Assembly: GCF_021130785.1 (NCBI RefSeq)
Contig: NC_060214.1
Location: forward strand, 49,227,001 to 49,291,000
DNA length: 64,000 nt
From: Homalodisca vitripennis
Lineage: Eukaryota; Arthropoda; Insecta; Hemiptera; Cicadellidae
Direction: 5' to 3'
The notes below the pieces were generated by a model. The model searched no databases and was not told the origin of the DNA. It worked only from the letters and a program-made list of their open reading frames with translations. The position numbers were made by a program, and so were the translations under genes. Positions 1 through 64,000 of this stretch are shown piece by piece. The stretch's first letter is position 1. Each line of letters opens with the position of its first letter.

Positions 1-1912
1 CTGCCTTACATTATTCTAATTGAGTTGTAAGTTTTTTGAGTTTAGATTCATACTGGTGTTCTAAGTCACAAAATATCACTTACTTATCTGTGAAGCTCTT
101 ATTGGGATGTACGGGTATATGTGGGTTTTCAGATCAACTTACAACTTACTATCACAACTTATATACAACTTCTATTTAAAACATTTGTTTCATATTTTAC
201 ACTTCCAGTCATTTACGGCACATAAAATTTTGGCCAATAACAACAATTTATTGTATTTTGGACAGTAAAAAATGCCCACGTATTTTGAGGTTATCAGGAG
301 AAATTACGCAAACCATTTTGTAATCACAATTATAACAAGATAATTTTTAAAGTGGTTGCTGTATTATTGTCTGAGTTACGATGATTTTCGTGAATGGCCT
401 AAATATTATTGTCAGAGGTTGAGTAAGGGGAAAGCACGAGATATTTTACTGTATTACACATGTGATCCCAGGCTTTACGCAAGGTACAATTCCCTTGAGT
501 TACTTTCTGCATGTATCTGTATGATATGCGGCTATTCAAGAGAACTGACATGCCGTAAAATCCCTTTTAAATTTCACACACAAGTACTATGTTTCATGTG
601 TATCATTGGATTATGTATAGCCTTAAAACTTTACAGACATGTTAGTAAAATGATCTGCCATTTGAATACATTAGTTTCAATCCAGTGTGTTGTACGAAAA
701 CGTAAAAAAACTATTTATTGTAGCTATATTTTTAATAAAGTAAAAGTTATGGCTTGTTTCATAGTGTCCTCTATTAATTTAAGTAGTATGGTAGAATTCA
801 AGCCTAAAGAGAGATCGTAAAAACAAAAGGGAGAGACTCATTTGGTAAACAAAACAATTTAGAACATAGGAAAGAAGGAAGCAATCATTATATATCTTCA
901 GCAATGTCTAGTCAGAAACTTAACTTCTTTGACCGGACTACTTGCTATAGAGAGGGTATTTTTATAATAAGCATTTAGACGTATCAAACATATAATATAC
1001 CATGAATATAGTTGCAAAGTAAAGAAGACACACAATTTTTTCCCCGGGTTGATAAAGCCATATTGCAAAGCTCTCCTAAACACAACAAACAGTTGAGATA
1101 TTATTATTAAAATGACCGTTGATATAAATGGATAATTTTTCATACTGTACAGACAAAGTGTTTGAATATTTTCAACAAATTTATAAAAACTTATATACAG
1201 GTGAAATGAGACAATATTTATTATTATTCATAGAAATTAAAATTCTAAAATTATATGATATCCGGGAATTTTTATATTATTGTTTTTTAAATTTTCCTTG
1301 ATATAACCGAATATTTCATGGCATATATTTATCTCTATATAAAAAGCACAGCTTCCACTCAAACCGTGACTAATTCTCCAACTTCCCCATATTGCAAAAA
1401 GTTTAATTAAAGGATTTAAAAAATACAGATTAAAACATCTATAGAAGTTGTAACAGGGTTGTAAACCCTCAAATAGACACAAACGCGCTTCATTATTTAA
1501 GAATAAAATAAAGCAACTGTCATAAGGTTTACTTATTGGTAAAATCAACCACAAATAGTGATTAAAATAAGGTTACAATGCATAAAATAACTAATTTTTG
1601 TTTTATAACTTTCTCATAAAGAAGAAACGTTACACACACGTACCTTAAGAATTATAAAAACGACTTTATACTACCAATAGCCGTCTTAAAAGGATTAAAA
1701 CCACTATAAAAATATGTATTTTGTTGTTCAAACCTCCTTATGGTCTATAACAATAGTATTTAAAATATGCGTGGCTTAAGCTCTCTAAAGAATGTAGTAC
1801 AAATTCTTCAGGTAGGTCAACTGACCTTAGAAATCCTACATTAGACTGGAAGTTATCATTTACAATGACCTTATCGTAAACACTGACTAAATAAACAAAA
1901 TTGTGTTCAGAC
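1..1912. other. AT-rich DNA, no gene recognised
   Basis: I see no domain, RNA gene or repeat here. The longest open stretch (356-820, plus strand, about 154 codons) opens with a TTG-type start. It is rich in Cys, Tyr, Ile and Lys as expected of translated AT-rich DNA, and it resembles no family I know. Confidence 0.5.
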
Positions 1913-2079
1913 AATTTTCCATAATCTCTGCAACATTGCAAACGCTATTATATAAACCGTATATAACTTGGACGAGAATTGGTGAGATTCGTATATAATT
2001 TCCATAATCTTCTGCAACATTGGAAACGCTATTATATAACCGTATATAACTTGAACGAGAATTGGTGAGATTCGTATAG
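1913..2079. repeat. two-unit tandem duplication, ~84 bp
   Basis: Unit 1 (1913-1996) and unit 2 (1997-2079) both read through the CCATAATC, TGCAACATTG, CGCTATTATATAA and GAGAATTGGTGAGATTCGTATA blocks. They differ by a few substitutions and 1-bp indels, so this is a recent local duplication. Confidence 0.85.
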
Positions 2080-2999
2080 TATAATAGAAAAAAAAACTTT
2101 TATGAATAAAAATGTAGCTATTGTTGGAGGTTTTGCAAACATGCTTCCTTGGTGAAATAACTTGTACTTCTTGAAGGTATTCAACGTAGCCTTTAGGCGT
2201 AATTTTTGGAGCACTTTTTCATTTAATTTGCTCATGTCTTTGTTTTGGTAGGATATGAATGTTATAAGGTATTATTGTTAATGCATAAATTTGAAAAAAC
2301 AATTTAAAGGAAATTTTGAACTGGTCATTTCTAGAAAGTAAATGAGAGAGTTTTAACAGTTATACACATTATCATTAACTTATTTATAGTGTCCAAGTTT
2401 AAAATTATAACTCAAACACTATTAGTTTACTCTTTTATTATATTTTTACTCGCTGTTCGTTTATGGTACAAATAAAAACAATAGTATTTACCAGTCAATT
2501 AAAAAAGTTAGAAAGCGTCAGCGGTCTTTATAGATAACCAAACTAATTTTTGACATTTTCGAGCATTAGTCAATTTAAATTTAAAATGGCTGTATTAAAT
2601 TACACAGGTTTACAAAAAAATATTTTTTTTTTTTTTCTGTAACATTGATCAAAATAGGTGTTTCTTATGTATTTTGCCTTGCTAAACACGAAAATAACAA
2701 TAAAAATTATGTAGGACGTACGGATTTTTTGATACAAGACATCCTAAGAAACTTAAGAAAAGTATAGTTTAACAAACTATGAGAATAGGGATTTTCAAAT
2801 AAATTGTTGACAGAAATGTTCCAACCAAACTTAAGTTTATTATTATATACATTAAATTGAATGAATAAAAGAACATTTTCACTTCAAGTTGACACTAAAG
2901 GCTGTTATTTATTATTTTTACTTCTTTCTCTTGTGGGGTGTGAAATCTTCCCGTTTCAGGAACCAACAATAGTCGCCCATCATGGAAGGATCCCAGCGG
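2080..2999. other. AT-rich DNA, no gene recognised
   Basis: Non-coding AT-rich sequence with a T-run near 2622-2636. No domain or repeat structure recognised. Confidence 0.45.
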
Positions 3000-3065
3000 C
3001 AGTGGCGTAGCGAAGGGGGGGGGTCCAGGGGGTCCGGACCCCCCCGAAATTTTAAGACATATTAA
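3000..3065 (+). mobile_element. single hAT-like transposon terminus
   Basis: The sequence CAGTGGCGTAGCG at 3000 is followed by a G-run and the palindrome GGGTCCGGACCC. This is the style of terminal inverted repeat seen in many invertebrate hAT-type elements (CAG[T/A]GGCG start). I found no matching inverted end downstream, so the element is truncated, its other end is decayed, or the match is only partial. Confidence 0.4.
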
Positions 3066-3360
3066 AAAATAAAGCATGGGGCAGGAAAAAAAGGACAGTT
3101 ATCATTACTCTTGTCTACAAACATTAAATTGATTGATTTCACTGATTGAAGTGACCGTTGTTAAAAATATTATTGTCCTTTCGTTTAAATCATAAAGTAT
3201 CAAACGATACTTTTGGGCTCGGCCTTTCGGATAGTGTAGTGTAATCACGGTATTTCTATAAGGCGCGGTTACGTGACGTCGCAAAGTAACCTGAACCGTA
3301 ACACGGCGAACAGTTTATATTAGCGACCACTTCGTTTCAAATTCGTCGTGGGGACGTAAA

Positions 3361-5860
3361 GTGACTGCTTAGAATTAAGTTACGACGTTGATTTTAGGTG
3401 TCATTAAACTGTAAACGTGTATATAATTATCGAAAAAATCACTTTCGGTCGGATAATACACTTGAAAAACTCTACTGATTAGAACTTCAACTAATTTGGA
3501 CTTCAATGATTGAGGTAAACGTGGGGTTTTCGATTGAGTTAGGACGACGATTTTTGTTATCATTAAACTGTACACCATAGGCATACCTATATAATTATCG
3601 AAGAAAAAAAATCACTTCCGGTCGGTAAATACCGAAGAAAAGCTCTCTAAAGATTCAAGTTTTGACGATTTTGGATTTCATTGGTTGAGTGGTTGAGGTA
3701 ACAATGGTACTTAGGATTATTTTAGGACGGCGATTTTAGGTATTAATTTCAACGCCGACTAATACATATATAATTATCGAGAAAAAAAACAATTAAATCA
3801 CTTTAAATTAGCGACTTTTTTCCTATGGAGTCCCACAGGGATCTATACTTGGGACCAGTCTTGTTCCTTGTGTACGTCAGCAGGCTGAACTCATCGCTCC
3901 TGAGAGGGAAAAATGGTCCAGTATGTTGACGCTGCATTAAAGCTTCAACAAAACATGAATTAGAAATCATTTTCTTTTTATAACTGAATTCATGTATTTA
4001 GTTTTTTTATTAAATCTGAGGACCAATAACTCCAAATCGAATGCACTAAATTTCTGTTTGCGGTTAAAGAGAGATTGAGGATCGCGCTGTTGTGAATGGC
4101 GGACAATGTTCCTCATAGAGGAAACTGATTCCACCTAGTTCCTCGGAATGTACCTTGATCGAAGTCTGACTTGAGACAATCATATTGAAAGTACCTGCTC
4201 AAAGGTTTCTTCAGGTATTTATGCTATACGGAACCTTTCAAAAATTTTGCTCCCGGGATATACCAAAAAATGGCCTACTTCGGCCTTGTACACCCCCATC
4301 TAACGTACGAGTTGAGGCTATGGGGCAGCTGTTCTAAATACAAATTTGGAGCGAGTATTTAGAAGTCAAAAGAAAGCTGTCCACATCATTTCAAAATTGA
4401 AATCCCGAAATTCATGCAGAGATGCCTTTAGGGAGCTGGCGATTGCTAACTTTTCCCTGTCTCTACATCCTCGGATGTCGCCCTGTACTGCCGATTTTAA
4501 GGTGCGTGCGAGTTGGTCCCGCGGGGCAGCGGACGTCCATCAATACGGGACAAGGAGGCAGGGAAAACCTTCGGTTACATCCGCACAGAACAGCCACATT
4601 CAAACGTTTGCCATTCGAGGTTGGTGTTAAGTTGATCAACAAACTCCCTGATGAAATCAAAAATTTTGAATGAACCAACAAAATTTAAAGCTCGATTGAG
4701 ACACTTTTTGGTGTCGAGGGTGTTTTATTCGGTGGAAGAGTTTATGATGAGCCGCTGGGATGAAATTTAAAGTAATTTGATCATCCTCTATTTCTGGTGG
4801 TAAATTTTAGAAGAGTTTTTTTTAAAACGTATGGCTGTAAGTATGTATGAGTATTAGGAATGAGTGTGGGACTGTGTATGAACGGGTATGATCGGGTATG
4901 AATGGGGGCAATTTAAAATAGATATACATATTTCTAAATTAATTTAATTTGACGATTGTATGCAATTTTTATAACTGTTTGACACAATAAAAAGTATGTA
5001 TTATTACCTCCGGTCGGAATATACCTAGGAAAAGCTCTACTGATTCAGATTTTGACGATTTTGGATTTCACTGGTTGAGTAGTTGAGATAAAAGTGGTAC
5101 TTAGAATTATGTTAGAACATTGATTTTAGGTATCAATTGAACGCCGACTAATACCTATATAAATTATCAAAGAAAAAATTTAAAAAATCGCTAATACAAC
5201 CGGAAAAAACTCTACTGATAAGGAAGTTCCGACTACTTTGGATTTCACTGACTGAGGTATTATTTCATTTTCCTTAGTATATTCCGATCGGAAGTGATTT
5301 ATTTTTTTTCTCGATAATTATATATTTATTAGTCAGCGTTGAATTAAATTCTCTAAAATCAATGTCCTAACATAATTATAAGTACTACTTTTTACCTCAA
5401 ACCACTCAAACCAGTGACGAAATCATCAAAAATCGTTCAAAAACGAATCAGTAGAGAGCTTTTCTTCGGTATTTTACCGACCGGAAGTGATTTTTTTTTT
5501 TCTCGATAATTATATAGGTAGTCGAGTACAGTTTTAATGATAACAAAAACTCGTCGTCCTAACTCAATCAAAAATACCACGTTTAACCTCAATAACCGAA
5601 GTCCGAAGTAGTTGAAGTTCTAATCATTAGAGGTTTTCAGGTGTATTTTGTTTCCGACCGAAAGTGATTTTTCCGATAATTATATGCTCGTCTACAGTGT
5701 AATGATACAAAAAATCGTCATTATAAATCATTCATAAATACCTCAATCAATGAAATCCAAAGTGCCCGAACTTCTAATCAGTAGAGTTTTTCCGGTGCGT
5801 TTTCCCGACCGTTAGTTTGATCTGTACCGAGCAACGCTCGAAAATCGCCCTTCTTTTCTA
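3361..5860. repeat. foldback-like inverted array of ~170-bp repeats
   Basis: Diverged repeats share the landmarks CACTTCCGGTCGG, CTCTACTGATT, TTTGGATTTCACTGG and ATATAATTATCGA. They run forward at about 3361-3814 and 4996-5275, then in reverse complement at 5276-5860 (CCGACCGGAAGTGATTT at about 5480 and 5655, TCTCGATAATTATA at about 5310 and 5500). There is almost no spacer at the turning point near 5275, so the whole could fold into a long hairpin. This resembles foldback-type elements or a non-autonomous transposon with repeat-built inverted arms. A retrotransposon fragment interrupts the forward arm. I could not identify a transposase or outer boundaries. Confidence 0.7.
3815..4995 (+). 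pseudogene. non-LTR retrotransposon RT C-terminal fragment
   Basis: Broken plus-strand frames carry the RT palm motif VPQGSILGPVLFLVYV near 3828-3880. Further on are FLGMYLDRSLT (4142-4180), a stretch with QKKAVHIISKL and FRELAIANFSL (4367-4460), and KLINKLPDEIKNFE (about 4630-4672). This order matches the back half of a Jockey/CR1-group reverse transcriptase. The YADD region is collapsed: a short VQYVD-like remnant near 3920 is followed by unrelated bases. Several frameshifts and a deletion between 3930 and 4080 make it non-functional. The fragment ends with an A-rich tail (GACACAATAAA near 4980) and sits inside the foldback repeats, which resume at once. It is a 5'-truncated, decayed insertion. 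Confidence 0.75.
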
Positions 5861-5978
5861 AAGGGTTTTCGGCCGTCAGTGGCCCAATATCCCCGAAGGG
5901 GTATTTTCATTTTCTTCACAAAATATATTTGAGTCAATTATACGCTTGAGTAAAGCTCTGTTTTGTTCTTTTTCTTTC

Positions 5979-6076
5979 CCCCCCCCCCCCCCACCCCCCC
6001 CCCCCCCCACCCCCCCCCCCCCCCACCCCCCCCCCCCCCCACCCCCCCCCCCCCCCACCCCCCCCCCCCCCCACCC
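5979..6076. repeat. poly-C / C(12-16)A minisatellite
   Basis: About 98 bases consisting of C-runs of roughly 12-16 separated by single A residues. The G-rich strand could form quadruplexes. The tract lies directly against the left end of duplication copy A. Confidence 0.95.
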
Positions 6077-8710
6077 ATTGTATAATTATAAATGTTTACC
6101 ATTGGAAATAAATACAATAACACAGCCTACAAAGAGAAGCATTAAACACTGGTTATAAGTTACACTAACAAATATTATTTTTTTTCTCAAAGCTTATTAA
6201 AATAACTGAAACTTTTTACAGAGTGTACCGTAACTCTCTGGGCAAAGGTATACCCAGTTATTGATCAGGTCGTGACAAAAATATTTCACCAAATGAACAA
6301 GAATCTCCGATGCTTGGTTTCCAATTTTTCAGCCTTCATGTGATATCCTAAACTAATAAATATATTTATAGCTAATTTTTGCTCAAATTTGTATGATAAA
6401 AAAGCTAGTTACCTGAATATCGTATCATGAAATTATCCATAGGTTCTAAAAATTAGCGGTCATTAAAACTTTAAACCTTAAATATCTTAAAAATCTGCAA
6501 TTTTTCTCAAGAATTGCAAGAATAAATGAAATTTGTAGAGATTTTTAATCTAATGATACTAAATTATTTTTAACTAAATAATAAATAGTGGATTTAGGGC
6601 ACATTTAACTGTGACAAGACATGACATATATTAAGAGCGGCCGCTCATTCAATTTTTGCATTGTTCGATATTCACTGAAGACCTCAATGTCCTTCAATTT
6701 TAGTTCGTTGAGCACATATATTATGGATAATAATTATAACAAAATTAAAAACGCACAGTAATTGAACTAAGCACAATAATATAAAATAATATGATTTTTT
6801 AACAAGTGAAAATTTTATTAATTGAATAGGACGCAAATATAATAAATTAGAGGTGATCGTTAATACCGTTAAAGATATTTAACCTATAAGCACTATACTC
6901 TCAGTACTGGAACCTATATTACTTAAAATGTCCTAGAACTGAACTTACTAAAAATGTAAATGCATCATGTATCATAATTTTATCTAGAGTAATATTTAAC
7001 TGCAGGCTAGAATCCTGGCATGAAACTTCGTTTATAGATAGATAAGAATGAATTCTATGATGGTGCATGTAAAAACATGGAAATTGGTTGAGCGTGAAAG
7101 AAGTCTATTACTCGATAGACTAACATAATTATCTTTTAACTGCCAAGGCAATGTAGGCTCTTAGAAGATTGTATATCTGCACTCCTCTGTAGACATATCT
7201 ATTTAATGTAATTAACTTTATGGCTTTAAATTGTGTATGTAAATTATCGAAGCTTGTTACATTGCATGTGGTGTGGGATATTATTTTCTTGTATATTGTC
7301 ATTAATAAAGTGCCTGAATATAAAACTTTTATTCGTCCACGAATAAGCTTTTATTTATTAGTAAATAATCACTACATTGACTAAAACATTGCAGAGACAA
7401 ATTGTGCAATTGACATCGTTTAGAGGCTTGTTATCGTACTAATTGGGAGCTTGAATATCTGCTGATGGATAACATGTACTCGATGGTAATATATTCACTT
7501 CACAGACTAATTGATTCCAATTTAAACCCTAGATTACCTAACATGCATTGCAAATTGGCTCGTGAAGCGAATTGAACTGCTTTGTACCCATAGTCATCCT
7601 CCTAACTTTTATTAGAAATTATATGTATTATAAATCTTTTTGTAGCTTTACGATACAAATTATTCATGAACACGCTAACGCAATTTAAGTAAAACTGTAT
7701 TTTACCGTACAACTGAGCTTATAAATGATTCCCATATATTAAACTGATTAGAATGAACTAGTGTGCTGAATTTAACATAACGAATAATACATTAATAATG
7801 TTCAAAAGTATACCTGATCTAGCACATTAATTTACTTTTTATATATTTATAACACTATTAATTATTTAAATATGACTGATACATCTTTTCTATATAAATA
7901 ATAAATATGATTATAGTCATTATTTATTAAAACACATATTTACAAACGTAACTTGGTCAAAGATGCTGGATATGAGTAACAGTTTCATGTTCTACACAAC
8001 AATGTAATACGTACATGTAATAATATAGGTATTACACCAGTATACCACAGTGTTACATGCTCAGTGCAATCCTGTGGGAGAGCTTAGTGTTGGATAATGT
8101 ACCACAATAACAATACCGCACCACAAATTACAATTGTGACTATTAAATTCGTGTTTCTAATTATACATCTTAATCTTCCTTGGAAAACAAAGTACTAACA
8201 GAGCAAATTAATAATTTACTTTACTGTGAACACAATTAAAATAGTTTTGAATAAGTTCCATAAATCGTGTAACTTCAAGAGACAAACTTCAATTGTAGAT
8301 AAACGTTAAGTTATTTTATATGAAATTTATTACAACTGTTATATTAATTTTTATTTAAAATTAGTCTATATTCTGTTATGTAATAGAGTGTTTACTAGTG
8401 ACATGTATACTCAAAGACGAAAATATATAATGAAATAATATAATACGGAATATATAAAACTATTTTGATCAATTTGCAATGTATCTCTCTCTATTTAATG
8501 TCATATAATCATATGCGCTGTAACTCCATATTTGCATTCATGAGAAACGTCATGTGTAAACTCAATTAATTAAAACATCTTGGAACAAAGAATTCTGATA
8601 TATATACTAACTATATATTTATGTTAGTTAAGTAGTACTTATTAAGGACTTATACTAAAACTATATATAAATTGTTATACATACAATTTCTATAAATATA
8701 GCTTAGAAAC

Positions 8711-8712
<2 letters not shown>

Positions 8713-8755
<43 letters not shown>

Positions 8756-8764
8756 TATATATAC
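8713..8764. repeat. (TA)n microsatellite
   Basis: Near-perfect TA repeat with one phase break. Copy B lacks this array at the equivalent place (about 23125-23140), so it expanded or was lost after duplication. Confidence 0.9.
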
Positions 8765-9179
8765 TCTAGCAGCTACGGTTTAATATATGTGTGTTTCTTT
8801 CCACAAGACAACATAATTAGTTAACACAAGATTATTCTTACAAATATAATATGGGTTATTATACAGATAGCAGTTATTTTGAGTAATTTTAAGGGGATGA
8901 ACTAAAACTAGTTTTTAAGGTCTTTAACACACGAATCAAGGGTTGCTATGCCTATAGCACTCGGTATAGCGGCTATGATCGATGTCCACACATCGGATTT
9001 GTATTCATAGCCGCGAGTCAAATTAATATTCAAATTGTGACAAAGTTTTCCGCTAACTGCCTCGTACAATAAATCGTTTCGTTGCGTTTTTTTGAAACAT
9101 CGTGTTTTAATTACATATATGTGTAATCTTCCCTGACTAATTTAATGTTTTATGGATCGCAATAAGATTTTTAAAACAA

Positions 9180-10130
9180 ATCAACCAGGTAATTATAGAA
9201 TATGTATTGCCTTTAAAATAGTTTGATACTGCTAAACATACGAGTATATGCATATTTTTAAATTCTAAATAAATATGTATTTCCTTTCTTGCAATAAAGA
9301 ATAAATTTCTATTTATAAATATATTGTAAACCTATAAATGAAAATTTGTAATTTTATAAACGTTCATCTAGAGTTTCATATTTAAAAAAATATTATTTCA
9401 TATATTTCAAAATTTTCCCCGGATAAATTAAGTTTCTATAATTTATTAATTATATTGAATTGCCTGAGTACAATTTAATATGTTATTTATGAAAATAAGA
9501 ATTTCAATCAATCTGACCAGGCGGTTATAGAGTAAGTATTGCTTTTTAAATATTTCATATAGCTAGATATACTACTATATGCATTATTTAACATTCTAAA
9601 TAAATACGATTTTCCTTTTTGGTTATAATAAAATATATTAGTATTATAAATGGATTACAGTATAAGCATATAAAGGCGAACAAAATTGTGTTGTTTTATA
9701 AAAACTCATCTAGAATTTTAAATTTTATTCATGAGTCTAAATATTTCAAAAATATCCCCAAAACACTGTGTTTCATTAATTGTATTGAATTGGATGAGTG
9801 TAATTTGGTCTATTATTTATGGAAATGGGATTTTAAATCCGGTTAACTGTGCGGTTATGAAATAAGTATTACTTTTAAAATATTGTATATAGCTTAATAT
9901 ACGATTGTATAGAAAATATGTTTTTTTTCCTTTTTTGCGTATTAAAAATTACAATAAAAAAATTATTTTTTATTTATAAATAAATGAGTCATATGGGTTT
10001 AGAAGTGAATGGAAAAGTATTACTTTTTATACTTTCATCTAGAGTTTTTATTTTATTTCATTTTTTAAGACATTTTAAAATGATCCCCAGAAAACTGGGT
10101 TTTTATAAATTATTATATATGACACAAATA
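9180..10130 (+). repeat. three-unit ~330-bp tandem repeat (copy A)
   Basis: Units begin near 9180 (ATCAACCAGG), 9511 (ATCTGACCAGG) and 9837 (ATCCGGTTAACTG). Each then runs through GTATTG or GTATTACTTTTAAAAT, a TATATGCAT-like block, a TTTCCTTTTTTG block and TTCATCTAGAGTTT. Divergence between units is much greater than between copies A and B, so the tandem array predates the large duplication. The matching array in copy B is at about 23557-24490. No coding capacity recognised. Confidence 0.75.
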
Positions 10131-11157
10131 AAGTCATCAGTCGTAATAGATGTTTTTTGTGTCAAACGCCATTCACACTATATATAAAACCATAAAATTT
10201 ATAAAAACAAAACGTTAATTATAAAAACAAAGTTAACAATTAATTGATCTACATTAAATTGTGACTAACTACTGTACCCTGAGGTCCATTCATGATATGA
10301 TTTTTTTATAATTGTGGTATATTGGCTGAAATATATAGTTAGTAGTAATCTGACAATTAGAATGTTTATTATTAGGCTAGTTATACTATAAATAACGGGT
10401 TCACATAAGTCTATTTAGAACTTAAAATTGCAACAAACAACTATAAATCGGTGCCTTTATCATTTTATTACTTGTAATTAGTAGGAAATGCCTTACAGTC
10501 TTGTACTTTAATAATACGTCTTGATCAAGAAGAGTAAAAACACAATCAAACTGTATTTACCTGCTTAATATAAGCGTTTTTTATTTACTCTAAAAATATT
10601 GAATAACCTATTACAATACACAGTTTGCACGTATGCAAGTACCCATGCGTGCTTCCAACTCGACTGTATGTTTCTCGTATTATTTTAACTGACACTTTAA
10701 AGCTTGGCATGCATCTTTCTTTCTCTACTTGTAACGTATATGGCTGTTTTTATTGCGAGAATCATTCATTTCCATTAGTAGCATTTCATTGAAGAATAGT
10801 TAAAAACGGTAGTCTTTGTTATAAAATTCAAAGAGGCAGAACATTTTATTTAGAATTGAATTTAGTACGGTACATTTGTATATGTATAACAAATTATAAC
10901 AGGTCAAAAATGGTAGCATTAGGGCAAATTATGTTGTTATCAACGCAAATGGTTTGGAAACAATTTGGTGTCTCATAAAACGTAAGTTGAGAAGTAATAA
11001 ATTAACATATTTGAGTGAGTTGAGGTTAAATATAGTGAGTAATACAGATGGTGCAGATTCACAATGTTTAATCAGTAGTAGACCTAGTTACGTCAGCTAA
11101 ACGAAACTTTATAGTTTTATTAAATTCATTGTTCATGGTTTATAAACAAAATATGGA

Positions 11158-13289
11158 TTATGGATGATAAGGGGAGCTGTGAGAGATAAATCTAAATTTA
11201 TCGCAAGCGAGCGGTACTTCACACCATGGCCGATCTGTTGAATGTGGCGAGGCACAGTTTTCCAAATTCATTGATATGTTAAGTGGGGTCCTTCTTCGTA
11301 ATGATATCAGTGCACTGGCGATAGCTAACTTTAATGAGCAGCTGGCATTGATGTGCAACAATTTTGGTGTGTGTTTGTGGATGCTAATCTTTGGTTGTTG
11401 AGGCGTCACTTTGCTCGTGATGGCAGACACCTGAACAGGATTGGCAATGGTCACTTTGATGTGTTTATATTGAATAGGGTGCGTGAAGTCCTTGACGTCT
11501 GTGAAATGCCTGGAGGCGATAGATTCCACGAGAGTGTTGTTGTTTCTGAGTCTCCGGTGGAGCCTACTGTCTCGCCCTCAAGATCAGAGGATCTGCTAAG
11601 CGGCCGGAAAACTGGGGCGATGGCGATCGACGCTCACACGGTTTAGCAAAAGTCAATATCCGTTCTATAAACACGGGCTTTGAAGAGCTGTGTTCAGTTG
11701 TCGAGGATTTTGCTTTTGATTTTTGTGGGTGTCACTGAGACATGGCTTAAATCTGCAGTTTCTTCTGATTGCTTCAGGATTCCAGGGTATAGCTTGTTGC
11801 GCAGTGATAGACTGCTGGAGATTGGTGACCGTTGGTGGTGGTGTTGCTTCTCTCTATGCAAAAAATGAGTTGAGTTTAATGTCTTGACAATGTCTATGAT
11901 AGAGTTGAGTATGTATGTGTGTATGTGTTGTATATAAACCACCAACCGTTCCTTATTCTTGTTTGAGGTCGATCTTCCATTCATTGTTTGTAGATGAAAT
12001 GCCAAGGTTTGACGGTGTGGTTCTATTAGGAGATCTGAATATTACTCTTCATGAGTCTGATAAATCTGATAGTAAGTTTTATTGGGTATTCTCAGTCCTC
12101 TGAACCTTCGGCAGCTCGTAGAAAGTCCTACACGGATAACAACAACTTCTTCAGCCTTAATAGATCACATAATTTTAAATAATGAGATGGATGTCTCAAA
12201 TATTGGCATTGTTGATACCTCGTCTATAGTAGATCATAGGGGAAAACCTATGACCGATCACAAACTAACTTATTGTGATATCCACACAACACGAAGCCAA
12301 AAAAAGAAAGATATATTTCTTATAGAAACTTTAAAAAATTTGATACCTCAATGTTTCTGAAATTGGCGGCTGAAGCCGATTGGGACAGCATTTCTCTTGA
12401 AGGATGATATTAATGATATTGTCAGCTGCCTGTCCGAAAACGTTATAAGAATATTTGATATATATACACCAATGATCAAAAAGAAAGTAACAAAAAAGAG
12501 GAGCTCCATGGAGATGTGATGCAATTAGGGAACTGACTAGGCAAAAAAATAAATATAAAGCTATGTGTATCATAGATAATAACGTGGAAGCAAGAAGACG
12601 ATACTGCGAGGTAAGAAATAAACTGAATGCATCTATAAGGAAGGCCAAAAAGAAATATTACAATGATAATCTGAAACTTAAAAAACTCGAAAGCTTTTTG
12701 GGGAACTCTTCGATCCTCGGGGGCATGGTAATCCAAACAGCAGGTGATGTTGTGGTTTTTCACCTTATAATTTGAATGACTATTTTTCTCGAATGGGTTG
12801 TGAAAAAAGAATCAGTGAGGAACAGCTGGAGTGTTATGAGAACAGTCAGTGTGATAGAATTAAAACAGTTTTTCATTTAAGACCATTACCGAACAAGACA
12901 TAAAAAGAGTGATCAACAGCATCTCCTCTACGGCCTGTGGAGCAGACGGTATAAATATTGTGATGGTGAAGAGTCTCAGTCCTTTTTGTGTTGGTGTTAT
13001 CACTCACCTAGGAAATAGATGCCTGGTGACTGGCTGCTTTCCTGATTCTTGGAAGCGAATTATTGTCCTTGCCTCTGCCAAAGTCTAACAATCCTTCATT
13101 ACCCTCTCACTTCAGACCTATCTCGATTCTTCCAGTGGTCTCAAAAATAATAGAAAAGATAGTAGTTGAACAAGTTTCATCCTTTATAGAAACAAGAACA
13201 TGTCTTGCCTGAACATCAATCTGGTTTCAGAAAGGATTTCAGCACTTCCTCTGCTCTTGTGGATATTCTTGATGACATGTATTCTGCAG
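11158..13289 (+). pseudogene. CR1-like retrotransposon relic, copy A (RT truncated)
   Basis: Plus-strand frames, in order: an SGNH-esterase-like piece (11222-11646, with ARDGRHLNRIGN near 11418-11455); an APE-type endonuclease in broken frames (11680-12360, with VTETWL, LLGDLNI, SALIDHI and TDHKLT motifs); and the start of the RT (12900-13289, with ADGINIV, HFRPISILPVVS and HQSGFRKDFSTSSALVDILDD). Homology to the copy B element stops at 13289, before catalytic RT motif A. Unrelated DNA follows, so no YADD motif or 3' tail exists here. Several frameshifts are specific to this copy, for example in the endonuclease near 11840-11880 and 12090. It is a dead element. Confidence 0.85.
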
Positions 13290-14894
13290 ATATAATAGAC
13301 TCTGCTTGTGTGATACCTAATTGGAATAGCCATTGTTTCACTCTATTTTTGAAAACAGGCAAGGAGGCTGATTCAAAGAGAGTGCAGCTATTATGATGAA
13401 CACGAATATTTCTATATCGAATGTTAGATATATAAAAGGGGTTTGTTGTAGAATACTCTTCACGTAACTGTAAAATAACAGTTCTAACAATATGCGCATA
13501 TCAAGTATCATTATGGTGGGTAATTTCTGAAAAGATTGCGTGTAATTGAGGTAAATGTACGTCAGGAGAGTCTTTAAATAAGTTGGTGAATAGTAAGAAT
13601 AGCAGATCGTCGAAATAGAGGGTCAGTAGAATAACGTTGACTTTTGTTTAACCCTATTTTAAATATGCGTTTTTGAGAAACTAAGAAGGGATATAGAATA
13701 GATGGTCTTGCCCCTTCCCCAAGCAATTATTCCGAAAGAAAGAAGTGATGTCGTATTTGTAAAGCTGAGAATTGTAAACAAAAAGTAAAATAATACTATT
13801 GGTTATTATTTTCATTTATGGGCTTTACTAACGCTAACCCATGACAGGTTAACTGTTATTTAACAAATTTAAGGAGTGGATCCATCTTTGGCTACTTATT
13901 TGGGTAAACAGTACAAATATACTATCAGTTTTTATATTCTGGTCTATTATGTCTATTTGTATACAATTCGTCAATTGTCAGAATACAATAGGTCAGAATT
14001 ATAATACTCTCACAAATCTCGTAACGTGCAAACTTTGATCTAATCAGTTCATGACCTTGTTTACCCTTCCCAATTAAAACGCAAACAAGCGTGCAGTTCA
14101 GCCGCAATATGTTTGAGTTTGGTAAGGACAGCGAGAATTGAAATTTCTTTGTTACTATAGATTTAATAAATCAGCTTGAATAAATGTTTCTGTTTAGTAC
14201 CCTATAAAAGACGCTATTGTGCCTGCACCAGTAATTACAATTTCTACATATTCCCTATGGCTTCAAAACTGTAATTTAATATTCAAGAGAGATAATGTAA
14301 AATAGACTAGTTTCATATAGTAATTTTATTAATTTCGTTTGTATACATTAAACACATATACGTTTGTCATTTGCACGTAGTGTAAGTAACTCACGATCTT
14401 GGTGTTTGAAACCGTAACGCATTAAAAGTCATGAACAGAAGATCAAACGACACATTGAAGCTTTACATTTGTTAGTTACTTCTTGTTTGCAACTCACTTT
14501 GCTTTTATCGGTTGTAACAAAGGTACACAAATACAATCGTGAAAGCCATTAGTTACAGTTAGGCTGAGGTGTTCTCTTTACTGTTTTCCGATACGTTATG
14601 TCACCCATTCCATTATCCGGCTTTGTGCTAAGTTAAATACTTCTAAATTCTTTCAATTCCGTTCCGGTGAAATCTATTTTTAATTGAATCTTTAACTCAA
14701 TATAAAAATTATAATAATTTATAACTTAGAAATCTTAATAAGTTTGTTAACCCAATACTTATTATAAAACAATACCACAACTTATTCCTTCGTCGCTCTA
14801 TGAGTATTTAATAAAACCCTGAATTTTGTAAAGTTTGATAAAAATAAGCATAATTTTTATCCAAACCGAAAGTGTAGATGTTAGTGTAGAGGAT
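13290..14894. other. non-coding DNA after the copy A break
   Basis: Sequence unique within the window. No domain, RNA gene or repeat recognised. A minus-strand open stretch at 13925-14107 (60 codons) is not convincing. Confidence 0.45.
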
Positions 14895-15290
14895 ATACAC
14901 CGTTTAACTAACTAACAAAAATATACTTTTGAATACTTTTTTTATTGGAACAATGTATATTTCGGATACGAAGTACGAGTAACCATCTTCAGGTACTTGT
15001 ACATAAAGGTTTATAATGGAAGTAAATAAATACTTAGACTGAATTTACACATGTTTAACTACCTAGGTGGCAAATTTTTGCATTTAATTTATGTACGCAA
15101 TCATTTTATATAGTTTAGAAGTCTATTAAATTCAATTCAAGAAGTCTTTGCCATAATAATCTTTTAACTTCATTTATTTACCTTAACGTTGAAGTACCTG
15201 AAGATGAATTCTTTGTATCAGAAATGTACATTGTACCAATAAAAATTACAAAAGTTGTACAAAGGTATAAACTTTGTTAGTTATATTAAA
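14895..15290. repeat. imperfect inverted repeat, MITE-like
   Basis: The left arm (about 14905-15035) and right arm (about 15168-15286) are inverted copies. Both contain AACTAACAAA, TTTTATTGG(A/T)ACAATGTA, a TTTC(G/T)GATAC block, CATCTTCAGGTACTT and AAGTAAATAAAT or its equivalent. The spacer is about 130 bp. It may be a small non-autonomous inverted-repeat element or two head-to-head retroelement ends. No ORF. Confidence 0.55.
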
Positions 15291-15709
15291 CACTATTTAA
15301 GTTTATATTTCTAATGTGTTTACTAACGATATAGAATTTTTTTTTTTTATATTTGAAGTATATTTGTTCTATACAAAAGGATTAAAAAGGCGGGTAAAGG
15401 CCCAAAATTAACCTATGACCTTCAACTTGACTAGGAATTCTCGTTATTATATCGGGAATTACCAGGCTTCTAGGTGAAAGATAACGAACGACCTTTGCTT
15501 GTCGCACACTTGATAATCTAAGCGCATCTATTACGGGATCGTTTACGCTCTTACTTGGTCTACGGTTGTAATTAGGGCTTTTTATACCTAGAGGTCGTGA
15601 TTGTCGTGTTACTTTTATATGGCTGCGTGCGTAATGGCTGCTGTTATTGTAGATTATATTCTATAGTGGCCCATACACTAGACGTGGCAAATACTCTCCT
15701 ATATCTACA

Positions 15710-16138
15710 ATGTCGACTGCTGACACACAAATTTATCTCTCCCCTAATTTCTTACCATTATTTATAGATTCGTACAGAAATCACCATTGTTTGTGGCGAG
15801 GGAACTGTAAAGAGTACTCAAAACAAAATGAGTATTTAGACCTGTGCAAAACTGTGGTGCATGATTGTAAAGTTGATTAAGTGAAGAAGAGAATTGATTT
15901 GCTTAGAGGTAATTTTAGAAGAAAACATAAGAAAGTTACCGAGAGGAAGAGATCAGGTGCTGGCACAGACGCAGTCCATGTACCTAAACTATGGTATTAC
16001 AAACTGCTACTATTTTTGAGTGATCAAGAAGAAGTACGTCTGTCGATCACATCATTAGATTCTCCGACAGTAGATTCACAACAAACTGGCGCAAGTCATG
16101 CTGATGACAATGTACTCAGTGAGTGCGAGGAAGATGAG
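15710..16138 (+). pseudogene. MADF-domain exon with one in-frame stop
   Basis: One plus-strand frame runs from ATG at 15710 to 16138, interrupted only by TAA at 15878-15880. The first 56 codons hold FLPLFIDSYRNHHCLW and KEYSKQNEYLDLC, the start of a MADF (Myb/SANT-like, Adf-1) domain. After the stop come VKKRIDLLRGNFRRKHKK, RSGAGTDA and LWYYKLLLFLSDQEE, the rest of the same domain, followed by an acidic/Ser-rich tail. The frame reaches GAG|GTAAGT at 16136-16144, a perfect splice donor, so the end looks like a real exon boundary. MADF proteins bind DNA as transcription factors and also occur as accessory proteins of PIF/Harbinger transposons. The stop suggests a pseudogene, though a sequencing error or polymorphism is possible. 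No following exon was found. Confidence 0.7.
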
Positions 16139-16189
16139 GTAAGTTTAGTCTGTATTTTAATCCCGTTTTACAGAGTATCGCTATGTTAA

Positions 16190-17218
16190 GTTAAAAAAAC
16201 ATACACGATTAATTGCCACAAACATCCGAAATCCACCAAGAATAGTTCCTTTACGCTTTAAAGCATTTTTATCAGATCGGCTGTGGTAAAATGGTGCCTT
16301 ATCATCTCTTTTTGACTAACAAACTTCAAGTTTATAATTATGAAAGGTACATGTGTACAAAGTTCGATAAAAATGAAGAAAAACATTACGGGTTTTATGA
16401 TATTTTAGTTACAAAGCTTTAAACGGTGATCATTTTAAAACCGGACGTCATATAAAATAATAATAAATGTTTTGTAGAAACATAAATATAGCAAATTTGA
16501 ACAACATCAGATAAAAGGCATAAAATAATAATAAAAAACATTTCGTGAACAAATCATGATTTCCTTTTGTTTTAATCTGAGAAAACACCTCTCGAAGTTT
16601 TTAAAAGCCATTTTTCACACTATGTATGGTGGGAACTTGGGAGTATTTAAAAACAGTTTGGTTTTTATTTTTTAAGTACCAAAGTACACATTTTGTATTT
16701 TTTGTATTACCAATTCAACATAACATTTCAGGTTAACCCCTGTAACAGTATACAGACACAAAAAGATTAAAGCATCTTTGAAAACAGCCATAATAAATTA
16801 TTGCTGAACTCTTTCCATTGAAATGTATAAGTCATAAGTCTAAGCTCATTAAAGTCAAAATAATTTGCTTTTTGTTTTTTATATTGATTAATAACCATCA
16901 TGCTTAATATACAAAAATTTCGTTATAACCCACTATTTTATAGAAGATGGTTTATGCAAAAATCACTATTTATTAATTAATTAGCCAAGTAAAAAATTTC
17001 AATCTTTTGAATCCATGTTATTGATGGAGAATCCAGACAAAAATCTATATAAATCTAAGTTTTATCATGAATTTTCTTATTTATCGTTTTTTTTATAGAT
17101 GGAATGGCAAATAAAATAAATAATAGGTAGCACTATTACTGCTTTTTCCTCCTGTAGGGAGCATAAATTATAGACAAACTTAGTGAATATAACACATTTA
17201 TGTAAAGTTTATATATAC
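16190..17218. other. AT-rich DNA, no gene recognised
   Basis: It would be the intron side of the MADF exon if that gene is real. I see no following exon, repeat or RNA gene. Confidence 0.4.
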
Positions 17219-17249
17219 AGTATATATATATATATATATATATACATAT

Positions 17250-17324
<75 letters not shown>

Positions 17325-17330
17325 CGTGTG
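17219..17330. repeat. (TA)n then (TG)n/(CG)n microsatellite
   Basis: About 26 bases of TA repeat pass through a short ACATATACG junction into about 65 bases of TG repeat, ending in a short alternating CG run and GTGTGAG. Alternating purine-pyrimidine tracts of this kind favour Z-DNA. Confidence 0.95.
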
Positions 17331-18780
17331 AGTACTATATATTTATATAATTGTATAATATATAAGTATATATTTTTTAATAGTCATTTTAGAAGATAGA
17401 CAATTTCTACGTGAAATGCATATATGAACAGTTTCTGCTACAATAATAAGCTCTGGGTTCTATGTTTCGCAATCATTAGCAAGTGTTTACATTTATGTTC
17501 CGTGGAAGGATAAATAAGGTTGTTGATGGTTTGCCTACAGGTATTGTGTTATTATGCTTGTTTACCTCTATTACATATGCATGCAGATCTATAAATGTAT
17601 GAAAAAACTTTCTGGTTGTTAGATATAAGACTTAAGTTGTATAAGTAGGCACATAACATCAATCTTTAGAATAGAAAAACATATATATTATGGCTGAATC
17701 TATTCAAATAAATTCCAAACACTAATGACAACGTGGGTGGCTAGACGGTGGCCTATTGATGGAGTAGGTTTAGAAATACAACTCGGAGACGTGACATTTG
17801 TCGTGTTAAGACAATTTAAAAGAAAATTACTTATGAGTCCATAATTATTTAAAGAAATGCATATGATTGTTATAAGGTAATGTGTTAATAAACAGTCATC
17901 AATAAAGGTTTACTTTTTTGTGTTAAATATTATATTTACTCTATTATATTTTTTTACTATTTAATTGTAATAATTATTATCTAGAATTCGCACAGTAATT
18001 TTGCTAAGATATAATCGAGATTATTGTTCCGTTTTATTAATAATTTGTATTTTTTGTTTTATCCATTTCTTGTAATAACATCATAGCTTATGAAAATGAT
18101 TTAGTTTTAACTCAAGCAGTTGCTTCAATTTAAAAAAATCGATGCTGTTATAACAGCACAAGCTATCTCTGTAACAGTAATATGAAATACAGGATTATTT
18201 CATAATTTAAATATAAACTTTAAAGATTTTTGTGATTCAAAAGAAAATTATTGTAGATGTTACAAAGAAGGGTTATAAATCTGTTTTGAACTTAAAATTT
18301 ATTCTTGGATATATAATAGTGATGACTCATTATAAATAAATTTATTTGCTCTAATCATAGCCAAATTTTCTCTTGTCTGACTAGCCCCTAGTATCACCTG
18401 CTACAATATTATACTCTGAACTTGTTGAATTGCTGGAATACCTCTTACAATCTAGAATACCCAAGTAGGATAGACTGATCAATATGAGTTTGTATGTCGA
18501 TCACAAGATCCAGATGAGTCTATTGCTGAATCTATTGCAACGCTTCGGAAGTTAAATACTACTTGTTAGTTTAATTGTGAAAATCAGGAATGTAACGCTT
18601 TAAAAATTAATAAATTTATCACGGTACTAGTAATTAGGGGCTAAAGTGACGCGTACCTTAGAGAAAAGCCGTTACAGATGAAATATTTGGTATATGTTAA
18701 CCAGGGACCTATAGAGTAGTATTTACGTACGTACACCAAGGGAATGTAATATAAAATTGATAGATATATGTATTTGTATA
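17331..18780. other. AT-rich DNA, no gene recognised
   Basis: No domain, repeat or RNA gene recognised. Confidence 0.4.
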
Positions 18781-19278
18781 CAGGGGTGTGTGCAATGATG
18801 ATGTTGAGGTATTAAATGCAACAAACTCTATAAACGTAGAGTATAATAAAAAAATCTAATTGAGGAAAAAACAAAACCCGTAGTGTATTTAGACTTCCTC
18901 CACCACATACAGCCAGTTAAAAAAACTACATATCTGTGTACATTACTAGTGTAGTCTGCTATTTTACCAGAAATAAAATATACATTTATATTATTGTAAT
19001 TTTTTATGTTGTATAAATATCGTGACAAACACATATTTTAAATTAAGGACGATTTATTTTAACTGCTAACTCCCACCAAACTAAAGTTGAAGACGACAAT
19101 CATGAGGTAGGTCAAGTCAAAATGTCACGTCATAGTGAAATGTACCTTATGTGTATGTACTCTGTTGGCTGAGAGTTAGTGAAACCTTCAGAGTTTCATC
19201 AGACATTTTATTCTCTCTTTCTATTTCTTCCTCCTGTACGGGAGCGGTTGAAATTGTGGAAATTTTCGTTACACCCTG
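18781..19278. mobile_element. possible Tc1/mariner-type MITE
   Basis: Starts CAGGGGTGTGTG after TA (18779-18780) and ends ACACCCTG before TA (19279-19280). The ends form an 8-9 bp inverted repeat with a TA target duplication, the same terminal style as the 2568-bp element in copy B (ends CAAGGGTGTCCC). The inside has no transposase. The short inverted repeat could be chance. Confidence 0.3.
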
Positions 19279-19280
19279 TA

Positions 19281-20340
19281 TGTTTAAAAGCTTCTTTGAA
19301 TTTTTCTACGCTGTATTTGAGTACTTTGTGTTAGTTATATTGGTAAATAATTATTACAATGAGCTTTATTCATCCATAAAATGTTAGATTATTGCATACG
19401 TTTATTACTACTTTTCACTGAAACTTAACTGTTTATTATTAAATTTATATAATTAACACTAAAATACTATTAAATTATTACAGTAAGAAATTAATTACTT
19501 TAGTATTCAAATTAAAGTTTATATTTTAATGTGCACAATAGATAGGTTTTGAATTTTATATAGAATCAAAAAGAGTAATGTAAAAGCGATGGCATTCTTT
19601 GGTTGCAACTCATTATATAATAAGTGTTTGCTGTTATGGCACGAATCGAACCAAAAATTATTCACGCCCTTTGGAATCTTCATTCGAAAAACTATTCCTG
19701 TTTAATTTTTAATTATAAAAATGGAAATCTTTAAGACTTGGGAGTATTTTTATAATATGGCTATAATTATAAACATACCTTTTTTCAATGTTTCATTATT
19801 TGTGGTAGACGGATTTGCGAAATAGGTACACAAATATACACATTATTTGTGTATATATGGAATACATAATTGTTTTATTACATATTGCTTGAACGCTAAT
19901 TGTTTGGTGAGGGGTTTACCCGCTGATGCTTAGTACAGCTCCCTGCAGAGCTTCGTCTATTAGTTCTTTATATCAGTATAATTAAATGGTGTATTGAAAT
20001 TTATCTTCAATACACATACAGTGCTGTATTACCAATAGCTCTCGACTATTGTCTTGTTTCCAGGAAATAAAACTAACAAACCTTAGTTAGGATGTTACTG
20101 TTACTTGTATTTACGACAAATATAATAATATTATAAATATAACTTACTACTTATTTATTTACGTACTTACGTGTTACTTTGTTAGGTACTTAATTTATGT
20201 TCAGGTGCTTTTTTTAAGGGTGAGGAAATTGTTTGAAATTGTCATAAATTTGAACGTGTATGCTTAGTGTAAGCTTTATGATTCTATTTGTGTTGCAAAT
20301 GATTTGCTTTATTGTGGTGGGTCTCACTTGTAATATATAT
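19281..20340. other. AT-rich DNA, no gene recognised
   Basis: No convincing coding sequence. The open stretch at 19151-19387 overlaps the MITE candidate and resembles nothing known. Confidence 0.4.
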
Positions 20341-20344
20341 TATA

Positions 20345-20396
<52 letters not shown>
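20341..20396. repeat. (TA)n microsatellite
   Basis: Long TA array just left of duplication copy B. Confidence 0.95.
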
Positions 20397-20401
<5 letters not shown>

Positions 20402-23400
20402 AATTACATTATTAAAGTCTTTTTGGACAGCTGTTTATATGTCATGTATTGTCAGCTATGCCATCTTATTGTGTCAAATGTGTTGTATAATTATAATAGT
20501 TTACCATTGGAAATAAATAAATAACACAGCCTACAAAGAGAAGCATTAAACACTGGTTATAAGTTACACTAACAAATATTATTTTTTTCTCAATGCTTAT
20601 TAAATATAACTGAAACTTTTTACAGAGTGTACCGTAACTCTCTGGGCAAAGGTATACCCAGTTATTGATCAGGTCGTGACAAAAATATTTCACCACATGA
20701 ACAAGAATCTCCGATGCTTGGTTTCCTATTTTTCAGCCTTTATGTGATATCCTAAACTAATAAATACAATTATAGCTAATTTTGCTCAAATTTGTATGAT
20801 AAAAAAGTTAGTTACTGAATATCGTATCATGGAATTATCTTAGGTTCTAAAAATTAGCGGTCATTAAAACTTTAAACATTATATATCTTAAGAATATGCA
20901 ATTTTTCTCAATAATTGCAAGAATAAATGAAATTTGTAGAGGTTTTTAATCTAATTATACTAAATTATTTTTAACTAAATAATAAATAGTGGATTTAGGC
21001 CACATTTACTGTGACAAGACATGACTCATATTAAGAGCTGCTGCTCATTCAGTTTTTGCATTGTTCGATATTCTCTGAAGACATCAATGTCCATTAATTT
21101 GAGTTCATTGAGCACATATTTTATGGATAATAGTTATAAAAAAATTTAAAACACACAGTAAATGATCTATGCACTATAATATAAAATAATATAAGATTTT
21201 TAACAAGTGAAAATTTTATTAATAACATAGGACGAAAATGTAATAAATTATATGTAATCGTCAACACAATTAAAGATATTTAACCTATGAACGCTATAAC
21301 CTCATTACTGGAACCTTTATTACATAAAATTGTCATAGAACTGAACTTACAAAAAAATGTAAATGCATCATGTATCATAATATCTAGAGTAATATTTAAC
21401 TGCAGGCAGGAATCCTGGCATGAAACTTCGTTTCTAGATAGATGAGAATGAATTCTATGATGGTGCATGTAAAAACATGGAAATTGGTTGAGCGTGAAAA
21501 AAGTCTATTACTCGATAGACTAACATAATTTATCTTTTAACTGCCAAGGCAATGTAGGCTCTTAGAAGATTGTATATCTGCACTCCTGTAGACATGTTTA
21601 TTTAATGTAATTAACTTTATGGCTTTAAATTGTGTATGTAAATTATCGAAGCTTGTTACATTGCATGTGGTGTGGGATATTATTTTCTTGTATATTGTCA
21701 TTAATAAAGTGCCTGAATATAAAACTTTTATTCGTCCACGAATAAGCTTTTATTTATTAGTAAATAATCACTACATTGACTAAAACATTGCAGAGACAAA
21801 TTGTGCAATTGACATCGTTTAGAGGCTTGTTATCGTACTAATTGGGAGCTTGATATCTGCTGATGGATAACATGTACTCGATGGTAATATGTTCACTTCA
21901 CAGACTAATTGATTCCAATTTAAACCCTAGATTACCTAACATGCATTGCAAATTGGCTCGTGAAGCGAATTGAACTGCTTTGTACCCATAGTCATCCTCC
22001 TAACTTTTATTAGAAATTATATGTATTATAAATCTTTTTGTAGCTTTACGATACAAATTATTCATGAACACTCTAACGCAATTTAAGTAAACTGTATTTT
22101 ACCGTAAAACTGAGCTTATAAATGATTCCCATATATTAAACTGATTAGAATGAACTAGTGTGCTGAATTTAACATAACGAATAATACATTAATAATGTTC
22201 AAAAAGTATACCTGATCTAGCACATTAATTTACCTTTTATATAGTTATAACACTATTAATTATTTAAATATGACTGATACATCTTTTCTATATAAATAAT
22301 AAATATGATTATAGTCATTATTTATTAAAACACATATTGAAAACGTAACTTGGTCAAAGATGCTGGATATGAGTAATAGTTCATGTTCTACACAACAATG
22401 TAATACGTACATGTAATAATATAGGTATTACACCAGTATACTAGAGTGTTACATGCGCAGTGCAATCCTGTGGGAGAGCTTAGTGTTGGATAATGTACCA
22501 CAATAACAATACCGCACACAAATTACAATTGTGACTATTAAATTCGTGTTTCTATTATACATCTTAATCTTACTTGGAAACAAAGTACTAACAGAGCAAA
22601 TTAATAATTTACTTTACTGTGAACATCAAACACAATTAAAATAGTTTGAATAAGTTCCATAAATCGTGTAACTTCAAGAGACAACTTCAATTGTAGATAA
22701 ACGTTAAGTTATTTCATATGAAATTTATTACAACTGTTTATATTATTTTTATTTCAAATTAGTCTATATTTTGTTATCTAATAGAGTGTTTACTAGTGAC
22801 ATGTATACTCAAAGACGAAAATATATAATGAAATAATATAATACGGAAGATATAAAACTATTTTGATCAATTTGCAATGTATCTCTCTCTATCTAATGTC
22901 ATATAATCATATGCGCTGTAACTCCATATTTGCATTCATGAGAAACGTCATGTGTAAACTCAATTAATTAAACATCTTGGAACTAAGAATTCTGATATAT
23001 ACTAACTATATACAGTATTTATGTTAGTTAACTAGTACTTATAATCTGAGTTTTACTATTGCTCTTATATAAGAAATTATTATATTATTATTAATACATA
23101 CAATTTCTATAAATATAACTGAAAAAATATTAAAATATATACTCAAGCAGCTACGCTTTTATATATAAGTGTGTTTCTTAGCACAAGACAATATAATTAG
23201 TAAACACAAGAATGTTCTTACAAATATAATATGGGTTATTATACAGATACCAGTTATTTTGAGTAATTGTAAGGGGATGAACTAAAACTAGTTTTTAAGC
23301 TCTTTAACACACGGATCAAGGGTTGCTATGTCTATAGCACTCGGTATAGCGGCTATGATCGATGTCCACACATCGGATTTGTATTCATAGCCACGAGTAA

Positions 23401-23556
23401 AATTAATATTCAAATTGTGATTCAAATTTTCCGTCAACTGCCTTGTACAGTAAATCATTTGGCTGCGTTTTTGGACATCGTGTTTTAATTACATATATGT
23501 TTAATCTTCCCTGACTAATTTAATGTTTTATGGATCTCAATAAGATTTTAAAACAA

Positions 23557-24490
23557 ATCAACCAGGTGATTAGAGAATATGTATTGCCTTTAAAATCGTT
23601 TGATACTGCTAAACATACGAGTATATGCATATTTTGAAATTCTAAATAAATATGTATTTCCTTTTTTGCGATAAAGAATAAATTTATATTTATAAATATA
23701 TTATAAACCTATAAATGAAAATGTTTAATTTTATAAACGTTCATCTAGAGTTTCATATTTAAAAAAATATTATTTCATATATTTCAAAATTTTCCCTGAA
23801 AAATTAGGTTTCTATAATTTATTAATTATATTGAATTGCCTGAGTACAATTTAATATGTTATTTATGAAAATAAGAAGTTCAATCAATCTGACCAGGCGG
23901 TTATAGAGTAAGTATTGCTTTTAAAATATTTCATATAGCTAGATATACTAGTATATGCATTATTTAACATTCTAAATAAATACGATTTTCCTTTTTGGTT
24001 ATAATAAAATATATTAGTATTATAAATGGATTACAGTATAAGCATATAAAGGCGAACAAAATTGTGTTGTTTTATAAAAACTCATCTAGAATTTTTAAAT
24101 TTTATTCATGAGTCCTAAATATTTCAAAAATATCCCCAAAACACTGTTGTTTCATTAATTGTATTGAATTGGATGAGTGTAATTTGGTCTATTATTTATG
24201 ATAGAGGGATTTTAAATCCGGTTAAACTGGGCGGTTATGAAATAAGTATTACTTTGAAAATATTGTATATAGCCTAATATACGATTGTATAGAAAATATG
24301 TTTTTTCCTTTTTTCCGTAAAAACATTTACAGTAAAAAAATTATTTTTTATTTATAAATGAGTCATAGGGGTTTAGAAGTGAATGGAAAAGTATTACTTT
24401 TTATACTTTCATCTAGAGTTTTTATTTTATTTCATTTTTTAAGACATTTTAAAATGATCCCCAGAAAACTGGGTCTTTATAAATTATTAG
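23557..24490 (+). repeat. three-unit ~330-bp tandem repeat (copy B)
   Basis: Units begin near 23557, 23887 and 24216 with the same internal landmarks as the array in copy A (GGTTAT..GAGTAAGTATTGC, TTCATCTAGAGTTT or TTCATCTAGAATTT). Unit 3 runs directly into the Penelope-like piece. Confidence 0.7.
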
Positions 24491-24499
24491 TTGAATTGT

Positions 24500-24845
24500 T
24501 TTATACGTATAACAGATATAAAGGGAATTAAAAACCTATAATTGTGTAATAGCAATGAAAACCCTTGTACAGATTGCGAACAGTACAGCCGGCTCTGTAG
24601 GAGATTCTAGGAGACAGTAAGTGTGTAATTGGAATTGAGGAAGATTCCAAACAATAATACGGTGATGAAAACTGGAGTTTACCGAGACATTCTTAATCGT
24701 TCAGTGATACAAGTAGTAGAATGCACTATGTTCTCTGATATTTTTCAATATGGCTCCTTCCTCAAGTAGAAAACTAATAAAAAACCTAAAATCTATGATC
24801 AAACAAATTAACCGTATAACAGCGTTGTGACACAAATAAGTCATC
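24500..24845. mobile_element. Penelope-like terminal relic
   Basis: The blocks ATCGTTCAGTGATACAAG, TTCCTCAAGTAGAAAACTAA, AACAAATTAACCG and GCGTTGTGACAC line up in order with 36226-36322 plus 48552-48630. That is the terminal region of the Penelope-like element interrupted by the LTR element (CATCGTTCAGTGAAACAAG, TCTTCAGGTAAAGAACTAA, AACAAATCTTAA, GCGTTGTGGCAC). Identity is moderate and there is no ORF. Copy A lacks most of this stretch but keeps a GACACAAATAAAGTCATCAG remnant, so deletion in A is more likely than insertion in B. Confidence 0.45.
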
Positions 24846-24889
24846 AGTCGTAATAGATGTTTTTGTGTCAAACCCATTCACACTGTATA

Positions 24890-25438
24890 CAAGGGTGTCC
24901 CATGAAGAAACGGAGAAAACTGTCAGGACTTGTTCTTACGGTGAAAATAATGAAAAAGTTCATATACACATAGGTCCAGAAACGCTTAGTTAGCGAGCTA
25001 TACAGGGTAAAAGATTTCGCCCAATTTCAGTGCCACCGTTAAAAGGGAGCCCTATTAAATTATTTTGGGCGTTACCCCAGGACGTAAAAAATTTAATGTA
25101 TATTATGCAAATTTAACTGAAAAACTGAATAAAATTAGTATCAGACCTCTAGCTCCAGTAATTTTTTAAGATATCTGAAGAAATACGCGAAATTCGGTAG
25201 TCCAAAAACAAGTTTCAATTTTAGGTTTCAAGTAGATTAACTTTGTTAAATGTGTAACAAGCACGTAAAATTCTCTCAAAACAAACTTGTAAAGAATTAA
25301 TTTCTTAAGATAAATGATGTAAAATAAGCCAGTAAAAAATTATACGTAAACCTTTACGAAAATCTATTTTTAATGAAATAAATAACGTACGAAGAATAGA
25401 CAAAATCGGTTACACTTTATTTCTTGCTGAACGTACAT
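24890..25438 (+). repeat. left terminal inverted repeat of the Tc1-type element
   Basis: Landmarks GTGTCCCATGAAGAAACGG, GGTCCAGAAACGCTTAGTTAG, GTGCCACCGTTAAAAGGGAGC and GTACGAAGAATAGACAAAATC all recur inverted in 26921-27457. Differences between arms are scattered point changes. Confidence 0.93.
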
Positions 25439-25509
25439 GTTTTTTATAAACTTTTATTTTCACTTAATATTTGCAAAAAAAAAAAAAAAATGCTAACAAA
25501 ATAACTAAC

Positions 25510-26593
25510 CTTAGTTTAGTAACTGTTCGAGATTTCCCTCCTTCACAATGCACACAGCACTCTGCTCGACGTAAAATATTTGTGGTGGCTCTGCGAATTA
25601 TGTCTGGATTGTTTCTTATACTGTCAAATGCGTTGCGAATTCTAACGAGTAATTCTTCCCTTGGTATCAACTTTACGTTTATACACCAAACCTTTGATAT
25701 GTCCCCATAAGAAATAGTCAAGAGGCGATAAGTCAGGCGATCGTGGTGGCCAGTTGATTGTTCCACCACGCCCAATTCCAGTTCAAGAAAATAGCATTCA
25801 AATGATTTCTAGCTACTAAAGAAAAATGAGGAGTTTGCACCATCGTGTTGGAAAATCATTTTTAATCTTTTTTTGTAAAGGGATATCTTCCAAAAGAGCC
25901 GGTAAATCATTTTTCAGAAATTGTTCTTATATATTCCCTGTAAGGTTTCCTTCAAAAAACGAATAATCCTAGAATTTTGTCATCAATAACGGCACACCAA
26001 AAATTAATGTGAAATGTGCGTTGGAAAAAGGTTTTTCTACGGTACCATGTGGATTTTCTTCGATCCATAAATGACTATTTCTACAATTGTAGGACCCGTT
26101 TCTCGTGAAAGTTGCTTCAATCAGTAAATAAAATTTAATTCACCCTATCAGCATTGTCTAGAAGCCAATGAGAAAAGTTTAACCGTAAAGAGTAATCTGT
26201 CGGCAGAAAATGTTGTACTTTTGCAGGTGAAAAGGATGAAGTCTCTCTTTTACGCAAGATGCGCCACACCATTGTTTCTCGATAAACCAGTGCGATAAGC
26301 AATTCGCCTCGTACTAGTACCCCAGGCTACGAATGAATATGTTGAATCACTTGAAGTTCATCGTTAACGCGATGATGTGCCTGCCGTTCAAAAACCGAAA
26401 ACGAAAATTGTTGGAAATGATCCATTCGTTCGTAAAAACTGAAACACTGAAGAAAAGGTTTTTCGCATTCGGAATCCGCCCTTGCAGGAAATCTTTCCTG
26501 ATATTCACGTCGAGCAGCTTCCGCATTTCCATTAGCATATCCGTAACAGAATATTATGTCGGCATATTCTTCATTAGAATATTGAAACGGCAT
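25510..26593 (-). pseudogene. decayed IS630/Tc1/mariner-type transposase
   Basis: Starts with ATG at 26593. The first ~45 residues (FSNEE-like YSNEEYADIIFCYGYANGN, then AARREYQERFP) match the DUF4817-type helix-turn-helix head of insect transposases. Frameshifts and stops then follow. Later frames give LWIEENPHG (about 26050-26075), a FQHDGAN-like segment with the second catalytic Asp (about 25835-25856), a PPRSPDLSPLDYF-like segment carrying the third acidic residue (about 25710-25752), and the tail VRIRNAFDSIRNNPDIIRRA (about 25570-25630). This order is that of DDE_3 transposases, which cut and paste the element at TA sites. At least four frame changes make it inactive. It lies between the two long inverted repeats and on the same strand as the element. 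Confidence 0.88.
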
Positions 26594-26920
26594 ATTAACT
26601 TTTATACTGTATCAATATTTACACTTAACTTATCTGTATGACACTTCAATATGAAATATTCAAAAAATTCGTAATTGTGATTATTGAACAGCTGTGGGTA
26701 CTGCCAACCTATGAAAATAATATTTTTCGTTTCAAAAGTTGTAGAAAAACGTAAATTAATTCGCAATTATTGTTAAGTTTCAGATTTCATGACACTAAAG
26801 TTCTTTTTACTAGTATGTAATTCATTAGAAAAAATAGAAAATGTTTCTATAAATAAAATATAGTACATAATTATTTTAAATAATATTTTCAATAATACCA
26901 TGTTATCTCCAAATATTAGG

Positions 26921-27457
26921 ATGTACATTCAGTAATAAAAAAAGTGTAACCGATTGTGTCTATTCTTCGTACGTTATTTATTTCATTAAAAATTGATTTT
27001 CTTAAAGTTTACGTATAATTTTTACTGGCTTATTTTACATCATTATCTTAAGAAATTAATTCTTTACAAGTTTTGTTAGAGAATTTTACGTGTTTGTTAC
27101 ACATTTAACAAAGTTAATCTACTTGAAACCTAAATGAAACTTGTTTTTGGACACCGAATTTTGCGTATTTCTTCAGATATCTTAAAAATTACTGCAGCTA
27201 GAGGTCTGATACCAATTTTATTCAATTTTTCAGTTCAATTTGCATAATATACATTAAATGTTACGTCCTGGGTAACGTCCAAAATAATTTAATAGGGCTC
27301 CCTTTTAACGGTGGCACTGAAATCTGGGCGAAATCTTTCACCCTGTATAGCTCGCTAACTAAGCGTTTCTGGACCTATGTGTATATGAACTTTTTTCATT
27401 ATTTTCACCGTAAGAACAAGTCCTGACAGTTTCTCCGTTTCTTCATGGGACACCCTG
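26921..27457 (-). repeat. right terminal inverted repeat of the Tc1-type element
   Basis: Inverted copy of 24890-25438: GTCTATTCTTCGTACGTTA, GCTCCCTTTTAACGGTGGCAC, CTAACTAAGCGTTTCTGGACC, CCGTTTCTTCATGGGACACC. Confidence 0.93.
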
Positions 27458-28518
27458 TATAAACCATAAAATTAATAAAAACAAAACATTAATTATAAAA
27501 ACAAAGCTAACAATTAATTGATCTACATTAAATTGAGACTAACTACTGTACCCTGAGGTCCATTCATGATATGATTTTTTTTATAATTGTGGTATATTGA
27601 CTGAAATCTATAGTTGGTAGTAATCTGACAATTAGAATGTTTATTATTAGGCTAGTTATACTGTAAATAACGGGTTCAGATAAGTCTATTTAGAACTGAA
27701 AATTGCAACAAACAACTATAAATCGGTGCCTTTATCATTTTTACTTGTAATTAGTAGGAAATGCCTTACAGTCTTGTACTCCCAAATAGAACGGATCTTT
27801 AATAATACGTCTTGATCAAGAAGAGTAAAAACACAATCAAACTGTATTTACCTGCTTCATATAGGCGTTTTTTATTTACTCTAAAAATATTGAAAAACCT
27901 ATTACAATACACAGTTTGCACGTATGCAAGTACCCATGCGTGCTTCCAACTCGACTGTATGTTTCTCGTATTATTTTAACTGACACTTTAAAGCTTGGCA
28001 TGCATCTTTCTTTCTCTACTTGTAACGTATATGGCTGTTTTATTGCGAGAATCATTCATTTCCATTAGTAGCATTTCATTGAAGAATAGTTAAAACGGTA
28101 GTCTTTGTTATAAAATTCAAAGAGGCAGAACATTTAATTAGAATTGAATTTAGTACGGTACATTTGTATATGTATAACAAATTATAACAGGTCAAAAATG
28201 GTAGCATTAGGGCAAATTATGTTGTTATCAACGCAAATGGATGGAAACAATTTGGTATCTCAGAAAAGGTAAGTTGAGAAGTAATAAATTACGTATTTGA
28301 GTGAGTTGAGGTTAAATATAGTGAGTAATACAGATGGTGCAGATTCACAATGTTTAATCAGTGGTAGACCTAGTTACGTCAGCTAAACGAAACTTTATAG
28401 TTTATTAAATTCATTGTTCATGGTTTATAAACAAAATATGGATTATGGATGATAAGGGGAGCTGTGAGGGATAAATCTACATTTATCGCAAGCGAGCGGT
28501 ACTTCACACCATGGCCGA

Positions 28519-28932
28519 TCTGTTGAATGTGGCGAGGCACAGTTTTCCAAATTCATTGATTATGTTAAGTGGGGTCCTTCTTCGTAATGATATCAGTGCA
28601 CTGGCGATAGCTAACTTTAATGAGCAGCTGGCATTGATGTGCAACAATTTTTGTGTGTGTTTGTGGATGCTAATCTTTGGTTGTTGAGGCGTCACCTTGC
28701 TCGTGATGGCAGACACCTGAACAGGATTGGCAATAGTCACTTTGATGTGTTTATATTGAATAGGGTGCGTGAAGTCCTTGACGTCTGTGAGATGCCTGGA
28801 GGCGATAGATTCCACGAGAGTGTTGTTGTTGCTGAGTCTCCGGTGGAGCCTACTGTCTCGCCTTCAAGATCAGAGGGATCTGCTAAGCGGCCGGAAAACT
28901 GGGGCGATGGCGATCGACGCTCACACGGTTAG
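28519..28932 (+). pseudogene. SGNH/GDSL esterase-like C-terminal part of LINE ORF
   Basis: One frame from ATG near 28512 reads LLNVARHSFPNSLIMLSGVLLR and NFNEQLALMCNNF. A frame change near 28655 continues as VDANLWLLRRHLARDGRHLNRIGNSHFD. The DGRHLN segment (28705-28722) has the Asp-x-x-His of SGNH-hydrolase block V, and the preceding pattern fits the middle of that fold. CR1-group LINEs are known to carry esterase domains in front of the endonuclease. The serine block (GDS) and GxND block are not visible, so the domain is truncated at the front. It ends in a stop at about 28930, just before the NIRSIN start of the endonuclease. Confidence 0.6.
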
Positions 28933-28937
28933 CACAA

Positions 28938-29649
28938 GTCAATATCCGTTCTATAAACACGGGCTTTGAAGAGCTGTGTTCAGTTGTCGAGGATTTTGCT
29001 TTTGATTTTTGTGGGTGTCACTGAGACATGGCTTAAACCTGCAGTTTCTTCTGATTGCTTCAGGATTCCAGGGTATGGCTTGTTGCGCAGTGATAGACTG
29101 CTGGAGATTGGTGACCGTGGTGGTGGTGTTGCTCTCTATGCAAAAAATGAGTTGAGTTTAATGCAAATAATTCTTGACAATGTCTATGATAGAGTTGAGT
29201 ATGTTTGTGTATGTGTTGTATATAAACCACCAACTGTTCTTTATTCTTGTTTGAGGTCGATCTTCCACTCATTGTTTGTAGATGAAATGCCAAGCTTTGA
29301 CGGTGTGGTTCTATTAGGAGATCTGAATATTACTCTTCTTGAGTCTGATAAATCTGATAGTAAGTTTTTATTGAATATTCTCAGTTCTCTGAACCTTCGG
29401 CAGCTCGTAGAAAGTCCTACACGGATAACAACAACTTCTTCAGCCTTAATAGATCACATAATTTTAAATAATGAGATGGATGTCTCAAATATTGGCATTG
29501 TTGATACCTCGTCTATAGTAGATCATAGGGGAAAACCTATGACCGATCACAAACTAACTTATTGCGATATCCACACAAAACGAAGCCAAAAAAAGAAAGA
29601 TATATTTCTTATAGAAACTTTAAAAAATTTGATACCTCAAGGTTTCTGA
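28938..29649 (+). pseudogene. LINE APE-type endonuclease
   Basis: The endonuclease starts at NIRSIN (about 28940), shifts frame near 29010, then runs open to 29649. In the open part (227 codons counted from 28966) the catalytic motifs are VTETWL (Glu20), GGGVALY (52-58), LLGDLNI (Asp119, Asn121), SALIDHI (Asp163) and TDHKLT (Asp194-His195). These are the metal-binding and catalytic residues of APE-like LINE endonucleases, which nick target DNA to prime reverse transcription. The reading frame is lost after GF at 29647, and linker pieces follow in other frames to 30190. Confidence 0.85.
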
Positions 29650-30195
29650 AATTGGCGGCTGAAGCCGATTGGGACAGCATTCTCTTGAAGGATGATATTA
29701 ATGATATTGTCGGCTGCCTGTCCGAAAACGTTATAAGAATATTTGATATATATACACCAATGGTCAAAAAGAAAGTAACAAAAAAGAGAGCTCCATGGAG
29801 ATGTGATGCAATTAGGGAACTGACTAGGCAAAAAAAAAATATAAAGCTATGTGTATCATAGATAATAGCGTGGAAGCAAGAAGACGATACTGCGAGGCAA
29901 GAAATAAACTGAATGCATCTATAAGGAAGGCCAAAAAGAAATATTACAATGATAATCTGAACTTAAAAAACTCGAAAGCTTTTTGGGGAACTCTTCGATC
30001 CTCGGGGGCATGGGAATCCAAACAGGCAGGTGATGTTTGTGGTTTTTCACCTTATAATTTGAATGACTATTTTTCTCGAATGGGTTGTGAAAAAAGAATC
30101 AGTGAGGAACAGCTGGAGTGTTATGAGAACAGTCAGTGTGATAGAATTAAAACAGTTTTTCATTTAAGACCATTACCGAACAAGACATAAAAAGA
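29650..30195 (+). pseudogene. LINE linker between endonuclease and RT
   Basis: The open pieces at about 29650-29861 (FLKLAAEADWDSILL, FDIYTPMVKKKVTKKRAPW) and 29849-30190 (RRRYCEARNKLNASIRKAKKKYY, KNSKAFWGTLRSSG) are the conserved linker of CR1/Jockey-type LINEs just before the RT. An A-run near 29831-29839 separates the frames. It ends with a stop at about 30188. Confidence 0.75.
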
Positions 30196-31699
30196 GTGAT
30201 CAACAGCATCTCCTCTACGGCCTGTGGAGCGGACGGTATAAATATTGTGATGGTGAAGAGTCTCAGTCCTTTTTGTGTTGGTATTATCATTTACCTAGTA
30301 AATAGATGCCTGGTGACTGGCTGCTTTCCTGATTCTTGGAAGCGAAGTATTGTCTTGCCTCTGCCAAAGTCTAACAATCCTTCATTACCCTCTCACTTCA
30401 GACCTATCTCGATTCTTCCAGTGGTCTCAAAAATATTTGAAAAGATAGTAGTTGAACAAGTTTCATCCTTTATAGAACAAGAACATGTCTTGCCTGAACA
30501 TCAATCTGGTTTCAGAAAGGATTTCAGCACTTCCTCTGCTCTTGTGGATATTCTTGATGACATGTATTCTGCAGTTGATAGGAATCTCTGCTGTACCTTG
30601 ACGTCTTTAGATTATTCACAGTCGTTAGACTCTGTCAATCACCGAATGCTCATCGCAAAAGTAAAGTTTTATGGATTTGATGATGCCTCTGTAAGATTCT
30701 TTGCATCCTATTTAAGTAGAAGATCTCAAATCACCAAAATTGGTAATGATTCCTCTAACATACTGCACAGATCTGGTGGAGTTCCACAGGGCAGCTGCCT
30801 CGGTCCTGTTTTGTTTTCCATCTATATGTCTGATCTTGCCGACACAATAAGGTTTTGTTCCCTGCACTCATATGCTGACGATTGCCAGCTATTGCTTCCT
30901 TACCCATCCTCAGAAGTAAAAACGGCACTAACACAAATTAACAATGATTTGTCGAAAGTGCTAATGTGGTCGGAAAGAAAGGGGTTGGAATTAAACCCAG
31001 ATAAATGTACAATTTTAAATCTGAGATTTAATAATACCGGCCAGTTTCTTCCCTGTGACATCATGTTGAACAACTCGCCCCTGTCTCTCAGTGAAACTAT
31101 TAAGATTCTGGGTGTTAAAATAGACTCACAACTAGAGTTTACAAATCATGTAAAATACTCGTGTATATCAGAAGGTCATTTGTAGATTGAGGATTGTTTG
31201 CAGGCTGAGGTCGTTCCTGCCGGTGCCAGCTAAGCTCCAGATTGTCAAGTCATTGATATTACCTTTAATATATTATGCTCTCCCCGCATTTGGAAATAGT
31301 TTGACCAAAGAAAAATTATTAATTTTAACAAAGTTAGAAAACAGAGCCATAAGATTTGTGTATGGTTTGAGGAAATATGACCATATCAGTTCTTATCGTA
31401 AATTGGCTCAAATTCCATCAATACAGGACACTTGCAAAATTCAAACTGTGTCTCTTGTCCACAAGGTATTGACAACCAGTAGGCCAACATATCTAAAAAA
31501 TAAATTAGTTGCCCGGTCAATAATCAGGGAGCGTAAGACGAGACAGGATGCCCTGCTGGCGGTGCCGCACGTGCGCCTTGAAAGAGGGAAAAAGGGCTTT
31601 TCTCACTTCGGTCCCCAGCAGTACAACGGCCTGCCGCCTGAAATGAAATATTTAAGTATGAGGGCGTTTAAAGACAAATTTAAAAAAATGTTAGCTTAA
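30196..31699 (+). pseudogene. LINE reverse transcriptase
   Basis: The frame 30196-31185 (329 codons) holds ADGINIV (12-18), HFRPISILPVVSKIFEK (68-84), HQSGFRKDFSTSSALVD (102-118), motif A LDYSQSLDSV (Asp139), VPQGSCLGPVLFSIYM (196-211), YADD (226-229) and ILGVKIDS. The frame breaks near 31170-31187, and a second frame to 31699 gives the C-terminal region with LENRAIRFVYGL, YRKLAQIPSI and FGPQQYNGLPPEM. The catalytic Asp residues are all present, so loss is by frame breaks and not active-site change. CR1-group placement rests on motif style plus the upstream esterase piece. Copy A loses homology at about residue 126. Confidence 0.9.
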
Positions 31700-31831
31700 G
31701 GAATATTGTGAAGTTATTTTTATTGTTTGGTTGTATATTGTATGTTTAGTTTATACATGACTTGAGTTATTTTGTAAAACAACATCAATGTTGAAAATCG
31801 CTCATGAATAAAGGCCTTTTTATTTATTTAT

Positions 31832-34800
31832 TTGACAAGATAAGCGTATTATAATTGGCATATTATGAGTGTAGTTAGTTCAAGGTGTTTCTCCCCTACA
31901 AACACGCAGACCACACTCATACACATAAGTGCACGTCCTAATCACCGACCGCTTTTCTGCATTTTGCACTTACCTAATTAAACACACATTTTGTTATTAT
32001 TGATCTATTTAGTACATATACAAGTTAGTTAAAAATATGGATACATTCTATTTTGTTTTTGATCGTTAAAGTTAGTGGGATTGAACTTATTAAAACCTAG
32101 AGGGAAATTATTAACTTATTAACACCTTTCAACCTGGGAAATAGAAGTTAACTTATTTGTCAGTGTTACAACTTTGCCCATCTCCTAAAAACAAGAATTT
32201 TTGCGGAGGGGGGTGTTAAAAATTTTGAAGTATAAAGAACCGCTAAGTAAAATGTCATTAGAATGGACTTGATAAAAGAAGAAGAACAGTGGAAACTAAA
32301 GCTTCCTATGAGATTGCAGAACAATTATAGTAGGTACTTGGTAATTATAGCAGAACTTCCATAATCTGTAGGTAAAATGGCAATGTCTTGCGCACATCAA
32401 CACAATGCATGCGTGGTATCTTTCAGTAAGAATTTGAGATGCTCAGCCCATCCCTTTAAGTATTATCTAATTTTTGTGGTGTGCATAATTTTTTAAGGGA
32501 TGTTTTCTTGAATTTGGCATTACAATGTAACCTACGAACTTTGCTAGCAACGTTCGTGGAGATGTTTTATCATGTCATTCTTTTTGTATTAAATAGACCT
32601 TTAAATTGACATTTCACAAGATAGAGGTTGCACTTTAAAAATTTAAAGTTACCTCTACAGGGATTGTGTATCCTCCACAGAATCCCAAAAACATAATAAA
32701 TATAGTAAATAATTTATATCTATATCTCAATCCACTTTGAATATTTTACAGCCATTTCAGGACATAGTTTACACCTTGTGTAAAAAACACCATACATCAG
32801 AAGAGAAACTGTGCCTGCCTTTATGTTATAATCTTAAATAACGCTCAGCCACATTCTATTACTGGATATGGACCATCATATCACTCATTCTTGTCTAAGT
32901 ATAAATTAAGTTTCCGCAAAATATAAAGTCTCCAAATGAAATATTTCTCGAGATATACTATCGCATTATGCATCCTTATTTTTGTTCGTTAAATTAGATA
33001 ATCTTTTAGATCCATAATGCATGCTTAAAATTTAAGACCGAGCTAAACTTTTATACTAACATTAGTAGAGTGCGTTTTGTTAAATATTTTTAAATCTAAG
33101 ATTTAGCAAGGATCCTTACAAACCAAACACTAACACAACGTAGGATTAAACCACACCGAACGTTACATTACAAGCTTTGTGAGCAAAAGTTGAAGTCTAT
33201 TGATCATTTCGTTTAGTATACAGAGACAAACAATCGTAGGGCAAAACATTTTAGTGCCTCGCGGCATAGAAAAGGGGAGTTGTAGTTGCCACTGAGAACT
33301 AAATTTCTACGATGTTTACCAATTCCCACAGACTGACATTCACCATCATACATTTCAATCTTGTCTATGTAGAATTATGATTAATGCAAAACTTTAAGCT
33401 TACACATTATATCTTTTTAGATATAAACAAGGTTACATGAGTTTCTATTTCATTAAAATGTAATGATTATGATTGCACTCAGTTGGTTTACTAATATATT
33501 TACTTTCCTTTTTTTACATTTTACGCTCAGCAAAATCTCATTGTGTAGCATCCATCATTATTGATTTCGATGTTCCCTATTTATAAATTAAGTTTTTTTC
33601 AGATATCAATTCTATTGGTCAATTCATTTTCGAGATATAGAGCGGCCAGACTAAAGGACAGATATAACATTAAATGAAATTTATACTCTAAAGAAACGTG
33701 TCTAAAACAATATTTGGATTAATATTATAAATAAAAATTTACTACATTAACAGTATTGAGGATGAGAAAACATAATTAAATTAAATTATTTAATTATAAA
33801 CTGATTATAAACACATGAGATTTTTTAACATGTGATATTTTTATAGAGGAAAAACAAAACTTTATTTAGTAAAAATAAATGTTTAATGTTTTAGACTAAA
33901 TTCGATTTCTGAGCAAACTTGCCTTGTAGTACGCTCCCTGGTTTATCAGAGCTTTTATTGTTTTAACACTGCTATGCAATATATTTTAATCTATAAAATT
34001 TTGAACGTATATATGGTATTCAGATACATATTTTATACGGACACTTATCACTTTACATGAAGCTTTATTGACAAGTTTACGTTTTATGATTTCGGATGTT
34101 GAGCATCGTTGTAGGCTAATACCATTTTTTTCTGCCTGCAGGATGTACATATTTATTTCTCGAGTGATAGTTTGGCGTGTGTCACTGCACGAATGGTATA
34201 TCAATACGTAATGAGTTATAGACTTTAAATCTTCCAAGCTCCCTGAGCGAAGCATATTTTGAATCACGTGGTATGAAGCAATACCTAATATAGATTTAGT
34301 CAAATAAATCCAGATATGTTAGATAATAACCCAAGTAGAGATATTTTAATCCTAAAGACTATAGCATTCAACATTATTTTTCATCAAACGCCTTACAAAG
34401 GCTTATTATCTTTTAACGAGTTTATCACTACTTTCCACCAGAAGAACCGAAGAAAAATCCTTAAACTTTAACGATTTCATGTTAATGATATAAAATTATG
34501 TGCTTAAATTAATTGCAGTCAGCTTTCTTATTAAATTTTGATTTTAATATTGAGATGAATATGATTCTATATATATGAACATTCTAATTAAGTTTTGTAT
34601 ACAAATAGGTTAGTTAAATATTAGGCATCTAGCCTAATTTTCAAAGAAATTTGTGTTCAAAAACCATCCAAACACGTATCTATATTGTAGCAATAATATG
34701 TCATATTATATAACTGTTATTTGTTTTGTAGATTGTTTCCACAATAATGAATCAGTTTCTCAATTTAACCTGGCACAATAAAAATAACCTGAAGTATATG

Positions 34801-36318
34801 TTTTTACTTTTAAAATACCCATAAGAATCCTTAAAAATAATAGCATTTATTACTTGACCGATTGCACAGAATGAAACAAAACAAAAGTAAACTGATAAAT
34901 TGGAAAGATTTAATGTAATATAACTTAAATGGGTATATTGTAAGTTACAAATGTAGCGGAACTGGAATGGAGTTTCATTGTCAACAGGATTTCTAACTTC
35001 GGGGACATCCTGTCAAACTTGACTAGACACAAGTGTAACTTTCCAACTAAATTATTGATGATTGATGACAGAAGTTGAACCACAACTACACGTATCTGCA
35101 TCAACTTTCATCACATTACTACAATGACAATTCAATATATACTACTCAAACGATATACGTCAACACGATATAGCATTTGTCAGCAAACATGACGTTTGCT
35201 CGGTCAAATTCTATTCATGTATCCTGTGCAGTGTGATATTACTTTATTTACTAAAAATAAATTTATATTTAGTTTACGTTGTGAGAAATCATATTTCACA
35301 CTAATTTCTAAAAGTATTCAATAATTTATATTATTATATAACATGCAGTGTTGTATTTCTGTGTGTTCATGTGGTTGTTTTTGTCTGTGTTACTCAATCA
35401 AGTCAATACACCAATTGAACTGTAGTTTTTCATGCAAAATTTAAGTTATAATAGCTAAAAATATATTTAATATTTTAAATATTTCCTTAAACTTTACAAT
35501 AATGAAAACTTAGCATACGCCTCAGAAATATAATTCACTCGAACCAGAAATGCTTATACACGTGCAATGCCTATAAAATTACTTAGAAAGCCGCTGGTAA
35601 CTGACAGTGAATTATAGATTACAGTAATTATTATTTTAAAAATGTAATTTAGTACCAATTTAAACTTATTAATAGACAATTTACGAGTACATTTTGGTTC
35701 AGTAGAAGTGGAATATTTATAAGAAATCTAATGTTGTATATACTTGTGAACTCATAAAATGTTGTAGTAATTTTTGCAAAGTATTTCTACATTACCTAGA
35801 ACGGCATTTGTGGCTGTTTTAAAAAACCTGGAATTCTGATCTGTTCAGTTACAAATTTTTGTATTGAATTGATCCAATATGAAGCGGAGTCTCTGTGAAT
35901 CTCGCCATATGATCTTAACCTACTTGGAAGTTTGGTTTAATCAGTTATCCGATATTGCACTCAATGTAGATAGTTCCATTAAACTAATATGCTTGATCCT
36001 CTTATGTACAACCACAGAATTCAAATTAACAGCTCCTACTTCATTGCAGTTTTTAAGTGAATGCTCTTAAAAATACAAATAATGCCCACAATTTCATACA
36101 ACGTATAGGGCTAATAAAACACCATTACTATTTAAAATTAATTCAACTTGTGGAACCAGAAAGAAAACTCCATTTAAAAATGTTAAACTATCAGGTAATG
36201 AAGGAAACAGGATTTTTGCGGACATTTGCCATCGTTCAGTGAAACAAGAAAACAGTAACACTAGGTTTCAAGATCTGCAATCTGATCTCTTCTTCAGGTA
36301 AAGAACTAACCTAATACA
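31832..36318. other. non-coding DNA between LINE and LTR element
   Basis: No gene recognised. A minus-strand open stretch at 33986-34303 (105 codons) and small ones at 35879-36242 show no known domain. About 36190-36318 belongs to the terminal part of the Penelope-like element interrupted by the LTR insertion (see 48552-50540). 34950-35260 is more mixed in composition than its surroundings but shows nothing I can name. Confidence 0.4.
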
Positions 36319-36322
36319 TAAT
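36319..36322. repeat. target site duplication TAAT (left)
   Basis: TAAT directly before the left LTR is repeated at 48552-48555 directly after the right LTR. A 4-bp duplication is normal for Ty3/gypsy errantivirus-type integration and shows the element and its flanks are one intact insertion. Confidence 0.9.
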
Positions 36323-36943
36323 TGTGGCGTGACGACCACACGTAATTTAATTTTAAAAGTTCTCGGGTTCTAATGCGGACACGGTGATGGAATCTAGCCC
36401 AGGTTGCTGTAATAAAAATTCTCTCCTCGGTTGGCCAAATAAAACAATTTAGTTTATTGCGAAAACAATTTGAATTTTATTGCATAATTTAGAATCAGTT
36501 GAACAATTACAAATTTAGAACGGGAGAGAGAGCGAGAGAGCGATTTCACGCGAGCTTGACGCGTTCAAAACCCTGGCACGACTGCGACTCTGAACAACGA
36601 ACTCCAGGGAGCAGCGTTGTTCCAGACGCTACCTCAGCAAATTCCTGCCTGTTTACCACCCAGTAACTGCGCAGCTGCTCTGGGTATGGAAAATTACCAG
36701 GCTTACTGCTGACAGACTTGGACTTACAATTCATGTGCTGAATTAAAATATATATCTTCTCCACCTGCACTGCTTAACCTAATAAGTCTGGCTGCATATA
36801 TTCATTACTCGTTACTACAATTAAATGTTATGCTGAATAAAAATAAAATATATTACTGATGATTTAATATTTTAAATTGGCTGATTAAGACCGCATACGA
36901 TGTTACCGGTCTGGTCTTAGAACTATATGCTGGGGTCGTCACA
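36323..36943 (-). repeat. 3' LTR (left copy)
   Basis: 621 bp, starting TGTGGCG and ending GTCACA on the plus strand. The ends form a 9-bp inverted repeat (GTGACGACC at 36329-36337, GGTCGTCAC at 36934-36942). Read on the minus strand it contains two AATAAA signals (complement TTTATT near 36453 and 36476) suited to polyadenylation. It matches 47927-48551 base for base except for a 4-bp shorter GA tract near 36536-36541. Confidence 0.97.
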
Positions 36944-36956
36944 CTCCCCCCACCTT
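36944..36956 (-). promoter_or_regulatory. polypurine tract
   Basis: On the minus strand AAGGTGGGGGGAG lies directly before the 3' LTR start (TGTGACGACC). This is the normal position and composition for the plus-strand DNA primer of LTR elements. Confidence 0.85.
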
Positions 36957-39136
36957 AAAACCATACTTGTCCCCAAGTATGAGGAACCATCAGCCAGCAG
37001 CCAGAAGAAAAGTCTCTAATCTGCAGGGGAGGATCTCTGTCCTATCCTTTAGCAAGAAAATCTTAGTATATGTTCATTGATTACCATGCCAGCTGTCACT
37101 CAGTAGCCTCAACTAAATGAAATTTAAATAAACAATTGAGTTCCCTAAAAAGGCAGAAATTTCTTTTAATAAAAAAAAGTATGCAAACGCGATACGTAAT
37201 TCTTTAATTCGATCCGATCGCTCGCTCTCTTCTCAATGATTGAACACAAAAGATTTCAGGCTTACAACACATATATCATGGTATACTACGATACTAATTC
37301 AAGACCAGTCATTAACATCAGATAACCATTATCTCTAATGACCCAAATACGACTACCTAACCAGTAACACATTTAAAGCAATACGTAGTACAAGGGAACT
37401 AACCAGTGCTTCTAACTTAATCTAAAATACTTAAACATTTCAAGTTGAACTACAACACAACTACATTCTATTAATCTGGTTGAGCACTCCAGGATAACTA
37501 TGGTTTGATGGGTTTAATTTTAATGATTAAAAATATTAGTTGATAACATACCACATTTTGTAGAGCCTAATTAAATTTAAAATAATTATAAAGTGGTAGT
37601 CTTCTTTGTGAATTTTGAACGCTACTCCCCCATTTCCTGGTTAGGCCTCGTGGGTTTTCACTCGGGGGGCCGGTTTCCTCAGTCACCCCTACTATGGATT
37701 ATAATGGAGTTATCCTGAGTTAGTTCACTTGTACATCGACTATAACACAAAACCATTATAATATATACAGCCAACAAGTAGCATGTCATGAATGACATCA
37801 AACTTAACTAACAAAATAAATCGTTAAGAAACATCCTCAAGAACAGTACAAAAATTGTTAACATCTTAATTGTTCTTATTAAGCTACTAAGGCATCGACC
37901 AAACCATTACAGTACTACATTCCATAAGGGCCCTGACAAAAAGACTTAAAACTAGTGGCTCGACCCAGTTTAGTGGGTGGCCGTTACACTGTAAATGCGA
38001 GGGGGGTCTCTGGAAAAGCGGTTCAAAAACCTTTCATCTTTTAAAAAGTTTGCGTTGACGTTCTTCTGAACATCCAACAACTGGAGGACACATTCCTCAC
38101 ACTTCTCGACCTTCTTCAGTTTCATGACAGAAAACAACAACAAAAAAAAACTAAAACTAAAAGTTCCGCCCCCCACGCTTGGTTTTTAAGGGCATTGTGG
38201 ACCTGGGGCTCCCCAAGGTTTTCACCTCGCTTACCCCTGGAAACAGGGTAGCTCACCGAGACCTTCCTCCTACATTTCATTACATTCTACTGATGCCTTA
38301 GAGCTTAAAATTAACATAAGCCAAAAATGTTCATATAAAACTCACAATTCACTTAAAAGAAAACTAACAAACGAATTACAACTTTACTACTTCGGCCAGA
38401 CTGGAGACGTTACACCGCTTAGTTGGTTGCGCAAGCCAACTAGGCAGTTTGCGACAAGTTAGTCTAACAATTAATTATTGTTGAACGCATGGGTATCAAG
38501 CCAACAATGGGTTACACAGTCCAGAACTTTGGGGTAAAGGTAGGATCAGGGTTAAGGGTATGTTTGGATGGCCGGCAGGTCCTTCCTGTGCCCCATGTGG
38601 TTGTCTCACGTGTTTATTTTACTTACGTTTTGTCAATCGCTTAAAATATTAGCCAATTATCGAATAATTTGGAAAATTATATCTCCAAGTCTGCCTGATC
38701 AAAACATAAGATCAGTTACACATTCCACAACACTACAATTTAACAAATTAAAATGTTACATCTAAAAACATGGTTACATCAACAATCACCAATCTAACAT
38801 AACTACGAGTATATTCCTTAATACATCTTCCAGTGTCTCCTTTAACAACTGTCCCGTGTGCACACATCTCTCAACACAACTTGACTAGTCAACCACAATT
38901 AACACAAATCGATCATTCCGCTTACTCAAGTTCTTTGAAAGATTATTCTGTCACAGCATTAACACGAATGTCTGGAGCAATCGGTATGGAGTTTGCCAAG
39001 CAAAACTTCCTCACCATACCACAGTGAGTTGAGGGACTCACACTTATTCAGAGTGTCATTACTCACAGTTACAAAGCTTGTATCACGTCCCGCAGTCGCT
39101 CGAGATTATACAACTTCGACTGCCTCCACGTTCTGT
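36957..39136 (-). other. long 3' non-coding region of the LTR element
   Basis: About 2.2 kb between the Env stop and the polypurine tract, with no recognised domain. A minus-strand open stretch (37970-38176) has KCEECVLQLLDVQ but resembles nothing known. There are two G/C-rich patches (37630-37700 and 38160-38280) and a stem-loop candidate TAGTTGG..CCAACTA near 38420-38445. It is unusually long for a gypsy-type element and may hold regulatory sequence or a lost gene. Confidence 0.6.
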
Positions 39137-41100
39137 TCAAACATCGTTTATCTCTCCAGGGTTCACACCCTCTTGGTCTCCTTCAGGACTGTCTAGTGAC
39201 GTCAGGCCTCTCACTTTTTGCGAAGAGACCTCGGTCAGAGTGGCGGAGCGACGCTGTCGGCGACGGTTCCGGCGACTCGACCACCATGCCATCACAGGCA
39301 TAACAAATCTGTAACACATGTACACAAGCATCAGGATTGACACTAACCCAAAACTACCAGCAGCTGCCACTTTTGCAGCATAAAACCTTCGACCAAACAG
39401 AATGTGGGACTTCAGATGGCGGACTACGTCCTCCGGACGGTACTCCTTAACACCTAATGTGCCCAGCCGTTCGTTCAGTCCCTGCAGGACTTTCACAGCC
39501 GTCTCCTGCTCAGAGCTAAACAGCTCCTTCTCCTCGCTTGTGTAAATTTCTTCCACATTTGGAAACACAATTTCACTTATCTGTTCTGAGAACACAGAGC
39601 TGCCGTGAATACGGGCAGGCACCTTGAATTCTTCAGAGACAACATCACACATATCAATTCCTCTAAATTCACCGACCCCCTTCACTACCGCGGAAGTTAT
39701 ATTCAGGGTCCCGTCACTAGTTAGACAGTTCAAAGTAAATCTGTGCTCCTCTGAGGCACTGTATATCCATCGGCTTGGAGTTTTGACAAGTACCGGGGAC
39801 CTTAATCCCGATATTAATTTTCTACCACAGAGCCTCACTTGCTCGTAATGAAACATCTCAACCGCACAATTTGGTCTCTTGCTTACGCTTAACAGGACAT
39901 TCGATAACGGGCAAACAATCAGTTGTTCCCCTCGACACTCTCGGTCGAATTCCAATTGATTGTACATCGAGTACATCAACCGATCCTTACTGATCAATAA
40001 TTTTTTGGGTAGGTACCAACTTCCCACTGGGTCCATACTTTGAGAGAGGCATCATACACCGGATAGATAATAATATCATATAATTGGAACATCTTATTAT
40101 CGTTTGAAAGAGGCAACCTCATCACTACCCTTAAGGTGTGAATCGTTGTATAACTATGAACAACTACAGCAGAATAAAATTGATGAATATTTTCTAATTT
40201 AACAGGTGAATACAATTTAGTCGTTGGAGGTATAACCTTTTCAATTTCCTTCAAAATTCTTAGATACTCATGAGGTGTTAGCAAGTTACTGTCAACCTTC
40301 CCAGCTGCTAAGCTCTCAATTGCTTGATGGAATTTAGTTATCTTTTGCCTTGCACTACTTACTGTTTCTTTAGTATCCGAAAGCGCAGAGAAACTTAACT
40401 TCAAATATTCAAAAAGAGTTTTTAACTGATAATGAGCAGCATTTGCTTGTGTGAAAATTTTAACCATTTGTTCATGCATATTAGAATGATATTCTTTCAA
40501 TATAGAAATTACGTTATTTATTGTTTTTGCATGTGATACTATTTCCGCCTGCATATTTGCTAGAACAGTCACCTGCTCCTTAGCTTGATGCACTATTTTC
40601 TCGTTGGTGTTGTACAAATAATCCATTTTTCCATCAATAATTTCTAAATCGCTATTTTCAAGTGTACCAAACAGAAACTTTAACACATGACCTCCTGCAT
40701 CTACTAAACCTCGTTTTCCACGTCTTTGTGGTAACAGTTTTATTAGATCATCAATTTCATTTAGGTATTCACTAACTGACTGCTGTAATAGCACAAATTC
40801 GTAACGAAATCCGGCTTCCAATTGAATTAATGGAGAGTGTGAACTCATATTTTCATTAAGTAGATCTTCGAAAAATGTATTAAAATGATTCTTTACCTCA
40901 GTTACCAAGATACTTAGATTTCGGGATTCCTCTTCAATCTGCGTCAAGTTGTACTGCAACGTGGACTCTCCAATGGCTGTCCGTCAGCAGCACATCTCTG
41001 CCTCCTTCAAATATGACCCCTTGCTGGAAGCAGCTTACTACTCCCAGGATTAGAAAAATCAATCCTAAAAACAGAACTTCAAATTTATATCGAGTTTTAC
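39137..41100 (-). pseudogene. env: errantivirus-type Env (F-like fusion protein), broken
   Basis: Three minus-strand frames. The first (about 41090-40950) has a hydrophobic signal-peptide-like stretch. The second (40959-39994, 321 codons) has a basic furin-type cleavage site at residues 79-83 followed by a Gly-rich hydrophobic segment typical of a fusion peptide, then long helical regions. The third (40036-39137, 299 codons) has Cys-containing ectodomain sequence, one membrane helix at about residues 222-248 and a basic tail. This is the plan of insect errantivirus Env and baculovirus F proteins, which sit in the membrane and drive fusion. The frame changes near 40950 and 40010-40030 leave the gene broken. 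Confidence 0.85.
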
Positions 41101-41179
41101 CTTTACAACACGAAATACCAGTCCCATAAGCATGTCAAGCACTTCCCACTTGTCAAAGCACCACCGATATAATTCCCAA

Positions 41180-42503
41180 CTATGGCACATAGTCTTCGAG
41201 GCGTGCTGGCCTCCTTTTTACACGTGGCAACCTATTTCCCGTACGAGGTGTGCCAACACTTGGTACAGGGATACCATCATCTGCTGATGGTGTTCCCTCA
41301 CCAATACAGATATTCGAGTCTGGAATCTCGATATCGCCAACATCGTCGTCAACGTGCACTTCCGGCACCTGGTTCACCTTGGTTCTACTCACGTACGGTT
41401 TTACTCGATTTACGTGAACCACGATTTCTCTATTTCTCACTTTCAAAACTAAATTCAACGACGATAACACCTTGACTATCCTGTAGGGACCCTTCCATAG
41501 TTTTGACAGTTTCTTCACTCTGTGACGTCCGATACTCGGCACGTGCAACAGAACGTACTGGCCTTCCTCGTACAACGAATCCTTCACTTTCATGTTGTAC
41601 TGCCTTTCATACTTGGCCCTGGCCAATGCCTTACGTCGCGCAGCAACTTCATGGGTTTCCTTTAACTTCGCGCGCAGAGTCTCTACATGATCACCAAATA
41701 CCTCGTTATCTTCCGTGATAGTCAAGTCACCCTCCATAGGAGCTTCCATTTTTCGCCCAAACAACATTTCGTACGGCGAAAATCCCGTAGCCTCATGGCT
41801 TTGACTGTTATAAGCCATAGTTATATATGGGAGATATTCATCCCAATCAGTCTGATGACGGTTTCACAAAGTGACTAAGCATTTTGGCAAATAGTCGCGT
41901 GTACTCTCTCTAGCCGACCATTACTCTGTGGGTGAAAACCCTGTAGTCTGGATTTTCCTGATGTGCAAGAATTTGCACAACTGTTTGATCAGGTCAGAGG
42001 TAAAGTTTGCCCCTTGATCTGTAATCAAAGCCTTGGGAACACCAAACTTAGTAATCACTCTCTGCACTAGAGCTCGAGCCACCTGGTCTGCTGTTTGGTC
42101 AGGCAATGGTATAAATTCACAATACCGTGTGAAATGATCCATCACACTCAAGATGTACACGTTTTCTCGACTCACTGATGGGCAAGGGCCCTACTATGTC
42201 GGCTGCCACTACTTCGAAAGGAACCTTGGGCTCGTTAAACAACGTTCCAAGGGGGGCCTTTGCCTTTCCATAGTTGGTTCGTTGACTACAACTGTGGCAC
42301 GAACGCACATAGTCTAATACGTCCTTATCCATGCCCTTCCACCAGAATTTTGCCTTAATACGGTCTAACGTCTTAGCCACCGCTGCATGTCCCGTCGTTG
42401 GCAGGTCATGGTTCAACCTGATTACCTCACGAGTAAGAGATGAGGGGACCACAATCTTCTTGTCACCTCCGCTCACTCTGTACAGGATCTTTTCTGGGCT
42501 CAA
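41180..42503 (-). pseudogene. pol (IN): integrase, broken into several frames
   Basis: The frame 42503-42117 carries the zinc-binding residues His32, His39, Cys69 and Cys72 and the first catalytic Asp in ADIVGPLP (Asp102). The frame 42175-41921 carries the second catalytic Asp in ITDQGANFTS (Asp53 of that piece). The catalytic Glu lies in a third frame near 41905-41912 (RLERV). The frame 41818-41180 (212 codons) is the C-terminal part, with SPYEMLFGRKM, a chromatin/DNA-binding WKGPYRIVKVL block and NRVKPY. Integrase inserts the cDNA into host DNA. At least three frame changes separate the parts. There are two breaks near 42150 and 41920, plus one between 41820 and 41900. Confidence 0.92.
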
Positions 42504-42504
42504 C

Positions 42505-43893
42505 TTAAAAACACTTGGCCTTCCTTAACTCTTGACAATGAGGATCATTCTTTTGATGCTCACGCAGTGTGGCAAGGTCAACCACAGGGAGCTCGTCCCT
42601 GCGAGTAGCTGCGCACATAGCTCTACTGAGAGCATCAGCGTTGGTATGTCTCTTTCCCGGCTTGTGTTCCACGGTGTAAGTGAACTCAGCAAGCCTCAGC
42701 GCCCACCTCATTAGTCTACTACTTGGATCTTTCAAAGATAACATCCACTTTAGTGCTGCGTGATCTGTCACAGCCTTAAATTCACGGCCTAACAAATAAC
42801 ATCTAAAATACTTTGTAGCCCATACTAAACCTAGCAGTTCTCTTTCGGTCGTAGAATAATTCCTTTCAGCAGGAAAAAGAGTGCGAGAAGCGTACGCGAC
42901 TGGATGTTCTTCTCCATCTACTTCTTGGGACAATACAGCCCCTAGAGCGTCAATACTGGCATCAGTAGCCAAGGTGAACGGCTTACTGAAATCGGGGAAG
43001 ACCAACACTGGTGATGAGACTAGCTTCTGCTTAAGTGTCTCAAACGCAGTTTGGCACGCTTGATCCCAATCGAACTCCTTCCCTTGCTTGGTCAAGTCAA
43101 AAAGAGGTTTCCCCAATGGCAGCAAAGCCTTTCTATGAAACCGGCGGTAATATCCGGCCAAACCTAAAAAGGACCGTACATCTTTTACAGTCTTAGGTAC
43201 AGGGAATCCCTCTACAGCCTTAACCTTTCCTGGGTCGGGTTCTACACCATGGCCAGTTATTACATGACCCAGGTAGTTAACCTCGCCTACTGCAAATTTA
43301 CATTTACTGAGTTGCACGCTCAAATTAACATCACGTAGCTTACTCAACACTTCACTCAAATGCGACAAATGCGAAGCCAAATCTTTCGAGAACAAGATAA
43401 TATCGTCCAGATACACTAAACACTTTTCCCCTTTTAATCCCATAAGAACTGAATCCATCAGGCGCTGAAATGTTGCAGGCGCCGTAGACAGTCCAAAGGG
43501 CATACGTAGATACTCATAGTGACCTCCTGGCACATTAAAGGCAGTTTTCGGTCGACTTTCCTCATCTACCATAATCTGATGATAACCACTTCTCAAGTCA
43601 AGTGTAGTATACATGGTACATCCTCCCAGCGAGTCAAGTGTCTCAGCGATGTTGGGTAGAGGATATACATCAGGTACAGTCACAGCGTTGACTGCTCTAA
43701 AGTCTACGCAGAAACGATATTTCTTACTGCCATCCACAGATTTCTTCGGGACGATGACTACAGGCGACGCCCACGGGCTATGACTAGGAGTTATTATTCC
43801 CTTGTCCAGTTGGTCTTTAATCAACTCATCCACTATGGGTTTCTGATGAAATGGCCGATGTGCATTGCAGAGGCTGGGCCTCACTATGTGCAA
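42505..43893 (-). pseudogene. pol (RT-RH): reverse transcriptase and RNase H
   Basis: 462 open codons. The RT holds SPWASPVVIVPKK (39-51), FCVDFRAVN (61-69), motif A TTLDL (Asp99), MPFGLSTAPATFQRLM (131-146), YLDD (161-164) and SFLGLAGYYRRF (241-252). RNase H follows with TDASIDALGAVL (Asp311), YASRTL, Glu350/352 region, VTDHAALKW (Asp377) and NADALSR (Asp420). All catalytic residues are present. At the front, the segment linking the previous frame to PFHQKPIVDELI is missing residues usual in gypsy elements, with a frame change near 43855-43865. The end reads into a stop at a T-run (42505) where the integrase frame begins. Confidence 0.93.
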
Positions 43894-45340
43894 ACACGTC
43901 CCTGTATTCCTCTAGTACTCTTTTAACCTCTTGTCGCTCGGGTAGTCTCAAATGGCTAAGTTTTTCATCTACACATTTATCAAACAATTCGTATTCTTTG
44001 ATAGCTAGTCCTACTCGCTTCGTTGTCACATCTACATCATCCAAGATGGTCTTCCGCATCAACTCTGCGAGTTTCAGCTTTCCCTCTTCATTGAGGTGTA
44101 GCCCATGCTTGGTATACAAGCGCCTAGCAAACCTTCCTCGCATCTCACAGAAGGACATCCTTCCCCGTCCCTCCGAATTGGTTCTTTTTACGAAGGACCT
44201 AAGTAGATCATTCGCTCTCTTCAGATCTCCTATTACATTCTTGTCGAACCTATCAGGAATTCCCATAACTACAATGCGAGCATCCCACTTATTAGGTATT
44301 GCTTGAAGGGCTTGTTGTAGGGTGCGCGAGTAAGGAGCACCTCTATCCACGTCATTAGTTCCTGCCATCACCAGTACCGTATCACCCTGAGTCAGCTGTG
44401 CAATCTCTCTTTTAAGATTACCCATCGCATCTTTAAGCTTACCATTAGGTACAAACCACGAACTGAGCTCAAAGTTCCCTGGCAACCTCTCTTCCAATAA
44501 CTGCTGAATTCCGCGACCGTGACTATCCGCTATCAAGACTATCTTACGTTTGACCTTATCTATCGTATCGTTACTAACTGATTCCACTATTCCAAATTTA
44601 GAATTTACCGTAAGGGATACTTCTTCTCCACTTACATTCACAGCCTTCGCCCAACATTTATTGTTCACTATTTTAGTTAATACTCGTGCCAAATACACGC
44701 CCTGTATGGTAAGACCCACTGGTTCGACCACTACATCCGAACCCTCCAGATTATCATTAGTCGTAGATCCAAATTTGCTTAACTTCAACTGAACCAGTTT
44801 CTCACTCCGCGCGGGTATTGTGACATCTTTTGCGTTATACACGTAATTCTCTATACAACTGTCCTGGCGTTTAGCCACTCGGACAACCTCAGGTGTCGTA
44901 GTAGGGGCCTGTGCCTTTTTGTGGCGCGGCGCAACTACTTGCCTACCTGAATCGGGGACACTCTCACCCCTGTGCAACCGATTTAACCAAATGTCATTTC
45001 CAGACATACGGAGAACACCTTCCGTGATGTCTATCGATGCACTTCCCTCTTTCAGAATATCACAACCTAACACGGCTAAATACCCACGGGGTAGGTTACT
45101 CACAACAAAGTTCCCTTTCACCGGCACACCCGGCTTTAACATCAAAGTCACTTTTTGTCTGCCGTAAATCTTCAGAGTTCGTCCTGAAATTCCCCGGATA
45201 ATCAAGTCAGGCTTTGTCATCGGAGCTACAGCGGCTCCACGTTTGATGAGCGACACCTGAGCACCGGTATCAATTAATATCTTTCCCTCGGCATTATCCA
45301 CACGCCCCATGGCAACTAGTTCCTCGGCTAAATCTTTCAC
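43826..45340 (-). CDS. pol (PR): pol N-terminal part: aspartic protease plus SGNH-like domain
   Basis: 504 open codons. Residues ~15-115 are a retropepsin-type aspartic protease with ILIDTGAQVSLI (catalytic Asp24) and a VLGCDIL flap/C-terminal block (90-96). A linker follows. Residues ~264-433 (about 44042-44551) look like an SGNH/GDSL hydrolase: block I IADSHGRG (Ser273), block III GTNDV (327-331) and block V KHGLHLNEEG (His415). The usual block V Asp is His412, so one member of the triad is altered. Residues 455-495 (LRLPERQEVKRVLEEYRD) are the normal lead-in to RT. The protease processes the polyprotein; a role for the SGNH-like part is unknown. The frame ends at a break before RT. Confidence 0.88.
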   Translation of the reverse strand: MKDLAEELVAMGRVDNAEGKILIDTGAQVSLIKRGAAVAPMTKPDLIIRGISGRTLKIYGRQKVTLMLKPGVPVKGNFVVSNLPRGYLAVLGCDILKEGSASIDITEGVLRMSGNDIWLNRLHRGESVPDSGRQVVAPRHKKAQAPTTTPEVVRVAKRQDSCIENYVYNAKDVTIPARSEKLVQLKLSKFGSTTNDNLEGSDVVVEPVGLTIQGVYLARVLTKIVNNKCWAKAVNVSGEEVSLTVNSKFGIVESVSNDTIDKVKRKIVLIADSHGRGIQQLLEERLPGNFELSSWFVPNGKLKDAMGNLKREIAQLTQGDTVLVMAGTNDVDRGAPYSRTLQQALQAIPNKWDARIVVMGIPDRFDKNVIGDLKRANDLLRSFVKRTNSEGRGRMSFCEMRGRFARRLYTKHGLHLNEEGKLKLAELMRKTILDDVDVTTKRVGLAIKEYELFDKCVDEKLSHLRLPERQEVKRVLEEYRDVFAHSEAQPLQCTSAISSETHSG

Positions 45341-45477
45341 AACCGGAACTATTCGTATTTCTTTATCTACTCGGGCGGTTTCACGACTCTTAACTAAGGC
45401 TCCTACTCTAGGTTCACAAGTGTTCTTTCCAGTCGTTACATTTCTTTTCGTCGCCTTGGCCTGCGGTTGTGGCTCAT

Positions 45478-46451
45478 TTACTCTCGGGGACGGGTGGCGG
45501 CGACTCCACTGGCCCCTGCCCCGTTTCCCGACTGACTAGCACTAGGAGTGCTGGTTGGAAGTTTTACGCGACAATCCTTTTGTCTGTGCCCTGGCTTATT
45601 ACATCGCCAGCACCTCGAGTCATTACTGGGTCTACTAAATCCCCTATTGTCCCGACACTCACGAGACGTGTGCCCCGGATTATGGCACCGATAACAAACA
45701 AGGTCAGTTTGAAAAACCTTCCGTTCATCTGTAGCGCGAGACGGATCTTTCGATTGCTTCAAAATGTGATCAATTGCCACCGCTGTAGTGACGGCTTCTC
45801 GGATGTTAGTAGGGAATTTTAGTCTCGTCTGATCACCAACGTGTCCAATAAGACCTCGGGTAAAAGCATCCAAAGCTCTACGATCGGCTTCTTCCCTTAG
45901 TGCAGCATTAACTTCTGGATTTGCAGTGACTCGCACTGTCTTTTCATTTAATGTCCGCACTCGATCAGCAAAAGCTTCAATCGTTTCACCCCTCCGTTGC
46001 TGTATTACAGACAACTGCTGGAAGTAACAATCTTTCGGAGCTTTGTCACTAAACCGTTGTGTCAAAACTTCTTTAAATCCCGCATAAGTACTCAACCGGC
46101 CTTGATCCTCCGATCGAATAAAACTCAAGGCGGTTCCAGCCAATCTCAATTTAGCAACCCTTAATTTTTCGTCGTTTCCCAATGACTTAATTCACCGACA
46201 TTGTCGATACTTTCAAAGAAGTGGAGAACAGCCTCCGGCTTTCCTCCATCAAAGGGAGTGATCGAGCCTACCATGTCGAACGTAGGTCGTTCTGTATGAC
46301 CTCGCAAAGTTTCCTCCAACATGGTGTTCAGGTGGTCACTTCGATCCAACCTAGCATGACCAAGAGTCTCCAACCGTTCAGTTACCGCATCAATGGCTTC
46401 CTGGAGGTCCATTTCTTGCCCTCCAATACTAACGCGACCAGCCATTGTCAA
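45478..46451 (-). pseudogene. gag: Gag with two CCHC zinc knuckles, one frame break
   Basis: The first frame (46451-46161, 96 codons) starts with MTMAGRVS and contains MVGSITPFDGGKPEAVLHFF, the entry to the capsid-like region. The second frame (46182-45478, 234 codons) continues with KLRLAGTALSFI, FKEVLTQRF, RRGETIEAFADRVRTL and AFTRGLIG, the capsid-like region of gypsy Gag. It ends with two zinc knuckles, CYRCHNPGHTSREC and CWRCNKPGHRQKDC, that bind RNA, then a Ser/Gly-rich tail. The frames overlap by about 20 bp at a short A/G run near 46170. Gag forms the particle that packages the element RNA. The 45341-45477 stretch links it to the protease frame. Confidence 0.92.
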
Positions 46452-47906
46452 TCAGTTCAGGCACACTTACTTTCAAAAAGTGGACAAGTCCCAACTTAGT
46501 TTTCCAAAAATAATTTTAAAAGATTTTTCTCAATTAAATTTTCAATTAAATAATTATGTGCTCTCTCCCGTTTGTGAAAAGTAATTAAAATCAAGAAATA
46601 ATTTTAATTTATCGACTTGCAATCAATCAATCAACTTTCAATTCAGCTCTAATCAATCCACTTTTTGTCTAAGTCCTGAACACTAATCAAATACGAAGTT
46701 ACACCACGATTTATTCTAAGTCAAGACAACCTACTATGTCTGAGCAAAGAATAATTCCAATATTTCAATATTTACTTTTCCTTCAAATTACCCAAAAAAT
46801 ATTTAAAATACCTTTTTACCTATCACTCAATTCATCATACAATTCATCACGAATGTCGAAACCTATTCCACAAAATTTAATCTTCTTTCTTCGTGCCTGT
46901 AAATAAACTTAGCAAACTAACTCAATCAGGGTTTGCTGGTTCCACCACGGACGAGAGGAAGAATTTAAACCATAATAAAAAATCAAAAGTCAAAACTTTA
47001 AAGTTAATCAAAAGTTTAAAGTTTAATTACAATTTAACTATCATCAGATGAACAAGTTCCCAAAGTTTCAACAAAATATAACCAAGTCCAACGTTAATTC
47101 TTCAAAAATATTTAAATTTATAATTTATTTCACTTCCCTTTAATGACTACTACCCCTTATCTTCCTTCTCTCACAACGTGGTTAGCCTCCTGCCCTGTAC
47201 CGGTACCTTTGAGTTAGCCTAACCAAGTCAGAAAGGTTAGGTTATCAACTAATTTGTATAATTAAGTTAGTTTTAGAAGCAGTTAATTTAGGTTAATCAG
47301 GTTTTAACTACCAGTTAAATCAGTACATTAAAACCTTAGAGTGTACGTTTATTTTTGATCAATATCAGGTATAAGAATTGAACTACTGAGGGACTAGTCC
47401 AATCAAAACAAAGTACTACCGAATAACTACTCAATTATTCACAACTACCGAAATAACGATTGTCGAGATTCAAGTAATCGACAACCGAATGCCTAACAAA
47501 GAATATAACTAGTTAGTAATGTCGAATGGAATTGTGGGAGCTTACAACAAGTATGGCGGACTATTAGCGTCTATTGTTCTCAGCCAATATGGCGTCTCTA
47601 TTACAAGTATTACTTTAAAATTCAATAAAAATTATAAAAATCAATCAAAAAAAGTTTTCAATTAGTTTTAAATTTAAAACATTAAATTACCTTTGACTTA
47701 GTCACCTCGTGATTTCAACAATTTCAAATATTACGTTTTATAAACAGTTTCTAGGCTAGCATTATTCTACGGGCAGAATAAAAATTACTTACCCATCATC
47801 CTTGTCCCGGCTTCTTGCACCAACTTTTCGATTTCTTCAACGAAACAAAGAAACACTAATTTATTTTTAGAAAGACGAACCGACCGACAGAACCAACTGA
47901 CACAAC
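46452..47906 (-). other. leader (5' untranslated) region of the LTR element
   Basis: About 1.45 kb between the PBS and the gag start with no coding signal on the minus strand. It is AT-rich with many short Phe/Lys-type open stretches only. It would hold packaging and possibly insulator or promoter elements, but none is recognisable by eye. Confidence 0.6.
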
Positions 47907-47922
47907 CCCACACCTGACACCA
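47907..47922 (-). promoter_or_regulatory. primer binding site, tRNA-Leu-like
   Basis: On the minus strand, 4 bases after the 5' LTR, the sequence reads TGGTGTCAGGTGTGGG. It is complementary, with one mismatch, to the 3' end typical of metazoan tRNA-Leu (CCCACTCCTGACACCA). Distance and orientation are right for minus-strand priming. Confidence 0.75.
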
Positions 47923-47926
47923 AATA

Positions 47927-48551
47927 TGTGGCGTGACGACCACACGTAATTTAATTTTAAAAGTTCTCGGGTTCTAATGCGGACACGGTGATGGAATCTA
48001 GCCCAGGTTGCTGTAATAAAAATTCTCTCCTCGGTTGGCCAAATAAAACAATTTAGTTTATTGCGAAAACAATTTGAATTTTATTGCATAATTTAGAATC
48101 AGTTGAACAATTACAAATTTAGAACGGGAGAGAGAGCGAGAGAGAGAGCGATTTCACGCGAGCTTGACGCGTTCAAAACCCTGGCACGACTGCGACTCTG
48201 AACAACGAACTCCAGGGAGCAGCGTTGTTCCAGACGCTACCTCAGCAAATTCCTGCCTGTTTACCACCCAGTAACTGCGCAGCTGCTCTGGGTATGGAAA
48301 ATTACCAGGCTTACTGCTGACAGACTTGGACTTACAATTCATGTGCTGAATTAAAATATATATCTTCTCCACCTGCACTGCTTAACCTAATAAGTCTGGC
48401 TGCATATATTCATTACTCGTTACTACAATTAAATGTTATGCTGAATAAAAATAAAATATATTACTGATGATTTAATATTTTAAATTGGCTGATTAAGACC
48501 GCATACGATGTTACCGGTCTGGTCTTAGAACTATATGCTGGGGTCGTCACA
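47927..48551 (-). repeat. 5' LTR (right copy)
   Basis: 625 bp, TGTGGCG..GTCACA on the plus strand. It matches the left LTR throughout by eye, except for 4 extra bases in the GAGAGAGCGAGAGAG tract near 48140. As the upstream LTR it should carry the promoter. On the minus strand a GTTCAGAGTCGCAGTC segment near 48190-48210 resembles the initiator-type starts of gypsy elements, but this is only a guess. Confidence 0.97.
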
Positions 48552-48555
48552 TAAT
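48552..48555. repeat. target site duplication TAAT (right)
   Basis: Matches TAAT at 36319-36322. Removing the element and one copy joins CTAATACATAAT to TACAAACTAGG. Confidence 0.9.
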
Positions 48556-48736
48556 TACAAACTAGGTTAAAATAAACAAATCTTAATAAAGCGTTGTGGC
48601 ACGCCTAAGTCAGGAATCACAACCTACACGTTGTTTGTCAGCTTCACTAACTCTATAGACATGCAGTTAATACAAAACTATACAAAACACTAATCATTAA
48701 AACTAAACTGCGGAATACAGGTCACAATACGTCTTC

Positions 48737-49014
48737 ACTCGTCTACTAACCACCTACGACTGACCAGAGGGACTAGCCAATGGTAATCGTGACGGCTGGC
48801 TAAAACAAGATGGCGGAAATACAAGGAAGGGGAACAAGAATGGGCCCTTTCATTATTATTGGTTCATGCGAGATGACTCGTCTACTAACCACCTACGACT
48901 GACCAGAGGGACTAGCCAATGGTAATCGTGACGGCTGGCTAAAACAAGATGGCGGAAATACAAGGAAGGGGAACAAGAATCGGCCCTTTCATTATTATTG
49001 GTTCATGCGAGATG
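48737..49014. repeat. two-unit tandem duplication, 139 bp
   Basis: Units 48737-48875 and 48876-49014 begin ACTCGTCTACTAACC and end CATGCGAGATG. They differ at one base seen by eye (GAATGGGCCC versus GAATCGGCCC). The second unit overlaps the last codons and stop of the Penelope endonuclease frame. Confidence 0.95.
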
Positions 49015-49858
49015 AACTTCTTAAAACCATATTGTGACTCCGCATTGGTTTATTACAAATGTCTGATCCGTTTGATACTTTTGATTTTCTCTTTAGTTCA
49101 TTTTTTAGAATTGGCAACCAAAGCGGCCTAATCTCGACTGATGGTTGACTGATTGGTTGGTCTGCCAATTTAATGTAAGTTGCCTCAATTAGTTTCCTTT
49201 TGAAGAAATGTGGTTCCCGATGTATTATGTGGTCTTCATCCCAATTCATATGATGGTCTTCGGACCAACAATGGTGTGCAATTTTTGACTTTTCTGTGAG
49301 ACCCTTTCTCGTGTTTTCTTTGTGTTCTTTTATCCTTAAGTTTAGTGGTCTTTTTGTCTCGCCTATGTATTCCCTATTGCAGCTACATTTCATACTGTAA
49401 ACACAGTTTTTGGAATCCTGTGTGCCATTTTTTGGTTTTGTTTTTACGAGACTTTGTCTAAGAGTGTTGTGTGTTTTAAACGCGGTTCTAATGTTGTACT
49501 TTCTACCTACTCTTCTAATTTTCTCCGATAATCCCGGCACATAAGGGATTGACATAAACGCAAATTTATCGCAATTCTGTTTTTCTGACTCAGGAATGAT
49601 TCTTCTGGTTCGTTTGCACTTATTAATTACTAATTGAGGGTATCCATTGCTTCTGAGATCCGATTCAATTTTCTTAAATTCTTCTTTTAGTCCATCTTTA
49701 TCTGAGCACAAGCTCTTTGCTCTATCAAACAACGAGTAGGCTACTCCTTCTTTGACAGATTTTTGATGGTTGGATTGATAATTTAAATATTTTCCTGTGT
49801 GTGTTATCTTTCGAAAAACAGTTGTCTTATGGACATCTCTATCTCTTAATACACACAC
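48995..49858 (-). pseudogene. Penelope-like GIY-YIG endonuclease region
   Basis: About 287 open codons. The front continues the RT thumb/linker (VFRKITHTGKYLNYQSNHQ at 14-32, RSNGYPQLV at 69-77). The nuclease begins at CVYSMKCSCNREYIGETKR (152-170), the GIY-YIG core with Cys residues usual in these elements. It continues with LRIKEHKEN (Arg175, catalytic) and LIEATYIK (Glu225, metal-binding). The nuclease nicks target DNA for integration. The nuclease region itself is intact. It lost its join to RT by a frame change in a GT/CA microsatellite at 49851-49860. Confidence 0.9.
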
Positions 49859-50540
49859 ACATCCAAAAAGGGAAGCTCGTTTTGGACTTCCACTTCCATT
49901 TTGAGGTGGACGGAAGGAGAAATACTATTAATGTGATTCAAAACATTATTTAATTCAATGTCTCCATGAGAAAAAATAACAAAGGTATCATCCACATACC
50001 TCCACCAAATCTTTGTTTTGAACTGAGCTGAAGCCAAAGCTTTTCGCTCGAATTCCTCCATAAAGATATTGGCGAAAATATGAGACAGCGGAGAACCCAT
50101 TGCCATCCCCTCATCTTGACGGTAAATTTTACCCTCTAACTCAAAATAATTGCATTGAGTGCATAGTTCTAACAGTTCCATAATTACTGGCACGGGAGGT
50201 TTAGTTCTATCCTTTAATGTTTGGTCTTTTTTGAGACGTAATTTAATAATTCCGAGAGTTTCTGGAACTGGTACATTTGTAAATAGACTTTCGACATCAA
50301 AACTTACCAGTTTGTCAGTTTCAGTCAACTTTAGGGATTTTGACTTCTCTACGAAATCCCTGGAAATTTTGATGAAAGAGTCAGTTTTTCCTACCAATGG
50401 CGTTTAAGATGTCCAAGAGGACTTTAGACAATTCCCTGCAAGGTGAATCACGAGAACTAATGATGGGCCGGAGAGGGATGGTAGGTTTGTGGATTTTGGT
50501 AGGGCCATACATATCAGGTAATCCTAAAGGTTTTCAAAGA
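49846..50540 (-). pseudogene. Penelope-like reverse transcriptase, N-terminus missing
   Basis: A fragment in another frame at 50540-50400 reads MYGPTKIHKPTIPLRPIISS, an RT block typical of Penelope-like elements. The main frame (50397-49846, 183 codons) has motif A SFDVESLFTNVP (Asp34), GMAMGSPLS (97-105), RYVDDTFVIF (YVDD at 134-137) and ELPFLDV. Catalytic residues are intact. A frame change near 50398 and another in the GT tract near 49855 break it. No RT sequence is visible past about 50540. Confidence 0.9.
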
Positions 50541-52057
50541 ACTGGTAAGAAGTAAACATAACGAATAAAAGCAAAAGATTTTAGACAAATGGACTCAAAT
50601 TTAATTAGCTGAGACTTGAAAAATCCATTTCTATTCAACTGTTTGTCTATCTAATGTCCATCTGCACGATGTCTTGAGAACCAACTGACTTATAGACTTA
50701 AATACCATTATGAGCATATAATCTATAATAATCTCTCTATATAATCAATCATTGATTTTGGTGATGGTGTAATGCCATCTATGCGAATTAAATGAGCGTT
50801 AGCATTTTTACACTTGTATTAACCATCGAGGAAACAGGAAAATTGCAGAATATATAAATTTGTAAATGATCATATGAAATAATAATACTGTACACTGCAA
50901 GACATAAAACCTTTCGTGCTAGAATATAATAAGTATATTTATCTAGTATTAAACATAAAATGTTTGCATAGAACCTGAGCGAATATTTATGTATGGTATT
51001 CTTACATTTTTTAAATTTCATGAAACTAAAATATGAATTTTAAGAAAGAACTTAACGATGCTGAATTCTAAAACGCCCTGTTCAAAAATGACACAAAAGA
51101 GAATTGTTTCCTATAACTAGTAGAAAAAAATAATATTTTGAAATGTCTTCTCTGAAACACTGTTACGCACTTAAAACTAAGACAATGATCATGAGGCAAA
51201 GTTATACCCAAAATATATCTATAATGCTAATATATTTTTGCAAGAAAATATTTCACATGTTCTTGATTCATAAAATTGTGTTCTATTGTATACAATTATA
51301 TTGAATATTATTCGTATAATAATGTGAACTATAAAATGATTTGTTTTTTCTCTTTTTCTACAACTGTATGAGAAAAATTATTAAAACTTTCCTCTCCTTT
51401 AATTCCAAGCACACTGGGTCCCTGATTCTTTTTTATTTAAAATAATTAAGTGTAGTGGGCCACGAGTGGTTGGTATTATGGAGTTTTAATCTGAACATCA
51501 ATGCCGTTTTTACAATGGTGTAAAAATTTATGTAAAAACAATTCTACAGGAGTTTGTAAAATGTGCTATATATTTTTTTTTTTCAAGGATTTGTATTGTT
51601 TCTCTTTAATTTGGTTTTATTAAACTATAAAAATAAGGAATATAGCTTCTATTTTTGGAAAAAATGGTTTATAATTATATTTTATTTCCACAAAATAAAT
51701 AAATGTATTTTTTATTGGAGTACAATAACAGTTATTTACCTTCATAGTGCTTAAAATATATTTGACTGAAAAAACATAAATAATATCAGTCCATAAGGCA
51801 CTTAACTACTGCAGTATAACATGTTTGTGTGAGTCATGCCGCAATAAGACCTTTGAAGAGGCTTTTAGTAGATTGAAATCTTTATATATGCTTTGACACT
51901 CTGTCTTTAACCAATGGCAAGATATTTCTCCAAAGAAAAATGTTTGGAGATGGCCTAAATAACATCGTTGCGCAAAATAATTTTCTGATTTACAAAACTA
52001 TTTCTTCTCATAAGTAGTAATGGCAATAGATATATTTATTTAAATATATTAGAAAGT
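50541..52057. other. AT-rich DNA, no gene recognised
   Basis: The open stretches at 50788-51021 and 51563-51754 are Phe/Ile/Tyr/Lys-rich and look like translated AT-rich DNA. No domain recognised. Confidence 0.4.
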
Positions 52058-52300
52058 GTTAACCGTTTAGTTCAAAAGAATACGTTAGGATTTCTTGTAC
52101 ATAAAAAAAATAATGAATTAATACACAAACAATATAATGCGTCAATGTTACATGAACAATACCAAGTCTATACTTCGTTTGATTCTCATTTCCTGCTAAC
52201 AGACAAACTATCAAAGGGAAAATATATTTTTGTAGTCCCCAAACTGAATTTTACCAGCCTAATGCCAACCTGCATCATTACCAAACTCTTTGTGGCCTGA
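52058..52300 (+). pseudogene. possible retroelement RT C-terminal relic
   Basis: A plus-strand frame open for about 80 codons (and about 14 more upstream) reads VNRLVQKNTLGFLVHKK and HEQYQVYT, which loosely resembles the region after the RT palm in non-LTR elements. No diagnostic motif is present, so this is a weak guess. Confidence 0.2.
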
Positions 52301-52468
52301 AATGAACCGTTCGTGTAAATTTGAAAATTCATGAGATTGGCCCTCATAAACTAAAAGAACTAATTAAATGTTCCCAATCCTTGCATAATATAATATAATA
52401 TTCTAAATAACTCCACTAACGCTCTGTCTGTTAATTATTTACTTCAGCGTAATTATGTGATCTACTGG

Positions 52469-52469
<1 letters not shown>

Positions 52470-52527
<58 letters not shown>
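52470..52527. repeat. (AT)n microsatellite
   Basis: About 58 bases of perfect AT repeat. Confidence 0.97.
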
Positions 52528-52529
<2 letters not shown>

Positions 52530-52530
52530 G

Positions 52531-55500
52531 TTATTTGTAAATTTACATATAGCAAGTGTTAATATCCTATACTGCAGGTACAATATTGGGAGTAGGTATA
52601 CACCCGAGAGTGGCTGAAGTTTTTTGAGTGCCATTGTTGCATGATTGCACTTTGTATACTTGCAATATTGGAATTGTTGCTTACTGAAAACAAAGGTTAT
52701 GGGAGGCGTTGGAGATCCACAGGTGTATAGAATTTATCAGACATTTTTAAATTAATTTTTCAAACAAAAAGTGTGTTGTTAGTTGTATAAAAAATATATT
52801 AAAGTGATAAACGTGCACAATTAGAAATTCAGTCCCTTATAGCTACCATCGTAACTATTAAATTTTACTTTTTAAATTATAAGTAATGTGTAGTTTCTTC
52901 TAGATGATTTAATAACCTTATATTTAAGTTCTTTATGCAAGAAATCTAGTAGAATATATATAGACATTAATTTTATCTAAATGTCAAAAAATCTGCATAT
53001 TGTACTAACTCAAAACTGCCGTGAGTGATGAGGGTAAATGGTCTTGCCTCTCTTTATCATAAAAAGGTTTTATTACATATTTGATTAAGAGTAAAGTCAG
53101 AATTTTTCTAGAATTTTACTCGAATCTATAAATCGTGTAGGACATGTAAAGGACATGGCTGTTAGTTACCTTGCCCCAATCCCACTTATAAACAATGTCT
53201 AAGTGCTTATTTTTATGTAGATTCCTACAATTTCTATGCTAAATTTGGTTGGCTCGATGTCTAATATATGTAGATCTTTAAAACTGATGGTTTAAATCTT
53301 TGGATACAATACCATTTTACATGGAACATGGAAGTAATCTATTGATTATAATGTAAATGCAACATTTTCATCAAATACAGGGAGGTTAGTTGTACAGATA
53401 GTATTTGTTATCCTTAACTTTCGCCCCCCCCTGAACCAAAAAGAATCGAACCATTATATTCTGTACGACTCAAACAAACATCTTGATTCAAATCAATATG
53501 TATACATTTTTATCCCTTTTCTTTATTTCCAATTATATTTTGTCGTACTTACGTGCCTAAATATATTATATTGTAATAATTAACTTTTAAATATTAATTA
53601 TTAACTCTTTATTTGCTAACAGCTAAATAGAGTAATCTGGATATTGTCAAGTGATTTGATACTTGGCAGGGAACCAAAAATTGTACAGTTCAGTATACTT
53701 CATAGTTAAAAAAATTCTTTCTTCCTCATTTAAGAGCTTAATTTTCTAGCTATACTTGATATAAAAGTGTTTTTGAACATGGATGTGACGAGAGATTAGG
53801 GGTTCGTTTTACGTCAGGTTAATTTTAACCATACTTGTGTAACTACGAACTATTTTTGAAGAAAAATTGTCTAAACTCATTTGCAAATTTTTACTAACAT
53901 CTCAGTAAATCTAACCTACGAACTCTCACTTACAGAACCATAGTCGTATAACATTTTCCATTTTTATGCAATAAATTTTACCATGGTGAAGATCAAATTG
54001 AGAACATTTTCTTAAATCAATCCTTAGATGTTTAGCAGCCATAATATTAAGGTGGAACGTGATAAACTTCAACATTCAAATTGAATCAACCATCCTATCT
54101 TCCTACCATAGCAATATCCAATAGGCTACCACTCAAAGCATGTAACTTTTCACTCTGCACTACACTTAGCTGGATTTGTACAAATGTTTCTCTAAAAACG
54201 ATTCTTTGAATGGATACACTTATCCTGACAATTGGCAATTTTTAAAGCGGAACTCTTATTATTTTATTCACTGCACACATGTTCTAATACAGTCACTTTT
54301 TCACTTCTTCACTCTGATATATTTTTACAAGGCTATCTGAAATACGCAAAACGTAGTCCCTCAAATACTGTCTTTCTAACACGGACATTTTAAGTTCATT
54401 GACAATGCCAAATTAGCTTACTTTGACAACTCCAGATATCCGTTTTTTAAAACACTAATTAATCTTTTGTTATGCTAAGTACTCTAATTTTATGACAGGA
54501 ATTATGGCCTTTTCACTCATTTTCTTTCTTTTTAGTGTTATTTTAGGTAAAGCAGATCTGCAAAATTAATTATTATATTTACTGAATAGACTAAACACAT
54601 GTGGGAGGAAATATGTGAGCTTGTAACAGTGTATAATAAAATTTTCGATATTTACAAGCAAGTTTAATCAAGCCATATAAACGTACCAGCAACAATTTTG
54701 GGTATTACAAATTTATGACTTTGCCACGTGTCTGAAAAAATAGACTAAAATGAACTAAAATAATATATAGGGGCGAGCGTAGTACGTAATTATAATATTC
54801 TTTGGGTTTATGTCTACGAACTTAATCAATTATTTACTTTGACTTACATACCGTAACGTAACATCTGCTCAAAATTTTGGCTGAGATAAAAAAAAATAAG
54901 AAAGAGACAAAGTAGGGGAAGAATGATTTAACTCGAAGTAGTAATAAGATTCCAGTATCCGTGAAGAAATATACTGGAACTCGTCTAAAACAAGTAATAC
55001 GAAAAATGGAAATTTTACTTCCAAAAAGACGACCGGGATCTTGTACAGCCTCCAGTTAGTGAGCTAATAAGTTAAAAAGAGAAAATATTACTACGTGTAC
55101 CAATTACCTTATAATTCCAAGAAGTATTGGGTTCCAAGAACTTCGGGGGAAAATAGTAGTATACAAAAAACGAGTGACAAGACGTAAATAAATAAATATA
55201 TATACATACATAATATTAATAATGGTACAAACAACTGGCAGTCAATAAATAATGATTTCCCGTTACGATCGATTAGTATGTTTTAATGCGTATTCCATGA
55301 AATGAAGACTTTTACTTTGTTCCATCATCCTAGCCTCACCAAGACTACAAGTTTATAAAGAATGAATCTAATCTAAAATTAAATCTCAATATTTCGATCC
55401 CAACATTTTAATTTGATTTAAGTTTTTATTAAAAAAATAAATCAATGTAGCTTTAAAAACGCTACAAAGTTGAAAACCTCAATGTGACGTAAGTAGATAA

Positions 55501-56310
55501 TGAGAAAGAGGCAAAAATATCTCTCCTCTCCTCATGTTCAAATCTAACTTTAGGAATATATTGAACCCAAACTTTGTGTACAGTAAGAAAAAGTGATAAT
55601 CATTTTATTTCTTAAGTCGATCGCCATCATGTATTAATATGAGTATTTTTCATATAGCTGTACCTGTATTTACCGTCACGGAAATTAGTAGATGCTTTTT
55701 ATTTATTGGTTTCCTATTAATTTTTATTTTCTGAGTATTGGAAAAGTGTATCATTCAAGGGGCTGAAAGATATCATTTCTCTCTATATGTCTGCCTGACA
55801 TTCTGTCCATACGATATCTCAACAACTAATTGTCCTAAAGCCTTTAAATTATGTATAAAGCTTCATTTTACATAAAAAACAGTGGTTCAGTTGTTAGCAC
55901 AGCACCGTTTCATTATGCCAACCTTGAAGATTAGGATTTAAAAATGTGTTTTTAGAAAATATTTCGTAAGGGTAGATAAACTGTACATTCTGATCCTACC
56001 CTTCAAGTAAAGGATAATAAAGTATTGTGGGTATAGCATGGTTAAATTTTTAAAACTATTGGCGATTGGAACATAATTGATTCCATCAGGTTCTTTCACA
56101 TTCTTTTACTAAATTTGGAATTAATGAGTGACTTCGGTTTTATAATCCTATGATAAACGCTTGACCTACCATAACTTGTTTCACCAGTGGAGGCATTCGA
56201 GAGGAAAGAATAACGTGCATTCCAAGAATTAAAAGAAAGATTTCATGTCATAAAACATATAAACTATTATCCATAAAACCATGTAGCTGAATCATTGGCG
56301 TGACCTAAAC
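52531..56310. other. AT-rich DNA, no gene recognised
   Basis: About 3.8 kb with no open stretch above chance length and no repeat structure seen by eye. Confidence 0.45.
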
Positions 56311-56620
56311 TTAAATGTGGTTACCGTCTCGACGAATCTTTTTATTATTTCGCCAAAATTCGGAGTGGTGCATAAGGCACTACAGTCTCTGGCACTGATG
56401 GCCAGTGGCTTTTCTGATTGGTATTTTCGTGACCTCAGATCACGTACTATACCTTTTAAACTTTTTCCGGCGTTAGATCACATTGTAAGATATAGGACGT
56501 GATCTAAGAGCGGGAAAGTACCGATCGTAAATGCTTCTCAACATTAGTGCGGCTACAGCGGCAACCTTGGCCACGCACCACGCACTGCTGACGAAAAAGA
56601 AAACCATTCCTCGTGATAGT
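56311..56620. other. locally GC-richer segment, unassigned
   Basis: This 300-bp patch (for example CTGATGGCCAGTGGC, GCGGCTACAGCGGCAACC, CCACGCACCACGCAC) is clearly richer in G+C than its surroundings. Open stretches on both strands (56317-56502 plus; 56504-56798 minus) show no known domain. It could be part of an exon, a CpG-type regulatory patch or an old transposon end. Confidence 0.3.
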
Positions 56621-57087
56621 ACCCAAATTTAAGATCAGAAGCAAGTAAGCATTTGCAAAGGTCATCTTTAACGTTAGTACTACTAGTAACATTTTTACGA
56701 TAACCTAATCCAAAATTACTTATACCCCATAATAACATTGCATTTTGTGATATTTTCATTCCTACCCGAACAACAGTATCCCGGTAACAGTTTACCATTT
56801 AATTACATGTTCCTGATACTAATACTACAGATCATTAACTGTTAAAAGTAAAACTTTAAAAATTTTATAATCTGTTACTTGCTATATTTAATAAATACAC
56901 ATATCCTACATTGATTTAATCAGAATAACATTATTACTTTTTATACATTAATTAGAAATGCATCGTAATTTATACTTTAATAGACTCCGTAACATCGATG
57001 ATTCGATATTTTCGATGATTCGAGTGTTCACGTTTATTATAATGCAGCCGTCTTTAGTAATATTAATGATACGAGAAAACTAATTAT

Positions 57088-57457
57088 ATAACATAATCCT
57101 GGAGGCAAAATATTTATTAAATTCGTTTTTCAATCTATAAGGTTCTCTACTAGAATAGGTGTAAAGATCAGTCAGAGTAAAGTCATTTCGAACTCACAGT
57201 CACCGGTATCACAGCCTGAGAGGAAGGTAAATATCGCGAAGCTAAAGCAATCATTCATGGAACTTTCAGTGGCAGGAGAATATAATATATCACAAGTCCT
57301 TCAATATACGCTTGCTATTGCAAAATCTGATTATGTTACAAATGAGTGTATTAAAAACTGTTTTTTATCTTTGTTGAGGATATTGCTAAAACTTTGTTGT
57401 TGTATTAATATAAAGTTTAAGGCACGCCTATTTATTTTTAAGATCCTTCACTTATGA
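57088..57457 (+). CDS. unassigned open stretch, ~122 codons
   Basis: The frame is open from just after a TAA near 57083 to TGA at about 57457. The middle reads SNSQSPVSQPERKVNIAK and FMELSVAGEYNISQVLQY, more protein-like than most translated AT-rich DNA. The end is hydrophobic and less convincing. I recognise no family. It might be an exon or chance. Confidence 0.2.
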
Positions 57458-57604
57458 GCACTAGTGGCAGGTTAAAAACAAAAAAAATCTAGGGATTTAT
57501 CTTTCGAAATATTTTTTATAATCTGTTCCAAATCCAGCAGCAAAATAAGATATATATTAAAAGGTCAGGATGAAAACTATCCACACCACCCTATGCTTTT
57601 TCAT

Positions 57605-58400
57605 TAACTACTTTTTGACGTGACAACGTCTTAAATTAGGTTGTGGCTCGGAGTCACTCATGAAAAAGTGTAACGCCCGGTAACGTTACGATGCCCGTCC
57701 AGTGGGTCCGCCGCACGGGATCCGCACGGGATAAAGCAGATAACTGTGGGTCCGCCGCACGAGATAAAGCAGATAAATATGTTTATTCGTGAAAATTTGG
57801 AGTGCTTAGATTCGTCATTTACAACAACTACAACAATAAAGGTAAATAATTGTACACTGATATTTCATTATCGTAAACTATGATTGATTGATTAATTGTT
57901 AGATTGACACAAAAGTTGAGAAACTGAGTTTATAGGTTATGTCATACTATTGACAAATGTTGATAGTGTTAAGTAAATTATTAGTTTAAATCACTCTGCA
58001 ATCAATCGTAATTCAGTCGATTGAGAAGAAACAGCGCGTATTGCTAGTCAAACATTTAAAATAACAAATTATAACCTCTAACCTGTCATAACAGTGCGAC
58101 CAAACAAACGAACTAAACCGACCAATCACCACGCGCGGAGTTAGAATTTAACTGTGTTTAGCAAGAATTTCAAATTCCAATTTTAGTTAATGTTTTATTC
58201 AACTTTACCATTTAAAATAACAAATTTAAATTAATTTCAAATTATGTACAATGTTTTAGTAAACAAAATATATTTCTATAGTTAAAATTTATGCAATTCT
58301 TATTTTCTTTCAATTCCTTGTTCCTATTGTGCAATGTAATAAAATTCATATCAATAAATATTCTACCGAGAAAAAGACGTTGTCACGTAAAATCTTCGGC
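57605..58400. mobile_element. possible non-autonomous inverted-repeat element
   Basis: TTTTTGACGTGACAACGTCTTAAA at the left (about 57608) is echoed inverted by AAAAAGACGTTGTCACGTAAAA at the right (about 58373). The core is itself near-palindromic, which weakens the argument. A short (57702-57778) two-unit repeat lies near the left end. No ORF. Confidence 0.35.
57702..57778. repeat. two-unit ~44-bp tandem repeat
   Basis: GTGGGTCCGCCGCACG.GATAAAGCAGATAA occurs twice (starts 57702 and 57746). The first unit has an extra internal CCGCACGGGAT. Confidence 0.85.
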
Positions 58401-59267
<867 letters not shown>

Positions 59268-60752
59268 TAGACACAGTGTGATAGCATTAAGTTAAAGGAT
59301 GAAGAACTGATAATCGGAACTGGTGAAATACCATAAGTCTGATTTGATGGATGTAATTCAGCTACTTGAATTAGAGCTAGAGTACAATGAAAGCGGGGGA
59401 TTGTGTGCAGCGTCCACCATGCTCGATGTCGCTGTGGGTTGTAACCCAATATCAACATGACGTATACACGCAAACTGACACGGTGATTATAGCCCTACAC
59501 ACTAATTTGTGCAAGCAATGTGTTGAAAAGGATCAACATATAAAGGTTTGTCCCAGGTACAACAATCATGTACAATTGCAATGAACATGAGAGACACGTG
59601 TGTGCATTGTGGAAGGCAGGCTATTTCACGTGGCATAAGCTCATTTCGATTGAAATGGGTTCGGCTAATAGAGATAATCGCTAAGTCCATGGTGCAACTT
59701 AACCATGCTTATTGCTAATTTTGACAGAAGATACGAATACAAATCTAACTATTCTATATACAAAAATGCTATCATATTGTAATAAATTATTAAATTTCAT
59801 ATTTTTCACACTGAATATTGCATTCTTGTTTTCCATTCTTACATTTAACTTATTTTACTTATTACTAGTTCAAGTTATTCCTGCAAAGAAGTTAGATCGA
59901 GCGAATAATTCAAATTAAAAGCTGCCTCTAAGAATTTTACTGCCTGGAAAACATATGTTGCTATTATATTCCAGTTTCGTATTATACTTTGTACTTATTG
60001 CTAGGGTCTCCTGAACAATACTCAGATGAAGCTATGATTTTTGTATAATTTCATATTATACAATAAATTATTATGTAGTTTCCAAGAATATAGGGTTTTG
60101 TTCTCTGATCATAAATACAGCAATTTTGCACAGTTTTTCCCCAATAAATAACACTTTAACTAATTTTTAAATCATTACTATATTTTACAAATAAATTAAA
60201 TGTAGTTAAATCTGTGTACGAGTGTTTGTAATATATTATGTTGAATACAAATTGTGATTTTGACCTAATCTTATACAAACGACCTTTTATGAAAAGAATG
60301 TGTAAGAATGATTAAGTAGATTACCATGGACTTTTAGTCAGATACAAGGGGAAGTGATGTATTTTTCAACAGTTACATAATTCTTTGTAAAGAATTTGTT
60401 TTGGATGATGAACTAAGATTTCTAGAGGTAACATTATTTTCGCATCCTTTGTTATCATTCAGGAATTCAAAGAAACAAACTATATTTTGAGGACTGCAAT
60501 GTGAAAAAAACCACTGCTCTTACTCAGCTAAATAAACATTCTAAAATATCTAGGTGCATATTAACGAATCCCACAATCGTCAAGTACGTCTTGAGATTTC
60601 TTGTGAATTAACTTTATGCCCACTATCTCTCAGCTATCAAATTTTTAAAACATACACCAATTATTATTGTAAACTGAACTGAATAAAATATTATTCACAA
60701 CACATCTACCCATAATATCTAACAGCTAACTCAAAGTAGTGTTAATGTAATT
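59268..60752. other. no gene recognised
   Basis: 59290-59690 is of mixed composition with short open stretches on both strands but no known domain. The rest is AT-rich. Confidence 0.4.
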
Positions 60753-60873
60753 AACATTAAAACATTTATGAAAATAAAATTTAAAATTAGGATAAATTTT
60801 TAAGATAGATTTTATTAAATCAAACAATCTAACAAAGTTACTTTATTACATGTGTTTTATCTACTGGAAAAAT
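60753..60873 (+). repeat. direct repeat flanking a Penelope relic (left)
   Basis: AACATTAAAACATTTATG..CTACTGGAAAAAT matches 61721-61848 (AACATTAAAATATTCTTTTATG..CTACTGGAAAATTT) along its length, with moderate divergence. Shared internal blocks are TTTTATTAAATCAA and ACAAAGTTACTTTAT. Confidence 0.8.
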
Positions 60874-61059
60874 ATTAATATGTAAAAACAATCTCGAGGC
60901 AGAGATAAGATCGTGGAAATACCTGTACATGGATGAAGTTACTTTTTTATTGTTCCTTTCTAGATAAAATAATACCTTTAACCTTAATGTGACACGTTTA
61001 TTTGAATTCTTTCTAATGATAATCTTTCATTCTTTACACTTTTTACCGTTTCTTTTCAG

Positions 61060-61290
61060 ATTTGCTAGCCAAAACACCCTCAATTTCAACTGATGGTTGG
61101 TTAAGTGTTTTGTCAGTAAACGTAATGTAGGAATCCTTGATTGATTTCTTTTAAAGTAATTAATGTTGAATTTTCTCTTTTATACTAGATTTTATAGATT
61201 TTTTATTGTTCTTTATATTTTTTGTAAAGGTATTTTTGTGTTGCCTATTTATTTCCCGTCACAAAAACTTTGTAAACTTTAAGAGAATTT
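61060..61290 (-). pseudogene. decayed Penelope-like GIY-YIG relic
   Basis: The plus-strand sequence GCTAGCCAAAACACCCTCAA, TCAACTGATGGTTGGTTAAG, GTAATGTAGGAATCCTTGATT, TTTTTGTGTTGCCTATTTATT and TCCCGTCAC follows in order the plus-strand sequence of the better element at about 49110-49385 (GGCAACCAAAGCGGCCTAAT, TCGACTGATGGTTGACTG, AATGTAAGTTGCCTCAATTAG, TTTTTGTCTCGCCTATGTATT). It thus covers the GIY-YIG C-terminal half on the minus strand. Heavy decay, no open frame. Confidence 0.65.
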
Positions 61291-61720
61291 ATTTAAACCC
61301 TTGCAACCTATAATTTATTTTTACTAAACTTGGACTATAAAGTTATAACTTATAATCTGTTTGTTTAATTTAAAAGTAGAGGCAGTATAGAGTTGGCGTT
61401 TCAATCCAAATTTCAACCCTTCTAGTTAAATAATTTTAAATTGACCTTTTGTATGGAGAGACCTACACCAAGACAGTTATCAGTATGCGTCTGCTGGTGA
61501 GATAGACTGTATTTCTCTAAGGCAATCAACCTCGTGATGCTTAATTTAATATACACTTGCCAACCGTATACTGTACTATTAATGAATGTAGTAATGTTTT
61601 CTTGTACATATTCTATAAACTAGCAGTTTAATCAAAAAAAGCCAACAATATAAATATAAATAACCTCTCCGCCCATCCACCAATATTAAAAAAGATCTAA
61701 TGAATGTCAAATGCTCATTT

Positions 61721-61848
61721 AACATTAAAATATTCTTTTATGAACATAAAATTTAAGGTTAAGCTAATTTTTTCAAGATTAATTTTATTAAATCAACCAA
61801 TTAAACAAAGTTACTTTATCACATGTATTAATTATCTACTGGAAAATT
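61721..61848 (+). repeat. direct repeat flanking a Penelope relic (right)
   Basis: Partner of 60753-60873. The two copies bracket the relic at 61060-61290. Confidence 0.8.
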
Positions 61849-62613
61849 TCGCGTGTTTTAATACATTCTTTTTATTATGTTTATTCTATTTATACTTTCG
61901 TGTCAACACCTTTACCCATAAGGCCAATGTAAACAGAGCCTCGTTTTTGACAGACGGAACTCTAGACATCCAATAGACCTAGTATTTCTTTTTCGATAAA
62001 AATTGTAGAGGTAAAGTTTTATACCAAAATTCAGGCAGAGATCAGATTTAGTTAATCGACAACTTGTGGGAGAGGCTTCGGTAAAACGCTCAATCAATAA
62101 TAAGAAGTCGTATAAATTTATCAATTATTAATATCATATAAGACAGTTAAGCTTAACAATAACAGTAGGCCTAAAACGAAACCTAAATAGAGTGATTTAT
62201 TCAAAGTGAAAAACAGTTCCAACTATGAAAACGTGACATTGCCTTGTGACAGAACATAATTTGAAAATAATACCTATTTATAGGAATTGCACTGTTGACC
62301 TCACCTGCAAAGAAATCTCGTTTAGTTGCATTCCTATTATACCTGGACATGTGAAGCGGTATGGATGATATTATTTTTATTAAAAGATATAGATTCTGTT
62401 GGATAAAGGAGGTTCCTCCTATTCCAGCAACAAATAACGTATTGCTAATGCTAAGAAACTGTTATACATTGACAAAGGAATTGTTAATAACCATCCGTAT
62501 TTAAAAGTTGAGGTACGTTACTTTGGGAATTGTGACTCAATCTGTTACTAAGCGTAAATCTTACGTTCGTTTGATATAATAGAGTACGAAATTCCGGCCA
62601 CCAAGGCCTGCAT

Positions 62614-62616
<3 letters not shown>
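61849..62616. other. no gene recognised
   Basis: Mixed AT-rich sequence without a convincing frame or repeat. Confidence 0.4.
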
Positions 62617-62694
<78 letters not shown>

Positions 62695-62707
62695 ATTTAT
62701 ATATATT
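62617..62707. repeat. (TA)n microsatellite
   Basis: About 90 bases of TA repeat with a few phase changes. Confidence 0.95.
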
Positions 62708-64000
62708 GGTATTAAATGTGGTGTCTTGATATTAAGTTTCACATGTGGTTAGAAACTTCAAATTTTAATTACAGGATAGATTATCCGATATGAAAAACAT
62801 CAACTTTTTCTGCTATTCTAAATTTGTTATAAACATAGATAAGAAGAGTTAAATATTTATTCTTTTAGTAAGCAGAATATATTATAATAAGTAATTAGGG
62901 TGTTGCATGGGTTACTTGAATGCTATCATGTAACCTTTAAATACCGCTATCTTTAAATTCTGATAACCCCTATAAAAATGGCTTCAACCAACGTAAAACT
63001 TGTTCATAATTAATTGGCTAGGCCCCTTGTTTGTATGAGCACTATTTAAATGTTTAAATCTTGGTGACATTACTCATACTTAATTATTTATAGAAACATC
63101 CAATATCTTATTTAAATTTAAAGGGTGTAATTTTGCAATATTTAAGTATATTATGTTAAATATCAAAGCTTTTACTTCAAAGGAAGCATTTATCTATATA
63201 GTGTTACGTGTTGTTAAAATATGTATCTATATATTTGGCTGGTGGTTGACAAAGGCTATACTCTGAAAATTTATATTACATTTCATAATATGGTGCCTTA
63301 GAAAATCGTCACAAATCTCTATCATCACTGAAATTACTGAAATAACACTAGAGGTTTGGATCTATTTCCAATATCGCATATTAACAATAACAGGTCATCA
63401 GTAATGGTAATCATCGTTTATAATTCGCAAGTAAAGTTTTGTACTGACTTTAACGACGACTTGTTCAAAATGCATCCTGTATTTTTCCGAGACATAAACA
63501 GATATACATAACCATGGCCATGTTTTTCAAAGATACTAAATCTAAAACCACCGATAACCTGTTCAATGTTCTAGAATCAGTTACATTTTTCTTCCAGACG
63601 TATTATAAAACCATTTTTACTGTATTGAAATAAATAGTGTCTAAATTATTAAATATACTATTGGGAAAGCGGCCATAAAGGAAAAACGAGGGTAGAATCA
63701 TCAATCCCTACGAACTTCAGGAACAATCTTTTATCTATCTGATAACATCATAAGACACATTTTTATAGAATTTAATCATTTTAGGATATCAGGAATTTGG
63801 AAAGAGTTTAGTTCATTTAGGGTTTGGAACCCCATTTAAACCCATTTGGACGGTTGATTTAAATTAAATGTATATGTTTTTCGCGTAAATCATAAGGTAA
63901 TCGTACACTAAATTGTAACTTTCTGAGAAATAGAAAGTAAAATGTTCGTGAAATAGTTGTCTTCTGGCAGTATAGATCTTTCATAACTGTATTAGTTGGG
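62708..64000. other. AT-rich DNA, no gene recognised
   Basis: No domain, repeat or RNA gene recognised up to the window end. Confidence 0.45.

What the first reader, a model, noticed from the sequence alone, without database searches (positions are those of the whole stretch)
44042..44551. SGNH-hydrolase-like domain inside the pol of a Ty3/gypsy element
The same open frame carries a retropepsin (Asp24), then an SGNH-like fold signature (ADSHGRG, GTNDV, HGLHLN in correct order and spacing, about residues 264-433), then the lead-in to RT. Gypsy-type pol normally goes straight from protease to RT. SGNH/esterase domains are known from CR1-group LINEs, not, as far as I know, as an internal pol module of errantivirus-like elements. 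The frame through the domain is intact while gag, RT entry, integrase and Env are all broken, which hints the domain matters or is simply lucky. The usual block V Asp is a His, so it may be a binding module and not an active esterase.
Basis: partly seen in the sequence, partly recalled or inferred. Interest (0 to 1): 0.85.

Follow-up and report, generated by a model that had tools for sequence, protein, structure and literature searches.

The report
Esterase domain inside insect retroelement Pol
An insect retrovirus-like element carries an extra esterase-type enzyme domain between its protease and reverse transcriptase; this is a shared, selected feature of a group of such elements and not an accident of one copy, although whether the enzyme works is still untested.

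The parts
36323..48551 (-). whole LTR element, 12,229 bp, flanked by the 4-bp direct repeat TAAT
   Evidence: LTR alignment and flanks
47927..48551 (-). 5' LTR (625 bp)
   Evidence: 621 of 621 aligned bases identical to the other LTR, one 4-bp indel
36323..36943 (-). 3' LTR (621 bp)
46164..46451 (-). gag, first open piece (assigned by position)
   Evidence: open frame; no Pfam match better than E 0.11
45481..46191 (-). gag, second open piece, Retrotrans_gag and two CCHC zinc knuckles
   Evidence: Pfam: zf-CCHC E 3.5e-9, two stretches; Retrotrans_gag 6.6e-5, 23.5 bits, just under its cut-off of 24.1
43829..45535 (-). open frame with retropepsin, linker, SGNH domain and lead-in to RT (569 codons)
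45038..45295 (-). retropepsin (RVP), residues 81-166 of the frame, DTG motif
   Evidence: Pfam RVP E 3.7e-4
44564..44938 (-). linker module; a similar stretch is seen in SGNH-less gypsy Pols; no Pfam match
   Evidence: reading of P0037, P0038, P0042
44045..44563 (-). SGNH/GDSL hydrolase domain (residues 325-497)
42508..43911 (-). RT and RNase H, in another frame than the SGNH domain in this copy
   Evidence: RVT_1 E 7.6e-39, RT_RNaseH 9.9e-39
42120..42524 (-). integrase zinc-binding piece
   Evidence: Integrase_H2C2 E 8.5e-22
41924..42190 (-). integrase core piece
   Evidence: rve E 2.8e-12
41183..41863 (-). integrase C-terminal piece
   Evidence: Integrase_p58_C E 2.2e-4, below its cut-off
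39997..40983 (-). Env-like piece 1
   Evidence: Baculo_F E 4.6e-11
39140..40051 (-). Env-like piece 2
   Evidence: Baculo_F E 6.1e-5, below its cut-off

Best explanation
A lineage of env-bearing Ty3/gypsy elements once gained an SGNH-hydrolase domain, most likely from the pool carried by LINE ORF1 proteins, and has kept it in frame in Pol between a linker that follows the protease and the reverse transcriptase. Single gain, place and upkeep are shown; the LINE donor is inferred. By its place the domain would be made at Pol levels and enter the particle inside the Gag-Pol precursor (inferred). It most likely acts as a weak acyl-ester hydrolase with a membrane or lipid role, either holding assembling or incoming particles at acidic membranes or acting on lipid or other ester substrates early in the next cycle (inferred from the retained Ser/Asn/His, from purifying selection, and from the measured activity and liposome binding of the related LINE esterase ZfL2-1). 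The missing block-V Asp suggests a Ser-His dyad or a substitute acid, perhaps the nearly invariant Asp of the R-x-D motif (residue 107 of the domain); that part is speculative. An Env-like gene is present as well, so the domain is unlikely to be an env substitute.
For: Domain and fold. Same order of the pieces found, each searched apart, in the 24 of 40 loci printed, groups A-E. Long uninterrupted frames: 16 of 150 scored hits at 1,469-1,473 codons, nine of 150 at 1,455. Other contigs: P0012-P0016, P0021, P0023, that is 7 of the 120 best-listed RT-bearing proteins (of 4,183 passing); P0012's best match in this genome is 58%, so it comes from another source (the other six were not checked this way). 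One clade in the RT tree (14 of 60 rows, 100/99; three of the 14 are near-copies of group A) with SGNH-less sisters P0037, P0038, P0043, and one side of one branch in the SGNH tree (14 of 34 rows, 100/99). DTG to RT: 508-533 residues in the seven contig Pols with SGNH, median 324 in 64 measurable of 113 without. Purifying selection: dN/dS 0.156-0.218 in 12 of 12 pairs, upper 95% limits 0.263-0.379. Ser14, Asn70, His156 in 28 of 28 rows; Gly (15) or Ala (13) at 41. Endonuclease-type ORF2 after SGNH ORFs of this genome: 7 of 7 pieces tested match, six above the cut-off. ZfL2-1 esterase: active, Ser and His needed, binds acidic liposomes, not oligo-A RNA (PMC3905857, abstract and passages).
Against: No activity, expression or particle data exist here. 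The canonical Asp is absent in 28 of 28 rows, and the LINE-esterase-specific His191 (four before the oxyanion Asn in ZfL2-1) is found in 0 of 28. Pfam's GDSL models match relatives weakly or not at all. SGNH evolves faster than RT (dN/dS 0.16-0.18 against 0.02-0.03 in the three pairs). Between recent copies it looks weakly constrained (window against L039 0.72; L026 against L029 0.36; few changes). The direction LINE to gypsy is not proven: the SGNH tree is unrooted, its deep forks are weak and several rows sit on long branches.
Confidence: 0.6

Rival explanations
1. The domain has lost catalysis and serves as a binding or structural module in Pol, as the SGNH-like domain of Oskar does.
For: Block-V Asp missing in 28 of 28 rows; PMC3905857 names Oskar and insect PAF-AH homologues as SGNH proteins that have lost activity (passage); faster evolution than RT.
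Against: Ser, Asn and His are invariant over 28 rows, of which the 13 non-gypsy ones share only 25-31% identity with the window's domain; a pure binder would not be expected to keep exactly these.
Confidence: 0.27
2. The domain is a passive passenger: it entered once and is tolerated, not needed.
For: Recent copies show weak constraint (window against L039, dN/dS 0.72); sister elements do without it.
Against: dN/dS 0.156-0.218 between groups C and D, with shifted-frame controls of 0.61-0.71 and 2.6-4.5. In the RT tree no SGNH-less row falls inside the clade, although rows were chosen from hits and a loss could have been missed.
Confidence: 0.1
3. One-off insertion of foreign sequence or an assembly chimera at this locus.
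For: Only the broken frames of this copy would suggest it.
Against: 150 scored genome matches, five groups with the same order of pieces, and seven contig proteins.
Confidence: 0.01

Closest known systems
Vesta LTR retrotransposons of bdelloid rotifers (PMC5408684; abstract and passages read)
   Same: LTR retroelement with a captured GDSL/SGNH esterase of a kind also met in other retroelement classes
   Different: There the esterase is a separate ORF3 after pol, the PR-RT slot holds a dUTPase and most members lack a bona fide env; here it sits inside pol between PR and RT and an Env-like gene is present
LINE ORF1 esterases (CR1, L2, RTEX; ZfL2-1, PDB 4c1b; PMC3905857, abstract and passages read)
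   Same: Transposon-borne SGNH domain; relatives of the window's domain outside gypsy include LINE ORF1s
   Different: Part of an ORF1 upstream of an APE-RT ORF2; ZfL2-1 keeps the Asp-His-Ser triad and His191, both unlike the 28 rows here
Gypsy-like elements with dUTPase between PR and RT (rotifers, basidiomycetes, planarian Burro; PMC5408684 and PMC6431247, passages read)
   Same: An extra enzyme domain in the PR-RT slot of pol
   Different: dUTPase, a different fold; no Pfam match at all for the linker here
SGNH-less gypsy Pols P0037, P0038, P0043 (unnamed contigs)
   Same: PR, a similar linker and RT-RH-IN; nearest RT relatives of the clade
   Different: No SGNH domain by profile; a shorter spacer in its place, as read in P0037 and P0038

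Membership tests
SGNH/GDSL hydrolase superfamily | SGNH alpha/beta fold | tested here: met
SGNH/GDSL hydrolase superfamily | block I Ser, block III Asn, block V His | tested here: met
   Ser14, Asn70, His156 in 28 of 28 rows; motif roles recalled and from PMC3905857
SGNH/GDSL hydrolase superfamily | block II oxyanion Gly | tested here: met
   Gly in the 15 gypsy rows, Ala in the 13 others; the matching of this column to block II is by eye
SGNH/GDSL hydrolase superfamily | block V Asp of the triad (DxxH) | tested here: not met
   0 of 28 rows have Asp; 26 His, 1 Asn, 1 Phe
SGNH/GDSL hydrolase superfamily | Pfam PF13472 above curated cut-off | tested here: not met
   29.6 bits against 32.9; lower still in relatives
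SGNH/GDSL hydrolase superfamily | ester hydrolysis | not testable with these tools
   no assay
Ty3/gypsy LTR retroelement | LTRs, 4-bp target duplication, gag, PR-RT-RNase H-IN order | tested here: met
Errantivirus-like (env-bearing gypsy) | Baculo_F/gypsy-type Env after pol | tested here: met
   Baculo_F E 4.6e-11
Errantivirus-like (env-bearing gypsy) | RT placed with named errantiviruses | not tested
   no named errantivirus RT in the tree
LINE (CR1-type) ORF1 esterase | transposon-specific His four before the oxyanion Asn (ZfL2-1 H191) | tested here: not met
   14 Ile, 7 Leu, 6 Met, 1 Val in 28 rows (residue role from PMC3905857)
dUTPase in the PR-RT slot | dUTPase domain | tested here: inconclusive
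   no Pfam match of the linker up to E 10; its fold was not predicted

The most novel reading that the evidence does not exclude
A clade of insect env-bearing Ty3/gypsy elements carries, as a regular internal Pol enzyme, a particle-borne lipid esterase of LINE origin that works with an unusual catalytic set (Ser-His with a substitute acid) during membrane passage or uncoating, perhaps the first such enzyme inside the Pol of a retrovirus-like element.
Probability: 0.2. Interest if true: 0.85.

Novelty: new variant of a known kind. Interest (0 to 1): 0.62.

Why it matters
It adds another way in which retroelements hold SGNH esterases (inside Pol, beside LINE ORF1 and rotifer ORF3), shows one gain followed by upkeep under selection, and points to domain exchange between LINEs and LTR elements. 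Because a place in Pol implies packaging inside the particle, it makes the older guess that such esterases act on membranes testable in elements with a particle stage. It also points to a subfamily of SGNH proteins that lacks the triad Asp yet keeps the rest.

Tried and rejected
Sequence search of the solved structures with the single frame gave nothing up to E 1; with the 12-row profile the best of 11 matches was a designed scaffold at E 0.005, whose matched stretch reads like an SGNH protein. Two scans of viral contigs found no relative. The linker before the SGNH domain was tested for any Pfam family: nothing. One-off insertion was rejected. dN/dS between distant groups was set aside because synonymous sites are saturated; only groups C and D were used for the estimate (four of the five group-C loci held, L033 left out, times three of three group-D loci). 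In one search, 49 of 113 SGNH-less proteins had no recognised DTG motif, and of the 64 values two were negative and the range ran to 708. In the RT tree 60 of 125 candidate rows were kept: SGNH-bearing rows first, then by RT score. In the SGNH tree P0001 was dropped as a duplicate, P0002 and P0004 as truncated, and five of the ten loci L043-L052 were used. L043 showed no long ORF2 in the stretch held and is not counted as a proven LINE. Foldseek's own PDB search could not be run; the VIA comparison was used. In what I saw of them (listings, and passages of the papers named below) no SGNH or GDSL domain between PR and RT is reported. Passages of PMC9025612, PMC6825717, PMC7599744 (the term only in a reference to an SGNH gene mobilised by a Helitron in platyfish) and PMC11939994 (a plant gene) were checked and do not bear on it. 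PMC5718144 (one passage) repeats the rotifer ORF3 case. Other listed papers were not opened. Kapitonov and Jurka 2003 is not held. PMC4120745 (passages) reports esterase ORF1s only in vertebrate subgroups of the elements it studied.

Full report
What is there. The window contains an LTR element on the minus strand, 36323-48551 (12,229 bp). Its LTRs (621 and 625 bp) are identical at 621 of 621 aligned bases apart from one 4-bp indel, and TAAT flanks the element on both sides. In element order it has a gag in two open pieces, the second with zinc knuckles, a 569-codon frame (45535-43829) with retropepsin and the finding's domain, RT and RNase H in another frame, an integrase in three pieces, and an Env-like gene in two pieces with Baculo_F matches.

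Is it peculiar to this copy? No. The host genome is held here (2.3 Gb; proteins 98%, 42% and 40% identical are named Homalodisca vitripennis). A search with the domain returned 150 scored matches out of 3,030 candidates, a lower bound. Twelve of the 150 lie in uninterrupted frames of 1,469 codons and four more in frames of 1,470-1,473. A second search, with a diverged group, found nine in frames of 1,455 codons among 150. Twenty stretches were fetched, and the pieces (gag zinc knuckle, PR, linker, SGNH, pre-RT, RT, RNase H, H2C2, IN) were searched apart in these and in the 20 first loci; 24 of the 40 loci were printed. The pieces that were found lie in the same order in all 24; some pieces are missing where the stretch ends or the copy is decayed (no gag in L031, no pre-RT in L034, nothing after RT in L036), and many copies have breaks of frame. 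Besides the window's group A there are groups B (L021-L023), C (L024, L025, L028, L033, L034), D (L026, L027, L029) and E (L030-L032, L035), 45-49% identical to the window in the SGNH domain and 74-77% in RT, except that L034's RT is in two pieces of 71-73%. C and D are close to each other (87-89% in the domain).

Beyond this genome. A search with the SGNH part of a group-B frame gave five further Pol proteins of 1,043-1,410 residues from unnamed contigs at 55-58% identity. Their precomputed labels show RT and RNase H in five of five and an integrase core in four of five (P0015 is cut short); Pfam also found the retropepsin in both of those that I scanned, P0012 and P0015. The best match of P0012's domain in the H. 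vitripennis genome is 58%, so it is from another source; the others were not checked this way. A search with P0012's RT part listed the best 120 of 4,183 proteins, and a profile scan showed the SGNH domain in 7 of these 120: the five plus P0021 and P0023.

One gain. An RT tree of 60 rows puts all 14 SGNH-bearing rows in one clade (100/99), among SGNH-less gypsy elements; its nearest relatives P0037, P0038 and P0043 have no SGNH domain by profile. P0037 and P0038 keep the protease and a similar linker and have a shorter charged spacer where the SGNH domain sits (by reading). From the DTG motif to RT there are 508-533 residues in the seven SGNH-bearing contig proteins, and a median of 324 in the 64 of 113 others that could be measured, with outliers both ways. 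A tree of the SGNH domains also puts the 14 gypsy rows on one side of one branch (100/99), apart from 20 other rows.

Selection. Between groups C and D, where synonymous sites are not saturated (dS 0.35-0.45), dN/dS of the SGNH domain is 0.156-0.218 in 12 of 12 pairs, with upper 95% limits of 0.263-0.379; the same codons read in shifted frames give 0.61-0.71 and 2.6-4.5. For comparison, L024 against L026, L027 and L029 gives 0.021-0.033 for RT, 0.056-0.075 for PR and 0.20-0.23 for the linker. Against this, recent copies show weaker constraint in SGNH (window against L039 0.72, L026 against L029 0.36), from few changes, as expected of decaying copies.

Where it came from. Other proteins with this kind of SGNH domain include P0018, which also has a PHD finger (E 2e-5) and a stretch that looks like coiled coil, a make-up known from CR1-type ORF1s; P0017 is similar with a weak PHD match (E 0.066) (coiled coil by eye). 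In the same genome a search with another relative (P0006) gave 150 scored matches of 3,669 candidates. Of eight such loci looked at, seven have an endonuclease-type stretch after the SGNH stretch: 7 of 7 pieces tested match Exo_endo_phos or the endonuclease-reverse-transcriptase family, six above the cut-off and L060 below it; L061 and L064 are near-copies of one family. L043 shows none in the stretch held. So LINE ORF1s are the plausible pool. Direction and donor are not shown: the tree is unrooted, its deep forks are weak and several rows are on long branches.

Active site. In 28 aligned rows the block I Ser, the block III Asn and the block V His are invariant, and block II has Gly in the 15 gypsy rows and Ala in the 13 others. 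The Asp three residues before the His is missing throughout (26 His, 1 Asn, 1 Phe). An R-x-D motif (Arg105, Asp107) is kept in 27 of 28. The studied LINE esterase ZfL2-1 has the triad D279, H282, S143 with N195 and G165; it hydrolyses p-nitrophenyl acetate weakly, loses this with Ser or His changed, binds acidic liposomes and not oligo-A RNA (PMC3905857, abstract and passages). Its transposon-specific His191, four before the Asn, is found in 0 of 28 rows. Hence the domain here belongs to a related but distinct SGNH subfamily; a Ser-His enzyme, perhaps with a substitute acid, is my best guess, a binding module the main rival.

What is known. PMC5408684 (abstract, passages) describes GDSL esterases as ORF3 in rotifer Vesta LTR elements and dUTPase between PR and RT there; PMC6431247 (passages) reports a dUTPase-like motif between PR and RT in planarian Burro; PMC3905857 and PMC4120745 (passages) cover esterases in LINE ORF1. 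Eight paper searches, of which I saw listings and the passages named, showed no report of an SGNH domain between PR and RT of a gypsy element; Repbase notes and most subscription papers were not searchable. I therefore call it a new variant of a known kind: known modules in a new and evolutionarily stable arrangement.

Noticed in passing
36323-48551: The two LTRs are identical apart from one 4-bp indel, which suggests a recent insertion, yet gag, pol, integrase and env are each split between frames. Assembly indels or mobilisation in trans could explain this.
   Followed up: no
48995-50403 (minus strand): Two frames just outside the element read like a Penelope-like element: an RT-like piece (MAMGSPLS, YVDDTF) and a GIY-YIG-like piece. 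Judged by eye only.
   Followed up: no
48737-49014: A 139-bp unit repeated head to tail twice (99% identical).
   Followed up: no
P0073 (residues 1064-1161): A gypsy Pol from an unnamed contig carries a Macro domain after integrase (Pfam PF01661, E 1.7e-7). P0081, its nearest row in the RT tree, has a similar-looking tail without a Pfam match.
   Followed up: partly
L059, L060, P0008: These ORF1-like proteins have a further conserved stretch after the SGNH domain (around SAGVAV...RK.FG) that looks Macro-like by eye; Pfam found only the GDSL match in L060. P0008 combines PWWP, C48 peptidase and SGNH (and profile), P0007 C48 peptidase (label) and SGNH.
   Followed up: partly
44564-44938: The linker between PR and SGNH is a conserved module, similar to a stretch in SGNH-less gypsy Pols, and matches no Pfam family; it evolves at a rate like the SGNH domain.
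   Followed up: partly
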